A stretch of DNA of 64,000 bases from Fusobacterium varium. GTDB lineage: Bacteria > Fusobacteriota > Fusobacteriia > Fusobacteriales > Fusobacteriaceae. The translations under genes were made by a program, and so were the position numbers. This document shows, piece after piece, positions 1 through 64,000 of this stretch. The notes beneath the pieces are model-generated. The model was not told the DNA's origin, ran no database searches, and saw only the letters and a program-made list of their open reading frames with translations. The DNA lies in contig LR134390.1 in the NCBI GenBank assembly GCA_900637705.1, positions 992,001 to 1,056,000 of the forward strand. Reading direction: 5' to 3'. The stretch's first letter is position 1, and each line of letters starts with the position of its first letter.

Positions 1-1
1 T

Positions 2-229
2 ATAGGAAATGAAAATAATATTATGAAAGTAGCTTCTCAAATTGTAAATAAAATGAGAGATTTTTATGAGAAAGATGAAAAGAGAATAGAAATTTCAGTG
101 TCTTTAGGTGTTGCTATGTTCCCAACTGATGGAAAAAGATTTATAGAACTTTATGAAAAGGCTGATAAAGCAATGTATAAAGTAAAAAAATCAGGAAGAA
201 ATGGATATTATATTTATTCTTCAAGATAA
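2..229 (+). CDS. GGDEF domain protein, C-terminal fragment
   Basis: The frame is open from the left window edge and ends at 229, so only the last ~75 residues of a larger protein are present. The piece matches the end of a GGDEF (diguanylate cyclase) domain: the strand-turn SVSLGVAMFPTDG followed by a helix containing ADKAMYKVKKSGRNG, a very conserved closing motif in which the K-x-x-GRN segment packs near the nucleotide site. The GG[D/E]EF loop itself lies outside the window, so cyclase activity cannot be judged. The internal ATG at 23 is not a likely start because the reading frame and the domain both continue upstream. Family assignment is firm; catalytic status and any sensor domain are unknown. 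Confidence 0.85.
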   Translation: MGNENNIMKVASQIVNKMRDFYEKDEKRIEISVSLGVAMFPTDGKRFIELYEKADKAMYKVKKSGRNGYYIYSSR

Positions 230-240
230 ATAAAAAAACA

Positions 241-276
241 AAAGCTGGCTAAAATATATATTTAGTCAGCTTTTTT
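241..276 (+). terminator. Intrinsic terminator after the GGDEF gene
   Basis: A 13-bp stem (AAAGCTGGCTAAA pairing with TTTAGTCAGCTTT, one G-U pair) is followed by a T run, 11 bases after the stop codon. The A-rich 5' flank lets it also serve the convergent gene on the minus strand. Confidence 0.85.
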
Positions 277-297
277 CATTTGATATTACAGATAGTA

Positions 298-498
298 TTA
301 TAGCTCATTTTCACGTTCCAATCTGTTCATAATCTTTTCATTTTCCATATATACTTCATTTAACTCAGTATATATTTTTTGATAATCATCAGCTAGTTTT
401 TCTTTTTCGTCTTCACAGTTGCTTTCTTTTAATTTAATTTTGATATCTTCAATTTGTTCTTCAAGTTCTCTAATTAAATTAAGATTTTTTTCTGTCAT
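298..498 (-). CDS. Small coiled-coil protein of unknown function
   Basis: A 66-residue, highly charged protein (TEKNLNLIRELEEQIEDI at the start) whose leucine/isoleucine spacing suggests one long helix or coiled coil. No domain is recognised. The ATG at 498 is preferred over the GTG nine bases upstream because that GTG overlaps the Shine-Dalgarno sequence AAAGGAG, which sits 8 bases before the ATG. It stands alone, convergent with the GGDEF gene and about 70 bases downstream of the WYL gene on the same strand. The clear ribosome-binding site and Fusobacterium-like codon use support a real gene; function unknown. Confidence 0.6.
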   Translation of the reverse strand: MTEKNLNLIRELEEQIEDIKIKLKESNCEDEKEKLADDYQKIYTELNEVYMENEKIMNRLERENEL

Positions 499-570
499 AA
501 ATATCACTCCTTTAAAAAATAAAATTAATAAATTTCTTAAAAACTAAATTGAAATTTATTTTTTATTATT

Positions 571-1427
571 TTACTTTTTAAAAACAAGATTGTCAAGATA
601 TTTTTTACAGGCATTTAAATATTTGTTTTTAAACCACTCTCGTAGACTTAAAGGTTCTATTATTTCAATTTCATCCAAAAAGTATGTAAAATATCTTTTA
701 GCTTTTTCTTCTGAACATTGAAATTCATAAAAATTTTCTTTTTTAGAGATAATTTCAGGACGATTTAATTTAACTTCTTTTAAAATTTTTTCACCTTCTG
801 GAGTTAAAATTGCTTTTATTTTTTCCCCTGTGAAAGAAATGGATCAAAATCTTTTATAACTTTTTCTACAAACTTTATATCTTCCCAGATTTTTATTTCC
901 TTAGTAATAAAAATAGTATCTATATTACTTATTCTATAATTTCTATATTTTCCATCATTTATATCATAACAAAAAAGATAATTTGAAAGTTCAAGTTTAG
1001 AACTCCCTATATAAAATGGAAGAACAGAGGTTATTCTTTTGTCTTTAAAATGTATTTTTATAATTTTTTTATCTTTTATTGCTGATTCTAATCTTTCAAT
1101 TATGAATTTAAAAATAAATAATTCTCTATTTTTTCTAGACTGGTTAGCATATTTATAAATAAGTTTTCTTATAAAATCTGCCTCTACCTGTATATTTTTT
1201 TCAAGTAAAAAATCATAGTATGTACTTAAATTTTTTTTATTTAAATTAAATTGGATAACGGATTTTTCCCCATCAAAGAAAAAGTTATCATTTATTTTTT
1301 CATTTTTCATATGTTCGAATATATAGTTTAAGAGGTAGTTTTTTGTTATTTTAAAATTATCCAAATCAGATTCAATTATTTCTAGAACTTGTTTAAGGAG
1401 AGTTATTCTTATTTTCTTTTCCATCAT
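571..1427 (-). pseudogene. WYL-domain transcriptional regulator, frameshifted
   Basis: The first frame (1427 down to 816) carries an N-terminal helical region and the start of a WYL-type domain (KDKKIIKIHFKDKRITSVLPFYI, then YLFCYD and KYRNYRISNID), and stops after PFLSQGKK. The -1 frame continues without a stop to 571 (KAILTPEGEKILKEVKLN then EIIEPLSLREWFKNKY), which is the expected WYL C-terminal extension. The break lies at a G4A6 run (819-828 on the plus strand); adding one base gives a 285-residue protein. WYL proteins are usually ligand-sensing transcription factors, often of DNA-damage or defence genes. The start is ATGATG at 1427 after a weak AGTAGG. Whether the break is real or a sequence error is open; see the frameshift finding. 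Confidence 0.7.
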
Positions 1428-1646
1428 GTAAAACCTACTTTCTATTTTTAGTATTATAAAATATTTTATCATAAAAAATCTCAATAATACATAGTACTTT
1501 AAATATTTAGAAATTTGTGATATATTTGAATGTAGAGAAATTTTTTAAAGTATAAAATTAAGTCTATATAAAGAAGAAATTTCAAAAGAAATTTTATGGA
1601 AAAAGATTTGAGTTTTACTAATAATTATAAAATCATAAAAATATAA

Positions 1647-1750
1647 AGAGTTGTAGGAACTACAAGGATAGCTTGGTAAATATAGGTTGCTAACAAAAGT
1701 AACTACTTCCCAAGAAAGAAACTCTACTTCAAAAATTACAAAGTAATTTT
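1647..1750 (+). other. Candidate structured leader RNA upstream of bioD
   Basis: Between the divergent WYL gene and bioD lies a stretch that folds on paper into a closed junction: outer stem AGAGTT (1647-1652)/AACTCT (1720-1725), a GTAG-GAA-CTAC hairpin (1653-1663), and an arm CTTGG (1672-1676)/CCAAG (1710-1714) enclosing GTTGC (1686-1690)/GTAAC (1699-1703). Directly downstream is a perfect hairpin AAAATTAC-AAA-GTAATTTT (1732-1750). It is more GC-rich than the surrounding spacer. I do not recognise a known riboswitch class; there is no T-box, TPP, SAM or purine signature. A cis-acting leader for bioD or a small RNA are both possible. Confidence 0.35.
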
Positions 1751-1819
1751 AAGAGGGAGAGGTTCATCAATAGCAGTAAAGATTATAGAAAATGATAAAA
1801 ATGATTAAGGGGGAAAGGT

Positions 1820-2506
1820 ATGAATTTGAATAAGGGGTATTTTATAATAGGGACAGATACAGGGATTGGAAAAACCTATGTGAGTACTCTTCTTTATCAA
1901 GGTATAAAAAAACTAAATGGAGGCTATTATAAACCAGTTCAAAGTGGAGCTTTTGAAATGCTTGGGAAATTAATTTCTCCAGATGTAGAGTTTTTATGTG
2001 AATATAACAAGGTTCCATATGATACAAATATGTCAACATATTTATTAAGAGCTGAGGTATCTCCACATTTGGCAGCTGAAATAGATAAAATAGAAGTAAA
2101 ACCTGAAAAGATAAAAAAACATTGGGAAAAATTAAGTGAAAAATATGATACTTTAATAGTAGAAGGAGCAGGAGGATTATTTGTTCCTATTATTAGGGGA
2201 GAATATTATATGTATGATTTGATAAAGATGTTAGATATACCAGTAATAATAGTTATTGGAAATAGGGTAGGAAGTATAAATCATACAATGCTTACAGTAA
2301 ATGCCTTACAAAATATGGGAATAAAGATACAAGGGTTTGTATTTAACTGTATTGAAAAATCATATGATAGAACAGGATATGAAGAGGACAATAGAAATGT
2401 TATAATGCAGATGAGTGGAATAGAAAACCATCTACTGCTGAAATATGGACAGGACACAATAGAACAAATAGAACTTTTTAGATTTTTAGAAGAAAGTGCA
2501 AAGTAA
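1820..2506 (+). CDS. bioD: ATP-dependent dethiobiotin synthetase BioD
   Basis: This 228-residue enzyme forms the ureido ring of dethiobiotin from 7,8-diaminononanoate, CO2 and ATP, the penultimate step of biotin synthesis in the cytoplasm. The P-loop GTDTGIGKT is at residues 11-19, the catalytic-site KPVQSG at 38-43, and VEGAGGL near 114-120, all as in the family; length is normal (about 225). The start ATG follows AAGGGGG at good spacing. No other bio genes are in the window, so it is an orphan here: either bioA/bioB lie elsewhere or the strain imports precursors. Transcription ends at the hairpin just downstream, shared with the convergent MATE gene. Confidence 0.93.
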   Translation: MNLNKGYFIIGTDTGIGKTYVSTLLYQGIKKLNGGYYKPVQSGAFEMLGKLISPDVEFLCEYNKVPYDTNMSTYLLRAEVSPHLAAEIDKIEVKPEKIKKHWEKLSEKYDTLIVEGAGGLFVPIIRGEYYMYDLIKMLDIPVIIVIGNRVGSINHTMLTVNALQNMGIKIQGFVFNCIEKSYDRTGYEEDNRNVIMQMSGIENHLLLKYGQDTIEQIELFRFLEESAK

Positions 2507-2532
2507 TAAAAATAAATAGTTTTCTCAAGAAT

Positions 2533-2574
2533 AAAAGAGAGTCTAAATTTTAAATTTTTGACTCTCTTTTTTAT
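2533..2574. terminator. Bidirectional terminator between bioD and the MATE gene
   Basis: An 11-bp stem, AAAAGAGAGTC (2533-2543) with GACTCTCTTTT (2560-2570), is followed by T-rich sequence on the plus strand and flanked by A residues on the other side. It sits between two convergent genes and abuts the MATE stop codon. Confidence 0.8.
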
Positions 2575-3928
2575 TAGACAATTTCCTCTTTTAAATCTGT
2601 GACTTGATAATATTTTTTCCATTTGTGGCGATAAACTATAAAGATAATTATAGCCTCTATTATCCACTGCAGAGCTGTTATTTTCCAGAAATATGTAACA
2701 GAACTTCTCTTTAAATAAATATAATAATACACGAGGGGAAGCCGTATTATCCAGTTTGTGAATAAGACTATTTTAAATGGAGTTTTACTATCCCCAGTTC
2801 CCTTTAAAGCTCCCCCTAATACCATGGAAATAGCTATAGGTATTTGTTCAATAGAAGCTAGCATAAGACAGGCAGTTCCAAGGGCTATAACTTCAGTTTC
2901 ACTACTTTTAATGAAGAGAGAAATAAGTTTTTCAGGAAAAATGAGAAATATTACAGAAAATAGTCCCATGATTCCAGAAGCAAGATATATGGAATAATTT
3001 ATATATATTTTAGCTTTTTCATAATCTTTTTGACCTATACAATATCCAGTAAGAGAAGTACAAGCTATAGCGAATCCCCAGCCAGGCATAAAAGAGATGC
3101 TTTCAATGGTAATAGCTATCTGGTTGGAAGCAAAAGACAGACTTCCAAGTGTCATTATAACAGCTACATTTATTAGTTTATTTATACTAAAGGCTCCTTC
3201 TTGTAATGAAGAAGGGATAGTTAGTCTTACCAATTCTTTAAAATATTCCTTATTAAATGGGGCTAATGGACTTAGTTTAAAAGGTATTTTCTTTAATTGG
3301 CTTAAAGTAAACAAGAGTCCACATACATTTCCAGTAACAGTAGCAATAGCACCTCCTACAACCCCTAATTCTGGAGCACCCAATTTACCAAAAATAAGAA
3401 TGTAATCAAGAGATAAGTTTACTACATTTACAATTATAGCTGTAAAAAGAGGGGTTTTAGTATTTTTACATCCTCTAAATATTCCATTAAATATATTTGT
3501 TGTCATATTACATATTACAGCAAAAGAACAGATTCGCATATATTTAGTAGCAAGTGATAGAATATCTTTTTCAGCTCCTACAATTGTTAGGATTTTTTCG
3601 GGAAAACAAAAAATATTCCCCACATTAAAACAGCAAATATAAGACCAAGCCTTAAAGCAATATCAGAAGTTAATCTTGCTTTTTCATAATTTTTTCCACC
3701 AATTGCTCTTGAAATTATTGAGGTAATAGAGATTGATAAACCCATGGCAATAATTATATTTGTAAATGTGTACATTACTTCTGAACTAAGACCAACTGCA
3801 GAAACTCCCAACTGACCACTATGTTTTCCAACCATTATAGTGTCAAGTACCCATATCATCATGTAAAGAATCATTTCCCCAACTGCTGGAAGAGCTAATT
3901 TTAAAATTTCCAGTATTATTTTTAACAT
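2574..3928 (-). pseudogene. MATE family multidrug/sodium antiporter, frameshifted
   Basis: Two overlapping frames make one MATE transporter. The first (3928 to 3587) opens with LALPAVGEMILYMMIWVLDT and VGKHSGQLGVSAVGLS, the typical first two membrane helices; the second (from about 3610 to 2574) continues with ILTIVGAEKDIL and the remaining helices, including NGIFRGCKNTKTPL and LGGALKGTGDSKTP. One added base in the A6 (3593-3598) or the neighbouring T6 run restores a 451-residue protein, the usual MATE length with about 12 membrane segments. MATE proteins export cationic drugs or metabolites using Na+ or H+. The start ATG follows GAGGAG and overlaps the stop of hflX (ATGTTAA), indicating translational coupling. 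Substrate unknown. Confidence 0.85.
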
Positions 3929-5720
3929 ATATTCTCCTCAATCATGAATTTTTTACACTTGTTGTATACTTCATCATTGACTATGGCAGTTATTTTTATA
4001 CCTTCTCCCTCATATTCTTCTTCTTGAATGATGGAATTTCTATGAAGAAAAGCACTCATAGAAGTATCACTGTAAGGTATTAAATAAGTACATTTTCTAG
4101 TAGTTTGTGGTAAGAGAGCCACAATCATTTGTAAAATTCATTAATATTTTTATTTTCTTTAGCACTAATTTCTATCATTTGATATTTGCTAAATTTTTCT
4201 TTTATAGTAATAAGTTGCTCTGGAGAAGCCATTTCAAATTTATTTAATGCAAGAAAAGAAGGTTTATCAAGAGCATTTAACTCCTCTAATACTTTTTCTA
4301 CAGCAGAAATTTGCTCTGAAGCAGTTTCACTTGATACATCAACAACATGTATTATTAAGTCAGAAAAACTTACTTCTTCAAGAGTAGATTTAAAAGCTTC
4401 TACTAAATCATGAGGAAGTTTTCTTACAAATCCTACTGTATCAGTAAGAGAAGCTACTCTTTTATCAGGAAGAACTATTGCTCTAGTAGTAATATCCAAA
4501 GTTGCGAAAAGCATATTTTCGGCAAAAACAGCTTCTTTTTTAGAAGTGTTATCAGCTGCATACATATCAACAAGAAGATTTCTGAGAGTAGATTTTCCAA
4601 CATTGGTATATCCAACAAGAGATATTTTAGGTATACCAGATTCATCTCTTTTCTCCCTCTGAGTTATTCTTGTTTTCCTTATTTTTTCAAGTTCCTGTTT
4701 TAAATCATAAATAGTTTCTCTTATTCTTCTTTTGTCAATTTCAAGTTTTTTTTCTCCAGGCCCTTTAGTACCTACACCACCACCAGTTCTAGACATAGTA
4801 GAACCAAATCCAAGAAGTCGGCTACTTCTATATTTTAATTGAGCAAGCTCTACTTGAATTTTTGCTTCTCTTGTTCTAGCCCTTGTAGCAAATATTTCTA
4901 AAATAAGAACAGTTCTGTCAATAACTTTACAGCTTGTGAGTTCTTCTAAGTTTCTTACTTGTAATCCACTGAGTTCTTCATCAAAAATAATAAGATTAGC
5001 TTTTTTTAATTGTTTAAAAACAGCAAGTTCCTGTGCTTTTCCAGGTCCAATAAAATAGCATGAATCTATTTTAGTTTTCTTTTGAAAAAATTTAGCTACT
5101 ACTTTAACATTGCATGCCCTAGCTAATTCAGCTAACTCATCAAGGCTTTCATTATCATCTAGCCCTACAAGAATTGCATATTCATCATCATTTTCAATAA
5201 TTTCTCTCTTTTTTAGAAAACTTTCTATTTCTTCAATTTTAGAAAGAAAGTCATAATTTACAATCTGTTCTACAGATAGAGGACCTACAATTTCATGAGA
5301 AAGATCATTTCCATCTACACTACAGAATCCGATACTCATTCCTGTTATAGAATCTTCATTTATTCCAATAGCAACTATACAGTCTAATTTTAATTTTGTG
5401 AGAGCTGATATATCTATATTGGATAAATTTGAACTACCACTAGGGTGTGTATGTATAACTCTAGTTCCACTCAATCTTTTTTCCTGTACATTCAAAAAAG
5501 GAAGCTGTACACTACTGCTATCACCAATAGATATTTCTGTAACATTTCCCTTTCTATCAATCGCAATGTTGATTTCTCTATTTATTCTACTGCTCACTGA
5601 AGCTATTAGAGTAAGCATTTCTGGTTCTATTATTTTATTTTTTTCAACTGTTATATCATGAAGAGAATCTAACTCATTTAAAATGAAATCTTTGATTCCC
5701 TCTGTATTACCTTTTATCAT
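3922..5720 (-). pseudogene. hflX: GTPase HflX with N-terminal JAMM-like domain, frameshifted near the C-terminus
   Basis: HflX is a ribosome-associated GTPase that splits stalled or hibernating ribosomes. The family core is clear: HflX N-domain (FIGPGKAQEL near residue 224), glycine-rich RTGGGVGTKGPGEKK (311-325), G1 loop GYTNVGKST (370-378) and DTVGFVRKLPH. The frame stops after NINEFYK at 4125; a second frame (about 4128 to 3922) supplies the expected C-terminal domain (MIVALLPQTTRKC...LIPYSDTS). One base in the T4 or A3 of ATTTTACAAATG restores 599 residues. Unusually, residues 1-170 are an extra domain with HTHPSGSSNLSNID (90-103), a perfect JAMM pattern H-x-H-x7-S-x2-D. Start ATG at 5720 follows GGAGTG. 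It overlaps the MATE start. Confidence 0.88.
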
Positions 5721-5755
5721 AAAAATCACTCCATTTTATCTATATTTAGCAACAT

Positions 5756-5764
5756 ATTATATCA
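5756..5764 (-). promoter_or_regulatory. Extended -10 promoter element for hflX
   Basis: On the minus strand the sequence TGATATAAT, an extended -10 box, lies about 36 bases before the hflX start codon. The -35 region at the right distance is poor. Confidence 0.4.
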
Positions 5765-6002
5765 TAATTTTTTTAAAAGTAGAAATTCCTCATTTTTCTC
5801 TTAAAAAATAATTTTTTATTTTATTAAAAACGTGCTTCTATGTATTGAAAATACAGAGGTATATAATTACAATATGTTTTAAATATAAATTTTTTATCTT
5901 GTTTTAGGAAGAAAGTGTTGATTAAAAGATAAAATTATGGTATATATTCTAATAGACACAAAAGCTAAATAAAGTATTACAAAATTTAATGAGGTGGAAA
6001 AA

Positions 6003-7202
6003 ATGAAAAAAATAGGTTTACTACCAAAACTAATAATAGGTCTGATAGCAGGTATTGTTGTAGGTAAAATAGGATATGTTCCATTACTTAGAATTATGCT
6101 TACATTCAATGGAGTATTTGGAAACTTCTTACAATTTGTAATTCCATTGATAATCTTAGGATTTGTGGCACCAGGTATTGGAGATTTAGGTAAAAAAGCT
6201 GGGAAATTGCTAGCAGTTACTACAGTTCTTGCATATGGTTCAACAATTGTATCTGGATCATTGGCATTTTTTACAAATTCTATCTTGCTTAAAAAAATAC
6301 TTCCAGCTGGAGCAGCTTTAGCAGAAGGAAGTCATCCAGAAGCAGGGCTTTTAAGTGGATATTTAACAGTTGATATGCCTCCAATTATGGGAGTAATGAC
6401 AGCATTATTAATGGCATTTATCATTGGAATTGGAATTGCAGTAGTTGAAGGAACAACTCTTAAAAACTTTATGAATGAAATACAAACAATAGTTGAAAAA
6501 ATAATAACTAATATTATTATTCCATTTTTGCCTTTATACATAGCAGGAATCTTTGCAAATATGACTTATGCAGGAGAAATTATAAAAATCATGTCAGTAT
6601 TTGCAAAAGTATTTGGAATAATTATAATTCTTCACTTTGTTATTTTATTGGTTCAATACACAATAGCAGGAACTTTAGCAGGAGCAAATCCATTATTATT
6701 AATAAGAAAAATGCTTCCAGCATATTTTACAGCAATAGGAACACAATCATCAGCAGCAACTATTCCAGTAACACTTAATCAAACAAAAGAAAATGGAGTA
6801 AATGAAGGAATAGCAGATTTTACTATTCCATTATGCGCAACAATACATCTATCAGGAAGTACAATAACATTAGTAAGCTGTTCAATGGCAGTTATGATGT
6901 TGCATGGAATGCCAATAACATTTTCAGGAATGTTTGGATTTATTCTAATGTTGGGAGTAACAATGGTAGCAGCACCAGGAGTACCAGGTGGAGCAGTAAT
7001 GGCAGCTTTAGGATTATTGGAAAGTATGTTGGGATTTGGACCAGAGCTTACATCATTAATGATAGCACTATATTTAACACAAGACAGTTTTGGAACTGCT
7101 TGTAATGTTACAGGAGATGGGGCAATTGCAATAATGGTTAATAAAATTGCTGGATTTAAGCTAATTCCTCTAAAAAAAGAAAATAGGATAAAAGTATCAT
7201 AA
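6003..7202 (+). CDS. Dicarboxylate/amino acid:cation symporter (DAACS family)
   Basis: This 399-residue inner-membrane protein belongs to the glutamate/aspartate/serine-threonine symporter family, which couples uptake of acidic or small amino acids or C4-dicarboxylates to Na+ or H+. Visible hallmarks are the first helix LLPKLIIGLIAGIVVG, FVIPLIILGFVAPGI, the re-entrant-loop serines TQSSAATIPVTLNQ, and the C-terminal segment with ALYLTQDSFGTACNVTGDGA, which carries the substrate/cation-binding residues. Eight or so hydrophobic spans are evident. ATG at 6003 is chosen because the GTG nine bases earlier is part of the Shine-Dalgarno GAGGTGG. Monocistronic, ending at its own terminator. The exact substrate cannot be told from sequence. 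Confidence 0.9.
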   Translation: MKKIGLLPKLIIGLIAGIVVGKIGYVPLLRIMLTFNGVFGNFLQFVIPLIILGFVAPGIGDLGKKAGKLLAVTTVLAYGSTIVSGSLAFFTNSILLKKILPAGAALAEGSHPEAGLLSGYLTVDMPPIMGVMTALLMAFIIGIGIAVVEGTTLKNFMNEIQTIVEKIITNIIIPFLPLYIAGIFANMTYAGEIIKIMSVFAKVFGIIIILHFVILLVQYTIAGTLAGANPLLLIRKMLPAYFTAIGTQSSAATIPVTLNQTKENGVNEGIADFTIPLCATIHLSGSTITLVSCSMAVMMLHGMPITFSGMFGFILMLGVTMVAAPGVPGGAVMAALGLLESMLGFGPELTSLMIALYLTQDSFGTACNVTGDGAIAIMVNKIAGFKLIPLKKENRIKVS

Positions 7203-7267
7203 AGGCTTAAGACTTAACAGATGATGGAATGAAAAACTAGAAGAAGGAAATAAATAGTTGTGAATTC

Positions 7268-7299
7268 AAAGAGAGTGGAATTATTTCACTCTCTTTTTA
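7268..7299 (+). terminator. Intrinsic terminator after the DAACS symporter
   Basis: Stem AAAGAGAGTG (7268-7277) pairs with CACTCTCTTT (7287-7296) and is followed by Ts. Confidence 0.85.
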
Positions 7300-7351
7300 T
7301 ATAATATTAAACCTAAATATAAAACATTTTGCTTTTTATAAAATTTTATGT

Positions 7352-7381
7352 TTATCAAAAAAAGGATAAATGTGTTATAAT
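7352..7381 (+). promoter_or_regulatory. Promoter for the ABC importer operon
   Basis: An extended -10 TGTTATAAT (7373-7381) lies 45 bases before the first gene; TTATCA at 7352-7357 is a weak -35 with an 18-base spacer. A small inverted repeat (TTTATC...GATAAA) overlaps the -35. Confidence 0.5.
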
Positions 7382-7425
7382 AGTATATAAGAGGAAAATT
7401 AGTTTTAAGAATAGGAGGTTAAAAA

Positions 7426-8115
7426 ATGAATGATATCATATTGACAGTGGAAAATTTTGGACTAACTATAAAAAACAGAAAAGTTCTGGAAAATATTTCT
7501 TTCAATATTGAAAGAGGAGATTATCTTGCTATTGGTGGAGTTCCAGGTTCTGGTAAAAGTAGTCTAATAAAAGGACTGTTAGGTCTGATAAATACTGGAA
7601 TAACTGGAAATATCTCTTATCATAATATAGGAAAAGGTGAGGTTAGTTATATACCACAGAATATAATGCAGTTAAAGGAGGAATTTCCTGGAACTGCCAG
7701 AGAAATTGTTGCTATTGGAATGATTTCAAGAAAAAGAGGAAGATGTTTGGAAGAAAGTGATTGGGAAAAAGTAGATGAGCTTTTAAAACTTTTTAATCTA
7801 TATGAATTGAAGGATAAAAAGATAAGTAAATTAACAGCACTTCAGCAATTAAAAATAAATGCAGCAAAACATTTAATAACTGAACCTAAATTGATATATA
7901 TAGATAATCCTAGTTCAGCTCTTGATTTAAAAAGTAAAATAGATTTTTACAGTACAATAAAAAGAATTTGTGATGAAAAAGAAATTACTGTTATTTTTAT
8001 AACTCATAATATTAAAGAGATATCTAATTTTGCAAATAAGCTTCTATTTTTAAGAAGAAAAGAAAAAACTTTCTATTTTGGAGATTGCAAAGATTTCATA
8101 AAAGACAAAGAATAA
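7426..8115 (+). CDS. Degenerate ABC transporter ATP-binding protein
   Basis: A 229-residue ABC ATPase with an intact Walker A (GVPGSGKSS, residues 38-46) and Q-loop (YIPQN, Q78) but a damaged catalytic half. Where the LSGGQ signature should be it reads LTALQQ (136-141), and Walker B reads LIYIDNPSSALD with Asn161 in place of the catalytic Glu. The H-loop His is kept (FITHN). It should bind ATP but may not hydrolyse it, as in asymmetric ABC pairs. It is first of four genes with a binding protein, a permease and a second, canonical ATPase, so a heterodimeric ATPase is the simplest reading (inference). ATG follows AGGAGG. Confidence 0.85.
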   Translation: MNDIILTVENFGLTIKNRKVLENISFNIERGDYLAIGGVPGSGKSSLIKGLLGLINTGITGNISYHNIGKGEVSYIPQNIMQLKEEFPGTAREIVAIGMISRKRGRCLEESDWEKVDELLKLFNLYELKDKKISKLTALQQLKINAAKHLITEPKLIYIDNPSSALDLKSKIDFYSTIKRICDEKEITVIFITHNIKEISNFANKLLFLRRKEKTFYFGDCKDFIKDKE

Positions 8116-8126
8116 TGAGGTAAAAA

Positions 8127-9074
8127 ATGAAGAAAACAATAATAGCTCTATTAATGATGCTTTTTTTTATTACAACAGTATATTCAAAAGATACTATCAA
8201 ATTTACTTCTCCTGATGGCTTGCCTGCTCTTAGTATAGTAAAGATGATGAATGATAATAAGAAAATATCAGATAAAAAAATAGAATATAAATTGGAAAAA
8301 GTTTCTGAATCTCTTGTGATGAATTTTTTGAAAAAAGAAAGTGATATGGGAATAGTTCCATCTAATCTTGCAGGGCAGTTGTATAATAAAAATCTTGATT
8401 ATAAGATAATTGGAACTATTGGTTGGGGATCTTTTTATATAATAAGCAGAGAAGATTTCATGGATATAAAAGACTTAAAAGGGAAGGAAATATATACTAT
8501 TGGAAAAGGTCTTACACCAGATGTAATGCTTCAAACTATACTAAAAGAAAATAATATTAATCCAGCTAAAGATTTAAAAATAAATTATTTATCAGGGAGC
8601 AATGAACTTGCTCCTATGTATCTTGCTGGTAAAATAAAAATAGCCATGGTTTCAGAACCAGTTTTAAGTAAAATAATGTCGAAAGACAACAAAAGTAAAA
8701 TAAATTTTAATATGGATAATGAATGGAAAAAAGCCTTTGGGATTAATCTGGGATTTCCTCAGTCCACTCTAATTGCAAGTGAAAATCTTATAAAGGAAGA
8801 CCCTGAATTTATAGCAAAATTTATAACTGAATTAGAAAATAGTATAGAATTTATCTATGGAAAAAGTTTAAATAAAGAAAAATATATAACTGAATCTAAA
8901 GTAACTATTGATATGAGTATTTTAGATGAAGTGATAAAAAGAGCAAATATAAATTTTGTATCAGCAGAAGATAGTAAAGAAGCATATAAATTATATTTTG
9001 AAAAAATAGAAAAAACTAACAAAAAGGCAATTGGAGGAAAAATCCCAGATGAAAAAATATTTATGTCAAAGTAG
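8127..9074 (+). CDS. ABC transporter substrate-binding protein (NMT1/SsuA-like)
   Basis: A 315-residue exported binding protein. Residues 1-20 form a Sec signal peptide (short positive start, hydrophobic core, ending near VYSKD) without a lipobox cysteine. The mature part resembles the SsuA/ThiY/NMT1 class: an opening strand IKFTSPDGLPALSIVKMM, LMNF-type ligand-loop region ESDMGIVPSNLAGQL, then a hinge and GSNELAPMYLAGKIKIAMVSEPVLS. These proteins capture sulfonates, thiamine precursors or other small anions and heterocycles; the substrate here is unknown. It starts 11 bases after the degenerate ATPase and overlaps the permease gene by 26 bases, so the operon is tightly packed. Confidence 0.85.
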   Translation: MKKTIIALLMMLFFITTVYSKDTIKFTSPDGLPALSIVKMMNDNKKISDKKIEYKLEKVSESLVMNFLKKESDMGIVPSNLAGQLYNKNLDYKIIGTIGWGSFYIISREDFMDIKDLKGKEIYTIGKGLTPDVMLQTILKENNINPAKDLKINYLSGSNELAPMYLAGKIKIAMVSEPVLSKIMSKDNKSKINFNMDNEWKKAFGINLGFPQSTLIASENLIKEDPEFIAKFITELENSIEFIYGKSLNKEKYITESKVTIDMSILDEVIKRANINFVSAEDSKEAYKLYFEKIEKTNKKAIGGKIPDEKIFMSK

Positions 9075-9804
9075 ATGGTTATTTCTATCTCCTTTATTGT
9101 TTGTAATTGTTTGGGAAATTATATCAAGAATAGTTGGAAATGATTTGATATTTCCAAGTATATTAAGTATTTTTAGAGCTTTTACAGATATAATAAAAGG
9201 AAAAGACTTTTTATCTATAGTTTTCCATACAATAAAAAGAACAGGGATAAGTATAGGAATATCACTGGCAATGGGAATTTTATTCAGTGTTTTTTCATAT
9301 AGATATAGATTTTTCTATATTTTATTTTTTCCATTTTTTTCATTTTTAAAATCTATTCCTACAATAGCTGTAATTATACTGGTCTTGATTTGGAGTAATG
9401 TTGAAGCTGTTCCTGTAATAACAGGGATAATGATACTTTTACCATTAATATATGAAAATATACTAGGTGGTATAGATTCAATAGATAAAGATTTATTGAA
9501 AATGGCAAATATATATAAAGTTTCAAAGTTTGATATTCTTAAAGGAATATATATACCAGGAGTATACTATTTTTCAGCCTCAGGGATACCAGCTTTAATA
9601 GGTTTAACTTTAAAAGTAGTTATAGCAGGAGAGGTATTGGCACAAGATTCTCTTTCAATTGGAGGAGAAATATTTATGGGAAAAATATATTTAGAAAGTT
9701 CTTCCATTTTTGCATGGATAATTATTGTTATTCTAATAAATTTTCTTTTGGATATATCTTTAAAGAAATTAAACACAGAACTTATAAAGTGGAGGAAACT
9801 TTAA
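9049..9804 (+). CDS. ABC transporter permease (SsuC/TauC-like)
   Basis: This 251-residue inner-membrane protein has about six hydrophobic segments and the binding-protein-dependent permease motif for ATPase docking, here SIDKDLLKMANIYKVSKFDILKGIYIPG (EAA-like loop, about residues 145-175). The order of helices matches the SsuC/TauC/ThiX group. ATG at 9049 is preferred; a GGAGG lies 11 bases upstream and the only earlier candidate is a TTG that overlaps it. Its stop codon overlaps the start of the next gene as TAATG. It should form the membrane pore for the two neighbouring ATPases. Confidence 0.88.
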   Translation: MKKYLCQSRWLFLSPLLFVIVWEIISRIVGNDLIFPSILSIFRAFTDIIKGKDFLSIVFHTIKRTGISIGISLAMGILFSVFSYRYRFFYILFFPFFSFLKSIPTIAVIILVLIWSNVEAVPVITGIMILLPLIYENILGGIDSIDKDLLKMANIYKVSKFDILKGIYIPGVYYFSASGIPALIGLTLKVVIAGEVLAQDSLSIGGEIFMGKIYLESSSIFAWIIIVILINFLLDISLKKLNTELIKWRKL

Positions 9805-10501
9805 TGAAACTTATAAATATAGTTAAATCCTATGAAAATAAAAAAGTGCTGGATGGAATAACTTTAGATGTTGAAGAAGGAAAAATCACTGCTATATTAG
9901 GAGAATCAGGTTCAGGTAAAAGTACACTTCTTAATATAATAGCTGGAAAAATAAAGGATTATGAAGGTAAAGTAGTTTTTGAGAAAGAGCATGAAAAGGG
10001 AATATCCTATATATTTCAGGAAGATACTCTTATACCATGGAAAACTGTCTATGGTAATCTGGAATTTGTACTAAAGAAAAAGATACCAGCAGATAAAATT
10101 AACTTGAGAATAAAAAAGTTTCTTGAAATGGTGGGATTAAATGGAATAGAAAATGAATATCCCAATGCACTCAGTGGTGGAATGAAAAGAAGAGTAGGAA
10201 TAGCAAGAGCTTTTTCCTTTCCTTCAAATTACCTTTTTATGGATGAGCCATTTGAATTTTTAGATATAAAAATAAAAAATGAAATAATGGAATATTTTAT
10301 AAAACTTCAAAATCAAGAAAAAAAAACAGTGATTTTTATAACTCATGATATAGAATCAGCTGTTTCTTTAGGAGAAAAGATAGTAGTATTTAGTAATAAA
10401 CCTACAAAAATAAAAAAATATTTAAAAATCCTTATCCAAAAGAAAAAAATATGAAAGAAAAAGAGAAGTTAAAAGATGAAATAGAAAAATTATTCTTGTA
10501 A
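9804..10501 (+). pseudogene. ABC transporter ATP-binding protein (SsuB-like), frameshifted at the C-terminus
   Basis: A canonical ABC ATPase: Walker A GESGSGKST (residues 33-41), Q-loop IFQED, signature LSGGMKRRVGIARA, Walker B YLFMDEPFEFLD and H-loop FITHD. The frame stops at 10454, but adding one A to the A7 run at 10412-10418 gives KIKKIFKNPYPKEKN and carries on to 10501, yielding the usual C-terminal tail and 232 residues. All catalytic motifs precede the break, so even the truncated form could be active. It contrasts with the first ATPase of the operon, which lacks LSGGQ and the catalytic Glu. ATG at 9804 follows GGAGG. Confidence 0.87.
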
Positions 10502-10558
10502 TTATTCAAAATTAAAGATATAATACAGAATAGTATTGTTTAAGGAGAGATAGAGTTT

Positions 10559-11440
10559 ATGATAAAAATAGGAAAAAGACAAAAAATGATCATTAATAAT
10601 TTTGCAAGTGTAGGAGCATACTTACATGGTGGAACTGATGATGATAAAGATAATATACTTCTTCCAAATAATGAATTAGAAGGAAGAGAATTGAAAGAGG
10701 GAGATGAAGTAGAAGTACTTATATATATGGATTCAGAGGACAGACCAGTAGCTACTTTTAGAAAAACTGAAGCTTTGGTTGGAAATCTGGCTAAATTAGA
10801 AGTAACAGATATTCACCCAACTTTAGGAGCATTTATGGATTGGGGATTAAAAAAAGAACTCCTTCTTCCAAAAGGGCAGCAGGTAGGAAAAGTAGAAATA
10901 GGAAAAAAATATCTTGTAGGTATATATGAGGACAGTAAAGGAAGACTTTCTGCTACTATGAAAATATATAAATTTCTTCTTCCATCAACAGAAATGCAGA
11001 AAAATGATATAATAAGTGGAACAGTTTATGGTATTAATCCTGAAATTGGAGTATTCGTGGCTGTAGAAGATAGATATTTTGGACTTATACCTAAAAATGA
11101 ATATTTTAAAGATTATAAAGTTGGAGATGTAATAGAAGCTAGAGTAATAAGAGTAAGAGAAGATGGAAAAATTGATCTTACTCCAAGAGAACTTGCATAT
11201 ATTCAGATGGATAAAGATGCAGAGTTAGTATATGAGAAAATGAGACTTCTTGGAGAAAGCTTTGGTTTTAATGATAAAAGTACTCCAGAAGAAATTATTA
11301 GTTATTTTAATATGAGTAAAAAGGCATTTAAAAGAGCAGTTGGAAATTTATTAAAAAATGGAAAAATCGAAAAAAATGATAAAGGATATTTTAGAATAAA
11401 AAAAGAAAAAAGGAATTATAACATAATAAAGAGTATATAA
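10559..11440 (+). CDS. cvfB: S1 RNA-binding domain protein, CvfB/YitL family
   Basis: A 293-residue protein of the CvfB family (conserved virulence factor B; B. subtilis YitL). It opens with the characteristic KRQKMIINNFASVGAYLHGG, then S1-like modules with LEVTDIHPTLGAFMDWGLKKELLLP (about residues 78-102) and FVAVEDRYFGLIPKNEY (about 165-181), and ends in a winged-helix-like segment (EEIISYFNMSKKAFKRAVGNLLKNG). The family binds RNA and affects expression of secreted factors in staphylococci; the role in fusobacteria is unknown. ATG follows GGAGAG. The last residues (KKEKRNYNIIKSI) differ from the compact end expected, so a further small frame error there cannot be excluded. Confidence 0.85.
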   Translation: MIKIGKRQKMIINNFASVGAYLHGGTDDDKDNILLPNNELEGRELKEGDEVEVLIYMDSEDRPVATFRKTEALVGNLAKLEVTDIHPTLGAFMDWGLKKELLLPKGQQVGKVEIGKKYLVGIYEDSKGRLSATMKIYKFLLPSTEMQKNDIISGTVYGINPEIGVFVAVEDRYFGLIPKNEYFKDYKVGDVIEARVIRVREDGKIDLTPRELAYIQMDKDAELVYEKMRLLGESFGFNDKSTPEEIISYFNMSKKAFKRAVGNLLKNGKIEKNDKGYFRIKKEKRNYNIIKSI

Positions 11441-11480
11441 AGTTTTAGGAATTTTGTAATGAAATCCTAAAACTTTTTTA
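11440..11480 (+). terminator. Intrinsic terminator after cvfB
   Basis: Stem AAGTTTTAGGA (11440-11450) pairs with TCCTAAAACTT (11465-11475) and runs into Ts, starting at the last base of the stop codon. Confidence 0.85.
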
Positions 11481-11847
11481 TTTGCAAATATTTTGTCAAC
11501 TAAGAGGTTTACATATGTATAGCTGTAGTTGAATATATGAATTAAAGAATTATATGGTTGTAAATTAAAAAACAATATAATTTATTAATTTTTTTTAATT
11601 TTTAACAATAAAAGTAAAATAATCTTATAGTTAAAATTTTATTAATTCAGCTTTTTAGGAGCAATAGAAAACTATATTAATATTTTATATAGTGAGGAAT
11701 AAAAAATAAAATAAAAAAAGAACAGAGAATTATTTTAGAATTTAAGCAATTAAATAATTACCATATAAAAAATATATTATTCTTTTCTTTCCAGTTAGTA
11801 TATAGTAATGAAGTATCAAGAACAACTTAGATATTCAAGGAGGAAAG
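11481..11847 (+). other. Non-coding spacer before the DUF5684 gene
   Basis: About 370 AT-rich bases with no credible gene. The only structure noticed is a small inverted repeat (ACTATAT at 11671-11677 with ATATAGT near 11686-11692). The Shine-Dalgarno AAGGAGG of the next gene closes the spacer. Confidence 0.5.
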
Positions 11848-12228
11848 ATGATAGGATTAATTTTAATGATTCTTGCTTTTGCAGGAATGTGGAAAACTTT
11901 TGAAAAGGCTGGAATGAAAGGATGGAAAGGGATTATTCCTGTTTATAACATGTACCTTTTAATCACTGAGATTGCAAAAAAACCTTGGTGGTATTTATTA
12001 CTATTATTTGTGCCAATAGCAAATCTAGTTATTATGATTATTGTAGGTATTGAAGTTGCTAAGGCATTTGGAAAAGGAACAGGATTTGGAGTAGGACTTG
12101 CTCTGCTTTCATTTGTATTCTATCCATTGTTAGGATTTGGAGATGCAGTATATACAGAGCTTGGATCAGCTGAAGAGATTGTTGCTGATTCAGAAGATAA
12201 AAATGAAAAATTAGATTACGATCTATAG
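11848..12228 (+). CDS. DUF5684 family membrane protein
   Basis: A 126-residue membrane protein with three hydrophobic spans (about residues 2-14, 45-68, 82-103). It carries the family pattern GMKGWKGIIPVYNMYLL, then KPWWYLLLLFVPIANLV and AKAFGKGTGFGVGLALLSFVFYPLLGFGDAVY, with an acidic cytoplasmic tail. Such proteins are sometimes labelled signal peptidase I in databases, but no Ser/Lys catalytic dyad is seen here, so I do not use that name. Start ATG lies 4 bases after AAGGAGG. It stands alone between terminators. Function unknown. Confidence 0.75.
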   Translation: MIGLILMILAFAGMWKTFEKAGMKGWKGIIPVYNMYLLITEIAKKPWWYLLLLFVPIANLVIMIIVGIEVAKAFGKGTGFGVGLALLSFVFYPLLGFGDAVYTELGSAEEIVADSEDKNEKLDYDL

Positions 12229-12312
12229 TAAACATTCTGGGGGAATAATATAGATACATGGTAAAGTGTAGCCTTCTAAAGATGCATTTTAGCATGTGTA
12301 ATTGTAATTGGA

Positions 12313-12357
12313 AAAGAGCCTGTCAAAAAGGAATATTACTTTTTTGATAGGCTCTTT
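12313..12357. terminator. Bidirectional terminator between DUF5684 and rqcH
   Basis: A 17-bp near-perfect stem (12313-12329 with 12341-12357; one G-U pair) separates two convergent genes. The outer arms are A-rich and T-rich. Confidence 0.85.
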
Positions 12358-12360
12358 GAA

Positions 12361-13986
12361 TTATATTTTATTTGGTTTTTCAATGAGAATATTTTTTTCA
12401 TTTTCATAAGTAACAAATCCAGGCTTACTTCCCTTTGGTTTGTTTATATATCTTTTTTTGGTATAATCTACACTTATTTTATCTCCAGTGGAGCTTTTAG
12501 AAAAATATGCTGCTACTTCAGCACCTTTTAAAAGCATTTCTTCTGTAATCTCATTAGCTTTTATAATGACATGGGAACCTGGAATATTTTTAGAATGCAG
12601 CCAGATATCTTCTTTAGAGGCAACTTTAAAAGTCAAATTATCATTTTCAATATTATTTCTTCCATATAATATTTTGAAACCTTCAAATTCAAGCACTCCA
12701 TATCCGATTTCTTTTATCTGCTTTTTTCTATTTCCTTTTTTCTGTTGTAGTTTTATATATCCTTGAGATATTAATTCCTCTTGAATAAGTTTTAGATTGT
12801 CAGTATTTGAACTGTTATCAATGAAAAGTTTAATACTGTTCAGATAATTTAATTCTTCATTAATTTCTATAAATCTTCTCTTATTTGCTTCCATACCTCT
12901 TTTTAATTTATTATATTTTTTATAAAGTTTTTCCAGATTTTCTTGTGGAGTTATTTGTGGATCAAGAGGTATAGAAATCTCCTTATTATTATAAAAATCA
13001 TAAGTTGTAAGAGAAGTCATACCTCTTTTAAGAGTATATATAGATGCTGCAAGGATATCTCCCTGCTCCTTGTATTTTATAAAATCTTGTTTTTCTAATG
13101 CTTCATCTTCTAAAAGAGAAAGTATTCTCATATTTTTTTTCACTTTTTTATTTATGTTATCAAGAAGCTGAGTTTTTAATGTATCAAAACTACTTGATAA
13201 ATTTTCTGAATTTATATAGAAATTAATAGCTTCTCTAAAACTTTTAAAAGAAAGCACATCATCATATTCCTTTCCTTTAGGAAGGATATTGAGCACACTT
13301 CCAAGAACTATTCTACCTTTATTCAGAAAAATCTTTGGTTGAGATTGAGCATTTAATAACTGAGTAAAACTATTAAAATCAGTTATATTTTGAACAGTTA
13401 ATTTACCAAGTCCTTCAATATTTTTTAAAAGAGAATTTTCATTTTTAAATTTATTAAATTCGTCTTCTGTAATATTTAAAGGAGAAATTTTTTCTTCAAT
13501 AATAGGCTGTTCATATTTTAATCCAGGAAAAAGAGCTCTTAAACGATTTTCTTCAAGAGAAAAACGTTTAAGTAAATCAATTATTTTGTCATTTTCATCA
13601 GCAAAAATGAAATTTGAATATTTCCCCATTATTTCAAAGTATATAGAATAATTCTTTATTTCACCAAGTTCATTTATTTTAGCAAACTTAAAGCACAATA
13701 TTCTATCAAATCTTAACTGTTGAATATCAGTAAGCATAGCATTGAGCAGATGTTTTTTCATATTTGCTGCAAGACCAGCAGTATTTTCCAGGACACTTTC
13801 TTTAGAATCTGCAATATAGCAGATTGGGAAAGAAGGATTGCAGGAAAATATAAGTTCAGTTTTTCCAAAATAAATAGAAAGAGAAACTTCAGTATTTTTT
13901 GTTATTTTATTGATTTTTTTTCCTAAAAGGTTTTCTTTCAATTCATCTTTTATTTTGTTCAATGATATACCATCAATATAAAACAT
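12361..13986 (-). CDS. rqcH: Ribosome quality-control protein RqcH (NFACT family)
   Basis: A 541-residue NFACT protein, the bacterial counterpart of Rqc2. It binds obstructed 50S subunits carrying peptidyl-tRNA and recruits tRNA-Ala to add alanine tails that mark the nascent chain for degradation. The NFACT-N domain starts at residue 1 (MFYIDGISLNKIKDEL), a long coiled-coil middle follows (about 250-390), and the NFACT-R domain has DIWLHSKNIPGSHVIIKA near residue 460. Length is slightly short of the Firmicute homologue (about 570). Older annotations call it fibronectin-binding protein. It lies just downstream of the marR/feoA gene on the same strand, 20 bases away. ATG follows AGGAG. Confidence 0.92.
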   Translation of the reverse strand: MFYIDGISLNKIKDELKENLLGKKINKITKNTEVSLSIYFGKTELIFSCNPSFPICYIADSKESVLENTAGLAANMKKHLLNAMLTDIQQLRFDRILCFKFAKINELGEIKNYSIYFEIMGKYSNFIFADENDKIIDLLKRFSLEENRLRALFPGLKYEQPIIEEKISPLNITEDEFNKFKNENSLLKNIEGLGKLTVQNITDFNSFTQLLNAQSQPKIFLNKGRIVLGSVLNILPKGKEYDDVLSFKSFREAINFYINSENLSSSFDTLKTQLLDNINKKVKKNMRILSLLEDEALEKQDFIKYKEQGDILAASIYTLKRGMTSLTTYDFYNNKEISIPLDPQITPQENLEKLYKKYNKLKRGMEANKRRFIEINEELNYLNSIKLFIDNSSNTDNLKLIQEELISQGYIKLQQKKGNRKKQIKEIGYGVLEFEGFKILYGRNNIENDNLTFKVASKEDIWLHSKNIPGSHVIIKANEITEEMLLKGAEVAAYFSKSSTGDKISVDYTKKRYINKPKGSKPGFVTYENEKNILIEKPNKI

Positions 13987-14006
13987 TATTTTCTCCTATT
14001 GAATTT

Positions 14007-14681
14007 TTATTCGTTTTTTATACCAATTAAGTTTTTAGCATCAAGAATATCCAAAACTAAAAGATCTCCATCAGCTTTTTTTAAAATGAAATTATCTTTG
14101 TCATTGCTTTCCATTATTTCAAGTACTGTAAAGTTTTCAATTCCATGACTTGCAAAGAAATTTTGCACAATTGGAGTACCTTTTATTTCTACTACAGAAA
14201 CTTTTGTTCCCACTGGAAATTCTGTAATAAGAAGAGGCTTAAAATAATCTGTTTTTCCTCTAAGTGCATTTAAGATTACTTCAAAGACTTCAATAAAATG
14301 AGTAAGATCTTTATCAGCAATATCTTCTGTAAGTGTAGACATTATCATTTTGTGATAGTTATTGTGGTAAGCTAGAGCTTTAGATCCTTTAGGAGTTAGA
14401 GATACAAAAACTTTTCTCCTATCTGAGTTTGATCTTACTCTGGCAATGAATCCTTTTTCTGTAAGTTTAGAAACAGCAACAGTAGCAGTTCCCATAGTTA
14501 TGCCTATTTTTTCTGCCAATTCATTCATAGTAAGAGAATCCTGCCCTATAGCTTCTATTAAATGAAGCTCAGTATGAGTAAGGCATTTTATACCTCTTTT
14601 AAGTGCCATATCTTCAGTTTTAAAAAATAATTTGTAGAAATCTTCTAATACTTCATTAACTTTTTTTATGTTTTCATTCAT
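14007..14681 (-). CDS. MarR-type regulator with C-terminal FeoA/SH3-like domain
   Basis: A 224-residue fusion. Residues 1-140 are a MarR winged helix: LTMNELAEKIGITMGTATVAVSKLTEKGFIARVRSNSDRRKVFVSLTPKG shows the recognition helix and the DRR wing. Residues about 148-224 look like a FeoA/SH3-like domain (FPVGTKVSVVEIKGTP, GIENFTVLEIME, DGDLLVLDILDAKNLIGI). A helix-turn-helix plus FeoA-like domain is the arrangement of DtxR/MntR metal regulators, but here the DNA-binding part is MarR-type, hinting at metal sensing (inference). It is the last gene of PASTA-rsgA-rpe-marR: its start is 3 bases after the rpe stop, with GAGAGG inside the end of rpe. Confidence 0.85.
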   Translation of the reverse strand: MNENIKKVNEVLEDFYKLFFKTEDMALKRGIKCLTHTELHLIEAIGQDSLTMNELAEKIGITMGTATVAVSKLTEKGFIARVRSNSDRRKVFVSLTPKGSKALAYHNNYHKMIMSTLTEDIADKDLTHFIEVFEVILNALRGKTDYFKPLLITEFPVGTKVSVVEIKGTPIVQNFFASHGIENFTVLEIMESNDKDNFILKKADGDLLVLDILDAKNLIGIKNE

Positions 14682-14684
14682 AAA

Positions 14685-15323
14685 TTAACCTCTCTTTAAA
14701 GAATTTATTCTTTCCTTATAATCTCCAGAAAAAACATATGAACCTGCAACAAAAATATTTGCTCCAGCCTCAATACATTTTCCAATAGTGTCAGCTGTAA
14801 TTCCACCATCAACTTGAATATCTACACTTTTATTAAGTTTTCTTACATCCTTTATTTTATCTATTGCACTGTTAATAAATTTTTGTCCTCCGAAACCTGG
14901 ATTGACACTCATAATCAATACCATATCTATATCATTGATAATATATTTGAGAACATCTACAGGAGTGGAAGGATTAAGAGAAACACCAGCTTTTATTCCA
15001 TAAGCTTTTATCTGTTGAATAACTCTATGAAGATGTACAGTAGATTCAGCATGGACAGTAATTATATCAGCTCCAGCTTTAACAAAATCATCAATATATC
15101 TTTCTGGTTTTTCAATCATTAAATGTACATCAAATACAAGTTTAGTTTTATTTCTTATAGATTTTATAACAGGAGCTCCAAAAGTTATATTAGGAACAAA
15201 CATTCCGTCCATAACATCTATATGAATATAGTCAGCTCCAGCTTTATCTATTGCTATTACTTCTTCCCCCAGCTTGCTAAAATCGGCTGACAGGATAGAA
15301 GGAGCTACTTTAATATTACTCAT
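14685..15323 (-). CDS. rpe: Ribulose-phosphate 3-epimerase
   Basis: A 212-residue TIM-barrel enzyme that interconverts D-ribulose 5-phosphate and D-xylulose 5-phosphate in the pentose phosphate pathway. Diagnostic motifs: APSILSADF at the start, [16 protein letters not shown] with metal-binding His and Asp, [14 protein letters not shown] and VDGGI for phosphate binding. ATG at 15323 is chosen because GAGGTGG lies 7 bases upstream; an in-frame ATG 18 bases earlier overlaps that site. The start overlaps the rsgA stop (ATGAGTAA), so the two are translationally coupled, as in the Firmicute prkC-rsgA-rpe locus. Confidence 0.96.
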
Positions 15324-16197
15324 ACTTATTCCACCTCTCATTTTTTAATTTTTCATATGTTTTTTTGTAGAAATCATATCTTACAGGAGAAATTTCTCCA
15401 CTAGTAACCATATCTTTAATTATACAATTTGGTTCGTTCAAATGCAAACAATTATAAAATTTACAGTTTTTATCAGTTTTGAATTCAGGAAATAATGAAA
15501 TGAGTTCCTGAACATCTTTTATATAAGGAAGTTCTACAGATGAAAATCCAGGAGTATCTATAATAAAACCTCCTCCTGGAAGTGGAAGAAGATTAGTATC
15601 TTTAGTTGTATGTTTACCTCTTCTTAATCTTTTACTCGTTTCACCAGTTTCAAGAACTTTAGCATTCTGCAAAAGATTTATGATACTTGATTTTCCTACA
15701 CCACTAGGGCCTCCAAAGGCTGTTATTTTATTTTGAATAAAATTTTTCAGCTGATCTACACCAATGTTTTCTTTTTCAGAAATAAGAAAATAAGGTATTT
15801 CTAATTTCTGAAGAAAATTCAGATTTTTTTTAATATCTTCAATTTCCTCAAGGGAAAGAAGATCTATTTTATTTACAACAACAATTGGATTTATTTTATA
15901 ATAAAAACTATTGAGAATAAGAGTATTAAGTCTTTCATAATCAATAACTGGATCTTTTCCAGCAAATTGAATGACAATATAATCTATATTTGCAACTAAA
16001 GGTCTTTCTAAAAGATTTTTTCTTTTTTCTATTTTAGTTATAGAATTATCCTCTGAAAATTCTACAATATCTCCTACTACACAATTATGTTTATTGTCTT
16101 TTCTTTTTAAAATTCCTCTTAGCTTACACTCATATATTTTTTCATCAGATTTTACATAATAAAATCCCTGTATTTTATTTATGACAATTCCTCTAAT
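15316..16197 (-). CDS. rsgA: Ribosome small-subunit GTPase RsgA, apparent ATT start
   Basis: A 293-residue circularly permuted GTPase that acts late in 30S maturation. The whole frame is open: OB-fold ([17 protein letters not shown]), VVNKIDLL, P-loop [10 protein letters not shown] (162-171), DTPGFSS, and the zinc-binding tail [14 protein letters not shown]. The frame is limited upstream by a TAA two codons before the family start. No ATG, GTG or TTG occurs until codon 176, which lies beyond the P-loop. The ATT at 16197 aligns exactly with the family's M-[KR]-G-I-V start and sits 8 bases after GGAGG (16206-16210). An ATT initiation codon is therefore the best reading. Gene-finders may report only the C-terminal 118 residues. 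Confidence 0.93.
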
Positions 16198-16229
16198 TTT
16201 TTATTCCTCCTTAAAGCAGATTACTGATT

Positions 16230-16940
16230 TTATTTATTTACAGTTAAATCAATTACTGTACCAGCTGAAACTCTTCTACCAGCTAAAACACTTGTTTCAA
16301 TAACTAAATCTTTTTCTATTTCTGGAAGAGATACATAAGTTATTTTACCTACAAGAAGAGAATTCTCTGTAAGAATTTCTTTAGCTTTATTTATCTCAAC
16401 TCCAATAACATCAGGAACTTTTACCTCCATAAGCTGTTCAGAGCCATTGATAAGAAAAGATATTTTTTGTCCTCTTCTGAGAAGAGTACCAGTAGCAGGA
16501 TCAGTTGATATTACTTCATTGTATGCAATGTTAGCTTTTGTAGTAGCAACTCTATCTACAATGAGTCCTTTTTGTTCAGCAATAGCTTTTGCATCTAGAA
16601 AATTCATTCCTTTTAACTCAGGAACTTCTGTAAGAGCTTCTCCTTTACTTATCCATACTTTGATATTTCTATTCTTCTTTACAATGTTCCCAGCTTCCGG
16701 TTCTTGAAGAAAGATTTCTCCCACAGGAAGTTCAGAGAATTCTTCACCCATATTTCTGATATTCAGTTCATTATTTTCTAACATTTTTTCAGCTTCAGCT
16801 AAAGTTAGCGTTTTTAAATCTGGAACAGAATAGAAAGTTTCATTGAAGTATATTTTTTCAAATATCTTGAATGAAAAGAAAGCTATTAAGACAACAGCTA
16901 TTAAAGTAAGAAAAGAGAAACATATTGACTTTTTATTCAT
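16230..16940 (-). CDS. Membrane-anchored protein with three PASTA domains
   Basis: A 236-residue protein with a short cytoplasmic start (MNKKS), one membrane anchor (about residues 6-27) and three PASTA domains outside: about 38-103 (YSVPDLKTLTLAEAEKML), 104-170 (TEVPELKGMNFLDAKAIA) and 171-236 (VKVPDVIGVEINKAKEIL). PASTA modules bind peptidoglycan or lipid II and usually form the sensor of PrkC/Stk kinases or the tail of penicillin-binding proteins. Here there is no kinase or transpeptidase domain, although the neighbours rsgA and rpe are those that follow prkC in Firmicutes. ATG at 16940 follows GGGAGG. It is first gene of the four-gene operon. Confidence 0.88.
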   Translation of the reverse strand: MNKKSICFSFLTLIAVVLIAFFSFKIFEKIYFNETFYSVPDLKTLTLAEAEKMLENNELNIRNMGEEFSELPVGEIFLQEPEAGNIVKKNRNIKVWISKGEALTEVPELKGMNFLDAKAIAEQKGLIVDRVATTKANIAYNEVISTDPATGTLLRRGQKISFLINGSEQLMEVKVPDVIGVEINKAKEILTENSLLVGKITYVSLPEIEKDLVIETSVLAGRRVSAGTVIDLTVNK

Positions 16941-17118
16941 TATTCCTCCCTGAAAATTTAATCTTATATTAATACATATAGATACTATTTGATAATAACA
17001 TAAGAAGCACAAAATATCAATAATTACTTGATAAATGCTGGAGTAAATGTTAAAATACAGTGAATGATTTTGTTTTAGGATATATGCTTTAAGCATATGA
17101 TTTTAGGAGGAGAGAAGA

Positions 17119-17643
17119 TTGGATTATACAATTGAAACATTGATACCGAGAGAAGCAGTAGAAAAAAGAATAAAGGAACTTGCTTCTGAAATAGAAAAAG
17201 ACTACAAAGGTAGAGAAGTAATAGTTTTAGGATTACTGAAAGGTTCTGTTATTTTTATGAGTGATCTTATAAAAGAGATAGATATACCTTTAGTAATTGA
17301 TTTTATGAGTGTATCAAGCTATGGAAATGGAACTGACAGTACAGGTATTGTAAAAATATTAAAAGATACTGACTTTGATTTGAAAGATAAGGAGATACTT
17401 ATTGTTGAAGATATAATTGATACAGGGCTTACTTTAAAATATGTAAGAGAGTTTATAGAATCTAAAGGAACAAAAAATGTAGCAATATGTACTCTTTTAG
17501 ATAAACCGAGCAGGAGAAAAGTAGAAATCAAAGGAGATTATGTTGGTTTTGAAATTCCTGATGAATTTGTAGTAGGGTATGGTTTAGACTATGCTCAGCA
17601 TCATAGAAATCTGCCATATGTAGGAATGGTAGTAAAAAAATAG
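17119..17643 (+). CDS. hpt: Hypoxanthine phosphoribosyltransferase
   Basis: A 174-residue purine-salvage enzyme that makes IMP/GMP from hypoxanthine/guanine and PRPP. The PRPP-binding loop reads ILIVEDIIDTGLT (about residues 94-106), preceded by GLLKGSVIFMSDL and FMSVSSYGNGT, and followed by EFVVGYGLDYAQHHRNLPYVG. Translation starts at TTG (17119), 8 bases after AGGAGG; no ATG is available nearby. It is divergent from the PASTA operon and is followed by rsmA after a 12-base gap, so the two are co-transcribed. Confidence 0.95.
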   Translation: MDYTIETLIPREAVEKRIKELASEIEKDYKGREVIVLGLLKGSVIFMSDLIKEIDIPLVIDFMSVSSYGNGTDSTGIVKILKDTDFDLKDKEILIVEDIIDTGLTLKYVREFIESKGTKNVAICTLLDKPSRRKVEIKGDYVGFEIPDEFVVGYGLDYAQHHRNLPYVGMVVKK

Positions 17644-17655
17644 ATGGAGGAAATG

Positions 17656-18450
17656 ATGTCCTTTAAACATAAAAAGAAATTTGGTCAGAACTTCCTTACT
17701 GATCAAAAAGAAGTTTTGAGAAAAATAATGGAAGTATCAGATGTAAATGAAAATGATACCATATTGGAGATAGGACCAGGAGAAGGAGCATTAACTGCAT
17801 TGCTTTTGGATAAAGCACAAAAAGTAGTAGCAGTTGAAATAGACAGAGATTTAGAAAAAATATTAAGAAAAAAATTTAATGATAATCCTAAATATACTCT
17901 TGTAATGAATGATGTTTTAGAAACTGACTTAAAAGAATATCTTACACTAGGAATAAAAGTTGTTGCTAATATTCCATACTATATAACTTCACCAATTATA
18001 AATAAATTAATTGAGAATAGAGAGATAATAGATGAAATATATATAATGGTACAAAAAGAAGTTGCTGAAAGAATATGTGCTAGAAAAGGTAAAGAAAGAA
18101 GTGTTTTAACTCTTGCAGTAGAATATTTTGGCAAGGCTGAATATCTTTTTACTATACCTAAAGAAGCTTTTACACCTATTCCTAAAGTGGATTCAGCCTT
18201 TATGTCTATAAAGCTTTATAAAGATGATAAATATAAAAAAATTATAGAAGAAGATATATTTTTCAAATATGTAAAAGCAGCTTTTGCCAATAAGAGAAAA
18301 AACCTCTTAAATAATTTTACAGCTTTAGGAATATCTAAAGATGAATTAAGAAAAATTTTAAGTGAAGCTGGAATTAAAGAAACAGAAAGAGCAGAAAATC
18401 TTACTATAGAGGATTTTATAAATTTAATAGCTGTATTTGAAAAAAAATAA
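17656..18450 (+). CDS. rsmA: 16S rRNA (adenine1518/1519-N6)-dimethyltransferase RsmA
   Basis: A 264-residue KsgA/RsmA enzyme that dimethylates two adjacent adenines at the 3' end of 16S rRNA, a late 30S assembly checkpoint. Family motifs: KKKFGQNFLTD, the SAM loop ILEIGPGEGALT, VEIDRDL, catalytic NIPYYITSPI and the C-terminal FANKRKNLLNN. The third of three in-frame ATGs (17656) is chosen because GGAGG ends 5 bases before it; the first two lie in or against the ribosome-binding site. Ends at a strong hairpin. Confidence 0.95.
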   Translation: MSFKHKKKFGQNFLTDQKEVLRKIMEVSDVNENDTILEIGPGEGALTALLLDKAQKVVAVEIDRDLEKILRKKFNDNPKYTLVMNDVLETDLKEYLTLGIKVVANIPYYITSPIINKLIENREIIDEIYIMVQKEVAERICARKGKERSVLTLAVEYFGKAEYLFTIPKEAFTPIPKVDSAFMSIKLYKDDKYKKIIEEDIFFKYVKAAFANKRKNLLNNFTALGISKDELRKILSEAGIKETERAENLTIEDFINLIAVFEKK

Positions 18451-18459
18451 AGTAAGATT

Positions 18460-18515
18460 AAAATGAGGGTGGATTAAGAGTTATAAAATAGTGAAAGCTT
18501 ACCCTCATTTTAGTT
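18460..18515 (+). terminator. Hairpin terminator after rsmA
   Basis: Stem AAAATGAGGGT (18460-18470) pairs perfectly with ACCCTCATTTT (18501-18511), followed by AGTTTT. The loop is 30 bases. Confidence 0.7.
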
Positions 18516-18531
18516 TTAAATTGGAGGAAAA

Positions 18532-18786
18532 ATGTTAGGAAGTTATGAATATTTAATCCAAAGCAGAAAAGAGGATATAGACTTTATTAATAAAATAATG
18601 GAGGCTTATGAAGGTGCTGGAGTAGTAAGAACTGTAGATCCTCACAAAGGACTTATTAATATAATTACTACTTATGATTTTAAGGATTTTGTAAAGGAAA
18701 TTATTGAAGATTTAGATAAAAAAGAAGTGGTTGCTAAAATTGTGGAAGAAGGTCCTTGGAAAGGATCATTATATATTAATAAATAG
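18532..18786 (+). CDS. DUF4911 family protein
   Basis: An 84-residue protein matching the small DUF4911 family: YLIQSRKEDIDFINKIMEAYEGAGVVRTVDP followed by a short beta-rich part and KIVEEGPWKG near the end. The alpha/beta pattern suggests a small ACT-like fold sensing or binding something, but no function is known. It precedes khpA-rimM-trmD with 22 bases between it and khpA, so it likely belongs to that ribosome-maturation and tRNA-modification operon. ATG follows TTGGAGG. Confidence 0.75.
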   Translation: MLGSYEYLIQSRKEDIDFINKIMEAYEGAGVVRTVDPHKGLINIITTYDFKDFVKEIIEDLDKKEVVAKIVEEGPWKGSLYINK

Positions 18787-18808
18787 AATATAAAATGGAG
18801 GAGAGAAA

Positions 18809-19048
18809 ATGGAAAAATTAGAAAAACTTATAAGTTACATCATAAAAGAATTAGTAGATACTAAAGAAGAAGTAAGAATTGATTATGATGCTATAGATGA
18901 CACTATTATTTTTAAAGTAAGTGTTGCTAAAGGTGAAATGGGAAAAATAATTGGTAAAAATGGACTTACAGCTAATGCAATAAGAGGAGTTATGCAGGCA
19001 GCTGGAGTAAAAGATAAATTAAATGTAAATGTAGAATTTTTAGATTAG
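18809..19048 (+). CDS. khpA: KH-domain RNA-binding protein KhpA
   Basis: A 79-residue single KH domain with the GxxG loop as KIIGKNGLTANAIRG (about residues 48-62). KhpA binds many RNAs, usually with KhpB, and sits beside rpsP-rimM-trmD in many bacteria, as here. It lies 8 bases upstream of rimM. ATG follows ATGGAGGAG. Confidence 0.92.
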   Translation: MEKLEKLISYIIKELVDTKEEVRIDYDAIDDTIIFKVSVAKGEMGKIIGKNGLTANAIRGVMQAAGVKDKLNVNVEFLD

Positions 19049-19056
19049 GAGGGGTA

Positions 19057-19629
19057 ATGGAACTTTTAACAGTTGGTAAAATTTCTGGAACACATCACTT
19101 AAAAGGAGCTGTAAAAATAATAGCTAACATAGGAGATGCTGAAATTCTTGAAGGAAATAGAGTAATAGTAGAACTTCCTGAAGGAGAGCAGAAAATATTT
19201 ACTGTAATAAGTGTAAGTCCTTTAGTTGGGAATAAATGGGTAGCTGAATTTCAGGAAATAACTAATAAAACTGAAGCTGGAAAATTAAAAAACTCTCTTA
19301 TAAAAATAAGAAGAGAACTTCTTGGAATAGGAGAAGATGAGTATCTTTTAAATGATCTTTTAGATATGAAAGCTGTGGATATTGACAATGGAGAAATTCT
19401 TGGAAAAGTAACTGATATATTTGAAACAGCAGCTCATGATATTTTAGTTATTGAAGGAACAAATACAGAAATAATGGTGCCAGATATAGATGAATTTGTA
19501 AAGAAAATAGATTTTGATAACAGAGAAATATTTATCCATCTTATAGAGGGAATGAAGGAAGTAAAAGGTCAAAAACTAAAACAAGATGATGGGATAGAAG
19601 AAGAACTTGAGGAAAATGAGGAGAAATAA
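19057..19629 (+). CDS. rimM: Ribosome maturation factor RimM
   Basis: A 190-residue 30S assembly factor that binds r-protein S19. The N-terminal barrel starts VGKISGTHHLKGAVKI (residues 6-21) and the PRC-barrel domain has DEYLLNDLLDMKAVD and HDILVIEGTNTEIMVPDIDEFVKKID (about 94-160). The last 25 residues are a charged tail (DDGIEEELEENEEK) beyond the folded domain. Its stop codon is immediately followed by the trmD ATG. Confidence 0.93.
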   Translation: MELLTVGKISGTHHLKGAVKIIANIGDAEILEGNRVIVELPEGEQKIFTVISVSPLVGNKWVAEFQEITNKTEAGKLKNSLIKIRRELLGIGEDEYLLNDLLDMKAVDIDNGEILGKVTDIFETAAHDILVIEGTNTEIMVPDIDEFVKKIDFDNREIFIHLIEGMKEVKGQKLKQDDGIEEELEENEEK

Positions 19630-20358
19630 ATGAAAATCAATATTTTGACTCTATTTCCAGAGATGTTTTCTGGATTCAAAAGTGAAAGTATAATAGGGAG
19701 GGCTGTTGAAAAGGGTAGCCTTGAAATAAATGTAATAGATATAAGGGATTTTTGTTATGATAAACATAAACAGGCTGATGATACTCCTTTTGGGGGAGGA
19801 GCAGGAATGGTAATGAAACCTGAACCTCTCATTAGAGCATTGAAAACAATGGCTGGAAAGGTAATATATACTTCTCCACAGGGAGTAAAATTTAATCAAC
19901 AGCTTGCCATAGAGCTTGCTCAGGAAAAAGAGATAACTATAATTGCAGGACATTATGAAGGGATAGATGAAAGAGTAATTGAAAGTAATGTTGATATAGA
20001 AATATCTATTGGAGATTTTGTTCTTACAGGAGGAGAATTACCTGCAATGGTAATGACTGACTGTATTGCAAGGCTTATTCCGGGAGTTATAAAAAAAGAA
20101 TCTTATGAGAATGATTCTTTTTTCAATGGATTATTAGATTATCCTCATTACACAAGACCTGCTGAATATGAAGGAATGAAAGTTCCAGAAGTACTTCTAT
20201 CAGGACATCATAAAAATATAGAACTTTGGAGACTTAAAGAAAGTCTGAAAAGAACATATTTAAGAAGAAAGGACTTACTGGAAAAAAGAGAGCTCAGCAA
20301 AATAGAAAAAAAACTTTTATCAGAGATAAAAGCAGAGCTTGGAAAGGAGCAGAAATGA
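19630..20358 (+). CDS. trmD: tRNA (guanine37-N1)-methyltransferase TrmD
   Basis: A 242-residue SPOUT enzyme that makes m1G37 in tRNAs reading codons starting with C, preventing +1 frameshifts. Signature segments: ILTLFPEMFSGF at the start, DDTPFGGGAGMVMKPEP, the trefoil-knot SAM site with IIAGHYEGIDERV and ISIGDFVLTGGELPAM, and a C-terminal helical domain for tRNA. It abuts rimM and overlaps the next gene by 4 bases (ATGA). Confidence 0.96.
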   Translation: MKINILTLFPEMFSGFKSESIIGRAVEKGSLEINVIDIRDFCYDKHKQADDTPFGGGAGMVMKPEPLIRALKTMAGKVIYTSPQGVKFNQQLAIELAQEKEITIIAGHYEGIDERVIESNVDIEISIGDFVLTGGELPAMVMTDCIARLIPGVIKKESYENDSFFNGLLDYPHYTRPAEYEGMKVPEVLLSGHHKNIELWRLKESLKRTYLRRKDLLEKRELSKIEKKLLSEIKAELGKEQK

Positions 20359-20891
20359 TATACAAATTAAATAATCTTGTCCCTAAAATAGGAAAAAATA
20401 ATTATATAGCAGATACTGCAAGTATTATTGGAAATGTAGAAACTGGAAATAATGTTTCTATATGGTTTTCAGCTGTACTAAGAGGAGATATGGGAAGAAT
20501 AGTTATTGGAGATGACTCTAATGTTCAGGATAATTCAACTCTTCATGGAGATTATAGTTTTCCTACAACTATTGGAAAAGGAGTTACTATTGGACACAAT
20601 TGTGTAGTTCATGGCTGTACTGTTGGAGATAATTCTGTGATAGGAATGGGAAGCCAAATACTTAATGGAAGTATAATTCCAAAAAATTGTATTGTATCAG
20701 CAGGATCAGTAGTAAATAGTAAATTAAAAGCAGAAGAGGGAGATCTTATAGCAGGGTCACCAGCTAAAGTTATAAAAAAATTATCTGAAAAAAATTGGGA
20801 ATATTTGGACTATGCAAGAGATTCATATCTTACAAAGATAAAAAGTTATTTAGAAGAATTAGAAGAAATAAATATAAATCAAGAAGATTAG
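20355..20891 (+). CDS. Gamma-class carbonic anhydrase-like hexapeptide protein
   Basis: A 178-residue left-handed beta-helix protein of the YrdA/PaaY family. The hexapeptide repeats run from about residue 15 to 130, and the three metal-ligand histidines are visible in LHGDYSF, GHNCVVHGC (two). Related proteins are zinc or iron carbonic anhydrases or accessory thioesterases; the catalytic role here is inferred only. Its start overlaps the trmD stop (ATGA), so it is translated with that operon. Confidence 0.85.
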   Translation: MIYKLNNLVPKIGKNNYIADTASIIGNVETGNNVSIWFSAVLRGDMGRIVIGDDSNVQDNSTLHGDYSFPTTIGKGVTIGHNCVVHGCTVGDNSVIGMGSQILNGSIIPKNCIVSAGSVVNSKLKAEEGDLIAGSPAKVIKKLSEKNWEYLDYARDSYLTKIKSYLEELEEININQED

Positions 20892-20932
20892 ATTTTAATT
20901 AAAAAATCAAGAAAAGAGGACTGAGTAATAAG

Positions 20933-21496
20933 ATGAGAGAAAAAATTTATCTGGGATTAGTTCATTATCCAGTATATAATAAAAATAATGATGTGGTATG
21001 TACTTCAGTTACAAATTTTGATATCCATGATATATCAAGAAGTTGTAGAACTTATGATGTAAAAGGATATCGTTTGATAGTTCCTGTAGAGGCACAAAAA
21101 ATGCTTACAGAAAGAATTATTGGATATTGGCAGGAAGGTACTGGAGGTCAATATAATAAAGATAGAGAAAATGCTTTTAGTATAACAAGAGTAATGGATA
21201 GTATAGAAAAAACTATTGAGGAAATAGAGGAAAGGGAAGGGCAGAAACCAGTTATAATAACTACATCTGCAAGAATTTTTTCTAATACAATAGGATATAA
21301 AGCACTTTCAGAAAAAATATTTGAAGATGATAGACCATATCTTTTATTATTTGGAACAGGTTGGGGTCTTACAGATGAAATAATGGATATGTCAGATTAT
21401 ATTTTGGAGCCAATAAGGGGAAATACTAGGTATAATCATCTTTCTGTAAGAGCAGCAGTAGCTATTATTTTAGATAGATTATTAGGAGAAAATTAA
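20933..21496 (+). CDS. SPOUT-type RNA methyltransferase-like protein
   Basis: A 187-residue protein of the PF09936-type RNA methyltransferase group. It begins YLGLVHYPVYNKNNDVVCTSVTNFDIHDISRSCRTYDV, with LLLFGTGWGLTDEIM and EPIRGNTRYNHLSVRAAVAIILDRL forming the SAM-binding trefoil-knot end (about residues 140-185). The substrate RNA is unknown. It follows the gamma-carbonic anhydrase gene by 41 bases and precedes polC by 21, so it bridges the ribosome/tRNA operon and the replication polymerase. Confidence 0.82.
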   Translation: MREKIYLGLVHYPVYNKNNDVVCTSVTNFDIHDISRSCRTYDVKGYRLIVPVEAQKMLTERIIGYWQEGTGGQYNKDRENAFSITRVMDSIEKTIEEIEEREGQKPVIITTSARIFSNTIGYKALSEKIFEDDRPYLLLFGTGWGLTDEIMDMSDYILEPIRGNTRYNHLSVRAAVAIILDRLLGEN

Positions 21497-21517
21497 TAGA
21501 TAAATTCTGGAGGTAAA

Positions 21518-24500
21518 ATGAATAGAAATGAGATTAGAATAAAACCTCAGGACAGCATTTTTAAACAGATGGGAATAAACTCTGTGGACATTAAAGAGAT
21601 AATTTTCAGTGAAAGAAATAAGAAAATGAAGTTTATGTGTTCAGTTCCATGTGTAAAAGACCTCTGTGAGCTTGATATAATCTATGAAAATATAAAAAAG
21701 AATTTTGGAAAAGAACTAGAAGTAGATTTTAGAGTAGAGTATACAGAGAAAGAAATGATGAAGGAAGAACTTATAGCGATAGTAGAGAGAGCTATAATCA
21801 GACTTAAGGCAAGAAATGCTATTTCTAAATCATTTCTTTATTTTTATAGAATAAAAATAGAAGAAGAAGCTGTAAATATTGAACTTAATGAAAAGACAGC
21901 TATAGAAATTCTAATGAATTCTGGAATAGATGATAAACTTGGAGAAATACTGGAAAATTATGGAATATATAATTTTAAAGTTAAATTTATACTCGGGGAT
22001 TTTTCTAAGGAATTAACAGAGATAGAAAAACAAAAGCAGAAAGAAATAATAACTTTATCTGCTAAAATAGATTCTGATAATTCAAAAGTAGCAGCATCTA
22101 AACCTCAAAAATCAAATGAGGTTTTTGTAAAACAAGGATTTTCAAAACAGGGATATACAAGTAATAAAACAAAAGAGATAAAAGGGAATTCTATTTCAAT
22201 AGAGGAATTTGGAGAACTTTATGAAGATGAAATTTGTATAGTTGAAGGAGAAATATTTTCCATTGAAAGTAGAGATATCAAAAATGATAAAATTTTGATG
22301 ACAATAAGAATAACAGATGAAAGAAGTTCTCTGACAACAAAAGTATTTCTTGATAAAAATAAGAAATTAGAGGTAGCAGTTGGAGATTTTATTAAAGTAA
22401 GTGGAAAGAAACAGATTGATAAATTTTCTGATAACGAAGAAATAATAATGGTGAATTCTATTAATAAACTTGATAAAGTAAAAGTTCAAAAAACTGATAA
22501 TGCTCCAGAAAAAATGGTAGAACTTCATACACATAGTAAAATGAGTGAGATGGTTGGAGTAGAAGATATTTCAGATCTTATAAAACAGGCAATAGCTTAT
22601 GGGCATAAGGCAATGGCTATAACAGATTATGCTGTGGTGCACTCTTTCCCATTTGCCTATAAAGCAGCTAAAGGAAAGGACTTTAAAGCTATTCTTGGTT
22701 GTGAAATGTATATGGTAAATGATGATTCTGAAATGGTAAGAAGTAGTAAGGATATACCAATAGAAGAAGAAAATTTTGTGGTATTTGACTTGGAAACTAT
22801 GGGACTTAATTCTCATGAACATGAGATAATAGAAATAGGAGCTGTAAAACTTCAAGGAACAAGAATAGTAGAGAGATATTCACAATTAGTTAATCCTAAA
22901 AAAACTATTCCTAAAAAAATACAAGAACTTACGAATATATCTCAAGATATGGTTGACAATATGCCTACAATAGAGGAAGTACTTCCTAAATTTATGGAAT
23001 TTGTAGGAGATTCTACAATGGTGGCACATAATGCTCCATTTGACATGGGATTTATAAGAAGAGATGTCAAAAAAATTATGGGATATGACTATAAGCCTGC
23101 AGTAATAGATACTTTACAAATGGCAAGAGATTTGTATCCTGAACTTAAAGCATATGGATTGAAAAATTTAAATAAAGTATTAGGGCTGTCATTAGATAAC
23201 CACCATAGAGCTGTAGATGACTCACAAGCAACAGCTAATATGTTTATTATATTTATTGAAAAATATATGGAAATGGGAATAACTAATCTCAATGAGATAA
23301 CAGGTGCTCTACCAATAAATGTAAAAAAACAAGATACCTCAAATATAATAGTATTGGTAAAGAATCTTCAAGGACTTCATAATATGTATAGATTAGTATC
23401 AGAAGCTCATGTTGATTATTATGGAAATAAGAAACCAAGAGTATTAAAGTCACATATAGAAAAATATAGAGAAGGATTGATTATAGGAAGTTCTCTTTCT
23501 TCACATTTTATGAATGATGGAGAATTATCTAATTACTATATGAGATATGATTATGAAAAAATAGAAAAAAATATAGATTTTTATGATTATATAGAGCTTC
23601 TTCCAAAGGGAGCGTACTCAGAGTTATATGAAGATGATGGGACTGGGACTATTTCGTCTTTTTCAATGATTGAAGATATGAATAAATATTTTTATAATCT
23701 GGCTAAAGAGAGAGGAAAATTAGTAACAGCAAGTTCTAATGTACATTATATAAATGAGACTGATAGTAAAATAAGAAGTATTCTTCTTTATGGAAGTGGA
23801 AGTGTTTATAGAGAGAATCAATATAAAACAGACAATAAATTTTATTTCAGAACAACAGAAGAACTTGTAAATGAATTCGACTATATGGGTGAAGATATTG
23901 CAAAGGAGATAGTTGTATCAGGAACAAATACCATAGCAGATATGATAGAAGTTATAAAACCAGTTCCAGATGGATTTTATCCTCCTAAGATAGATAATGC
24001 TGAAAATATAGTAAAAGAGATGACATATGAAAAAGCATATAGAATATATGGAAATCCTCTTCCAGAAATAGTTAAAGCAAGATTAGAAAGAGAGTTGGGG
24101 GCTATCATAGGTAATGGCTTTTCAGTTCTTTATCTTTCAGCTCAAAAGCTGGTTAAAAAATCACTGGATAATGGATATCTAGTTGGTTCCAGAGGATCAG
24201 TAGGATCTTCTTTAGTTGCTTATATGATGGATATCACAGAAGTTAATGCTCTTTATCCACACTATATATGTACAAATCCAGAGTGTAAAAATTCTGAGTT
24301 TATAGAAAGAGAAGGGGTAGGAATTGACCTTCCAGAAAAGATATGCCCTAAGTGTGGGCAGCCATATAAAAGAGATGGGTATTCAATACCTTTTGAAGTA
24401 TTTATGGGATTCAATGGAGAAAAGGTACCAGATATTGACCTTAACTTCTCAGGAGAATATCAATCAGAAATACATAGATATTGTGAACAGCTTTTCGGAA

Positions 24501-25858
24501 AAGAAAATGTATTTAAAGCAGGGACTATATCTACATTGGCAGAAAAAAATGCTGAAGGTTATGTAAGAAAATATTTTGAAGAACATGAAATGAAAGGAAA
24601 TAGAGCTGAAATAGTCAGACTTGCCAAGAAATGTGAGGGAGCTAAGAAAACTACAGGACAGCATCCAGGAGGAATGGTTGTAGTTCCTAGAGATCACTCT
24701 ATATATGAGTTTTGTCCTGTACAGAAACCTGCAAATGATGAAAAAAATGATTCTATTACAACACATTTTGATTATCATGTAATGGATGAACAGTTAGTAA
24801 AACTAGATATACTTGGACATGACGATCCTACTACCATAAAGATGCTGCAGGAATATACAGGAGTGGATATTTATACTATTCCTATTGCTGATCCAGAAAC
24901 GTTAAAAATATTTTCTGGAACTGAATCATTAGGAATTACCCCTGAAGATATAAACTCAGTAGTTGGAACTTTTGGAGTACCAGAATTTGGAACACCATTT
25001 GTAAGACAGATGCTTATAGATACTATGCCAAAAACTTTTGCTGAACTTGTAAGAATCTCAGGATTGTCACATGGTACAGATGTGTGGCTGAATAATGCTC
25101 AGGAATTCATAAGACAGAAAAAAGCAACTCTATCCCAAGTAATAACAGTGCGTGATGACATAATGAACTATCTTATTGACCAAGGTCTTGAAAAGGGAAC
25201 AGCATTTAAAATAATGGAGTTTGTAAGAAAGGGAAAACCTTCAAAAGATCCAGAAGGATGGGAGAAATTCTCAAATGAAATGAAAGAGCATGATGTTGCT
25301 GAATGGTATATAGAGTCATGCAGAAGAATAAAATATATGTTTCCTAAGGGACATGCAGTTGCTTATGTTATGATGGCAATGAGAATAGCTTATTTCAAAG
25401 TACATTATCCTCTGGCTTTTTATGCAGCATATTTATCAAGAAAGGCAGAAGATTTTGATTATGAGATAATGAGTGATCCTAAAACAGCAAAGGAACATTT
25501 AGCAGTATTGAGTAAAGAACCTAAACTTGATGTAAAGAAAAAGGCTGAAATGGCAATATGTGAAATTATAGTAGAAATGTATGCCAGAGGTTATGAATTT
25601 CTTCCAATAGATGTATATACATCTGCTGGGTTTAAGTTTACAATAGAAGATGGCAAGATAAGAATACCTCTGATAGCTCTTAATGGACTAGGAGGAGCAG
25701 TAATAGAAAACTTAATAAAAGAAAGAGAAGTAAGTAAATTTTTATCATATGAAGATCTAAAAAGAAGAACAAAGATATCACAAACAATAATTGAAAAACT
25801 TAAATCTATAAATGCAGTAGATTCATTGAGTGAAACTAATCAGATATCGTTGTTTTAG
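21518..25858 (+). CDS. polC: DNA polymerase III PolC, Gram-positive type
   Basis: A 1446-residue replicative polymerase with built-in 3'-5' exonuclease. Order of parts: N-terminal region (1-215), OB fold (about 220-320), PHP domain (HTHSKMSEMVG near 335, interrupted by the exonuclease insertion), DEDDh exonuclease (FDLETMGLNSHEHEIIEIGAV near 424, HNAPFDMGFIRRD, HHRAVDDSQAT), then palm and fingers (GSRGSVGSSLVAYMMDITEVN, VPDIDLNFSGEYQ) and the beta-clamp peptide NQISLF at the end. In the PHP domain the usual TDH motif is TDYAVVHSFPFAY, with Tyr replacing a metal-binding His. Start ATG follows GGAGG. Ends 8 bases before the next gene. Confidence 0.97.
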   Translation: MNRNEIRIKPQDSIFKQMGINSVDIKEIIFSERNKKMKFMCSVPCVKDLCELDIIYENIKKNFGKELEVDFRVEYTEKEMMKEELIAIVERAIIRLKARNAISKSFLYFYRIKIEEEAVNIELNEKTAIEILMNSGIDDKLGEILENYGIYNFKVKFILGDFSKELTEIEKQKQKEIITLSAKIDSDNSKVAASKPQKSNEVFVKQGFSKQGYTSNKTKEIKGNSISIEEFGELYEDEICIVEGEIFSIESRDIKNDKILMTIRITDERSSLTTKVFLDKNKKLEVAVGDFIKVSGKKQIDKFSDNEEIIMVNSINKLDKVKVQKTDNAPEKMVELHTHSKMSEMVGVEDISDLIKQAIAYGHKAMAITDYAVVHSFPFAYKAAKGKDFKAILGCEMYMVNDDSEMVRSSKDIPIEEENFVVFDLETMGLNSHEHEIIEIGAVKLQGTRIVERYSQLVNPKKTIPKKIQELTNISQDMVDNMPTIEEVLPKFMEFVGDSTMVAHNAPFDMGFIRRDVKKIMGYDYKPAVIDTLQMARDLYPELKAYGLKNLNKVLGLSLDNHHRAVDDSQATANMFIIFIEKYMEMGITNLNEITGALPINVKKQDTSNIIVLVKNLQGLHNMYRLVSEAHVDYYGNKKPRVLKSHIEKYREGLIIGSSLSSHFMNDGELSNYYMRYDYEKIEKNIDFYDYIELLPKGAYSELYEDDGTGTISSFSMIEDMNKYFYNLAKERGKLVTASSNVHYINETDSKIRSILLYGSGSVYRENQYKTDNKFYFRTTEELVNEFDYMGEDIAKEIVVSGTNTIADMIEVIKPVPDGFYPPKIDNAENIVKEMTYEKAYRIYGNPLPEIVKARLERELGAIIGNGFSVLYLSAQKLVKKSLDNGYLVGSRGSVGSSLVAYMMDITEVNALYPHYICTNPECKNSEFIEREGVGIDLPEKICPKCGQPYKRDGYSIPFEVFMGFNGEKVPDIDLNFSGEYQSEIHRYCEQLFGKENVFKAGTISTLAEKNAEGYVRKYFEEHEMKGNRAEIVRLAKKCEGAKKTTGQHPGGMVVVPRDHSIYEFCPVQKPANDEKNDSITTHFDYHVMDEQLVKLDILGHDDPTTIKMLQEYTGVDIYTIPIADPETLKIFSGTESLGITPEDINSVVGTFGVPEFGTPFVRQMLIDTMPKTFAELVRISGLSHGTDVWLNNAQEFIRQKKATLSQVITVRDDIMNYLIDQGLEKGTAFKIMEFVRKGKPSKDPEGWEKFSNEMKEHDVAEWYIESCRRIKYMFPKGHAVAYVMMAMRIAYFKVHYPLAFYAAYLSRKAEDFDYEIMSDPKTAKEHLAVLSKEPKLDVKKKAEMAICEIIVEMYARGYEFLPIDVYTSAGFKFTIEDGKIRIPLIALNGLGGAVIENLIKEREVSKFLSYEDLKRRTKISQTIIEKLKSINAVDSLSETNQISLF

Positions 25859-25866
25859 GAGGAAAA

Positions 25867-26784
25867 ATGTTAAATGAAAAAAATGAAACCATGGGAGCTA
25901 TGCTTGTATGTCTTGCAGCTACACTTTGGGGATTTGATTCTATAGTACTAACACCAAGACTATTTAAACTTAGTGTACCTTATGTGGTTTTTATGTTACA
26001 CCTTCTTCCTTTTATAGGAATGACTTTGATATTTGGAAAAGATGAACTAAAGAATATAAAAAAGCTAGATAAAAGAGATTTAATGTTTTTCTTTTTAGTT
26101 GCATTATTTGGAGGTAGTTTAGGAACACTTTCAATAGTAAAAGCATTATTCTTAGTAAATTTTCATCATCTTACTGTAGTTACACTTTTACAAAAATTAC
26201 AGCCTGTATTTGCTATTATATTGGCTAGAGTAATACTGAAAGAGAGAGAAGGCAAAGGATTTTTATTTTGGGCAGTAATGGCCCTTATAGGAGGATATTT
26301 TCTTACTTTTCAATTTAATATGCCTCAGATGGTGTATAATGGAAATATGTTACTAGCTTGTTTTTATGCACTTTTAGCAGCATTTTCTTTTGGAAGTGCC
26401 ACTGTATTTGGAAAAAGGATTTTAAAAAATGCTTCCTTCAGAACAGCTTTGTATTTAAGGTATGGATTAACAGCTTTTATAATGTTTTTTATAGCTTTTT
26501 TTACAGGGAGTCTTGGATATATAAACCATACAACTCCATTTCAATGGCTGATATTTGTTATAATAGGTCTTACAAGTGGAAGTGGGGCAATACTTTTATA
26601 TTATAAAGGGCTTAGATATATTAAAGCAAATGTAGCAACAATGTGTGAACTTTGTTTCCCTGTGTCAAGCATATTGTTTGACTATATATTTAATGGAAAT
26701 GTTTTATCAATAATTCAAATATTAAGTGCAGTATTAATGCTGTATTCTATTTATAAGATAACTAAAAATAGAGTAAGTAGGTAA
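25867..26784 (+). CDS. DMT superfamily (EamA) transporter
   Basis: A 305-residue inner-membrane protein with about ten hydrophobic helices in two EamA repeats (about 10-145 and 160-300). The first repeat begins GAMLVCLAATLWGFDSIVL and ends near VVTLLQKLQPVFAIILARVILKERE, the classic EamA closing motif; the second ends VATMCELCFPVSSILFDYIFNGNVLS. These carriers move amino acids, nucleotides or other metabolites, usually outward. It starts 8 bases after polC with AGGAGG inside the polC stop region. Substrate unknown. Confidence 0.88.
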   Translation: MLNEKNETMGAMLVCLAATLWGFDSIVLTPRLFKLSVPYVVFMLHLLPFIGMTLIFGKDELKNIKKLDKRDLMFFFLVALFGGSLGTLSIVKALFLVNFHHLTVVTLLQKLQPVFAIILARVILKEREGKGFLFWAVMALIGGYFLTFQFNMPQMVYNGNMLLACFYALLAAFSFGSATVFGKRILKNASFRTALYLRYGLTAFIMFFIAFFTGSLGYINHTTPFQWLIFVIIGLTSGSGAILLYYKGLRYIKANVATMCELCFPVSSILFDYIFNGNVLSIIQILSAVLMLYSIYKITKNRVSR

Positions 26785-26861
26785 AAAAATATAAAATAAT
26801 TTGTAAATTTTTAAAAGTTATGGTATAAAGAATATAGCTAAAAAATTAAGGAGGAATTATA

Positions 26862-27140
26862 ATGACTAAAAAAGAGTTTATTGATTTATATTTTGAAAAA
26901 GGAGAATTTGCAACTAAAATTGATGCTGAAAAAAAAGCTGCAGCTTTTTTAGCAGTTATTGAAGAAGGTTTAGTAAGTGGAGAAGATATTACTTTCCTAG
27001 GATTTGGAAAATTTGAAGTTGCTGATAGAGCTGCTAGAACTTGTAGAAATCCACAAACTGGTGAAGAAATGGAAGTTGAAGCTAAGAAAGTAGTAAAATT
27101 CAAGGCAGGAAAAGGATTATCTGAAAAAGTAAATCAATAA
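26862..27140 (+). CDS. hup: HU family DNA-binding protein
   Basis: A 92-residue nucleoid protein. It has the HU helical dimer region (TKKEFIDLYFEKGEFATKIDAEKKAAAFL) and the beta-arm segment GFGKFEVADRAARTCRNPQTGEEMEV, ending FKAGKGLSEKVN. The arm carries NPQTG with the DNA-intercalating proline. HU bends DNA and compacts the chromosome. Its own strong Shine-Dalgarno (AAGGAGG) and the terminator right after it point to a single-gene, highly expressed unit. Confidence 0.95.
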   Translation: MTKKEFIDLYFEKGEFATKIDAEKKAAAFLAVIEEGLVSGEDITFLGFGKFEVADRAARTCRNPQTGEEMEVEAKKVVKFKAGKGLSEKVNQ

Positions 27141-27160
27141 TTCTAAATTAATTTTTATAT

Positions 27161-27199
27161 AAAAGTGGAGGTACTGTTTGACAGTATCTCCACTTTTTT
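27161..27199 (+). terminator. Intrinsic terminator after hup
   Basis: AAAAGTGGAGGTACTGT pairs with ACAGTATCTCCACTTTT (one G-U and one offset) and is followed by a T run. Confidence 0.85.
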
Positions 27200-27241
27200 C
27201 TTTTACTAGTAAAAAAATATGATATTTTTCACTTGAAAATG

Positions 27242-27270
27242 TTGAAAAATCGAAAGAAAAGTTCTATAAT
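27242..27270 (+). promoter_or_regulatory. Promoter for the threonine dehydratase gene
   Basis: TTGAAA (27242-27247) and TATAAT (27265-27270) are separated by 17 bases, about 100 bases before the start codon. The intervening leader is plain AT-rich sequence. Confidence 0.7.
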
Positions 27271-27371
27271 ATAGACATAAAGAGTAAATTAAATAATTTA
27301 AAAAAGTGAAAATAAAATTTTACTATTAAAAAAATTAAAAATTATTTAAATTATAATATAGGAGGAAAGTC

Positions 27372-28574
27372 ATGGCAGTAACATTAGAAACCATCAAAAA
27401 AGCAAAAGAAACCATCGAACATTCGATAAAAAGAACTCCTTTAATAGAGTGTCCAACACTTGAAAAAGAACTAGGGGGTAAAGTATTATTCAAACTTGAA
27501 AATCTTCAGAAGACAGGATCATTTAAAGTAAGAGGAGCATTAAATAGAATAGCTAACCTTACAGAAGAGGAAAAGAAAAAAGGAGTTATTGCCTCATCAG
27601 CAGGGAATCATGCCCAAGGAATAGCTTTGGGAGCAACAGCTCAGGGGATAAAATCAACAATAGTAATGCCAGAAACAGCTCCAATAGCAAAAGTGGTAGC
27701 AACAAAAGGATATGGAGCAGAAGTAGTATTATGTGGAACAGTGTATGATGATGCTTATGCAAAAGCATGTGAAATTCAAAAGGAAACAGGAGCTATATTT
27801 TTACATCCATTTGATGATGATTATGTAATTTCAGGACAGGGAACTATAGGATTAGAAATATTAGAAGATGCAATAGATATAGATACAGTATTGGTACCAA
27901 TAGGTGGAGGAGGAATACTTGCAGGGATAGCAACAGCAATAAAATCAATAAATCCTTCAGTAAGAGTGATAGGAGTGGAATCAGCAAATGCAGCATCAAT
28001 GACAGAAGCATTGGCAAAAGGGGAATGCTGTGAAGTATGTGCGACACCAACAATAGCAGATGGAATAGCAGTAAAAAAAGTAGGGTGCAAAACACTGGAA
28101 CTGGTAAAACAATATGTAGATGAAGTAGTAACAGTAACAGAAGATGAGATAGCAACAGCAATATTATTCCTTATGGAAAAAAGCAAGGTAGTAGCAGAAG
28201 GAGCAGGAGCAACACCATTAGCAGCAATACTAGCAGGAAAAGTAGAATGTAAAGGAAGAAAAACATGTGCAGTAGTATCAGGAGGAAACATAGATGTTAA
28301 TCTTATAGAGAGAGTACTGAATAGAGCATTAATCAATGCAGGAAGAAGATATGAATTTAAAGTAAAAGTACATGACAGATTTGGAGAAACAGAAAAATTA
28401 TTAAGCTTGATTACAGAAAATAGAGCAAATATATTATTTATAACTCAAAGTATGTATAATGTAGAGCTAGGAATAACAATGCAGGAAGTAACACTAGTAA
28501 TAGAATGCAGTGATATGGCTCATAGAGATGCTGTCATAACTAAAATTAAAGAGGCAGGATATGAAATTTATTAG
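27372..28574 (+). CDS. ilvA: Threonine ammonia-lyase (threonine dehydratase)
   Basis: A 400-residue PLP enzyme that deaminates L-threonine to 2-oxobutanoate and ammonia. The PLP lysine is in KTGSFKVRGA (about residue 55), followed by SAGNHAQGIA and the phosphate-binding PIGGGGILAGIA; SGGN is near residue 306. A C-terminal ACT domain starts near residue 328 (YEFKVKVHDRFGETEKLLSLI). Length and single ACT domain fit the catabolic/TdcB-with-ACT class common in anaerobes rather than the two-ACT biosynthetic enzyme, so the symbol ilvA is nominal (tdcB is the alternative). A fermentative role suits a fusobacterium. It has its own promoter and an AGGAGG site. Confidence 0.92.
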   Translation: MAVTLETIKKAKETIEHSIKRTPLIECPTLEKELGGKVLFKLENLQKTGSFKVRGALNRIANLTEEEKKKGVIASSAGNHAQGIALGATAQGIKSTIVMPETAPIAKVVATKGYGAEVVLCGTVYDDAYAKACEIQKETGAIFLHPFDDDYVISGQGTIGLEILEDAIDIDTVLVPIGGGGILAGIATAIKSINPSVRVIGVESANAASMTEALAKGECCEVCATPTIADGIAVKKVGCKTLELVKQYVDEVVTVTEDEIATAILFLMEKSKVVAEGAGATPLAAILAGKVECKGRKTCAVVSGGNIDVNLIERVLNRALINAGRRYEFKVKVHDRFGETEKLLSLITENRANILFITQSMYNVELGITMQEVTLVIECSDMAHRDAVITKIKEAGYEIY

Positions 28575-28652
28575 TATTCAAAAATAGTTAGTATTGAAAA
28601 AAAATGATAATTGAAGTAGAATATCTATTATGAAGTTGTTTGGAGGAGAAAG

Positions 28653-29927
28653 ATGAAAAAGATAATAGGAGTATTAATGATTCTTATATTTTCTATTTCT
28701 TATGGAAAATATGAGTATCCTTTTCAAAATCCATATATGGCAACTATACTAGGAAGTTCTGCTTTGATGATAAATGGAGTAAGTGAATCTGTTCCAACAA
28801 AAGTATATAAGGTTAAACTTCCAGGAAGTATAAAAACGCCAGAGAATTTATGGTATAATGATAAATTTGAGTTTTCTTTAGTTCCACAAAAACAAAAGGC
28901 ACCTTTAATATTTCTTTTAGCAGGAACAGGATCAGATTATCATGCAGCAAGAATGGTATTTTTTCAAAGAATATTTTATGATGCTGGATATAGTGTGATA
29001 TCAATTACGTCACCAATGCATTCAAATTTCATCATTAATGCATCTAGTAATAGAATGCCTGGAATGATAATGGACGATGGAAAAGACATATACAATGTTA
29101 TGAAAGAAACATATAAAATCGTAAAGGATAAAATAAATGTTTCTGATTTTTATGTTGTAGGATATAGCTTAGGTGCTACTGAATCAGCTATAGTTTCTTA
29201 TATTGATGAAACAGAAAAAGCATTTAATTTTAAAAGAGTATTTATGATTAATCCTGCAGTAGATATTTATGAATCAGCAGTAAAGCTTGATAAAGCTTTA
29301 GATATACCTACAGAAGGAAAAGTTGAAAATTTAGAACAACTTATTAATAAAGTATTTAATAAACTTTCAGATTCAGTAAAAAATGGTTATACAGAAATAA
29401 CAGAAGAACTCATCTATAGCATGTTTGCCAAAGATCAAATGTCAGATGAAGAAATGGGAGAATTAATAGGTTTAGTATTTAGGTTAACTGCTATTGATAT
29501 TAACTATGTAACTGACTTAATAAATAATAGAAAAGTTTATGTAGATAAACCAGTTGGAAAATTTACAAATATGTTTCCATATTTTGAAAAAATAAATTTT
29601 GCTGGTTTTGAAGATTATATGTATAGACTTGCTTATCCATACTTTAATGAAAAAATGGGAGGGAATGTAAGCATTAATGATCTTTTGCAGCATACTAAAC
29701 TTCAGCAAATACAAGATTATTTAAAAAATGCAGATAAAATAGCAGTTGTAACAAATAAAGATGAAATTATATTAGGAGAGAAAGATTTTGAATTTTTAGA
29801 GAATACTTTTAAGGAAAGATTAATAATATATCCTTATGGAGGTCATTGTGGAAATATGTATTACAAAACAAATGTAGATGTAATGCTGAAATTTCTGAAG
29901 GAGGGCGTGCTTGATTATGAGAACTAA
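28653..29927 (+). CDS. Exported alpha/beta-hydrolase-like serine hydrolase
   Basis: A 424-residue protein with an N-terminal signal peptide (residues 1-18, KKIIGVLMILIFSISYG). The alpha/beta-hydrolase core is recognisable: IFLLAGTGSDYHAARMVFFQRIFYDAGYSVISIT, with the nucleophile elbow VGYSLGATES (about residues 168-177, Ser at GYSLG) and a late GGHCG that would carry the catalytic His. A middle insertion is unlike standard esterases. It overlaps mlaA by 17 bases, so the pair is translated together; a role in envelope lipid handling is a reasonable inference. ATG follows TTGGAGG. Confidence 0.75.
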   Translation: MKKIIGVLMILIFSISYGKYEYPFQNPYMATILGSSALMINGVSESVPTKVYKVKLPGSIKTPENLWYNDKFEFSLVPQKQKAPLIFLLAGTGSDYHAARMVFFQRIFYDAGYSVISITSPMHSNFIINASSNRMPGMIMDDGKDIYNVMKETYKIVKDKINVSDFYVVGYSLGATESAIVSYIDETEKAFNFKRVFMINPAVDIYESAVKLDKALDIPTEGKVENLEQLINKVFNKLSDSVKNGYTEITEELIYSMFAKDQMSDEEMGELIGLVFRLTAIDINYVTDLINNRKVYVDKPVGKFTNMFPYFEKINFAGFEDYMYRLAYPYFNEKMGGNVSINDLLQHTKLQQIQDYLKNADKIAVVTNKDEIILGEKDFEFLENTFKERLIIYPYGGHCGNMYYKTNVDVMLKFLKEGVLDYEN

Positions 29928-30663
29928 AAGAAAATTTATTTTACTCCTTATGATGATTTCAATTTTTACATTTTCATTTGCTGATGTAACTGAGAAATTA
30001 GAAGTAAAAAATGATAATAATGAAATAGCAGAATATTTTGGAGTGTATGACCCATGGGAACCTTTAAATAGAAGAATATATTATTTTAATTATACTTTTG
30101 ATAAATATGTATTTTTACCAGTGGTAGATGCTTATAATCTTATAACACCTACTTTTGTACAAAAAGGAGTAAAGAATTTCTTTAGAAATACACAAAATAT
30201 AACTATAACGGGTAATTCACTGCTGCAATTTAAAATAAAAAAAGCTATGAGAGCTATAGGAAGATTTTCAATAAATGCAACATTAGGAGCAGGAGGAGTT
30301 TTTGATACAGCATCTTCTTTAGGAATGCCAAAACCATATGAAGATTTTGGATTAACTTTAGCTCATTATGGAGTAGGAGAGGGACCATATTTAATTCTTC
30401 CTTTCTTAGGACCAAGTAATTTAAGAGATGCAGTAGGAACAGGAGTAAATACTTTAGCTCTTGGAGTATTGGATCCTTATGAAGCAGCAGATTTATTTGA
30501 TATAGACAGTCCAGAAGTATTTGCACTTAATTCAGTTGATAAAAGAAAAAATACAAAATTTAGATATTATGCAAGTGGTTCACCATTTGAATATGAATAT
30601 CTAAGATTCTTCTACAAGAAATATAGAAAATTGCAATCAGAAACAGGAGTACAGCTTTTTTAA
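29911..30663 (+). CDS. mlaA: MlaA (VacJ) family outer-membrane lipid-asymmetry protein
   Basis: A ~250-residue MlaA-family protein, which in proteobacteria sits in the outer membrane and removes misplaced phospholipids. The family core is present: YDPWEPLNRRIYYFNYTFDKYVFLPV (about 46-71), VKNFFRNTQNITITGNSLLQ, GRFSINATLGAGGVFDTASSLGM and PYLILPFLGPSNLRDAVG. A signal peptide ends near SFADV, but there is no lipobox Cys, so unlike E. coli MlaA it is probably not lipidated. A TTG at 29911 (6 bases after AAGGAGG) is the likelier start; ATG at 29917 is the alternative. It overlaps the upstream hydrolase. Confidence 0.9.
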   Translation: MIMRTKRKFILLLMMISIFTFSFADVTEKLEVKNDNNEIAEYFGVYDPWEPLNRRIYYFNYTFDKYVFLPVVDAYNLITPTFVQKGVKNFFRNTQNITITGNSLLQFKIKKAMRAIGRFSINATLGAGGVFDTASSLGMPKPYEDFGLTLAHYGVGEGPYLILPFLGPSNLRDAVGTGVNTLALGVLDPYEAADLFDIDSPEVFALNSVDKRKNTKFRYYASGSPFEYEYLRFFYKKYRKLQSETGVQLF

Positions 30664-30686
30664 AAAAGAAAAATGGAGGATATTAA

Positions 30687-32069
30687 ATGGATTTACAAAA
30701 AAAAGTGTTGGATTATAAAGAGGAAGTTATAAAAGGAATACAGGGTGCTGTGCAGATAAAAAGTGTTCAGGAACCTGCAAAAGAAGGGAAACCTTTTGGT
30801 GATGGTCCAGCAGAAGCTTTACAATATTTTTTAAACTTAGGAAAAGAATTAGGATTTGAAGTTAAAAATTTTGACAATTATGCTGGTACTATAGAGTTTG
30901 GTGAAGGAGAAGAAACTGTAGGAATATTAGGTCATGTAGATGTAGTACCTGAAGGTGAGGGATGGACTTATCCTCCATACAGTGCAACTATAGCAGATGG
31001 GAAAATTTTTGGAAGAGGTACTTTAGATGATAAAGGTCCTTCTATGGTCTGCCTTTATGCTATGAAGGCAATAAAGGATTCTGGAGTTAAATTAAGTAGA
31101 AAAGTTAGAATGATAATAGGAGCTAATGAAGAAACTGGAAGTCTTTGTATGGAGCATTATTTTAATACATTAAAACAGCCTCAACCTACATTGGCATTTA
31201 CTCCTGATTCAAGTTTTCCTGTAACATTTGCAGAAAAAGGTATAGTCCGTGTAAAGCTTGCAAATACTTATAAAACTTTAAATAATATAACTATAAAAGG
31301 AGGAAATGCATATAATTCTGTTCCAGATAGAACAGAAGCAGTACTTCCAATAGGATATGTAGATGAAGTAGTAGAAAAGGCTGCTTCTTTTAATGAGGGA
31401 AAAGAATACAAGATAGAAGTCGAAGAAAAAGATGGAAAATATTATATAACTTCTTTAGGAAAGTCTTCTCATGCTGCTAGACCAACAGAGGGATATAATT
31501 CTATCAGTGCATTATTTGCATTTTTAGGAACTGTAAATATTAAAAATGATGAGTTAAACTCATTAGTAGAATTTTTTAGAGAATATATAAAAATGGAGAA
31601 TAATGGAGCTTCTTTTGGAATAAATTTCAAAGATGAAGAAAGTGGAAGTCTTACTCTTAATCTAGGAAAGATGACACTTGAAAATGGAAAGTTAGAATTA
31701 TGTATAGATATGAGATGTCCAGTTCTTGTACCTAATACTAAGGTTATTGAAACATTGAAAGAAAAAACTGCTGGAAAAATGGAACTTGAAGTTACTGGAA
31801 ATTCAGCTCCTTTGTATGTAGCTAAGGACAGCTTTCTTGTATCTACACTAATGGATATTTACAAAGAAATAACAGGAGATGTAGATGCTCAACCAGTAGC
31901 CATTGGTGGAGGAACTTATGCAAGAGAAGTAACTAATGGAGTCGCATTTGGAGCTCTTTTATCATCACAAGAAAATAATATGCATCAAAAAAATGAATAC
32001 CTTGAAATTGATAAAATAGACACATGGTTGAAGATATATGTAGAGGCTATTTACAGATTAGCAAAATAA
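30687..32069 (+). CDS. pepV: Dipeptidase PepV (M20 family)
   Basis: A 460-residue zinc dipeptidase. Metal and catalytic motifs are in order: GILGHVDVVPEGEGW (about residues 76-90), FGRGTLDDKGPSM (about 108-120), GANEETGSLCMEHY with the catalytic/bridging Glu pair, and a late QENNMHQKNEYLEIDK with the final His. The lid domain between about 190 and 300 matches PepV rather than other M20 members. It cleaves dipeptides in the cytoplasm, fitting amino-acid fermentation. ATG follows GGAGG. Confidence 0.93.
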   Translation: MDLQKKVLDYKEEVIKGIQGAVQIKSVQEPAKEGKPFGDGPAEALQYFLNLGKELGFEVKNFDNYAGTIEFGEGEETVGILGHVDVVPEGEGWTYPPYSATIADGKIFGRGTLDDKGPSMVCLYAMKAIKDSGVKLSRKVRMIIGANEETGSLCMEHYFNTLKQPQPTLAFTPDSSFPVTFAEKGIVRVKLANTYKTLNNITIKGGNAYNSVPDRTEAVLPIGYVDEVVEKAASFNEGKEYKIEVEEKDGKYYITSLGKSSHAARPTEGYNSISALFAFLGTVNIKNDELNSLVEFFREYIKMENNGASFGINFKDEESGSLTLNLGKMTLENGKLELCIDMRCPVLVPNTKVIETLKEKTAGKMELEVTGNSAPLYVAKDSFLVSTLMDIYKEITGDVDAQPVAIGGGTYAREVTNGVAFGALLSSQENNMHQKNEYLEIDKIDTWLKIYVEAIYRLAK

Positions 32070-32158
32070 AAAAAGGAAAAAGACTGGTAAAAAAGTATAT
32101 TTTCTAGTATGATATTATGGTAATGAAATATAATTTAGACTAAGGAGATATACAAATT

Positions 32159-33028
32159 ATGGACTGGAAAAAGTTGACTATTGAAGATAAGGAGCTAATA
32201 GATAATTTTACCAAAGGGAAATTTAGAACTTGTGATTACAATTTTACTAATCTTTTTTTATGGAGCCAAGGTGAAAATCTGCATTATAAAATAGAAAATG
32301 ATATATTGATTGTCTGTGGAACATTTGTGGAAGATGAATACTGTTTTATGCCTATTCCAAAAGATGAAAGTGTAATAGGAGCAATGAAGAATATAATAAA
32401 AGAGTTGCTTCAAAATAATAAAAAAATAGTTCTTGTTCCTGAAGAATGGAAAGATAAACTTGAAGATACTTTTATCCTTGAAGAAAGAAGAGATAGTTAT
32501 GACTATATTTATTCGATAGAAAGCTTAGCTTATTTAAAAGGAAGAAAATATGCTAAGAAAAAAAATAGAGTACACAATTTTATGAAAAGTTATAATTATA
32601 GTTATGAACCAGTGACTGCTGAAAATATTGGAGAAGTTATAGATTTTCAAACTAATTGGTGCCATGATAAGGAATGTGAAATTATTCCAGTATTGAGGAA
32701 TGAAAATATGGGAATACTAAATCTTCTTCATAATTTTAATGTATTGGGAATAAAAGGTGGAATATTAAGAGTAGAAGGAAAGATAGTAGCCTATACATTG
32801 GGAGAAGCAATAAATGATGAATATGTAGTTATACATATTGAGAAGGGTTTAAATAATTATGTAGGAAGCTATCAAATGATAAATATGACTTTTCTTGAAA
32901 AAGAATTTACTGATTATAAGTATGTAAATAGAGAAGATGATTTTGGTGATGAGGGATTAAGAGAAGCAAAAGAATCATATCACCCATTGGAACTATTAAA
33001 AAAGTATGAAATAATTGGAATAAAGTAA
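32159..33028 (+). CDS. DUF2156 (MprF C-terminal-like) acyltransferase-fold protein
   Basis: A 289-residue protein of the DUF2156 group, which shares the double GNAT-like fold of the lysyl-phosphatidylglycerol synthase catalytic domain. Recognisable parts: KFRTCDYNFTNLFLWS near residue 22, RKYAKKKNRVHNFMKSYNYSYEP near 140, and AYTLGEAINDEYVVIHIEKGLNNYVGSYQMIN with VNREDDFGDEGLREAKESYHP at the end. It is soluble here, without MprF membrane helices. Possible role: aminoacyl or acyl transfer from tRNA or CoA (inference). It stands alone and ends at a clear terminator. Confidence 0.82.
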   Translation: MDWKKLTIEDKELIDNFTKGKFRTCDYNFTNLFLWSQGENLHYKIENDILIVCGTFVEDEYCFMPIPKDESVIGAMKNIIKELLQNNKKIVLVPEEWKDKLEDTFILEERRDSYDYIYSIESLAYLKGRKYAKKKNRVHNFMKSYNYSYEPVTAENIGEVIDFQTNWCHDKECEIIPVLRNENMGILNLLHNFNVLGIKGGILRVEGKIVAYTLGEAINDEYVVIHIEKGLNNYVGSYQMINMTFLEKEFTDYKYVNREDDFGDEGLREAKESYHPLELLKKYEIIGIK

Positions 33029-33036
33029 AAATTTTA

Positions 33037-33066
33037 ACTGAGACTTAGAAATAAGTCTCAGTTTTT
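33037..33066 (+). terminator. Intrinsic terminator after the DUF2156 gene
   Basis: Stem AACTGAGACTTA (33037-33048) pairs with TAAGTCTCAGTT (33052-33063), then Ts. Confidence 0.85.
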
Positions 33067-33144
33067 ATATATATAATTTTTTATATTTTTATACAAAATA
33101 AATATGCAGTTTGAAAAATTAAAAGTAAAATATGCTGTTAAATA

Positions 33145-33153
33145 TGATATAAT
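33145..33153 (+). promoter_or_regulatory. Extended -10 element for hydG
   Basis: TGATATAAT lies 28 bases upstream of the hydG start codon; no convincing -35 is visible, as expected for extended -10 promoters. Confidence 0.5.
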
Positions 33154-33180
33154 ATAAACAATTATTGAAGGAGGGTTTTT

Positions 33181-34590
33181 ATGGGACAAAAGTATGAATT
33201 GGATTTTTTAACTGAAAATAATATAAACCTTTTAATAAAAGAATCAGAAAAAAAAGCTGAGAATAAAGAATTAGTAAGAAAAATATTAGAGAAAGCTCTG
33301 GAAGCTAAAGGGCTTACTGATGAAGAAGCTGCTGTTTTGCTCAGTATAAACGACACTGAACTTCTTGAAGAAATGTTTGAAACTGCAAGGAAAATAAAAG
33401 AAAAAATATATGGAAAGAGAATTGTAATGTTCGCTCCTTTGTATGTAAGCAACTATTGTGTAAATAATTGTGAATATTGTGGATATAAGCATGACAATGA
33501 TGAATTAAGCAGAAAAAAATTAAACAGGGAAGAGCTTATAGAAGAAGTAAAATCACTAGAAAAGCTTGGACATAAAAGAATAGCTTTAGAAGCTGGAGAA
33601 GACCCTATTAATTGTTCATTAGATTATATACTAGATTGTATAAAAGATATATACTCGATTAAATTTAAAAATGGAAGTATAAGAAGAATTAATGTAAATA
33701 TTGCAGCAACAACTGTTGAAAATTATAAAAGACTGAAAGAGGCAGAAATAGGTACATATATATTATTTCAAGAAACATATCATAAACCTACCTATGAGAG
33801 AGTGCATCTAAATGGACCTAAAAGAGATTATGAGTATCATACAACAGCTATGTTCAGAGCAAGAGAAGCAGGAATAGATGATGTAGGAATAGGAGTATTG
33901 TATGGGTTATATGATTTTAAATATGAAACTATATCTATGATAAGATATGCTGATGCTCTAGAAAAAATAACAGGAGTAGGTCCTCATACAATATCAGTTC
34001 CAAGATTGAGGGCAGCAGAAAATGTGTCATTGAAAGATTATCCATATCTTGTATCAGATGGGGATTTTAAGAAATTGGTAGCTGTATTAAGGCTTGCTGT
34101 TCCATATACAGGACTTATTCTTTCAACTAGAGAAGAAGCAGAGCTTAGAGATGAAATAATAAAATTAGGAATATCTCAAGTGAGTAGTGGATCATGTACT
34201 GGAGTAGGAGGATACTCTGAAAGAGAAAAGGACAGTAAAGAAAAACCACAGTTTGAGCTTGGAGATAACAGGTCACCTTTAGAGATGATAGAAAGTTTAA
34301 TGAAAGGAGGATATGTACCAAGTTATTGTACAGCTTGCTATAGAAATGGACGTACAGGGGATAGATTTATGGAGATAGCAAAAAGTGGCCAAATAAATGT
34401 AATGTGTGAAGCTAATGCGTTAATGACTCTTAAAGAATTTTTGATTGATTATGCAGATGATAGATTAAGAAAAATAGGTGATAAAGTTATTATGGAAACT
34501 TTAAATAAAATGCCTGATGAAAATTTTAAAAATAAAATAAAAGAAAATTTGAAAGCTATAGAAAATGGAGCTAGAGATATAAATGTATAA
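33181..34590 (+). CDS. hydG: [FeFe]-hydrogenase maturation radical SAM enzyme HydG
   Basis: A 469-residue radical SAM enzyme that cleaves tyrosine to make the CO and CN ligands of the hydrogenase H-cluster. The SAM cluster motif is CVNNCEYCGY (C-x3-C-x2-C, about residues 92-100), and the second cluster motif near the C-terminus is SYCTACYRNGRTGDRF with a later CEANALMT, the pattern that separates HydG from ThiH. FQETYHKPTYERVHLNGPK and GVGPHTISVPRL are also typical. HydE and HydF are not in the window. ATG follows AAGGAGGG. The gene is monocistronic and implies an H2-producing fermentation. Confidence 0.95.
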   Translation: MGQKYELDFLTENNINLLIKESEKKAENKELVRKILEKALEAKGLTDEEAAVLLSINDTELLEEMFETARKIKEKIYGKRIVMFAPLYVSNYCVNNCEYCGYKHDNDELSRKKLNREELIEEVKSLEKLGHKRIALEAGEDPINCSLDYILDCIKDIYSIKFKNGSIRRINVNIAATTVENYKRLKEAEIGTYILFQETYHKPTYERVHLNGPKRDYEYHTTAMFRAREAGIDDVGIGVLYGLYDFKYETISMIRYADALEKITGVGPHTISVPRLRAAENVSLKDYPYLVSDGDFKKLVAVLRLAVPYTGLILSTREEAELRDEIIKLGISQVSSGSCTGVGGYSEREKDSKEKPQFELGDNRSPLEMIESLMKGGYVPSYCTACYRNGRTGDRFMEIAKSGQINVMCEANALMTLKEFLIDYADDRLRKIGDKVIMETLNKMPDENFKNKIKENLKAIENGARDINV

Positions 34591-34597
34591 ATAAAAT

Positions 34598-34645
34598 AAA
34601 AGCTGATTAATAGATAAAAAAATTATCTTTTAATCAGCTTTATTT
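34598..34645. terminator. Hairpin terminator after hydG
   Basis: AAAGCTGATTAA (34599-34610) pairs with TTAATCAGCTTT (34630-34641), with an inner AGATAA/TTATCT stem, then a T-rich tail. It may also serve the convergent small gene. Confidence 0.75.
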
Positions 34646-34676
34646 TTAATATTATGCTTTTTAGATAAGTATAATA

Positions 34677-34925
34677 TTAAAACTTTTCTAATAGGAAGTT
34701 TGTAAATTGAGTAAGATTTTCAGTACTTTCTGTAGAAGCATAAGCTAGGCTTCCAAGAGTATTCCATTCAGAAGGGCTGAGAGCAATCTCTTTATTTTTA
34801 GCTTTTTCATCAATTAAATTAAAGAAAGAATTTAGACTTTCTTTAAGCTCTCTATCAAGTTCCTGTCTTTTTTTTAAGTTTTCAGATAAGTTCTGAATTT
34901 CTTTTTTTAGCAGGCAATTTTGCAC
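34677..34925 (-). CDS. Small helical protein of unknown function
   Basis: An 82-residue protein, mostly helical and charged (LLKKEIQNLSENLKKRQELDRELKESL), with a second part LSPSEWNTLGSLAYASTESTENL. No family recognised. GTG at 34925 is chosen because AAGGAGAG lies 6 bases upstream; an in-frame ATG 42 bases earlier has no ribosome-binding site. It stands alone, convergent with hydG. Coding is supported by the ribosome-binding site and lack of a competing frame; function unknown. Confidence 0.55.
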   Translation of the reverse strand: MQNCLLKKEIQNLSENLKKRQELDRELKESLNSFFNLIDEKAKNKEIALSPSEWNTLGSLAYASTESTENLTQFTNFLLEKF

Positions 34926-35175
34926 TTTAATCTCTCCTTTTCTTAAAATTTCACGTAATATTATCATATTTTATATAAAGATGTCAATAGATTTTTTAGA
35001 ACTAATAAATTTATTTTAATATTTTTTAATATTTTTTAATATTTCTTAATATTTATTTCTTATAAAAGCTTTTTAAATTTAAAGGAAACTTTTAAAAGTA
35101 GAGATTAATTTATTATTGACTAATAAAATTTAATTCTATATTATATAAAATAAACAAGGACATCGGAGGAATTTC

Positions 35176-35553
35176 ATGAAAAGATTTTTTGATATGTTTG
35201 TGTTGAAGTTAGGAATATGTGTAAATATAATTGGAATAATATTTGTATTAATTGTTCTTAATGAAAAATCAAGAACATCTATGTTAATAGTTACATACAT
35301 ATCGTGTTTGAGAAATATATTAATATTTACTAGATGGATAGGAGATGATAGATTTATTCTAAAATATTATATTCCCTGTATTATAAGTGATTTTTCTTTA
35401 GAAACTCTTATTAGACTATTTATGGAAACATTTTTGATTAATAAAGATGTGAAAGAAGTAACATGGATAGTTGTAGTTATGGGGATAGGAATGTCATTTG
35501 CAGGTTCATATTTATATCAGTTTTTTAAATTGAAATCCTATGAAAATAATTAA
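35176..35553 (+). CDS. Small membrane protein, paralogue of the gene at 36468
   Basis: A 125-residue protein with three or four hydrophobic segments (about 12-29, 34-50, 65-82 and 97-113). It is clearly related to the protein at 36468-36851: both have an LxxGIxxxIxGxIF opening, a RWIGDDRFILKYY / HWIEDDRYKFKYY block in the middle and end LYQFFKLKSYENN / LYQFFKVKSHKYN. No known family is recognised. The two copies flank a MORN-repeat lipoprotein on the opposite strand. ATG follows CGGAGG. Function unknown. Confidence 0.65.
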   Translation: MKRFFDMFVLKLGICVNIIGIIFVLIVLNEKSRTSMLIVTYISCLRNILIFTRWIGDDRFILKYYIPCIISDFSLETLIRLFMETFLINKDVKEVTWIVVVMGIGMSFAGSYLYQFFKLKSYENN

Positions 35554-35576
35554 ATATTTTATTATTAACAAAAAAA

Positions 35577-35604
35577 ACATCAAAATACTATTTGATGTCT
35601 TTTT
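35577..35604. terminator. Bidirectional terminator between the small membrane gene and the MORN lipoprotein gene
   Basis: ACATCAAA (35577-35584) pairs with TTTGATGT (35591-35598); T run on the plus strand and A run upstream make it usable from both sides. Confidence 0.8.
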
Positions 35605-35609
35605 ATAAA

Positions 35610-36209
35610 CTATAATAAAATCATAAATTGCTCTGCAATAAGCTTTCCATTTTCATAGATGCCTTTCCATTTTAGACTGCCATTTTCATAGTAAATCTTC
35701 CATTCACCACTACTTATACCGTTATGATATTTTTTTTCAGATTCAAGTTCCCCATTATAATAATAACTTTTCCATTCACCATGGGGTTTGCCATCTTTAT
35801 ACATTCCTTTTAAAGCTAACTTTCCATTGAGATGATATTTTAAAAATAAGTTGTTAGGAAGTCCATTCTTAAATTCAGTTTCAATATTTAAATTTCCATT
35901 TTGGTAATAAGTTTTGAATATACCATCTTCTATATTGTTTTTATAGTTTCCCTCTAATTTAATTTTTCCATTTAGGTGATAAATTTTTTCTAGACCATTT
36001 TTGGTACCATCTTTATAACATGTAACTTTTTTCAACTGTCCATTGTGGTATTTTTCTGTAAGTATACCAGAAAAGTGTTTGCTAATTCCCAAAATATTTT
36101 CTTTTTCATAAAAAAATGTAGTTTTTTGAGGTATTGTTGTATTATTTTTTTCACTATTACAACTTAATAATAGAAATATTACAGAAAAGAGTAATATAAT
36201 ATTTTTCAT
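35610..36209 (-). CDS. MORN-repeat lipoprotein (YwqK-like)
   Basis: A 199-residue lipoprotein: signal peptide with lipobox LLSC (Cys at about residue 17), then about seven MORN-variant repeats of ~22 residues of the type YKDGKPHGEWKSYYYNGELE, for example near residues 57-190. Such proteins are found in fusobacteria as expanded families and are often labelled YwqK-family antitoxin, a name with little support for exported copies. The repeats form a beta-solenoid-like surface, probably for protein or envelope contacts. Flanked by two paralogous membrane-protein genes on the other strand. Confidence 0.85.
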   Translation of the reverse strand: MKNIILLFSVIFLLLSCNSEKNNTTIPQKTTFFYEKENILGISKHFSGILTEKYHNGQLKKVTCYKDGTKNGLEKIYHLNGKIKLEGNYKNNIEDGIFKTYYQNGNLNIETEFKNGLPNNLFLKYHLNGKLALKGMYKDGKPHGEWKSYYYNGELESEKKYHNGISSGEWKIYYENGSLKWKGIYENGKLIAEQFMILL

Positions 36210-36374
36210 GTATTTTTCCTCCCCAATTTTTCGAGTATTGTACCCTATTATAACATAAATTTAAGAAAAATCGTAAAAATAGCTAGATTTATTAATCTTT
36301 TAGACAGTAAAAGATTAATAAAAAATATAAAAAGTAAATTAATATAGAAATAAGTGGCTTTTAATTTTTTAATT

Positions 36375-36402
36375 TTGACATTTATGTAAAAAGTCTTATA
36401 AT
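36375..36402 (+). promoter_or_regulatory. Sigma-70-type promoter for the second small membrane protein
   Basis: Perfect TTGACA (36375-36380) and TATAAT (36397-36402) with a 16-base spacer. Confidence 0.75.
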
Positions 36403-36467
36403 ATAAACAAAAAGAATGGAAAAGATTAAATTTTATAAGATTATAAAATTTATTAAGGAGGTGTCAT

Positions 36468-36851
36468 ATGTGGAATGTTTTAGATAAATATGTGTTAACA
36501 GTAGGAATAATATTTCATATATTTGGAACAATTTTTCTTACTGGAGTTATACTTGATGAAAATAAATACTTGTTACAGATAATACAGTATACTTCATTAA
36601 GTAAAAGTGTAATAATTTTTAGCCATTGGATAGAAGATGATAGATATAAATTTAAATATTATTTTTCTTATTTTGTTTTGAACTTTATAATTTTACTTTC
36701 TTCGGGATTTTTTATAAGAGCCTTTGTCAGTCAAAAAATAAAAACTACATTATATTTAGGTATTGTAATATTTTTAATTGGTTTTATTCTTACTTTTATT
36801 AATGCATTTTTATACCAATTTTTTAAAGTAAAATCCCATAAGTATAATTAG
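36468..36851 (+). CDS. Small membrane protein, paralogue of the gene at 35176
   Basis: A 127-residue protein with about four hydrophobic segments. It shares its layout and end motif with the 35176-35553 product (HWIEDDRYKFKYY and LYQFFKVKSHKYN). The start ATG follows a strong AAGGAGGTG, and a consensus promoter precedes it. No known family. The duplication on both sides of a MORN lipoprotein gene suggests local duplication rather than chance. Function unknown. Confidence 0.65.
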   Translation: MWNVLDKYVLTVGIIFHIFGTIFLTGVILDENKYLLQIIQYTSLSKSVIIFSHWIEDDRYKFKYYFSYFVLNFIILLSSGFFIRAFVSQKIKTTLYLGIVIFLIGFILTFINAFLYQFFKVKSHKYN

Positions 36852-36912
36852 GTTGTATTTTAAAGTAAATAAACTTTTATTTAAAGAATTTTAGAATACT
36901 TTTTATATTAAT

Positions 36913-36940
36913 TTGACAAAAAATAAAAAAATTATATCAT
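36913..36940 (+). promoter_or_regulatory. Promoter for the small Gly-Tyr lipoprotein
   Basis: TTGACA (36913-36918), 16-base spacer, TATCAT (36935-36940), about 57 bases upstream of the start codon. Confidence 0.55.
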
Positions 36941-36996
36941 AAAATATATATTTTATAAAATTGATTGTTAAAAAATAGATAAAATTAGGAGGAAAA

Positions 36997-37242
36997 ATGA
37001 ATAAGATATTATTTTTATCTATAATTTTATTATTATTAAGCTCTTGTGCTAATATAGATGAAAGAGGTTTTTATACTGAGGGAGAAAATGTAAGGAAACA
37101 TAAAATAACTGGCACATACTATGATCCAAGTGGATATGATATAGATAATCATGATATAGAGGGTTATAATCCTGAAGGATATGATTATGATGGGTATACT
37201 AGAGAAGATTATAAAAAAATTTTAAATAATAAAAAGAAATAA
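36997..37242 (+). CDS. Small lipoprotein with Gly-Tyr repeats
   Basis: An 81-residue protein: signal peptide with lipobox LSSC (Cys at about residue 17), then a low-complexity, acidic mature part with short repeats GYDIDNHDIEGYNPEGYDYD and GYTREDY. The GY dipeptide recurs four times. It resembles other fusobacterial GTxYDxxGYD-type lipoproteins that I know only as uncharacterised. ATG follows AGGAGG and has its own promoter and terminator. Function unknown; a surface or cell-wall contact role is only a guess. Confidence 0.7.
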   Translation: MNKILFLSIILLLLSSCANIDERGFYTEGENVRKHKITGTYYDPSGYDIDNHDIEGYNPEGYDYDGYTREDYKKILNNKKK

Positions 37243-37257
37243 TCAAAAAAGTTAATT

Positions 37258-37288
37258 AAGAGGGGAGAAATCTCCTCTTTGGTTTTTT
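37258..37288 (+). terminator. Intrinsic terminator after the Gly-Tyr lipoprotein gene
   Basis: AAGAGGGGA (37258-37266) pairs with TCTCCTCTT (37271-37279, one G-U), loop GAAA, then TGGTTTTTT. Confidence 0.75.
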
Positions 37289-37394
37289 AATAAAAAGGTA
37301 ATAAGAAATTAAAGAGTATAATATAAACAAGTAGTTAATTTATATTTAAAAATATATGAAAATTGAGGATAGTTAGAGAAAGGAGTAAGCAGTT

Positions 37395-38164
37395 ATGATA
37401 GGAACAGGAAATGTAATGATAGCTTTCATTCTCACATTGTTAGCTGGACTTGCAATGGGTGTAGGAAGTATTATATCTTTTGTAGGGAAAAAACAAATAA
37501 AAAGTTTCTTTCAGCTTCATTAGGATTTGCAAGTGGTGTAATGATATATGTTGCATTTGTAGAAATATTTATGGAATCAAGAGAAACATTAGTTGAAATT
37601 TATAATGGGAGCAGAGGATTATGGCTGGCAGTTATTTTATTTTTTGCAGGAATGATTTTTATGATTATTACAGAAAAATTTTGTTTAAAAGAAAATGAAG
37701 AGGAAAATGAGGAAAAATCAGTATATAGAATGGGAGTAATGACTGCTATTGCAATAGGAATACACAATTTTCCAGAGGGAATGGCAATATTTGCATCAGT
37801 ATTAAAAACTCCAGCTTTGGGGTTTTCTGTTGCTACAGCAATAGCTATCCATAATATATCAGTAGGAATAGCTGTATCTGCTCCAATATATTATGCAACA
37901 GGAAGTCGAAAAAAAGCCTTTGCTTTTTCTCTTATTTCTGGATTGGTAGAGCCTTTAGGAGCCTTGGTAGGCTATGTTCTTCTTAAAAATTATTTAAATG
38001 AAAAAGTATTTGGAATGCTATTAGCAACAGTAGCAGGAATAATGGTTTATATAGCATTAGATGAACTTCTTCCTTCAGCCCAAAATGATGGAAATCATCA
38101 TATTGCTACCTATAGTATGATATTAGGAATGATAGTTATGGCAATAAGTTTGATGATAATTTAG
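37395..38164 (+). pseudogene. ZIP family zinc transporter (ZupT-like), frameshifted
   Basis: The first frame (from ATG at 37395, after GGAG) encodes the first membrane helix (VMIAFILTLLAGLAMGVGSIISFVG) and stops at 37523. Adding one base to the A6 run at 37488-37493 joins it to the rest (SASLGFASGVMIYVAFVEIF, then AIGIHNFPEGMAIFASVL and AIAIHNISVGIAVSAPIYYATGSR), giving 256 residues, the normal ZupT length with eight membrane helices. The HNFPEG and HNISVG motifs in helices 4 and 5 form the metal-binding centre. ZIP proteins import Zn2+ and other divalent metals. The break is one of the shared single-base type. Confidence 0.87.
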
Positions 38165-38200
38165 ATTAAGAAAATTAACTAAAGAAGTTGATTACCTTGA

Positions 38201-38270
38201 AAAAAACAGAGAAATTCTATAATGTATCTTGATTAAGATAGAAGATATATTAGATTTATCTGTTTTTTTA
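38201..38270 (+). terminator. Structured terminator after the ZIP gene
   Basis: AAAAAACAGA (38201-38210) pairs with TCTGTTTTTT (38259-38268); the loop contains a perfect TATCTT-GATT-AAGATA hairpin. The T tail follows directly. Confidence 0.6.
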
Positions 38271-38372
38271 TTATATAAAATCAAAATAATATGTTAATAT
38301 ATAAGAGATAGAATAAAAAGTAATAACCTTATTTTTAAGGTATTGAAATATAAAAAACAGGAGGGAAAAGAT

Positions 38373-39245
38373 ATGGCAAAAAGGATATCACTTTATAATT
38401 ATAAAGAAAAAATAGGAAAAAGTACTTCTGCATATTATATGGCGAAAGCTCTTTCAGATGCAGGGAAAAGAGTATTGATGATAGATGCAGATCCACAATG
38501 CAGCTTAACAAAATTATCTTTAAATTTAAATAATAGCAGAATAAAAGAATCAGTTGTTGATTTACATAAAGCAGTATTAAGAGCATTTGAAGGTCAGCCT
38601 ATACCAATATCAGCTGTAGATCCACAAGTATTTTCTGATAAATTATTTTTAACTCCTGGAAGCAGTGAAATACTAAAGCTTGAAATTACACTTTCTTTTG
38701 CTCATAAAAAAGAGAATAATATGAAAATATTTGGAAATATAGCAGGAGCATTTAATGAATTTTTTAATAAAATGGAAGAAAAATATAATTTAGATTATAT
38801 TATAATAGATTTTCCAGCAACTATGAAAGAAATAAGTAAAAATTTATTGATGGTATCAGATTATATAGCTATTCCTACAATAATTGATTTATTTATGAAT
38901 GACACTTTTATACTTTTAATAAAAGAATTTCATGATTTAAATGAATTGAGAAATAATATGATTAAAAAATATAATGATTCGTATTATTCATTTCCAGATA
39001 GACAACCTAAATTTATTGGTTTTTTAAAACAAGACTACTTATTTGATAAAAAAATAGAAAATAAAAATGTGAAAGAAATAAGTATGTTCACAAGGAATAT
39101 AAAAATAATAGGAATGCTTTTAGAAAATGAAAAATTAAGGGCTAATGACTATATTTTATCTCAAATTCCAAATTTAAATAAAAATAAAGAATTGTTTAAT
39201 ATTTTTATAAAAGAAATGGCTGAAAGAATAATTGGATTAGAATAA
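38373..39245 (+). CDS. ParA-family ATPase with atypical P-loop, no ParB partner
   Basis: A 290-residue Soj/ParA-like protein. The deviant Walker A motif, normally KGGxGK[ST]T, reads KEKIGKST (residues 11-18): the signature Lys and the catalytic-loop GKST are kept but the Gly-Gly is lost. DADPQCSLT (about 40-48), YIIIDFPATMKEIS and the central IPTIIDLFMND are ParA-like. No parB gene or parS-like repeats are nearby, so it is an orphan that may position another cargo. ATG at 38373 follows AGGAGGG; an upstream TTG lacks a site. Ends at a bidirectional terminator. Confidence 0.82.
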   Translation: MAKRISLYNYKEKIGKSTSAYYMAKALSDAGKRVLMIDADPQCSLTKLSLNLNNSRIKESVVDLHKAVLRAFEGQPIPISAVDPQVFSDKLFLTPGSSEILKLEITLSFAHKKENNMKIFGNIAGAFNEFFNKMEEKYNLDYIIIDFPATMKEISKNLLMVSDYIAIPTIIDLFMNDTFILLIKEFHDLNELRNNMIKKYNDSYYSFPDRQPKFIGFLKQDYLFDKKIENKNVKEISMFTRNIKIIGMLLENEKLRANDYILSQIPNLNKNKELFNIFIKEMAERIIGLE

Positions 39246-39261
39246 AAATAAAGCCTAAAAT

Positions 39262-39314
39262 AAAAAACTCTCTTAATCCTTGATTAATAAATTGAGATTA
39301 AGAGAGTTTTTTTT
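39262..39314. terminator. Bidirectional terminator between the ParA and TRAP operons
   Basis: AAAAAACTCTCTTAATC pairs with GATTAAGAGAGTTTTTT; T run on the plus strand and A run on the other side. Confidence 0.85.
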
Positions 39315-40095
39315 AATTAAATAATTCTTTTAACTTATTATAGTCGTTCAATAAAATTTCAGGGTTTTCATTAAAGTCATATTCCAATACAATATTTGCA
39401 GTAGGAGTATACGTTTTTATTAATTCAATTATAGATAGATAATTAAATTTTCCCTCAAAAATAGGTTTATGCTCATCATACAATCCATTATTATTATGAA
39501 AATGATATCCTAATATATTATCTTTTAAATTTTTTATCAATTCATTGATGTCCCATTTATTTAAGAAAGCATGACCAATATCAATTAAACATTTATAATT
39601 ATTTTTTAATATCATACTCTCATACTCTTTTTGAGAAAATACCATATTTCTTCCTATTCCAACATTTTCAATAACTATATTAATATCATATTTATTACCT
39701 AATTTTACTAATAAATCAATTTTTTCTGAAATTTTATTTTTTAATTCTTCATCTATTTTTTGAGAAGGAATCCCTTCATTACTATGTAAAACCATGAAAG
39801 AAGGATTATATTTTTTTGAAAGTTTAAAGCTTTCTTCATAGCTGTATAGAGTCCTTTCCCATGAATCTTTTGTCATATCTGCTAGATTACATTTCCTAAA
39901 GGGTCCATGGAAAGAAACTGATTTAAGTTCATGGTTTTCAAGTATTTCTATCATTTTTTTTGTATATTCTTCATCAAGTGGTTCTATAAAAAATTCTAAG
40001 TTTTCTATTTTATTTTTTTCTAAAAATTCAAGTATATCCTTAGAAGTTTTTTTATAAAATATCAAATCACTGATATGTACTAAATTTTTATTCAA
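39313..40095 (-). CDS. Sugar phosphate isomerase/epimerase-like TIM-barrel protein
   Basis: A 260-residue protein of the xylose-isomerase-like/AP-endonuclease 2 fold. Metal-ligand strands are visible: LEFFIEPLDE, SVSFHGPFR, MVLHSNEG, NIVIENVGIG, CLIDIGHAFL, GYHFHNNNG and NIVLEYDF. It is last in the TRAP operon (dctP-dctQ-dctM-this gene), so it probably acts on the imported acid or sugar acid (inference). Start is TTG, 7 bases after AAGGAGG. The exact reaction is unknown. Confidence 0.8.
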   Translation of the reverse strand: MNKNLVHISDLIFYKKTSKDILEFLEKNKIENLEFFIEPLDEEYTKKMIEILENHELKSVSFHGPFRKCNLADMTKDSWERTLYSYEESFKLSKKYNPSFMVLHSNEGIPSQKIDEELKNKISEKIDLLVKLGNKYDINIVIENVGIGRNMVFSQKEYESMILKNNYKCLIDIGHAFLNKWDINELIKNLKDNILGYHFHNNNGLYDEHKPIFEGKFNYLSIIELIKTYTPTANIVLEYDFNENPEILLNDYNKLKELFN

Positions 40096-40116
40096 TATTT
40101 TTCCTCCTTAATTTGG

Positions 40117-41403
40117 CTAACTTAATAAATTTGGTAGAAACAGTACTATATCAGGGATATAAGTCAACATAAGCAAGACTAACAAAAGAGCAATGATAAA
40201 AGGAGCTATTTCTTTCATAAATTCCTCTAACTTTATGTTCAATAATGAGCAAGTAAGAAACATCATTGAACCAAATGGAGGTGTCACTCCACCTATCATA
40301 ATATTTACTACCATTACTATACCTAGATGTAAAGGATCAATTCCTAATTTTAAAGCAGCTGGAATTAACAAAGGAGCTAAAATTATCATGGCTGCTCCTC
40401 CATCTATAAACATTCCTACAAAAAGCAATATTAAATTGATCAATAATAATAAAGACCATGGGCTAGTACTAAATTCTAATAAGATATTAGTCAATTTCAA
40501 AGGAATTCTTTCCCAACTTAAATAAGATCCAAATACATTTGCTGCTATGATAATGAACATTACAGTACTTGTTCCATAAACAGTTTCTTTTAAAATATCA
40601 ATAAATTTTTCTAATTTTAATTCTTTATATATAAAAATTCCAATTAATGTTGTAATTACAACAGCTATTGCTCCAGCTTCAGTAGGTGTAAAAATTCCAA
40701 TTCTCATTCCTAATATTATTATAAAAGGTAGAATAAGAGCCCAAATTGATTCTTTAAATTGTTTGAAAACTTCTTGAAGAGAAGCTCTTTTATCTCTTAC
40801 AGGAACATATTTTCTTTTTTTAGAGATAATAGCAACTGTTATCATCAAAGAAATTGCTATTAATGCACCAGGAACATATCCAGCTATAAACATTTTTGTA
40901 ACAGAAACATTAGAAAGCAGAGCATATATAATTAATACAATTCCTGGTGGGATAATTGGACTGACTATTGAAGAAGCAGCTGTTATTGCTGCTGAAAATC
41001 CTTTAGAATATCCTCTATTTACCATTTCAGGAACTAAAACTTTACACTGCATAGCTGCATCAGCATTGGCAGAACCAGAAATTCCACCCATTAAAACACT
41101 TAATAATATATTAACCTGAGCAAGTCCTCCAGTTAAGTGTCCAGTTAAAACCTCAGCCATTCCCATTAATCTTTTGCTTATACCAGAATAATTCATAATT
41201 GATCCTGCCATTATAAAAAATGGTATAGCTAATAATGGAAAGGATTCAGCACTTCTTATAAAATGCTGCATTATTAAATCTAGATCCATACTTGTATCTA
41301 AAAATCCAAAAAAGAATAATGTAGCTCCCATTAAAGCAAAACATATTGGAATATTTAAAAAGAAGAAAATAAATAATATTAAAATAGGTAGAAAGCTATA
41401 CAT
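40117..41403 (-). CDS. dctM: TRAP transporter large permease (DctM)
   Basis: A 428-residue DctM subunit with about twelve membrane segments. Family motifs include PLLAIPFFIMAGSIMN, GGISGSANADAAMQCKVLVPEM, GFSAAITAASSIVSPIIPPGI and a late GGVTPPFGSMMFLT. It forms the Na+-driven channel for the acid bound by DctP. ATG at 41403 is chosen (GGAG 6 bases upstream); it overlaps the end of dctQ by 8 bases (ATGTATAG), showing coupling. Confidence 0.93.
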   Translation of the reverse strand: MYSFLPILILFIFFFLNIPICFALMGATLFFFGFLDTSMDLDLIMQHFIRSAESFPLLAIPFFIMAGSIMNYSGISKRLMGMAEVLTGHLTGGLAQVNILLSVLMGGISGSANADAAMQCKVLVPEMVNRGYSKGFSAAITAASSIVSPIIPPGIVLIIYALLSNVSVTKMFIAGYVPGALIAISLMITVAIISKKRKYVPVRDKRASLQEVFKQFKESIWALILPFIIILGMRIGIFTPTEAGAIAVVITTLIGIFIYKELKLEKFIDILKETVYGTSTVMFIIIAANVFGSYLSWERIPLKLTNILLEFSTSPWSLLLLINLILLFVGMFIDGGAAMIILAPLLIPAALKLGIDPLHLGIVMVVNIMIGGVTPPFGSMMFLTCSLLNIKLEEFMKEIAPFIIALLLVLLMLTYIPDIVLFLPNLLS

Positions 41404-41872
41404 TTTCATCTCCTTTTTTTCCTAATATTGTTTTTATATTTTTTAAAATTTCTAGAATAGAGTATATAAAAATTAATCCAAAACCTATAATTAAAGAAGA
41501 ATTAACATACATAGATGAAATTCCTAAAACAGCAGTAGGTTTTACTCTAGAAATTATTGTAAACTTTAAACTTAAACAGAAAAAAGCTCCGTTCATTAAC
41601 ATCACTATTATATTAATTAATAGCTCAACATAATTTTTAAATTTCTTAGGTAATGTTTGAGTTAATATATCAATTCCCATATGCATTTTTTTTCTATAAC
41701 AACTGGCTCCACCTACAAAGACAGACCAAATAAAACATATAGTTGCTATTTCTTCAGCACTTTTTATTGGAGAATTGAAAAAGTATCTCATTCCAACATT
41801 TAAAATTACTATAATTATAGTAAAACTTAAAAATGTGCAAGATATTAAATCATCTATATAAATCTTCTTCAT
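41396..41872 (-). CDS. dctQ: TRAP transporter small permease (DctQ)
   Basis: A 158-residue membrane protein with four hydrophobic helices and DctQ features: NVGMRYFFNSPIKSAEEIATICFIWSVFVGGASCYRKKMHMGIDIL in the first half. It pairs with DctM in the membrane. Start ATG follows TAGGAGA, 14 bases after the dctP stop. Confidence 0.92.
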   Translation of the reverse strand: MKKIYIDDLISCTFLSFTIIIVILNVGMRYFFNSPIKSAEEIATICFIWSVFVGGASCYRKKMHMGIDILTQTLPKKFKNYVELLINIIVMLMNGAFFCLSLKFTIISRVKPTAVLGISSMYVNSSLIIGFGLIFIYSILEILKNIKTILGKKGDENV

Positions 41873-41886
41873 ATAATTCTCCTACA

Positions 41887-42888
41887 TTATTTTTTTATTT
41901 CATTTTGAATTTTTTCATATACATCTGGAGAAAATCCAGGGAATTCATCAAATACTTTTTTAACTCTTTTTTGAAATTCCTCTAAGTTAACTTCATTTAA
42001 AATCATTCCATTTTTAACTATATCTTTTTTGAAATTTTCATCTAATTCATACATTTTCTTATTATTATCTATAGCAGCTTTTGTAATCTCTTCTTGAATA
42101 ACTTGTCTTTGTTCATCAGTGAAAGAATCCCAAACTTTAGTAGAAATATATACTCCACCAGTTCCTAAAAAATGTCCACTAAGAGCAACATTTTTTCTTA
42201 AATCATAAAGTTTACTGTTTGACATAAAAGAAAAAGTAGTTTCAGTTCCATCAATAACTTTTTGCTGTAACGCACTAACAGTCTCACTCCATGGCATTGC
42301 TACTGGATTAGCTCCTAAAGCATTAAATGTATCGATCCATAATTTACTTGCAGGAACTCTAAGTTTTAAACCTTTTAAATCTTCAGGATTAACTATAACT
42401 TTATCAGTAACTATATGTCTAAATCCAAAAATGAAATCTAAAGACAATACTTTGATTCCTTTATCTTCAGCTTGTTTTTCTAACTGTTTTACAAAATCAC
42501 TGCTTGTAACATTTGTATAATCTTCATATGTTGTATAAAGCATTGGTCCAACTAAAGCAGTAAAATCAGGAACATAATCACCTATATAGCTAGGATCAAC
42601 TACAGAAATAAAGTCACTTCCTCTTAAAACCTGTTCAATAGCATCTTTATATGAAGGTAATTCTCCATTTGGATAAACTTGTAGCTCAATCTGTCCCTTT
42701 AATCTTTCATTAATTCTATCTGCTGCTTGTGAAATGTAGATATGTGTAGGTTCATTAGTCTGAAAAACATGACTGACCTTTATAATTCTAACTTTGTTTT
42801 CTTCCTTCTTTCCACAACCTGCAATTAAAAATAAAACCCCCAGCATTAAAAAAAGCCCTAACCTAAAAATATTTTTCTTTCCTTTCAT
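41887..42888 (-). CDS. dctP: TRAP transporter substrate-binding lipoprotein (DctP)
   Basis: A 333-residue periplasmic binding protein. The signal peptide ends in lipobox LIAGC (Cys at about residue 25), so it is a lipoprotein. DctP-family motifs: KVSHVFQTNEPTHIYISQAADRINE, LQVYPNGELPS, and PEDLKGLKLRVPASKLWIDTFNALGANPVAMPWSE, whose Arg binds the ligand carboxylate. The ligand is an organic acid, but which one is not clear. The gene follows lacI by 70 bases with an inverted repeat in between. ATG follows TAGGAGGG. Confidence 0.92.
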   Translation of the reverse strand: MKGKKNIFRLGLFLMLGVLFLIAGCGKKEENKVRIIKVSHVFQTNEPTHIYISQAADRINERLKGQIELQVYPNGELPSYKDAIEQVLRGSDFISVVDPSYIGDYVPDFTALVGPMLYTTYEDYTNVTSSDFVKQLEKQAEDKGIKVLSLDFIFGFRHIVTDKVIVNPEDLKGLKLRVPASKLWIDTFNALGANPVAMPWSETVSALQQKVIDGTETTFSFMSNSKLYDLRKNVALSGHFLGTGGVYISTKVWDSFTDEQRQVIQEEITKAAIDNNKKMYELDENFKKDIVKNGMILNEVNLEEFQKRVKKVFDEFPGFSPDVYEKIQNEIKK

Positions 42889-42919
42889 ATAACCCTCCTA
42901 AAGCATTTTTATTTATTTT

Positions 42920-42950
42920 AAGTTTATTAAAATTTAACTTTAATAAACTT
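42920..42950. repeat. Perfect inverted repeat between lacI and dctP (candidate operator)
   Basis: Two 12-base arms, AAGTTTATTAAA (42920-42931) and TTTAATAAACTT (42939-42950), are separated by 7 bases and lie 31 bases upstream of the dctP start. There is no T run on the transcribed strand, so an operator is more likely than a terminator. Confidence 0.6.
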
Positions 42951-42958
42951 TAGAATAC

Positions 42959-44002
42959 CTATTTAGTTTTTATATTTAAAACACTCCCTCGTTCTATAAC
43001 TCTAATTTCGGTATTTTCTACAACCCCATGTTCCCCTTTTAGAATGTTCATTAATTTTATTAATGCCTTTTCAGCAATAAAATCATCAAGATGATTTACA
43101 CTTGTTATTTTTGGAGTAGTATATTCACAAAGCTCCATATTATCATAACCAATTATTGAAACTTTTTGAGGAACTTTAATTCCATGCTTTGATAAAGCTC
43201 TCATAGCACCTAATGCTATGTAATCGTTACCTGCGAAAATAGCAGTATAATCAAATTCTTTATTTTTTTTAATATACTCATCTATTATTTTGTATGAACT
43301 TTCTTGAGTAAACTTTCCAGATATTATTTTTTGTTTTTCTATATTATTATCCTTCAAACATTTTAAATAACCTCGTGCTCTTTTAATTGAAGTTTTTCTC
43401 TTTATTTCTCCTGTAAGATGTAGAATGTTTCTATGTCCATTTTCAATCAAATATTGAGTTGCCTTATATCCACCTTCAAAATGATTAGGATTAATAGCAG
43501 ATACAGTGGTATTAGATACATTCTTTTCATAATCTAAAAGAACTATTTTATTTTTAGAATTTATAAGATTTTCTATTTCTTTGAATTTTTTTCCCCCAGA
43601 AATAACAAGAGCACCATCTATAATTCCATTGGCAAATATTTTTTCCCATGTAGTTCCTTTTTTATTAATATATGAAACTAATATTAGATATCCTAAATTT
43701 TCTGCTGCATCAATAATTTTTGATATTAATTCTGAATAATATAAAGATTCAGATATTTTTTTATAACTTTTTTCATTCGTACTAGATTTTCCAGTATAAA
43801 CAAATAATCCAATAATTCCAGATTTTTTTCCAGCTAATTTTTTTGCAGATAAATTTGGATAATATCCATTTTCTTCTATAACTTTTAAAACTTTTTCTTT
43901 TGTTTCAGGTGAAATATCTGGATAATTATTTATAACTCTTGATACTGTACTTCTAGAAACTCCGGCAAGTTGGGCTATAATTTTACTATTAATTTTTTTC
44001 AC
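42959..44002 (-). CDS. LacI family transcriptional regulator of the TRAP operon
   Basis: A ~345-residue LacI/GalR regulator: HTH in SKIIAQLAGVSRSTVSRVINN with hinge helix ISPETKEKVLKVIEENGYYPN, then a periplasmic-binding-like effector domain (IIGLFVYT, GVVISGG-like VISGGKKFKE, LDYEKNV, FAGNDYIALGAMRAL, SIIGYDNMELCEYTTPKITSV). Two starts are possible: GTG at 44002, which is inside AGAGGTG, or ATT at 43993, 6 bases after AGAGGTG (giving N-S-K-I-I-A). The latter has better spacing but is non-standard. It probably controls the adjacent TRAP genes in response to their substrate or a breakdown product. Confidence 0.92.
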   Translation of the reverse strand: MKKINSKIIAQLAGVSRSTVSRVINNYPDISPETKEKVLKVIEENGYYPNLSAKKLAGKKSGIIGLFVYTGKSSTNEKSYKKISESLYYSELISKIIDAAENLGYLILVSYINKKGTTWEKIFANGIIDGALVISGGKKFKEIENLINSKNKIVLLDYEKNVSNTTVSAINPNHFEGGYKATQYLIENGHRNILHLTGEIKRKTSIKRARGYLKCLKDNNIEKQKIISGKFTQESSYKIIDEYIKKNKEFDYTAIFAGNDYIALGAMRALSKHGIKVPQKVSIIGYDNMELCEYTTPKITSVNHLDDFIAEKALIKLMNILKGEHGVVENTEIRVIERGSVLNIKTK

Positions 44003-44034
44003 CTCTTAATTTATTTATCAAAAACAAATTTACT

Positions 44035-44044
44035 AACACGTGTT
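44035..44044. promoter_or_regulatory. LacI-type operator candidate
   Basis: AACACGTGTT is a perfect 10-base palindrome with the central CG typical of LacI/GalR sites, placed 33 bases upstream of the lacI start. It would suit autoregulation. Confidence 0.5.
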
Positions 44045-44261
44045 CGGAACTTTGTATTCAAACTATATAATTTTTTTTGCTACTAGTCAATTTTAAAAAT
44101 TATATCTTTATAATATTTTATATATATTTTCATAATATTTATTGTTAAAAAAGTACATTAAAATCATTTTTAGAATACATATATTTAAAAAATAAAATAA
44201 ATTAAAAAGAAAAGAGATTGTGAGATTTTCTAAACAGTTCAAATAAAAATATTGCATAGAA

Positions 44262-44316
44262 AAAGGAATTGTTCAAATCACTGATTAAAAATCATCAATT
44301 TGTAACAATTCCCTTT
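44262..44316 (-). terminator. Terminator of the D-serine operon
   Basis: On the minus strand AAAGGGAATTGTT (44316-44304) pairs with AACAATTCCTTT (44273-44262) with one bulge and is followed by TTCT; the loop holds a further small stem. Confidence 0.7.
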
Positions 44317-44338
44317 CTATCTTTATATTTTATTGAAG

Positions 44339-45447
44339 TTAAATTTGTTTAAAACTATTTCCTCTGACATCTACAGGAATGCTTTTTAATACATTGTTAT
44401 CTTTTATAACTGTGTAATAGCTGCATAAATTAGCAGTAGAACATGAATGGTTAGGAATAATTTCTATTTTATCTCCTACTTTCAAGTTAGTTTCCCCATG
44501 AATATGAAGTTTTCCCACTTCTTCTGAAAGAGATGCAACAATTACTTCAGGATGACCAATTACAGTTCCAAAACCTACTATCGAATTATTTCCATGAGCT
44601 CCCTGGTCTAGTCCCAGGCATTTAGCTCCAGCATCACAGATAAATAAATCTTCTTTAGGATGAGAAATTATTGTAGCATAAACAGTTAAAGCACAATCAT
44701 TTATTTCAGCCTTTTTTATAGATAACTGAATACTATCTAAAAATACATAATTTCCAGGATGAAGTACATTTATATTTTTATCTTTTACAGCCTCACTAAA
44801 TGTTGGTGTTGAACCACTTGTTATATATTCTAATTCATAGCCAGCATCATTCATATATTTTTTAGCAGTATCTAAAGTTTTGCATTCATCAATAACATAT
44901 TTATGAACCTCATTTTCACAAGTTGCAGAATATACATGACCAGGATGAGTGGAGATTCCTCTTAATTTCAATCCCTTCATAGTTTTTAATTTATCTGCAA
45001 ATTCAACAATTTTATTTACAGGTAATCCAAAACGGTGTAAACCACTATCGACTATAATTGTATAACTTACAACTGTATCAGCAGCAACAGCCATGTCATT
45101 TATCATTTTAGCAGCTTCTAAATTATCAATTCTTATTATAAAATCACTTTTTTTAGTTAATTCTATTACTCTTTCTATGCTTTCTTTACTTGCCACTGGA
45201 TAGGCATACATTATTTTTTTAATCCTATTTTGCAGCAAGCTTCAGCTTCATCTAATGTTCCACATAAAGCACCAGTTGCCCCAGCTTCTATTTGCATTTT
45301 TAAAAGTTCCATACTTTTATGAGTTTTTATCATAGGCCATAATTCTTTTCCATTATTGGTACACATTTTTTGGTATGTTTTTATATTGTTTTCTAATGCA
45401 TTTAAATTTAGTAGAATCGCTGGAGTTTTAAGATTTTCTTTTTTCAT
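44339..45447 (-). pseudogene. Fold-III PLP enzyme: D-threonine aldolase / DSD1-type D-serine dehydratase, frameshifted
   Basis: The N-terminal frame (45447 to 45211) has the alanine-racemase-like barrel start TPAILLNLNALENNI and the PLP lysine segment MIKTHKSMELL, stopping after CKIGLKK. One base added to the A7 run (45214-45220) joins IMYAYPVASKESIERV and the rest, including STHPGHVYS, TSGSTPTFSEA, and the zinc-site IIPNHSCSTANLC near the end (His and Cys ligands of the DSD1/D-threonine aldolase group). The restored protein has 369 residues, normal for the family. It follows dsdA by 13 bases in a three-gene operon, so D-serine or D-threonine breakdown is likely. Confidence 0.85.
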
Positions 45448-45460
45448 AATTTAATCCCCC

Positions 45461-46785
45461 TTATTTTAAATGAGTTTCTAAAAATTTTTCCATATCCTCT
45501 TTTGGAACCATTCTTCCACCAGTTGCCCAGCAGATGTGATAAGCATTTTCTATGTTTTTTCCAATTCTTTTTCAATATAGTTTTTTGTTTCTTCATATTT
45601 TAATAAAGATACAGGACCTTCAAAGGCAGCACATGATGATGGTTCTATCCTTATATTTTCTGATTCATTCAAACATCTTAAATAATCATAAAGTTTGTAA
45701 TCCTCCAGAGTAAATTCTCCGCTTAAAATATAATCCATCATTCTTCCTACAAGACCAGAAGGTCTTGCAACTGCAAGTCCATCAGCATGTGTTATTCCAT
45801 TTATTCCGATATCACGAACGCTGATTTTCTCATGAAATCCACTTTCCATTCCTAAAAGCATACAAGGGGCCAAAGTAGGTTCAATAAAGAAAATATATAC
45901 ATTTTCTTTAAAAATTCTTTTTAAGCCATAAGCAACCCCACCAGGAGCACCTCCTACTCCACATGGAATATAAACTAACAAAGGGTGTTCATTATCAATG
46001 AAAATATTTTTTTCATCTAATTGTTTTTTTAATCTTGAAGCTGCAACAGTATATCCTAAAAATAGATTCAATGATTTTTCATCATCTACAAAATAACTTT
46101 TAGAATCTGCGTCTGAATTTTTTCTTCCTTCTTCAACCGCTTTTCCGTAGTCATCAGCATATTCAACAACTTTTACTCCTTTTGATCTCAACATATCTTT
46201 TTTCCATTGTTTTGCATCAGCTGACATATGAACAATAACTTCAAATCCTAGAGCAGCACTTGTTATACCTATACTTAGACCTAGATTTCCAGTTGATCCT
46301 ACCTGAATTTTATAAGAGGAAAAGAATTTTTTAAATTTTTCATCTGCTAAAATTGAATAATCATCATTAATAGATAATATTCCTGCCTCAATAGCTAATT
46401 CTTCTGCATGTTTTAAAACTTCATATACTCCGCCTCTAGCTTTTATAGACCCAGCTACAGGAAGATGGCTGTCCATTTTTAAATATAATTTTCCAGGAAT
46501 TTGAGCATTATATTTTTTTTCAAGAGTTTTTTGCATAGAAAATATTGGTTCTAATGGAGATTCTATTATCCCATTTGTTCCTTCTGTTTCAGGAAAAGAT
46601 TTTTTTATAAATGGAGCAAATCTTTTAAGACGTTCCTCAGCATCTTTTAAATCTTCATCAGAAAGAGGAAGATTTTTTTCATATTCACTGTATGGAATTT
46701 CTTTTTTATTAATCCAACCTATTTCTTTTTTATCAGCTAATTTTTTAATAATAGCATCATTTTTGATTAGTTCTTCAATGTTCAT
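45461..46785 (-). pseudogene. dsdA: D-serine ammonia-lyase DsdA, frameshifted at the C-terminus
   Basis: DsdA converts D-serine to pyruvate and ammonia with PLP. The PLP lysine is in AGSIKARGG (Lys115), with [21 protein letters not shown] for phosphate binding and [11 protein letters not shown] late. The frame stops at 45550, but one added A in the A6 of GGAAAAAACAT (or the A5 just upstream) restores ENAYHICWATGGRMVPKEDM, the exact family C-terminus, ending at 45461; the whole is 441 residues (E. coli DsdA 442). ATG follows AAAGGAG. It lies between the GntP-type permease and the fold-III PLP enzyme. Confidence 0.92.
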
Positions 46786-46829
46786 TTTGTTCTCCTTTAT
46801 TATAAAAATATTTTAATTTATTGTTTATT

Positions 46830-48188
46830 TTATAAGAAAATCATTTTTAATATTATAACACAAATAAGTGCTGTTACAGATTGAAAAACACTTATTATAG
46901 GAAATACTTTATAAGCTGTTTCTGGTTTCATTCCTGATGTAGAAGTAACTACCCAGAAGAAATCATCATTTCCATGAAATACCATAAATCCTCCAGCAGC
47001 ACATGCCAGCATAGCTATAACTAATCCTATTGGTGAATTGAATCCAAGAATATCTACTAATGGCAATAACATAGAAGCAGCTGTAATCATTCCTACAGTA
47101 CCTGAACCAATTGCAGTTCTGAAAATTGCACCAATTATGTATGGAACTATTATTCCTATCGAGATTCCAGAAAATAGATTTAGAACTATATCTTGAAGAT
47201 TAGATAATTTTAAGATGGTTGCAAAAGCTCCACCAGCTCCAACTATTAAAACTATTTGTCCTGCTGTTTTTAATGCTTCACCAAATATTCCATCAAATGT
47301 CCATACTTCTTTATCATCAGGATGAACAGATTTATATGTAAAGAATGCAATAATTAATCCTATAAATAAAGCAACTACTGTCTGACCTAGAGCATCAACA
47401 ATATTATAGAACATTCCTTTTCCTAAAGGTGAAGATTCTAAAGTTGCAACAGTTCTTAGTAACATCAAAAATATTGGTAATAGGATAGGCAGAAAGCTCA
47501 TAAGAGGACTTGGAAGTTTTTTACTGCCATTTACCTTTATTATTTTACTAGCATCTTCTATCTCTGGTAAAAAATGATATTTCTTACCAAAAACTCTACC
47601 AGCTAAAATAGCAACAACTGTAACAGGAATAGAAACCAACATTCCAAGTAAAATAACTAATCCTAAATTAGAACCTAAGATTCCTGCAACTGCTAATGGT
47701 CCAGGTGTAGGAGGAACCAGCATATGTGTAGCATGTAATCCCATAGCCAAGGCTACTGCCATTGTTGTCATACTGGTACCAGTATCTTTACTTATTCTTT
47801 TAGCAAGTGGTGATAATAAGACAAATGCTGAATCACAAAATACAGGAATAGATACAAAATATCCAGTGACAGCCAATCCAATATCAGCATTTTTCTTTCC
47901 AGTAATTTTTAAAATTGTTTCAGCCATTGTTTCTGCAGCTCCACTATGTTCCAGAAGTGCCCCCATAACAGTTCCTATTGCAATAACTACTCCAATTCCT
48001 ACAATAGTTTCTCCTAATCCCCCAGAATATGCTCCAATGATAGCTGGAATTGAATGACCTGAAATAATTCCAAAAAAGAAAGCACTAATACTTAAAGCGA
48101 AAAAAGGATGTAATTTCACCTTAACTGTCAGTATTATCAATAGTAGTATTGATAATGCTATTGTTACAATAACAAATGTTGAACCCAT
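46830..48188 (-). CDS. GntP-family permease, probable D-serine transporter (DsdX-like)
   Basis: A 452-residue gluconate:H+ symporter-family protein with about twelve membrane helices. Family features: FFALSISAFFFGIISGHS, GIGVVIAIGTVMGALLEHSGAAETMA, HATHMLVPPTPGPLAVAGILG, GAGGAFATILK and FMVFHGNDDFFWV near the end. The family includes gluconate, glycerate and D-serine (DsdX) carriers; being first in an operon with dsdA makes D-serine the likely substrate (inference). ATG follows TAGGAGGT. Divergent from the XRE-cupin regulator. Confidence 0.9.
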   Translation of the reverse strand: MGSTFVIVTIALSILLLIILTVKVKLHPFFALSISAFFFGIISGHSIPAIIGAYSGGLGETIVGIGVVIAIGTVMGALLEHSGAAETMAETILKITGKKNADIGLAVTGYFVSIPVFCDSAFVLLSPLAKRISKDTGTSMTTMAVALAMGLHATHMLVPPTPGPLAVAGILGSNLGLVILLGMLVSIPVTVVAILAGRVFGKKYHFLPEIEDASKIIKVNGSKKLPSPLMSFLPILLPIFLMLLRTVATLESSPLGKGMFYNIVDALGQTVVALFIGLIIAFFTYKSVHPDDKEVWTFDGIFGEALKTAGQIVLIVGAGGAFATILKLSNLQDIVLNLFSGISIGIIVPYIIGAIFRTAIGSGTVGMITAASMLLPLVDILGFNSPIGLVIAMLACAAGGFMVFHGNDDFFWVVTSTSGMKPETAYKVFPIISVFQSVTALICVIILKMIFL

Positions 48189-48608
48189 AAAAATACCTCC
48201 TACTTTTTATTATATGTTGCTTTATATAAGTTCTTTTAAATAAAGAATTTTATTACCTTGATATATTAAAAAATAATTGATAACAATATATTTTTTGCTT
48301 TTTAAGTTAATATAATTAAATTTTAATAAGAAATTTCTTCATATTCAAGAAATGATTTCTTTAAAAATATTAAATATTAATTAATTTTTATATAGTTAAA
48401 ATTTATTTTTAAATGAATTGTATATTAAAAGTTCTATATGTTTTGATTTTTGATTGAATTATACTTTATAAAAAATAAAATGTCAATAAAAAATTAAATA
48501 CAATTAAATTTAATTGTATTTAATTAAATGGTGCTGAATAAAACATAGTAGAGAAAATTTTTTAAATAGTATATAATTGTAATATATTAAAATAAGAAAG
48601 GATTAAAA
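48189..48608. other. Divergent control region of the D-serine operon
   Basis: About 420 very AT-rich bases between gntP and the XRE-cupin gene. It holds a perfect 34-base palindrome (48492-48525) and likely both promoters, though no single consensus pair stands out. No gene is seen. Confidence 0.6.
48492..48525. repeat. Perfect 34-base palindrome, candidate XRE-cupin operator
   Basis: The half-site AATTAAATACAATTAAA (48492-48508) is followed without a spacer by its exact reverse complement. It lies about 83 bases upstream of the regulator start, in the shared divergent region. No T run or coding role explains it. Confidence 0.7.
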
Positions 48609-49166
48609 ATGGATAAAGAAATAAATGTAGGAGCCATAATTAAAAGAATTAGAATAGAAAAAGGATTGCTGTTAAAAGATGTTGCTGAGAAATGTGAAAT
48701 TTCTTCATCTATGCTTAGTCAGATTGAAAAGGGAAATGCTAATCCTTCTTTAAATACAATAAAATCAATTGCACAAGCTTTGGAAATTCCTCTATTTAAA
48801 TTTTTTATAGAACCTGAAAAAGAGGATATAAGTATTAATATTTTGAAAAAAGAAGATAGAAAAATAATAAATACTAAAAAGATAAGATATGAGCTTCTTT
48901 CTCCAGAAGGGCCTACTAATATCGAATGTATGAAAATGACTTTTACTGAAAAAAATGCTGAAACTTCAATAGAACCAATGGCACATAAAGGAGAAGAGGT
49001 AGCCATTCTTTTAAGTGGGAAAGTAAAAATAACTATAGGGAATCAGTCTTGTGAGATGGAGCCAGGAGATTCAGTTTATATACCTGCATTAAAGCCTCAT
49101 AAATGGACTAATTTAAATGCTGGAGAAAGTGTTGTGCTTTTTTCTGTGACTCCACCTGAGTTTTAG
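48609..49166 (+). CDS. XRE-family regulator with C-terminal cupin domain
   Basis: A 185-residue regulator. Residues 8-65 form the HTH (IIKRIRIEKGLLLKDVAEKCEISSSMLSQIEKGNANPSLNTIKSIA), and residues about 110-180 a cupin barrel (MAHKGEEVAILLSGKVKITIGNQSCEMEPGDSVYIPALKPHKWTN). This two-domain type (PuuR/ SutR-like) often controls amino-acid or amine catabolism, with the cupin binding a small ligand. Being divergent from gntP-dsdA and next to a long palindrome, it probably controls the D-serine operon and itself. Shine-Dalgarno AAAGGA, ending at a hairpin. Confidence 0.92.
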   Translation: MDKEINVGAIIKRIRIEKGLLLKDVAEKCEISSSMLSQIEKGNANPSLNTIKSIAQALEIPLFKFFIEPEKEDISINILKKEDRKIINTKKIRYELLSPEGPTNIECMKMTFTEKNAETSIEPMAHKGEEVAILLSGKVKITIGNQSCEMEPGDSVYIPALKPHKWTNLNAGESVVLFSVTPPEF

Positions 49167-49195
49167 GGTTATTATGAAAAATAAAATATAAAATA

Positions 49196-49222
49196 AAAAA
49201 GGGATATTTTCCCTTTTTATTT
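49196..49222 (+). terminator. Intrinsic terminator after the XRE-cupin gene
   Basis: AAAAAGGGA pairs with TTCCCTTTTT around a short TAT loop, followed by A/T-rich sequence. Confidence 0.75.
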
Positions 49223-49458
49223 ATAGTTAAAAGAAATTTATTTTTTTGCGTTGATTAAAAATGAAAAGCAATAATTTTGAAATTTAAAAAATAAAATTAT
49301 ATATATTTAGGTGCTTTTGAATATTACTATTTTAATATTAAATAATTTTGAATTATTTGTATTATTTTCAATATCTATAATTTTTTATAATAATATTTAG
49401 TGAGTCTTAAAAAATATTTTCATATTTTTGATTCAAATAAAATTACTAGAATATCAGG

Positions 49459-49818
49459 TTATTCTACAATAACTTTAAAACGACATTTTTCAGCTCCTCC
49501 TAATACAGTTTCAATCATTTCTACTTGTATGTTTTTATTAGGCATTAAATTTCCAAGGATATATAATATACTTTGTCGTGAGCATTCACAATGTGATACA
49601 CTGTTTATTTTTCCAGATAATACTTCTTCACAAACACATTTAGGATAACCTATCTCATAGATGTGCCCAGGTTCTATAATTTTTGCCAATAACGCTTCTG
49701 TATTACCATATTTTTTATATTGTTCATCTAAATTACAACCGCATTCCATAAATTGTTTTTTCTGAATTGGTAAGACACTATCTTTAACACAGGTAATTGC
49801 TTTATTTCTATAATTCAT
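49459..49818 (-). CDS. Small cysteine-rich protein, DUF6144/V4R-like end
   Basis: A 119-residue protein with nine cysteines, including GCNLDEQYKKYGN, PKCVCEEVLSGKINSVSHCECSRQS and a late GGAEKCRFKVIVE. The last part (C-x-C ... then two strands ending CRFKI-like) resembles the DUF6144/V4R-like ends of proteins thought to bind metals or aromatic ligands, but I am not certain. ATG at 49818 is chosen because GGGGG lies 7 bases upstream; the frame extends further without a better site. It is isolated between AT-rich spacers. Function unknown. Confidence 0.6.
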   Translation of the reverse strand: MNYRNKAITCVKDSVLPIQKKQFMECGCNLDEQYKKYGNTEALLAKIIEPGHIYEIGYPKCVCEEVLSGKINSVSHCECSRQSILYILGNLMPNKNIQVEMIETVLGGAEKCRFKVIVE

Positions 49819-49860
49819 TTTATTTCCCCCTAAGTTTTTTTGATTTTTTAATTCTATCAT

Positions 49861-50408
49861 GATTTTTTTTCTAAGTAAAGATTTTAGAAATTGAGATAAA
49901 TAATCTTGGTTGAAAAAAAGTAAATAAGAATGGTAAAATAAGATTGTTTATATTTATTTTATGAGAATTTATATTAATCTTTTTTGTCAGTGAAATATTG
50001 TCATTTTCATTTTTTTGAAATTTTACAAGAAGTTTTCTACTAAAGATATTAGTATTTATTTTATTAGATTTTTTATGTTTTTTTTATGAAAATATGCTAG
50101 TATTATAATTAAAGAGAAAATTTAAATAAAACACTATAAAAACTTGTTAAAAAAGAAAATATTTATAGAGTAATTATATAATTTTATTCTTAATTAAATT
50201 TGAAAAATAATAAAAATAGATAAGAAAAATTTTTTGAAAATTATTAAAAAAATTATATTTAAAGAATGTTTATAGAAGTTTTTTAAGGAACGAGAAAATT
50301 TATTTTGCTAATATATAGAATAAAATTTAGCTAGGACTTAGATATAGGCAAAATAAATTAGAAATTGGAAAATATCTAATATCAGAAGAAATAAAAGGAG
50401 AAAAACTA
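49861..50408. other. AT-rich spacer before the nuclease cassette
   Basis: About 550 bases of extremely AT-rich, low-complexity DNA. No gene, terminator or clear RNA is seen. It marks the left edge of an accessory patch. Confidence 0.5.
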
Positions 50409-51490
50409 ATGAATACTTTAAAATTAGATGAAGCAATTAAAAATTTTTTAGAAAAAAAAGAAACAAATAAAACTTATTATGAAGAAAACTGGAATGAACG
50501 TAAGGAACGTAAAGAATTTTATCAGAATTTTACAAAAGAAAAACTATTATCTATGTCTGAAGAAATTTTTTTGAATATATTGGAAAGCTTTGGTCTATGC
50601 TGATTTGGGGGAATAAGCAATATATTATTAATAAATTGATTGAAGACAATAGTTTTGATAAACTAAAAAAAGAACTTGCAGAGTTCTTGTATGGAATAAA
50701 ACCATTAGAAATTCGTTGGGACTCTTTCTTAAAATCTATTAAAGGATTAGGTCCAGCTACTATGAGTGAATTGCTTACTTATATAAATCCAAGAGAATAT
50801 GTTATCTTTAATAAAACTACTATTCTTTGTTTTAAATACTTAGATATTCCTAACATGCCTAAGTATAATTATCAATATACCGGAAAGAAATATATAGAGG
50901 TTTGTAAAATAGCCAAAAAAATATCAGTTGAATTAGAAAAAATAGGAGAAGAAGACTATGATCTATTGGCAGTTGACTATTTTTTATGGGATGAAATTTT
51001 ACCTTATGCAGAATCTAAAGAAGAAATTTCAACCTCTAAAAGAGAAATAAAATTAAAAAATATTTCAACTATTGAATCAATATCACTTCATGATGAGATA
51101 AAAGAAAAACTTGAAATAATAGGGAAGTTATTAGGGTTTGAAAGTCGTTCAGAGGTAAAAATAACTACTGGTGCTATAGTAGATGTAGTTTGGGAAGCTA
51201 AAATAGGAAATATGGGAAAAGCTATATATGTTTTCGAAGTTCAATCTAAAGGTTCAATAGATAGCCTTATATTAAATTTGAGAAAAGCTCAAAGTAATCC
51301 AGCTGTTCAAGCTGTTGTTGCTGTTTCTGATGAAGGGCAACTATCTAAAATCATAAAAGAAAGTGCTGGAGTTATTGAAGAAAAATCACTTCGTACTTGG
51401 GATATAGAAGATATTATAAAAGTTTATGACTCTCTTGTTCGTGCTCATGAGTCTATTAATAAACTTTCATTAGTACCTGAAAGTTTTTAA
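50409..51490 (+). pseudogene. Putative PD-(D/E)xK nuclease with HhH-like domain, frameshifted
   Basis: Two overlapping frames form one gene. The first ends at 50603; adding one T to the T7 run at 50566-50572 gives EEIFFEYIGKLWSMLIWGNKQY and joins it to the second, for 360 residues. Middle part: IKGLGPATMSELLTYINPREYVIFN (helix-hairpin-helix-like, about residues 110-135) and AVDYFLWDEILPY. C-terminal part has a PD-(D/E)xK pattern: GAIVDVVWEA then IYVFEVQSKGSIDSLILNLRKAQ (Asp, Glu, and E-x-Q-x-K). The protein is unrecognised as a whole, but a DNA-cleaving or repair role is plausible. ATG follows AAAAGGAG. The next gene is 79 bases away. Confidence 0.65.
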
Positions 51491-51569
51491 AAAAATTAGT
51501 TTATGATGTTTCTAATGGTCATTTAAATATGTAGGAAAAAGAAATTTAAAGCAAGAGGAGAATTTTATT

Positions 51570-52490
51570 ATGAGTATTTGGAGAATAAACTGTAAACCAG
51601 GAAGTAAAATGGTTGGACACAAAGAGTCATTTGAAAAGTGGATTGAAAAGGGGATTATCGGTATTGGGTGGAGTAAAGAGGAAAAATTTTTAGAAAACTT
51701 AAATGAAACCTATATCACTATTGAAACTATAAGAAAACATATCTATACAAAACTTAAAGATTGGAATTGTAAAACGAGATCCTATAGTTCATATACTAAT
51801 ATTCTTTTTGATAGAATGAAGAAAGGAGATTATGTTTGGATAAGATATAATGGTATCTATAAACTAGGAATAGTTGAAGATGAATGTTGTTCATATAATA
51901 TAAATCCATCTGAAAATTTTATTCCAGATAGGTATCAAATTGGGTTTTATAGAAAAGTAAGGTTTATAGCTAAGGATTTAAATGAAAGTGAAGTTCCAGG
52001 AAAAATAGTTGCTAGTTTTAGAAATAGCAGTACACTTCAAAGAGTATATGAAATTAAAGAAGAATTATCACTTTATTGTAATTCAATTATAGAAAATAAA
52101 ACTATAAATTTTTCTATACAGGACTGGAAAAATTTATTAAGTGCTGAAGATATTGAAGAAGTAGTAGGTTTATATCTTCAGATAGAAAAAAACTTGTATG
52201 TTTATACATCTAGTTGTAAAAAGGATACTAGTCTAATTGAATTTCAACTTGTAGATAAAAATAGTAAGTTATATGGTTTACAAGCAAAGAGTGGAACTAC
52301 AAGTATCAATGCTGATGAGTATTTTAAACTTTCTAAGAGTATGAAAATTTTTCTTTTTTCATCTAATGATATTGTAACTAATATTGAAAAATATGAAAAT
52401 ATGGAAAAAATAGATTCTAAGGAAATTACATTATTTATAGAAAAATATTTAAATATTTTACCTAAAAGGATAAAATTTTGGTTTATTTAA
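51570..52490 (+). CDS. Putative restriction-type nuclease with EVE/PUA-like N-terminus
   Basis: A 306-residue protein. The N-terminal ~150 residues look like an EVE/PUA-type domain that reads modified bases: WRINCKPG, FEKWIEKGIIGIGWSKEE, MKKGDYVWIRYNGIYKLGIVEDE. The C-terminal half (from about 185) resembles a PD-(D/E)xK fold: LLSAEDIEEVVGLYLQ, then SLIEFQLVD and YGLQAKSGTTSINADEYFKL, where Q-A-K-S-G mimics the Mrr-type Q-x-K catalytic motif. With the neighbouring nuclease gene it suggests a modification-dependent restriction or defence pair (inference). ATG follows GAGGAG. Not recognised as a named system. Confidence 0.6.
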   Translation: MSIWRINCKPGSKMVGHKESFEKWIEKGIIGIGWSKEEKFLENLNETYITIETIRKHIYTKLKDWNCKTRSYSSYTNILFDRMKKGDYVWIRYNGIYKLGIVEDECCSYNINPSENFIPDRYQIGFYRKVRFIAKDLNESEVPGKIVASFRNSSTLQRVYEIKEELSLYCNSIIENKTINFSIQDWKNLLSAEDIEEVVGLYLQIEKNLYVYTSSCKKDTSLIEFQLVDKNSKLYGLQAKSGTTSINADEYFKLSKSMKIFLFSSNDIVTNIEKYENMEKIDSKEITLFIEKYLNILPKRIKFWFI

Positions 52491-52602
52491 GAATAAAAAT
52501 GAGAGTGTGAAAAAATCTGTAAATTATATTTTATGAGTAAAATTTTCAATTAACTTTTTTATGTAATTTAATGTGCTAAATATTTTTTTCTATGTTCAAC
52601 AA

Positions 52603-53082
52603 CTACTTTGATTCTTTATTCTTTTGTAGCTCTCTTTTCTGAATTAGAGTGTTTAACTTTTTTAAATATTTGTTTTCAGCTTCTAAGTATAAATTTTTTT
52701 TTCTAATTTTTTCATTTTTTCTAAAGTAAGTTTTTGGTTATTAGTTATTAGTTTTTAGTTATAGTTTTTGTTCTCTCCCTAGGTTTTTCTATGACATTAT
52801 AGAAGTTTTTATTATATTTTTTATCCAATTATATAAAATTCCATTAGAAGAAAGTCTAATATTAATAGCAATAAACATTACAGCAAACTCTTTAAATTTT
52901 TTTGAATAATATCTATTTTTTCCATTTCTCAGGATATCATATCCATCTTTATTAAGAAGTTTAATCTAATATTTAACTCTATGGATATTAATATTGAATT
53001 CTAAAGCTAAATTTATTAAACTTTCTCCTTTTAGTCTTTGGTCATAAATTTCAATTCTTTGTTCGTTTGTTAATTTAGCCAT
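52603..53082 (-). pseudogene. Decayed IS3/IS150-family transposase OrfA
   Basis: Reading the minus strand from ATG at 53082 gives AKLTNEQRIEIYDQRLKGES and ALEFNINIHRVKY, then a stop, then IKLLNKDGYDILRNGKNRYY and SKKFKEFAVMFIAINI, further stops, and a charged coiled-coil end (LYLEAENKYLKKLNTLIQKR). This is the helix-turn-helix plus leucine-zipper layout of IS150-type OrfA. Several in-frame stops show decay. No orfB (DDE catalytic part) is found upstream on either side, so the element cannot move by itself. Confidence 0.75.
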
Positions 53083-53118
53083 AAAAAAAACTGTGCTCAT
53101 ATTTTAATTATCTAAGAT

Positions 53119-53134
53119 TGTGGGTCAGTACAAT
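53119..53134. repeat. Possible IS terminal inverted-repeat end
   Basis: Near the start of the OrfA relic the plus strand reads TGTGGGTCAGTACA; its complement TGTACTGACCCACA is typical of the ends of IS150-like elements. The partner end was not found. Confidence 0.4.
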
Positions 53135-53160
53135 GAATCTTTTCTTTTTTAGAACCAAAA

Positions 53161-53191
53161 AAAGCCTCTGAGAATTATTTCAAGAGGCTTT
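53161..53191 (-). terminator. guaA terminator (symmetrical)
   Basis: AAAGCCTCT (53161-53169) pairs with AGAGGCTTT (53183-53191); on the minus strand it ends in seven Ts, about 90 bases after guaA. Confidence 0.8.
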
Positions 53192-53282
53192 TTGTATTTT
53201 TAGATTATTACCATTTTATTACCAAAAGATTAAAAAATCTTCTGAAAGTATCTGTTTAAAAGGCTTTATAAAGATTATAATA

Positions 53283-54821
53283 TTATTCCCACTCTATAGT
53301 TGCAGGTGGTTTTGATGAAATATCATAAGTCAATCTATTGATTCCTTTAACCTCATTTAAAATTCTATTAGAAACTCTTTCTAAAAACTCAAATGGAAGG
53401 TGTGACCAAGTAGCAGTCATAAAGTCAATAGTATTAGCAGATCTTAATACAGCAGTATATTCATAAGTTCTTTCATCTCCCATAACTCCAACAGATTTAA
53501 CTGGAAGAAGAACAACAAATGCCTGACTTACTTTAGTATAAAGGTCAGCAGCTCTTAACTCTTCAATAAATATATCATCAGCTTCTCTTAAGATATCAGC
53601 TTTTTCTTTATCTACTTCTCCAAGGATTCTGATTCCAAGTCCAGGACCTGGGAATGGATGTCTATCAATCATATGATCAGGAATTCCAAGTTCTCTACCT
53701 ACTTTTCTTACTTCATCTTTGAAAAGTTCTCTTAAAGGTTCAAGAAGTTTAAATTTCATATCTTCTGGAAGTCCTCCAACATTATGGTGAGATTTAATAG
53801 TCATTGAAGGTCCTTTTACTGACATAGATTCAATAACATCTGGATATATAGTTCCTTGAGCAAGGAATTCTACATCTTTAATTTTTTTAGCTTCTTCATC
53901 AAATACTTCAATAAATTCTTTTCCAATTATTTTTCTTTTAGTTTCTGGATCAGATACACCAGCTAATTTTGTAAGGAATCTATCTTCTGCATCAATACAT
54001 TTGATATTCATATGGAAATTTTCTCCATATACTTCCATTACTTTTTTAGCTTCATCTTTTCTTAATAATCCAGTGTCAACAAAGATACAAGTAAGCTGAT
54101 CTCCAATAGCTTTGTGAATAAGAGTAGCAGCAACTGATGAATCTACTCCTCCTGAAAGACCAAGAAGAACTTTTTTATCTCCAACAGTTTCTTTAATATT
54201 TTTTACAGTTTCTTCAATGTAATTACCCATAGACCAGTTTTGCTCACATTTAGCAACATTGAAAACAAAGTTTTTAAGGATTTGTGTTCCGTATTCTGAA
54301 TGAGTAACTTCAGCATGGAATTGAATACAATAACAATTGATTTCAGGAACATGCACAGCAGCTACACAAGAATCAGTGTGACCGATTTGAACAAATCCTG
54401 GAGCCATTTTAGTAACATGGTCATTGTGGCTCATCCAAACTTTAGAGTTGTTAGGAATACCTTGGAAAAGTGGACTATCAACATTATCAATTAAAAGTTC
54501 AGCTTTACCAAATTCCTGTTTATCAGCTCTAGCAACCTCTCCTCCCATTAAGTGAGTAGTAAGCTGCATACCATAACAGATACCTAATACAGGAATACCT
54601 TTATAGAATAATTCTTTGTCTATAGTTGGAGCTCCTTCTGCATACACCGAAGAAGGTCCTCCTGAAAGGATTATTCCTTTAGGTTTTCTAGCAAGTATTT
54701 TTTCTAAAGGTTCAAAATATGGAACAACTTCAGCATAAACACCCATTTCTCTGACTCTTCTGGCAATCAGTTGATTGTATTGAGAACCAAAGTCCAGTAT
54801 TACAATACTATTTTCTTTCAT
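53283..54821 (-). CDS. guaA: GMP synthase (glutamine-hydrolysing)
   Basis: A 512-residue enzyme that aminates XMP to GMP using glutamine and ATP. N-terminal class-I glutamine amidotransferase: [18 protein letters not shown], nucleophile GICYGMQ and [12 protein letters not shown]; then the PP-loop ATPase with [16 protein letters not shown] (about residue 220), and the C-terminal dimer domain [16 protein letters not shown] ending [13 protein letters not shown]. Start ATG at 54821 follows GGAGG. It has its own consensus promoter overlapping the end of the upstream HAD gene. Confidence 0.97.
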
Positions 54822-54844
54822 AAAAACCTCCAAATTTAAAATAA

Positions 54845-54906
54845 AAGGAGCGAAATGCTCCTTGTTAAACAACCTGAAAACAAATATCAATCTTTGTATG
54901 ATATTT
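54845..54906 (-). promoter_or_regulatory. guaA leader with two hairpins (candidate attenuator)
   Basis: In the leader, AAATATCA/TGATATTT (54882-54906) forms one hairpin and AAGGAGC/GCTCCTT (54845-54863) a second, followed by TTATTTT on the minus strand. The second looks like a weak terminator just before the guaA ribosome-binding site. No known purine riboswitch is recognised. Confidence 0.4.
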
Positions 54907-54918
54907 ATTGATTATAGA

Positions 54919-54947
54919 ATTCTACCATAAAATCAAAACAGTGTCAA
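54919..54947 (-). promoter_or_regulatory. Promoter for guaA
   Basis: On the minus strand TTGACA (54947-54942), a 17-base spacer and TAGAAT (54924-54919). Confidence 0.8.
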
Positions 54948-55738
54948 AAGAAAAATTTCTTTAAAAATTTGGCTACACCATTATTATCATTAGTATCAGT
55001 GATATAATTAACTCGTGATTTTACTTCATGAGGAGCATTACCCATAGCAACCCCATATTTTACCACTGTCAGCATCTCTATATCATTAACAGCATCGCCA
55101 AAAGCTGCACATTCTTCTGGAGATATACCATAAGTTTTAAGGGTTCTTTCAAGTACCAAACCTTTATTTACTTCTCTGTTTAAAACTTCATATAGAGTAT
55201 CCATAGATTTAGCTTTATATACTTTATTACCCAATACTTTTTCCACTTCTCTATTTACTTTATCAAGAATATCAGGAGTACCCATAAATACAGTTTTAGT
55301 CATTTCATAGTTGTCAAAACTATAAAAATCTTTTTCAATAGGAATGAGATTTCTTTCTCTAGCATATTCTAGAACTTCTTTTCTGCTGGAATCCTCAACA
55401 TACCACTTATTATCTTGATAAAGATTAAGAGCAACTCCCATTTTTCTAGCTATTCTTATAATTTCTTTTACATATTCCTCTTGTAAAGGTAATTCAAAGA
55501 CAACTCTGTCATTTCTATATTCGACAACTTTGGCACCATTGTATGATATTACAACACCACCAAGATTCAGATATTCTGCATAAGGTTTAGCAGCATGATA
55601 AGTTCTTCCTGTAACTATAAATATTTTTACACCTTGTTGTTCCAATTCTTTAAGAACATCTCTATTAATGTCCGAAATTTTTTTATCAGTTGTTAAAAGT
55701 GTTCCATCTAAATCTAAAGCAACTGCTTTTATTTCCAT
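54944..55738 (-). CDS. Cof-type HAD-IIB phosphatase
   Basis: A 264-residue HAD phosphatase of the Cof/YidA group. Motif I DLDGTLLTTD (about residues 8-17), motif II FIVTGRTYHA, and motif IV FGDAVNDIEML with the cap domain between them (about 85-190). These enzymes dephosphorylate small sugar phosphates or cofactors, usually with broad taste. ATG at 55738 follows AGGTG. The gene is divergent from another HAD gene, with ~95 bases between them. The guaA promoter overlaps its end. Confidence 0.92.
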   Translation of the reverse strand: MEIKAVALDLDGTLLTTDKKISDINRDVLKELEQQGVKIFIVTGRTYHAAKPYAEYLNLGGVVISYNGAKVVEYRNDRVVFELPLQEEYVKEIIRIARKMGVALNLYQDNKWYVEDSSRKEVLEYARERNLIPIEKDFYSFDNYEMTKTVFMGTPDILDKVNREVEKVLGNKVYKAKSMDTLYEVLNREVNKGLVLERTLKTYGISPEECAAFGDAVNDIEMLTVVKYGVAMGNAPHEVKSRVNYITDTNDNNGVAKFLKKFFF

Positions 55739-55832
55739 TTTATCACCTCGATTGAATAAAAATATTGCTAAACTGATATGCATAGATTATAATACAGATT
55801 AAGGAAAATATCAAATTAAAAAGAGGTTTAAG

Positions 55833-56438
55833 ATGATAAAAAATATTATATTTGATTTAGGAAATGTGCTTATTAAATACAGTCCAGAAAGTTTTCTGGA
55901 AAAAAATGTAAAAAAAGAAAGACAGGAAAAATTTATAGCAACTGTTTTTAAAAGTAAAGAGTGGTTAGAATTAGATAGAGGAACTTTATCATATGAAGAT
56001 GCAATAGAAAAATTTGCTGAAATAATACCTGAAGATAGAGAAAACTTAGAAAAACTTTTTAAAAATAATATAATGGATTGTTTAGCGCCAATAGAAGAGA
56101 ACATTGAAATATTAAAAAAATTGAAAAAGAAAGGATATAATTTATTTGTTCTTTCTAATTTTCATAGATCAGCATTTGAGCAAGTACAAAAAGAATGGGA
56201 ATTTTTTGACGAATTTGATGGTGGAGTTATATCTTGTTACTGTCATCTGTTAAAGCCAAATCAAAGAATATATGAGTTATTGTTAGCCAGATATGGACTT
56301 ATTCCTGAAGAAACATTATTTATAGATGATACCAAAATTAATGTAGAAAAAGCAGAAAAAATAGGAATGGGAGGAATTTACCTCGATTTGCCAGAAATGT
56401 TAGAAAAATTATTAAAAAAGAAAGGAATAGAAGTATAA
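55833..56438 (+). CDS. HAD-IA family phosphatase (YihX-like)
   Basis: A 201-residue HAD hydrolase. Motif I is FDLGNVLIKY (note Gly for the usual second Asp+2 residue: D-L-G-N, as in the YihX/epoxide-hydrolase-like branch), motif II FVLSNFH, motif III with KPNQRIYELLLARYGL, motif IV FIDDTKINVEKAEKIGM. The helical cap lies about residues 17-85. A sugar-phosphate phosphatase is the best guess. ATG follows AAAGAGG. No terminator is evident. Confidence 0.88.
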   Translation: MIKNIIFDLGNVLIKYSPESFLEKNVKKERQEKFIATVFKSKEWLELDRGTLSYEDAIEKFAEIIPEDRENLEKLFKNNIMDCLAPIEENIEILKKLKKKGYNLFVLSNFHRSAFEQVQKEWEFFDEFDGGVISCYCHLLKPNQRIYELLLARYGLIPEETLFIDDTKINVEKAEKIGMGGIYLDLPEMLEKLLKKKGIEV

Positions 56439-56800
56439 AATTAGTAAATGTTGTTGACTAAAAGGAAAGTGATTATCTTCTTGAAGATTACTAAAGAAAT
56501 GCTTGCCCCTTAGAAATAAGTAGAAAAGAGTATAAATAAAGAAAAATTGGATAAAATAATTTAAAATATGTTATTATGAATTAATTAAATACTTTTTTTA
56601 ATTACTTAAATATCTTTTGCTGATGTTATTATTGAAGCTACTTAAAAATTTTTTTAAAAAAATGAAATTTTCAATACACAAATGAGAAAATATGTAGTAT
56701 AATACGGGAAAGTTATATTGTATTTAAAAGCCAGGAATAAAGTTGGTTTTTTGATATAATATTTTTAAAACCAATAAGCAGGCAAGAGGGGGAAAAGAAA
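56439..56800 (+). other. Leader region of the HTH-TPR gene
   Basis: About 360 AT-rich bases without a gene. TATAAT at 56698-56703 is a likely -10. Downstream is a terminator-like hairpin, AAAAGCCA (56726-56733) with TGGTTTTT (56744-56751), whose right arm can instead pair with AAAACCAA (56767-56774). Confidence 0.5.
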
Positions 56801-58030
56801 ATGTTTTTGTCACCAGAAGAAAAATTATTAGCCTTTAGAAAGAAGCATAGAATAACTCAAGGAGAATTAGTGGGGGATGATATTACTAGAGTTTTTTTAG
56901 GTATGATTGAAATAGGTAAAAGATCACTGACAGAAAAAACAGCTAAATTACTTTGCAAAAATTTTACTAAGATATTAGGAGAAAGAGGAATAAAAGACTC
57001 TATAAAACTAAGCGAGCTTATGAAAACAAAAGAAGAGCAGGCTTTAGAATATTTAGAGAATATAACTAAAGATGAAAATTCAGATCTTAAAGAAAATATT
57101 TGGGAAATAGAAGAGGCTCTTTTTGAATTAAATGATAATGATAGAAGTGAGTATTGCATGAGGCTCTTTGCAAGATTTGAAAGCGAAGGAAACTACTTAG
57201 ATGCAAGAGATTATATTTTAAAATCTCTTCATGGTATTAGAAAGATAGCTGATCTTAAAGAAAAATTACTAGAAATTATGAAACTTAATAAAATATTAGG
57301 AGATTATAAAAATAGTGTATTTACTTATAGAAAGTTTGAAGATAGACTTTTAAAAGAAAAGTGGAGCAAAGAATATGAAATACTTCAATATAAATATGCA
57401 GAAGCTTTAGTAGAAACTGGAGTATATACTGAAGCTTTAAATATATTAAAGTTTTTATTTAAAAAATCTAAAAATGAAGACTTCTTATTTGAAGTAAGAA
57501 AAATGATAGCTAAAACTTACAAAAATATGGGAGATTATGAAGAAGCTTCTAAGGAATATGTTTCTTTAGCCAAAGGAAGAAGTTCTGAAGAAAAGGCAGA
57601 AGCATATAGTAAACTTATCGAAATAGGAATACTTACTGAAGACAAAGTATTTTTAAAGAAATTCTATGAGAAATGTAAGGATAATTATGAGATAAGTGGA
57701 ATAAAAGAGGAATGTGAAAATTTTGATGTACTTGTTCTGTTAGGAAAAGGTGCAAAAGAATTAGGAAAAACAAAAGACAGCAAGTCTTTTTATATGGAAG
57801 CATTAATGGTAGGAAAAAATTCTGGGTGCGAAATAGAAGAAAGAATGGAAATAATAGCTGAATTATTCCAAATGTTTGAAAAAAGTGATTTTTATTCTGT
57901 TCAAAGTATAGAAAATGAGTATATCAGCTTGTTAGAATTGAAAAAAGACTATAAGCCAGCTATAAAAATACTTGAATACTATCAAAAAAATATGCCTAGT
58001 GAAGTTTTAAAAAAATTTGAAATATTTTAA
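56801..58030 (+). CDS. HTH (XRE-like) and TPR repeat regulator
   Basis: A 409-residue protein. Residues 5-70 look like an XRE-type HTH (LLAFRKKHRITQGELVGDDITRVFLGMIEIGKRSLTEKTAKLL), and the rest is helical with TPR-like repeats, for example YAEALVETGVYTEALNILKFL, IAKTYKNMGDYEEASKEYVSLA and LGKGAKELGKTKDSKSFYMEAL. HTH plus TPR is the layout of RRNPP regulators that bind peptides or proteins, but no pheromone-like small gene is seen next to it. ATG follows GAGGGGG. A possible attenuator precedes it. Target genes unknown. Confidence 0.8.
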   Translation: MFLSPEEKLLAFRKKHRITQGELVGDDITRVFLGMIEIGKRSLTEKTAKLLCKNFTKILGERGIKDSIKLSELMKTKEEQALEYLENITKDENSDLKENIWEIEEALFELNDNDRSEYCMRLFARFESEGNYLDARDYILKSLHGIRKIADLKEKLLEIMKLNKILGDYKNSVFTYRKFEDRLLKEKWSKEYEILQYKYAEALVETGVYTEALNILKFLFKKSKNEDFLFEVRKMIAKTYKNMGDYEEASKEYVSLAKGRSSEEKAEAYSKLIEIGILTEDKVFLKKFYEKCKDNYEISGIKEECENFDVLVLLGKGAKELGKTKDSKSFYMEALMVGKNSGCEIEERMEIIAELFQMFEKSDFYSVQSIENEYISLLELKKDYKPAIKILEYYQKNMPSEVLKKFEIF

Positions 58031-58037
58031 GAATGGT

Positions 58038-58076
58038 AACTCTCTCCTTTTCTAATATTAGGAGGGAGTTTTTTTT
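58038..58076 (+). terminator. Intrinsic terminator after the HTH-TPR gene
   Basis: AACTCTCTCCT (58038-58048) pairs with AGGAGGGAGTT (58060-58070), one G-U, then eight Ts. Confidence 0.85.
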
Positions 58077-58078
58077 AT

Positions 58079-58104
58079 AAAAAAACCACTACTTTAAGTA
58101 GTGG
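58079..58104 (-). terminator. Intrinsic terminator of the PTS EIIA gene
   Basis: CCACTACTT and AAGTAGTGG form a 9-base inverted repeat; the minus strand ends in seven Ts. Confidence 0.8.
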
Positions 58105-58114
58105 TAATAATTAA

Positions 58115-58611
58115 TTATTTTTTAAGTTGCACTCTCATCAAAAGATCTCCAACTTTAACATCTTTACCTTTTGCAACAACATCAATTTTTTCTATCATAT
58201 CCATATTATTTATAATAACAGGTGTTTTTACTGAAGGCACTTTACTTTTGATAAATTCAAGATCATATTCAACTAACTTATCCCCAACTTTAACTTGGTT
58301 TCCAGCAGCTACTCTTTTAAATCCTTCACCTTTTAAAGTAACAGTATCTATTCCAAAATGAACTATCATTTCAAGTCCATTAGGAGTTTCAAAACTTACT
58401 GCATGATTAGTTTCAAAAATATCTATTTCACCATCTACTGGAGCACAAACAACTCCTTCAGTTGGGTCAATAGCACATCCATCGCCTACCATTTTTTGAG
58501 CAAAAGCTTCATCAGGAACTTCTGATAAATCTATAACTTTTCCATTAAGTGGAGAATATATATCAAACCATTCCTCTTCTTTCTTTTTTTAAACATGTCA
58601 AATAATCCCAT
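58115..58611 (-). pseudogene. crr: PTS glucose-type EIIA (Crr-like), frameshifted at the N-terminus
   Basis: EIIA passes phosphate from HPr to a sugar permease and often controls other transporters. The body (MVGDGCAIDPTEGVVCAPVDGEI, then MIVHFGIDTVTLKGEGF with the active-site His) is intact. Upstream the frame is shifted: ATG at 58611 starts GLFDMFKKK, but the A7 run (58584-58590) is one base short. With eight As it reads KKKEEEWFDIYSPLNGKVIDLSEVPDEAFAQK, the normal start, for a 165-residue protein (typical 160-170). ATG follows GGGAGG. No PTS permease gene is nearby, so it probably serves several EIIBC components or acts as a regulator. The symbol is by family. Confidence 0.9.
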
Positions 58612-58991
58612 ATTTTCCTCCCTATTTTTTAAGATTTAGAAATTATAAACAATGTATATAAGATATTATTTCACACTTTTCAAAATAAATCAAATTATTA
58701 TTTGAAAAATTTTAAACCATAAATAGTAATATTTCTAAGCTACAATATTAATATAGAAAAATATAAATAAAGAGGAAAAAAATAAGAATGAGTATAATAT
58801 AATATATAGAGGAATAATATTTTTAAACTGAGTAATAAAATATAAAATAAATGTAATGAAAAAAGAATAAAAAAAATATTGTTTTAAAATAGTTGACAAA
58901 ATAAAAAAAGTGTTCTATAATCAAAATATAAAAAATAATTATTGTCATAAACTAATTAATAATATATAAGATGATGAAGGAGGTTGGTTAT
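58612..58991 (+). other. Control region of clpB
   Basis: About 380 AT-rich bases with no gene. It holds the clpB promoter (58893-58921). No CIRCE element (TTAGCACTC-N9-GAGTGCTAA) is seen, so HrcA control is not apparent here. Confidence 0.6.
58893..58921 (+). promoter_or_regulatory. Consensus sigma-70 promoter of clpB
   Basis: TTGACA (58893-58898), 17-base spacer, TATAAT (58916-58921): a perfect housekeeping promoter. Confidence 0.85.
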
Positions 58992-61568
58992 ATGAATCCA
59001 AACAAATTTACAGAGAATTCATTACTTGCTTTAAATGAAGCTCAGGCCCTTACTATGAGAGCTAAGCAACAGACGATAAAACCTGAATTTTTAGCATTGG
59101 CACTTCTGAAAAATCCAGAAGGTCTTATCCCTAGAATTATGGAAAAGCTAGAATTGAATCTCAACTATATTATTGGGCAGATAGAAAATGAAGTGAATAA
59201 ATTCCCTAGAATAGAAGGAAGTAGTTTGGGAGATGTCACTTTAGATCAATCTACTCATAGAGTTTTAATAGAAGCAGAAAATATAATGGAAAAGATGGGA
59301 GATTCTTATGTCAGCGTAGAACACATCTTTTGGGCATTAATAAAAGAAATGCCTCTATTGAAAAGAATAGGAATAGATGAAAAAAAATATGAAGCAGCAG
59401 TAAAAGAAGTAAGAGGAAATCAAAAAGTAGACTCTCAAAATCCAGAAGCAACATATGAAGTACTTGAAAAATATGCAAGAGATCTTGTTGAATTAGCAAG
59501 ACAAGGTAAAATAGATCCTATTATAGGAAGAGATAGTGAAATAAGAAGAACTATACAGATAATTTCAAGAAGAACAAAAAATAATCCTATACTAATAGGG
59601 GAACCTGGAGTAGGTAAAACTGCTATAGCAGAAGGTCTTGCTCAGAGAATACTTAATGGTGATGTTCCAGAGTCATTAAAAGGAAAGAAACTTTACTCAT
59701 TAGATATGGGTGCTTTGATAGCTGGAGCAAAATTCAGAGGAGAATTTGAAGAAAGACTTAAAGGTGTATTAAAAGAAGTAGAAAGTTCAAATGGTAATAT
59801 AATATTGTTTATAGATGAAATACATACTATAGTTGGTGCAGGAAAAACTGATGGAGCAATGGATGCAGGAAATATTTTGAAACCTATGCTTGCAAGAGGA
59901 GAAGTAAGAGTAATAGGTGCTACTACTATAGATGAATACAGAAAATATATTGAAAAAGATGCTGCTCTAGAAAGAAGATTCCAGATAGTAATGGTTGATG
60001 AACCTACTGTTGAAGACACTATATCTATTTTAAGAGGGCTTAAAGAAAAGTTTGAAATGTATCATGGAGTAAGAATATCTGACTCAGCAATAGTTTCGGC
60101 AGCTACTTTGAGTAATAGATATATAGCAGACAGACAGCTTCCAGATAAAGCTATTGACCTTATAGACGAAGCAGCAGCCATGATAAGAACAGAAATTGAT
60201 TCTATGCCAGCAGAACTAGATGAATTAACTAGAAAAAGTATGCAGCTTGAAATAGAGAAAGAAGCTTTGAAAAAAGAAACAGATCAGGGTTCAAAGGATA
60301 GATTAGAAATACTTGAAAAAGAACTGGCAGAAATGAATGCTAAAAAATCTTTATTAAAATCACAATGGGAACTGGAAAAAAGAGATATAACTAGAGTTAA
60401 ACAGCTTAAAGAAGAAGCAGAAAAAGTTAAACTTGAAATGGAACAAGCTGAGAGAAATTATGATTTAAGCAGATTATCAGAATTAAAATATGGAAAATTA
60501 GCAGGTATTGAAAAAGAAATACAGGAACAGCAGGAAAAATTAGATGCAACTTATGGAAATAGTGGATTATTAAAACAAGAAGTTACTGCTGATGAAATAG
60601 CAGACATTGTTTCTAAATGGACAGGTATTCCAGTATCTAAATTGGCTGAAACTGAGAAAGAAAAAATACTTAATCTAGAAAATAGTTTGAAAAATAGAGT
60701 AAAAGGACAAGATGAAGCTGTAAAAGCAGTAGCAGATACTATGATAAGATCAAGAGCTGGATTGAAAGATAAAAACAGACCTATGGGTTCATTTATATTC
60801 TTAGGACCAACAGGAGTTGGAAAAACTTATCTTGCTAAATCTTTAGCTTATAATTTGTTTGATAATGAAGATAATGTTATAAGAATAGATATGAGTGAAT
60901 ATATGGATAAATTCTCAACTACTAGATTGATAGGAGCACCTCCAGGATATGTAGGATATGAAGAAGGAGGACAGCTTACAGAAGCAGTGAGAACAAAACC
61001 TTACTCAGTAATTCTGTTTGATGAAATAGAAAAAGCTCATCCAGATGTATTTAATATTCTCCTTCAAGTACTTGATGATGGTAGACTTACAGATGGACAA
61101 GGTAGAATGATAGACTTTAAAAATACTTTGATAATTATGACTTCTAATATTGGAAGCCATCTAATACTTGAAGATATTAATTTAAAAGAAGAAACTAAAG
61201 AAAGAGTGCTTGACCAATTAAAAGCTAATTTCAGACCAGAATTTTTAAACAGAGTGGACGAAATTATTCTATTTAAAGCTTTAGATTTAGCTTCAATAAA
61301 AGATATTGTAAGATTATCATTAGAATCTGTACAAGAAAAAGTAAAAGACAGATATATAGAATTACATTTTACAGAACCAGTTGTTGAATATTTAGCAACT
61401 AATGCTTATGATCCTCAATATGGAGCTAGACCACTTAGACGTTATATTCAAAAACAACTTGAAACATCACTTGCAAAAATGATACTTTCTAACAGAATTA
61501 AAGAAAGAGATAAAGTTGATGTAGAACTTGTAAATGGACAAATAGAATTTAAAGTAAGAGAGAAATAA
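58992..61568 (+). CDS. clpB: ATP-dependent disaggregase ClpB
   Basis: An 858-residue Hsp100 chaperone that pulls proteins out of aggregates with DnaK. N-domain ([18 protein letters not shown]), first AAA+ module with [13 protein letters not shown] (about 198-210) and [13 protein letters not shown], coiled-coil M-domain (about 400-525), second module with [15 protein letters not shown] and [14 protein letters not shown], then the D2-small domain ([15 protein letters not shown]). M-domain length separates it from ClpC. ATG at 58992 follows AAGGAGG; upstream in-frame Mets overlap the site. Heat-shock control is likely but not visible beyond the strong promoter. Confidence 0.97.
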
Positions 61569-61576
61569 TAAAAAAT

Positions 61577-61721
61577 AAAGAGATTGATTAAAAACTAGAA
61601 TAAATTTTAGAAATTTGGAAATTAGAAAGGTTTGTGCAATATTTTATGAACAAAATTAGTAACAAACCTTTCTACTGAAAAAGTTCTAAATTTATATTTC
61701 TGTTTATGTATCAATCTCTTT
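61577..61721. terminator. Nested inverted repeats between clpB and the flavocytochrome gene
   Basis: Three nested stems share one axis: AAAGAGATTGAT (61577-61588)/ATCAATCTCTTT (61710-61721), TAAATTTTAGAA (61601-61612)/TTCTAAATTTA (61684-61694), and AGAAAGGTTTGT (61624-61635)/ACAAACCTTTCT (61662-61673). Outer T and A runs allow termination from both sides. Confidence 0.7.
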
Positions 61722-61741
61722 TTAATATTTATAAAGATTTA

Positions 61742-63451
61742 TTATTTAGAATTTTTAACAAAATCAGCAGCATTTTCACCAGCTATTTTACCAAAAACTG
61801 TAATATCAGTTACAGCATTTCCACCGATTCTGTTACCACCATGTACTCCACCAGTAATTTCTCCAGCAGCATATAATCCAGGGATAACTTTTCCTTCTGG
61901 AGTAAGAACTTCAGTATTAGTATTGATACGAACTCCTCCCATAGTATGGTGAATAGCAGGAGATACTTCAATAGCATAGAAAGGAGCTTTTACAAGTTCT
62001 CTAGGAAGTCCTTTTTTACCAAAGTCTTTGTCTTCACCAGCTTTAACATATCCATTATAAGTTGCAATAGTTTTAACAAAAGTTTTTGGTTCTATTCCAA
62101 CTTTTTTAGCCAATTCTTCTAAAGTAGAAGCTTCTACAGCAAATCCCTGTTTAACATATCCATTTATAGCAGAAAGATTTTCTCTTGTACCTTGGTCAAA
62201 TACTAGGAAAGCACTTGCACCTTTTTGAGCAAGTTCAGCTTTAGAAACAACATCTCTAGTTTCTAGTTCATTGATAAATCTTTTTCCATCTCTATTGATT
62301 AAGATTGCCCCTTCTCCTCTTACACTTTCAGTAATCATAGCAGTATTGTTATGAACAACAGTAGGATGAGTTTGAATTTCAGACATATCAACAAGATCAG
62401 CTCCAGCAGCTTTAGTCATTTTGATACCTTCTCCAGTGATAGCAGGACTGTTAGTAGAACCAAATCCTTTAAGAGCAGGATTGTATTCTTCTATCATAGC
62501 AGGATTAGCTCCAAATCCACCAGTAGCCATAATTACAGCTTTAGCAGAAATAATATAAGTTTTTCCCTGATGTTTAACTTCTACCCCAGTAACTTTATCA
62601 CCAGTTTTTATTAATTTAGTAACTTCGCTTTCAGTTCTGATTTCAATACCTAATTTATCAGCAGTATCACTAAGAGCAGCTACTACAACAGGTCCCACAG
62701 CTTTTCCACCAGTTGGTCTGTGAATTCTTTTTACACTTTGACCTCCAGAGAAAGAAACTTCTGTAAGATCAGTTCCTTTTGAAATAAGCCAGTCAATAAT
62801 ATATTTAGATTCTTCAGTCATTTTTTTAAGAAGTTCAGGATTGTTTTTATTTTTTCCACCTTTCATAGTATCATTGTAGAAGAGTTCTTCTGAATCTTCA
62901 ATACCTAATTTTTTTTGAAGAGAAGTATTAGCAGCATTGATACCACCAGTTGCATAGTTAGTATTTCCACCTAACATAGCCATTTTTTCTAAAAGGATAA
63001 CATTAGCTCCTTTTTCTTTTGCAGCAATAGCAGCAGTAAGTCCAGCACCTCCACCACCAACTACAACAATATCAGTAGATATGTCAGTAAGAACTACATC
63101 AGGTTTTTTAGAAGGTGTTTTACTTACTAATTTGATTCCAGCTTGAGCCACAGCAGAACCTACAGCCTCTTTTATCCCTTCAGAAGTATAAGTAGCTCCA
63201 GCAACATTATCAATTTCTATACTTTGGTTTTCTACGATTTCTTTAGTAATCTGCTCCATAGCTTTTTTAGTGAAGGCAGTTTCCTCATGTTTAAGTATTT
63301 CTACTCCTTTAATCTCATTTCCCTCATAAGTAACATTAACTTTAATATCTCCTTTATAGCCTGCTCCAACACCTTCAATAGTTTTTGCACTAACTGTAGA
63401 AGATATCATGATAGTTAAGGCAGACAATAAGCATAACAGTTTTTTCCTCAT
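61742..63451 (-). CDS. Periplasmic flavocytochrome/fumarate-reductase-type protein with FMN-binding domain
   Basis: A 569-residue exported reductase. Signal peptide 1-22, then an FMN-binding domain (about 25-100) with the covalent-FMN threonine in GATYTSEG, and an FAD domain starting DIVVVGGGGAGLTAAIAAKEKGANVILLEK (about 128). Substrate-site segments: GGNTNYATGG, HPTVVH, and the late [16 protein letters not shown] and [22 protein letters not shown]. Related enzymes reduce fumarate, urocanate or other enoates during anaerobic growth, often receiving electrons through FMN. A consensus promoter and a TATGCAT inverted repeat precede it. A near-identical paralogue follows upstream. The acceptor is unknown. 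Confidence 0.9.
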   Translation of the reverse strand: MRKKLLCLLSALTIMISSTVSAKTIEGVGAGYKGDIKVNVTYEGNEIKGVEILKHEETAFTKKAMEQITKEIVENQSIEIDNVAGATYTSEGIKEAVGSAVAQAGIKLVSKTPSKKPDVVLTDISTDIVVVGGGGAGLTAAIAAKEKGANVILLEKMAMLGGNTNYATGGINAANTSLQKKLGIEDSEELFYNDTMKGGKNKNNPELLKKMTEESKYIIDWLISKGTDLTEVSFSGGQSVKRIHRPTGGKAVGPVVVAALSDTADKLGIEIRTESEVTKLIKTGDKVTGVEVKHQGKTYIISAKAVIMATGGFGANPAMIEEYNPALKGFGSTNSPAITGEGIKMTKAAGADLVDMSEIQTHPTVVHNNTAMITESVRGEGAILINRDGKRFINELETRDVVSKAELAQKGASAFLVFDQGTRENLSAINGYVKQGFAVEASTLEELAKKVGIEPKTFVKTIATYNGYVKAGEDKDFGKKGLPRELVKAPFYAIEVSPAIHHTMGGVRINTNTEVLTPEGKVIPGLYAAGEITGGVHGGNRIGGNAVTDITVFGKIAGENAADFVKNSK

Positions 63452-63486
63452 ATTTCACCCCTCATTTAAATATATAGTGTATTTTT

Positions 63487-63506
63487 TATGCATAAAATGA
63501 TGCATA
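63487..63506. promoter_or_regulatory. Inverted repeat TATGCAT-N6-ATGCATA (candidate operator)
   Basis: TATGCAT (63487-63493) and ATGCATA (63500-63506) flank six bases, just after the expected transcription start of the flavocytochrome gene. Confidence 0.55.
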
Positions 63507-63519
63507 CCATTACCATTAT

Positions 63520-63549
63520 ATTATATATTATATATAAAAAGAATGTCAA
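63520..63549 (-). promoter_or_regulatory. Promoter of the flavocytochrome gene
   Basis: On the minus strand TTGACA (63549-63544), an 18-base spacer and TATAAT (63525-63520). The region has further TATAAT-like repeats. Confidence 0.7.
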
Positions 63550-63590
63550 ACATTTATTTTAAAAATCTATTTCTAAGTTTTTAAGATAAT

Positions 63591-63616
63591 AAAAGAGCGA
63601 CTAAAAAGTCGCTCTC
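63591..63616 (-). terminator. Terminator of the second flavocytochrome gene
   Basis: GAGCGACT (63595-63602) pairs with AGTCGCTC (63607-63614); on the minus strand it ends in TTTTATT. Confidence 0.8.
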
Positions 63617-63630
63617 AAAGATAATATTAA

Positions 63631-64000
63631 TTATTTAGAAGTTTTAGCAAAATCAGCAGCATTTTCCCCAGCAGTTTTTCCATAGACTGTAATGTCTGTT
63701 ACAGCATTTCCACCGATTCTATTAGCTCCATGTACTCCACCAGTAATTTCCCCAGCAGCATATAAACCAGGTATAACCTTTCCATCAGCAGTTAATACCT
63801 GAGCTTTAGTATTGATACGAACTCCACCCATAGTGTGATGAACAGCTGGAGATACTTCAATAGCATAGAAAGGGGCTTTTACAAGTTCTCTAGGAAGAGC
63901 ATTTTTAGCAAAATCTTTATCTGTTCCAGCTTTAACATATCCATTATAAGTTTCCATAGTTTTTACTAAAGTATTCACATTTATTCCCATTTTTTTAGCT
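63631..64000 (-). CDS. Second flavocytochrome/fumarate-reductase-type protein, C-terminal part
   Basis: The frame continues past the right edge of the window ([15 protein letters not shown]), so only about the last 123 residues are visible. They are very close to the end of the 61742-63451 product: [53 protein letters not shown] and [28 protein letters not shown]. It is thus a tandem paralogue, with a terminator of its own before the next gene's promoter. The two may use different electron acceptors. Confidence 0.9.

Follow-up and report, generated by a model that had tools for sequence, protein, structure and literature searches.

The window, a 64,000-nucleotide stretch of Fusobacterium varium DNA, carries an hflX gene on the minus strand that starts at an ATG (5720-5718, with M1 counted from 5720) and stops at 4127-4125. 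The HflX core, consisting of ND1, a helical middle region and the GTPase domain, occupies 4134-5156 (minus strand) and is recognized by TIGR03156, PF13167, PF16360 and PF01926, with the GTPase part at about 4628-4239. The TIGR03156 (HflX) score is 432.6 bits against a curated cut-off of 216.75, which identifies the protein as HflX. The matches to PF13167, PF16360 and PF01926 (ND1, middle region and GTPase) start at residue 194 in the numbering of a GTG-started frame, and the first ~185 residues of HflX carried no annotation. Based on profile, fold and conservation, we assign residues 1-172 (5205-5720, minus strand) to a putative JAMM/MPN+ domain with a JAB core at about residues 28-160. In both AlphaFold2 models, a low-confidence linker (residues ~173-185) lies between this domain and ND1.

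The 3' end of the gene is disrupted, a feature that the initial annotation missed. In an alignment with four relatives (L004, L005, L006 and L010), the window copy has one base fewer beside a T run near 4133, and the frameshift with its premature TGA at 4127-4125 (4125-4133, minus strand) truncates the C-terminal domain. The open frames of the relatives are ~598-637 aa long with an intact C-terminus. Similarity to their C-terminal end places the out-of-frame domain at 3922-4132 (minus strand): over 500 bases around it, identity to the intact end of the three nearest relatives is 89-91%. The JAMM and GTPase domains are intact in the window copy; an intact C-terminal domain, which most HflX proteins have and the family model does not require, is lacking. 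The adjoining MATE-type transporter gene (2574-3928, minus strand) is also split, into two overlapping frames of 349 and 113 aa, which makes a homopolymer sequencing error in hflX plausible. We conclude that the frameshift may be a sequencing error, and that it could also be a real lesion.

Motif and predicted fold of the N-terminal domain

A JAMM/MPN+ residue set, E49, H90-T-H92-P, S100 and D103, lies entirely within the first ~172 residues of HflX and is read from the minus strand throughout. E49 (5574-5576), the putative catalytic glutamate, begins the first core strand (strand 50-56 in the second model, whose numbering is one higher). H90-T91-H92 (5445-5453, with H90 at 5453-5451 and H92 at 5447-5445) ends the predicted strand 87-93, is followed directly by P93, and aligns with the HTHP of AMSH-LP, the histidines being putative zinc ligands. 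S100 (5421-5423) is the motif serine, and D103 (5412-5414), the putative third zinc ligand, starts helix 102-110 in both models. The initial annotation had read H-x-H-x7-S-x2-D at residues 90-103 together with Glu49, and re-deriving the residues from the coordinates gave exactly these. The H-x-H-x7-S-x2-D pattern occurs once among the window's 83 stop-to-stop frames of at least 100 aa, and its mean count after shuffling was 0.0.

Conservation of the motif was examined in three sets of proteins. Across 71 diverse sequences (31-95% identity to the query, residue numbering one higher), invariance is limited to ten columns, among which are E49, H90, T91, H92, P93, S100 and D103. Of 181 long HflX proteins collected, with a few loci counted twice, 169 keep the full E-H-H-S-D set; this is the fairer figure for loss, because members of the 71-sequence set were chosen from intact sequences. 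The motif is also intact in 60 of 72 proteins from a sample of 398 genomes that was not picked by motif. Conservation in the 71 aligned sequences and in 169 of the 181 led us to reject a chance motif. E49, H90, H92 and D103, the residues whose retention the initial annotation had proposed to check, are thus kept rather than lost in most long HflX proteins.

Neither the glutamate nor the serine is a metal ligand in the JAMM family, so that their invariance here argues for catalysis over a structural metal. The JAMM serine is catalytic rather than metal-binding. The glutamate likewise serves catalysis and not metal binding, according to PMC300881. Since conservation of both residues equals that of the ligands, the domain is best read as an active hydrolase, and the purely structural RadC-like domain that the initial annotation gave as an alternative is disfavoured.

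AlphaFold2 modelled the domain with a pLDDT of 82.1 from 21 sequences and 84.6 from 71 sequences, and the predicted placement of Glu, HxH and Asp is JAMM-like. In VIA-align, PfJAMM1 ranked first (Z 7.9, rmsd 3.3, 109 aligned; Z values below 8 often reflect a shared arrangement) and RadC second. Nearly every listed row was a JAB/MPN protein, and the model also matches AfJAMM, Rpn11, AMSH and CSN5. Foldseek E-values were only ~1e-3. The fold call leans on the consistency of the list and on a PDB profile search with the wider alignment, in which the top 12 matches were all to AMSH, AMSH-LP or Sst2 (human AMSH and AMSH-LP, yeast Sst2; E 0.011-0.1), with IHTHP..LS.VD aligned column by column in those printed. 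Ribosomal protein S19, matched in the PDB by the narrow 21-sequence profile, was set aside as a chance result, as the wider alignment gave AMSH-type proteins instead.

Curated families were reached weakly. Pfam Prok-JAB (PF14464) matches 46 of the 71 members (E up to 1, best 9.2e-5) and does not match the window protein itself. Pfam RadC (PF04002) weakly matches 30 of the 71, and the window's domain misses its gathering cut-off with 13.7 against 22.1 bits. In a profile-profile alignment with RadC from related genomes, HTHPSG...S..D lies over HNHPSG...S..D (hhalign probability 70%). The PADLOC JAB model matches residues 91-113 of the window protein below threshold (E 0.005), and this protein stays below every JAB-type threshold of Pfam, NCBIfam and PADLOC. 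The PHROGs matches were weak, some of them to tail proteins, and none was significant. Taken together, the models and searches support a predicted JAB/MPN fold related to RadC, in agreement with the initial annotation, whose call of a complete JAMM metalloprotease motif is borne out by profile, fold and conservation, its activity being a prediction. The domain probably represents an unannotated JAB family that the curated families do not cover and that is found only fused to HflX.

The HflX domain has E-xn-H-T-H-P-x6-S-x2-D in common with the JAMM/MPN+ metalloproteases PfJAMM1, AfJAMM, AMSH-LP, Sst2, Rpn11 and CSN5, and its predicted fold places Glu, HxH and Asp on the same elements. In contrast to these families, it scores below thresholds, is fused to a ribosome GTPase, and has its own N-terminal helix, an invariant Gly before the helix and C-terminal helices. 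The metal motif of RadC (PF04002) is in register with that of the domain, but RadC has HNHP where HflX has HTHP, and a separate RadC gene is present in the same genome as long HflX. RadC-like DinG carries a JAMM domain N-terminal to a helicase (PMC11981726), a parallel architecture of JAMM and NTP-driven enzyme in which the partner is a helicase instead of a ribosome GTPase. Most of the sampled Fusobacteriales genomes also have RadC/JAB matches in frames of ~810-905 aa, a length that agrees with RadC-like DinG; these proteins are possibly RadC-like DinG helicases, another NTPase-JAMM fusion.

Distribution and history of the fusion

Fusobacteriales HflX proteins come in a long form of ~600 aa and a short form of ~410-450 aa. 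The domain is encoded in 25 of 60 related genomes, the F. varium genome itself aside; most Fusobacteriaceae carry the JAMM-HflX fusion, and many genomes of one other Fusobacteriales family have neither form of HflX. A scan of 84,980 named species returned 207 relatives, of which 80 were kept, from Fusobacteriaceae, Clostridium and allied Clostridia; the motif is covered by one of the patterns with which these 80 loci were found. An even sampling of the Clostridium phylum gave matches in 74 of 398 genomes, almost always within a frame as long as HflX; the two weakest matches were rejected as one RadC and one unrelated protein, and about 18% of the genomes sampled carry the domain. Centring a second phylum-level sample on another genome yielded the same genome group and no further phylum. 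RadC itself and stray weak matches aside, the domain was met solely N-terminal to HflX. Phage records gave zero matches to it, and a plasmid collection gave two matching records, both Fusobacterium: NZ_CP077186.1 (153555-154115) and NZ_CP084075.1 (1095560-1096114), the latter, at 2.1 Mb, probably a chromosome filed as a plasmid. These records add Fusobacterium animalis and F. vincentii to the carriers of the domain, at 50% identity.

On a midpoint-rooted tree of the HflX core, short HflX proteins are interspersed among long ones, and the long forms of Fusobacteria and Clostridium join with 100/100 support. The 12 of 181 proteins without the full motif group into two clades in which the histidine pair has been lost. 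Eleven of them have a joint replacement of both histidines (F/R or Y/T); L157, the twelfth, retains one aligned histidine and nothing else of the site. The tree fits an old fusion, after which the whole domain was lost several times and inactivated twice. Several gains would be an alternative history. Complete loss in many HflX lineages shows that the JAMM domain is dispensable. Single genomes vary as well. Clostridium magnum has one long HflX (613 aa, with JAMM) and one short (424 aa), a natural pair to test the domain, and another genome has two HflX genes, both short. Eight loci (L145-L151 and L153) encode divergent long HflX proteins in frames of 535-660 aa, with the JAMM residues intact and the rest of the domain little alike.

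The retention of the domain without histidines in two clades implies that part of its function needs no catalysis, and it bears on a second reading, in which a non-catalytic JAB module binds RNA, protein or metal and acts in the manner of the extension of mycobacterial HflX. That extension of 39-58 residues disorders the rRNA helices H68-H71 and helps splitting, and the same review mentions extended HflX in some Clostridium without naming the domain (PMC12493154). Like long HflX, the mycobacterial protein has an addition N-terminal to ND1; the mycobacterial one acts structurally and has no reported enzyme motif (PMC12493154), whereas that of long HflX has ~172 residues and a predicted JAMM fold. 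Glu, Ser and the three ligands are strict in 169 of 181 and 71 of 71 sequences, which would be unexpected for a scaffold, and we regard a non-catalytic module as unlikely.

We also compared gene neighbourhoods. The flanks of the 80 loci hold no gene common to most Fusobacterium and Clostridium loci, and thus no partner is indicated. Clostridium loci have in common hypoxanthine phosphoribosyltransferase-like, PBP1A-like and YunB-like genes, named from reading the sequences. In the window, an RqcH/NFACT-like gene of ribosome quality control (12361-13986, minus strand) lies ~7 kb from hflX. The distance is 7-30 kb in several Fusobacteriaceae genomes and the genes are far apart in others; RqcH (NFACT_N) is present in every one of the 61 Fusobacteriales in the sample, whether or not they have long HflX, which makes the co-occurrence uninformative. 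The flanks also bear on a third reading, a true deubiquitinase-like enzyme that strips a ubiquitin-like modifier from ribosomal substrates. By sequence profile and by fold, the solved proteins nearest to the domain are ubiquitin/SAMP isopeptidases, and the term deubiquitinase-like in the initial annotation holds for the fold. Neither an E1-like nor a ubiquitin-like gene recurs beside hflX in the 80 loci, however, and the structural match is limited to the JAB core of larger deubiquitinases. Ubiquitin chemistry is unlikely for this domain, and to a true modifier-stripping enzyme we give hardly any credence.

A candidate hydrolase on the ribosome

From motif and models together, we conclude that the N-terminal domain of long HflX is probably a catalytically competent JAMM/MPN+ zinc hydrolase, of a JAB family found only fused to HflX. 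Its zinc binding, catalysis, location on the ribosome and the nature of its substrate are what we infer. HflX is a GTPase that binds 50S and splits stalled or vacant ribosomes. ND1, its first subdomain, sits at helix 69 of 23S rRNA on the intersubunit face, and the contact of ND1 with H69 is described in PMC12493154. A short linker connects the JAMM domain straight to ND1, so the domain is expected near this face. Held there, it could cleave a bound molecule at a peptide or isopeptide bond; candidate substrates would be a nascent chain on the split 50S, a hibernation or stalling factor (for example long hibernation-promoting factor) or a ribosomal protein. The peptidase activity on ribosome-bound chains that the initial annotation had suggested may be of this kind. 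We tentatively propose, as a possibility somewhat short of even, a GTPase-coupled ribosomal metalloprotease, in which HflX would split a stalled or hibernating ribosome and the JAMM domain would cut a factor or nascent chain at the subunit interface.

The JAMM domain could instead be an autoprotease or regulator of HflX itself that, for example, trims the linker to ND1 or gates GTPase activity. It is always in cis with HflX and is followed by the low-confidence linker. JAMM enzymes normally act in trans, however, and the alignment revealed no conserved cleavage-like motif in the linker, so that we consider action on HflX itself very improbable.

HflX is nearly universal, and work on it concerns ribosome rescue, hibernation and macrolide-lincosamide resistance. 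In the literature library searched, no paper links HflX with JAMM, JAB, MPN or RadC; an earlier mention of the link, for example in subscription papers, preprints or AlphaFold-based annotation resources, is possible. A large HflX branch in Clostridia and Fusobacteria appears to bear a second enzyme, unannotated in the libraries used. Related species with intact, degenerate or domain-less HflX offer a natural contrast, through which the question can be tested directly. Should the domain be active, one protein would couple ribosome splitting to proteolysis, a parallel to ATP-driven unfolding and JAMM cleavage in the proteasome lid. Our analysis suggests that Fusobacteria and many Clostridia couple the splitting of stalled ribosomes to a cut on the ribosome, and GTPase-coupled cleavage, if true, would be a step of bacterial ribosome quality control that is new to description.

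Follow-up and report, generated by a model that had tools for sequence, protein, structure and literature searches.

The locus lies in a 64,000-nt stretch of Fusobacterium varium DNA (the window). It comprises a regulator gene on the plus strand and, on the minus strand, three genes in the order permease (dsdX), dsdA and DSD:

48609–49166, plus strand: XRE-cupin regulator of 185 aa (HTH_3 + Cupin_2), assigned from domain matches; proposed binder
46830–48188, minus strand: GntP-family permease, DsdX-like, assigned from Pfam; proposed target
45550–46785, minus strand: D-serine ammonia-lyase gene dsdA, assigned from TIGR02035; frame interrupted near the 3' end in the F. varium genome
44339–45447, minus strand: gene for a DSD-type PLP enzyme (Ala_racemase_N + D-ser_dehydrat), assigned from its domains; split over two frames here

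The regulator carries an N-terminal XRE/HTH_3 domain (PF01381, 49.1 bits, cut-off 23) and a C-terminal cupin domain (PF07883, 51.4 bits, cut-off 27.2). Residues His126, Glu130 and His164 show no variation among 20 aligned homologues, and could form the metal or ligand site of the cupin. The dsdA product scored 697.1 bits against TIGR02035, above the cut-off of 368.25. The permease reached 208.5 bits against the DsdX profile NF007395, below the cut-off of 618; its gene context suggests that it transports D-serine. Within 45214–45550 (minus strand), dsdA near its 3' end and DSD near its 5' end are each frame-broken in the F. varium genome. Both are intact frames in the close relatives G008, G009 and G010, and the breaks may be either errors of sequencing or signs of recent decay. 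A 133-aa minus-strand reading frame (49459–49860) downstream of the regulator gene matched nothing in Pfam or NCBIfam at E 0.001.

Between regulator and permease the sequence contains a long palindrome:

48492–48525, no strand: perfect 34-bp palindrome, seen in the sequence; single copy per genome in 4 of 98 genomes

Its halves, AATTAAATACAATTAAA followed directly by TTTAATTGTATTTAATT, form a gap-free 17+17 inverted repeat with 100% complementarity, just as the preliminary description had it. That description also named the flanking genes correctly: the HTH_3 + Cupin_2 protein lies to one side, the GntP-family permease and the D-serine ammonia-lyase to the other. The longest other perfect palindrome in the window is 20 bp. 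To gauge chance occurrence, we simulated 3 Mb of DNA under each of four Markov models, based on local intergenic composition (orders 1 and 2) or window composition (orders 3 and 5). No palindrome of 34 bp or longer appeared under any of them, which bears out the small chance probability claimed earlier. The intergenic models of orders 1 and 2 yielded 5 and 3 palindromes of at least 28 bp, respectively, three of those from the order-1 model being at least 32 bp. Since the simulations come this close, a 34-bp palindrome is rare yet possible in such DNA. The 30-bp core of the palindrome occurs once in the 3.30-Mb, one-contig genome, with up to three mismatches allowed. One copy per genome rules out a repeat family or mobile element.

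For comparison, we searched 98 Fusobacteriota genomes with the 34-mer, leaving four positions free and allowing up to two mismatches. Four genomes (F. varium, G008, G009 and G010) contain it, once each and always between regulator and permease, the place at which the preliminary description had proposed to look for it in relatives. The regulators of these genomes are at least 94% identical to that of F. varium. Yet the palindrome is perfect only in F. varium and G009. Judged by what is kept, the conserved element is smaller than the 34-bp palindrome and consists of two abutting 15-bp dyads of the form TTWAAT-N3-ATTWAA:

48494–48508, no strand: operator dyad 1, TTAAATACAATTAAA, called from recurrence in orthologous loci and conservation
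48509–48523, no strand: operator dyad 2, TTTAATTGTATTTAA, abutting dyad 1, called on the same grounds

The four close species agree at each of the 20 fixed dyad positions; of the 10 free positions they agree at 4, and of the 420 in the whole region at 296. The six variable positions of the 34-mer all fall at W or N (free) positions (P = 1.6e-4, for a dyad motif defined with these four-species sequences in view). When the dyad mask was shifted along the region, six other offsets, located in the conserved region ends, were equally invariant; the 34-mer is distinguished by having changes solely at free positions. A single 34-bp operator is thus demoted from conserved unit to rival explanation, because symmetry is lost in two of the four species while both dyads stay intact.

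Four orthologous loci (64–66% identity; L002, L009, L026 and L027) lack the 34-mer and have dyads. Exact dyads number two in the intergenic region of L002, three in G038 (L026), five in G034 (L027) and one in G005 (L009), and two in each of the four close species. Markov models of order 1–3 predict 0.02 to 0.27 dyads for the same regions (0.02–0.20 for the four orthologous loci), and the fraction of Markov samples with at least the observed counts did not exceed 0.035. Spacing between dyads varies among these other lineages. Such inconstancy, together with the loss of symmetry in G008 and G010, makes it unlikely that the full 34-bp symmetry is itself functional, for example by seating two dimers as a symmetric tetramer. 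On the other side, G009 stays perfect through a matching base change in both halves, and L002 contains a perfect 16+3+16 inverted repeat (2804–2838) centred on one dyad; symmetry beyond 15 bp may therefore matter. L002 is a MAG contig labelled Brachyspira, in which the dsdX-like gene falls into two frames (2342–2650 and 1296–2339). Its dsdA and regulator are 81% and 65% identical to those of F. varium, respectively, and the locus represents either an inter-phylum transfer or a misplaced contig.

Paired dyads were confined to this kind of locus. Two dyads 0–25 bp apart occur at eight places in the 98 genomes, each with an XRE-cupin gene and either dsdX or a DSD-type gene next to it; a reversed-pair control gave five places in four of the same genomes. 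In seven cases (G000, G008, G009, G010, G034, G054 and G059), the pair separates the XRE-cupin gene from a dsdX or DSD gene that is read divergently. In the remaining one, from G014, it separates an XRE-cupin gene that is 37% identical from a co-directional DSD gene. The dyad motif was defined knowing five of the regions, so independent support comes only from G014, G054 and G059 for the pair and from L037 and L040 for the single dyad.

Single dyads are not enriched in F. varium. Its genome has 37, on par with 35 for the reversed-pattern control, so copies elsewhere in that genome look like chance, and we rejected the idea of a genome-wide regulon. In G038, three of ten genomic dyads lie at the D-serine locus (reversed control, 14), and in G034 five of 55. 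Unlike in F. varium and G038, single dyads in G034 are commoner than the reversed pattern (55 versus 24). Three G034 dyads 6–10 kb downstream of the locus were considered as a second target and discarded, as the copies lie inside or at the end of L056 reading frames.

We also compared the regulators by their recognition helix, using 41 loci that remained after 11 duplicates of the same places were left out. A dyad was counted if exact and no farther from the regulator gene than 450 bp on the upstream side or 150 bp on the downstream side. The helix SxS(M/L)LSQIEKGxANPS is found at all 13 loci that carry a dyad; of the 28 that lack one, none has an exact match. Several dyad-free upstream regions are coding or less AT-rich, so absence there is weak evidence. 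A near match of the helix, GVSKSMLAQIEKGNANPS, occurs in the dyad-free L003 and L004, which come from Lachnospiraceae and Clostridia MAGs and are similar to the others in the HTH only. Overall identity fails to explain the pattern, because L028 and L029 (45–46% identity) lack the dyad whereas the less similar L037 and L039–L041 (41.5–43%) have it. In a tree of 39 regulators, motif carriers were not all united, and the fork joining the main groups was left open; L050 (G014) clustered with two dyad-free regulators (support 94/85) on a long branch. In L010 and L030, an XRE-cupin gene sits beside dsdA, the helix differs (TSSML or TASML ... VNPS), and there is no TTWAAT-N3-ATTWAA dyad; these regulators may read another site. 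Putting helix and site together, we tentatively suggest a recognition code, although we would not count on it: proteins with the SxS(M/L)LSQIEKGxANPS helix would read TTWAAT-N3-ATTWAA and control a D-serine/D-hydroxy-amino-acid breakdown module that is kept across Fusobacteriaceae genera, and whose site also appears in the Brachyspira-labelled L002, as if the module moved with its operator. In F. varium, two dimers would then sit next to one another as a symmetric composite.

How these dyads might act depends on their placing relative to promoters, for which we scanned the intergenic region:

48458–48486, minus strand: predicted sigma-70 promoter of dsdX-dsdA-DSD, TTGACA-17-TATAAT, 12/12 consensus, start at ∼48451
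48549–48577, plus strand: predicted promoter of the XRE-cupin gene, TAGAGA-17-TATAAT, 10/12 consensus, start at ∼48584
48562–48576, no strand: one-mismatch dyad, TTAAATAGTATATAA, overlapping the xre -10; possible autoregulatory site

Here and in every other lineage, promoters are consensus matches only, and promoter-like matches in the intergenic stretch are no commoner than in shuffled sequence (6 versus a mean of 7.2). The hexamers of both are unchanged across the four close species. Only 7 bp separate the predicted dsdX -35 from the start of the first dyad, which lies upstream of it; on the regulator side, 23 bp lie between the end of the palindrome and the weaker predicted -35 of xre, again with the palindrome upstream. 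With these distances, control in both directions, as proposed earlier, is only a possibility. The one-mismatch dyad, present in F. varium, G009 and G010 and missing from G008, is a better candidate for autoregulation than the palindrome.

From these data, the palindrome probably serves as a double operator for the adjacent XRE-cupin regulator, which would repress dsdX-dsdA-DSD until released by a ligand. Each 15-bp dyad would be of a size for one XRE-cupin dimer. Regulator bound there, against the -35 of the dsdX-dsdA-DSD promoter, would impede RNA polymerase, and would come off once its cupin domain senses D-serine or a related metabolite. D-serine is suggested as the ligand by the content of the operon. 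What stands of the original operator idea is a site for the XRE-cupin protein, given a position kept in four species, a pair that in 98 genomes always adjoins such a regulator, and the helix correlation; what falls is the whole 34-bp palindrome as the conserved unit.

The same protein at the same site could instead activate dsdX from upstream of the -35, the dyad centres lying at about -50 and -65. We regard this as unlikely, though the placing of the dyads upstream of the predicted -35 in both F. varium and G038, rather than within the promoter, speaks for it and is a point against repression. We favour repression because the predicted dsdX promoter already matches the consensus fully, because dyad placing relative to predicted promoters differs among lineages, and because those Pseudomonas proteins whose regulons have been determined act as inhibitors of transcription, as far as the accessible part of that study goes (PMC7901475). 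In G054 and G059, a dyad lies over the predicted start, which speaks against activation. In G014 the first dyad includes TATAAT (by eye), and the dyads of G005 and L037 showed no simple relation to any predicted promoter.

The binder of the dyads is most likely the adjacent XRE-cupin protein. Some other protein that coincidentally controls the D-serine genes is improbable: the pairing of dyad and regulator is drawn from sequence, which leaves room for another binder, but the motif correlates with the XRE-cupin recognition helix, and dyads stay next to the regulator even where the locus is rearranged, as in G014 with its co-directional regulator and DSD genes. Least credible of all is that no protein binds and that the palindrome marks an RNA hairpin or terminator, a cruciform, an upstream promoter element rich in AT, or chance. 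In favour, AT makes up 87% of the region, and such DNA is rich in shorter palindromes. Yet the palindrome is outside both transcripts if the predicted promoters are right, the paired motif marks one locus kind among 98 genomes, and a terminator or structured RNA was rejected for lack of any terminator-like site and of any Rfam match up to E = 1 across 44000–49300.

The arrangement resembles, in part, known systems. The E. coli dsdC-dsdXA locus has an operon for a permease and D-serine ammonia-lyase with an adjacent divergent regulator, DsdC, a LysR-type activator. F. varium shares the operon and the divergent regulator, but its regulator is of the XRE-cupin kind and its third gene encodes a DSD-type enzyme. 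DsdC-type (LysR) regulation was accordingly discarded, the adjacent regulator being HTH_3 + Cupin_2. Over its whole length, the best NCBIfam match of the regulator is E. coli PuuR (NF007408); at 82.7 bits against a cut-off of 211 we rejected that identity, and, unlike for PuuR, no puuR-type genes are among the annotated neighbours.

A closer likeness is to the XRE-cupin proteins of Pseudomonas aeruginosa (PsdR, PauR, ErfA and others). In the portion of the report available, these are described as local inhibitors that act mostly on the transcription of nearby genes; all three motifs determined were palindromic, and PauR has many scattered targets (PMC7901475). Like those described there, the F. 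varium regulator combines an HTH with a cupin domain, has enzyme and transporter genes as neighbours and, by sequence, a palindromic site beside its own gene; unlike them, its motif is the very AT-rich TTWAAT-N3-ATTWAA and its targets are of D-serine type (PMC7901475). By architecture and locus design, then, it is a regulator of the XRE-cupin kind, and the palindrome is most likely a fresh instance of an ordinary type of bacterial control site, two regulator sites side by side. Among the matches listed in the literature searched (titles and abstract starts, with few subscription journals), there was no XRE-cupin regulator of D-serine genes.

For D-serine catabolism in Fusobacteriaceae, the locus offers a candidate regulator and a concrete candidate sequence for its operator. 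For a recognisable XRE-cupin subgroup, the recognition helix may predict the DNA site. It also illustrates how a striking long palindrome can arise from two smaller abutting dyads. A loose parallel for higher-order binding is an XRE-RES toxin-antitoxin regulator with, in the accessible part of its description, two binding sites on a palindromic promoter repeat (PMC12204516).
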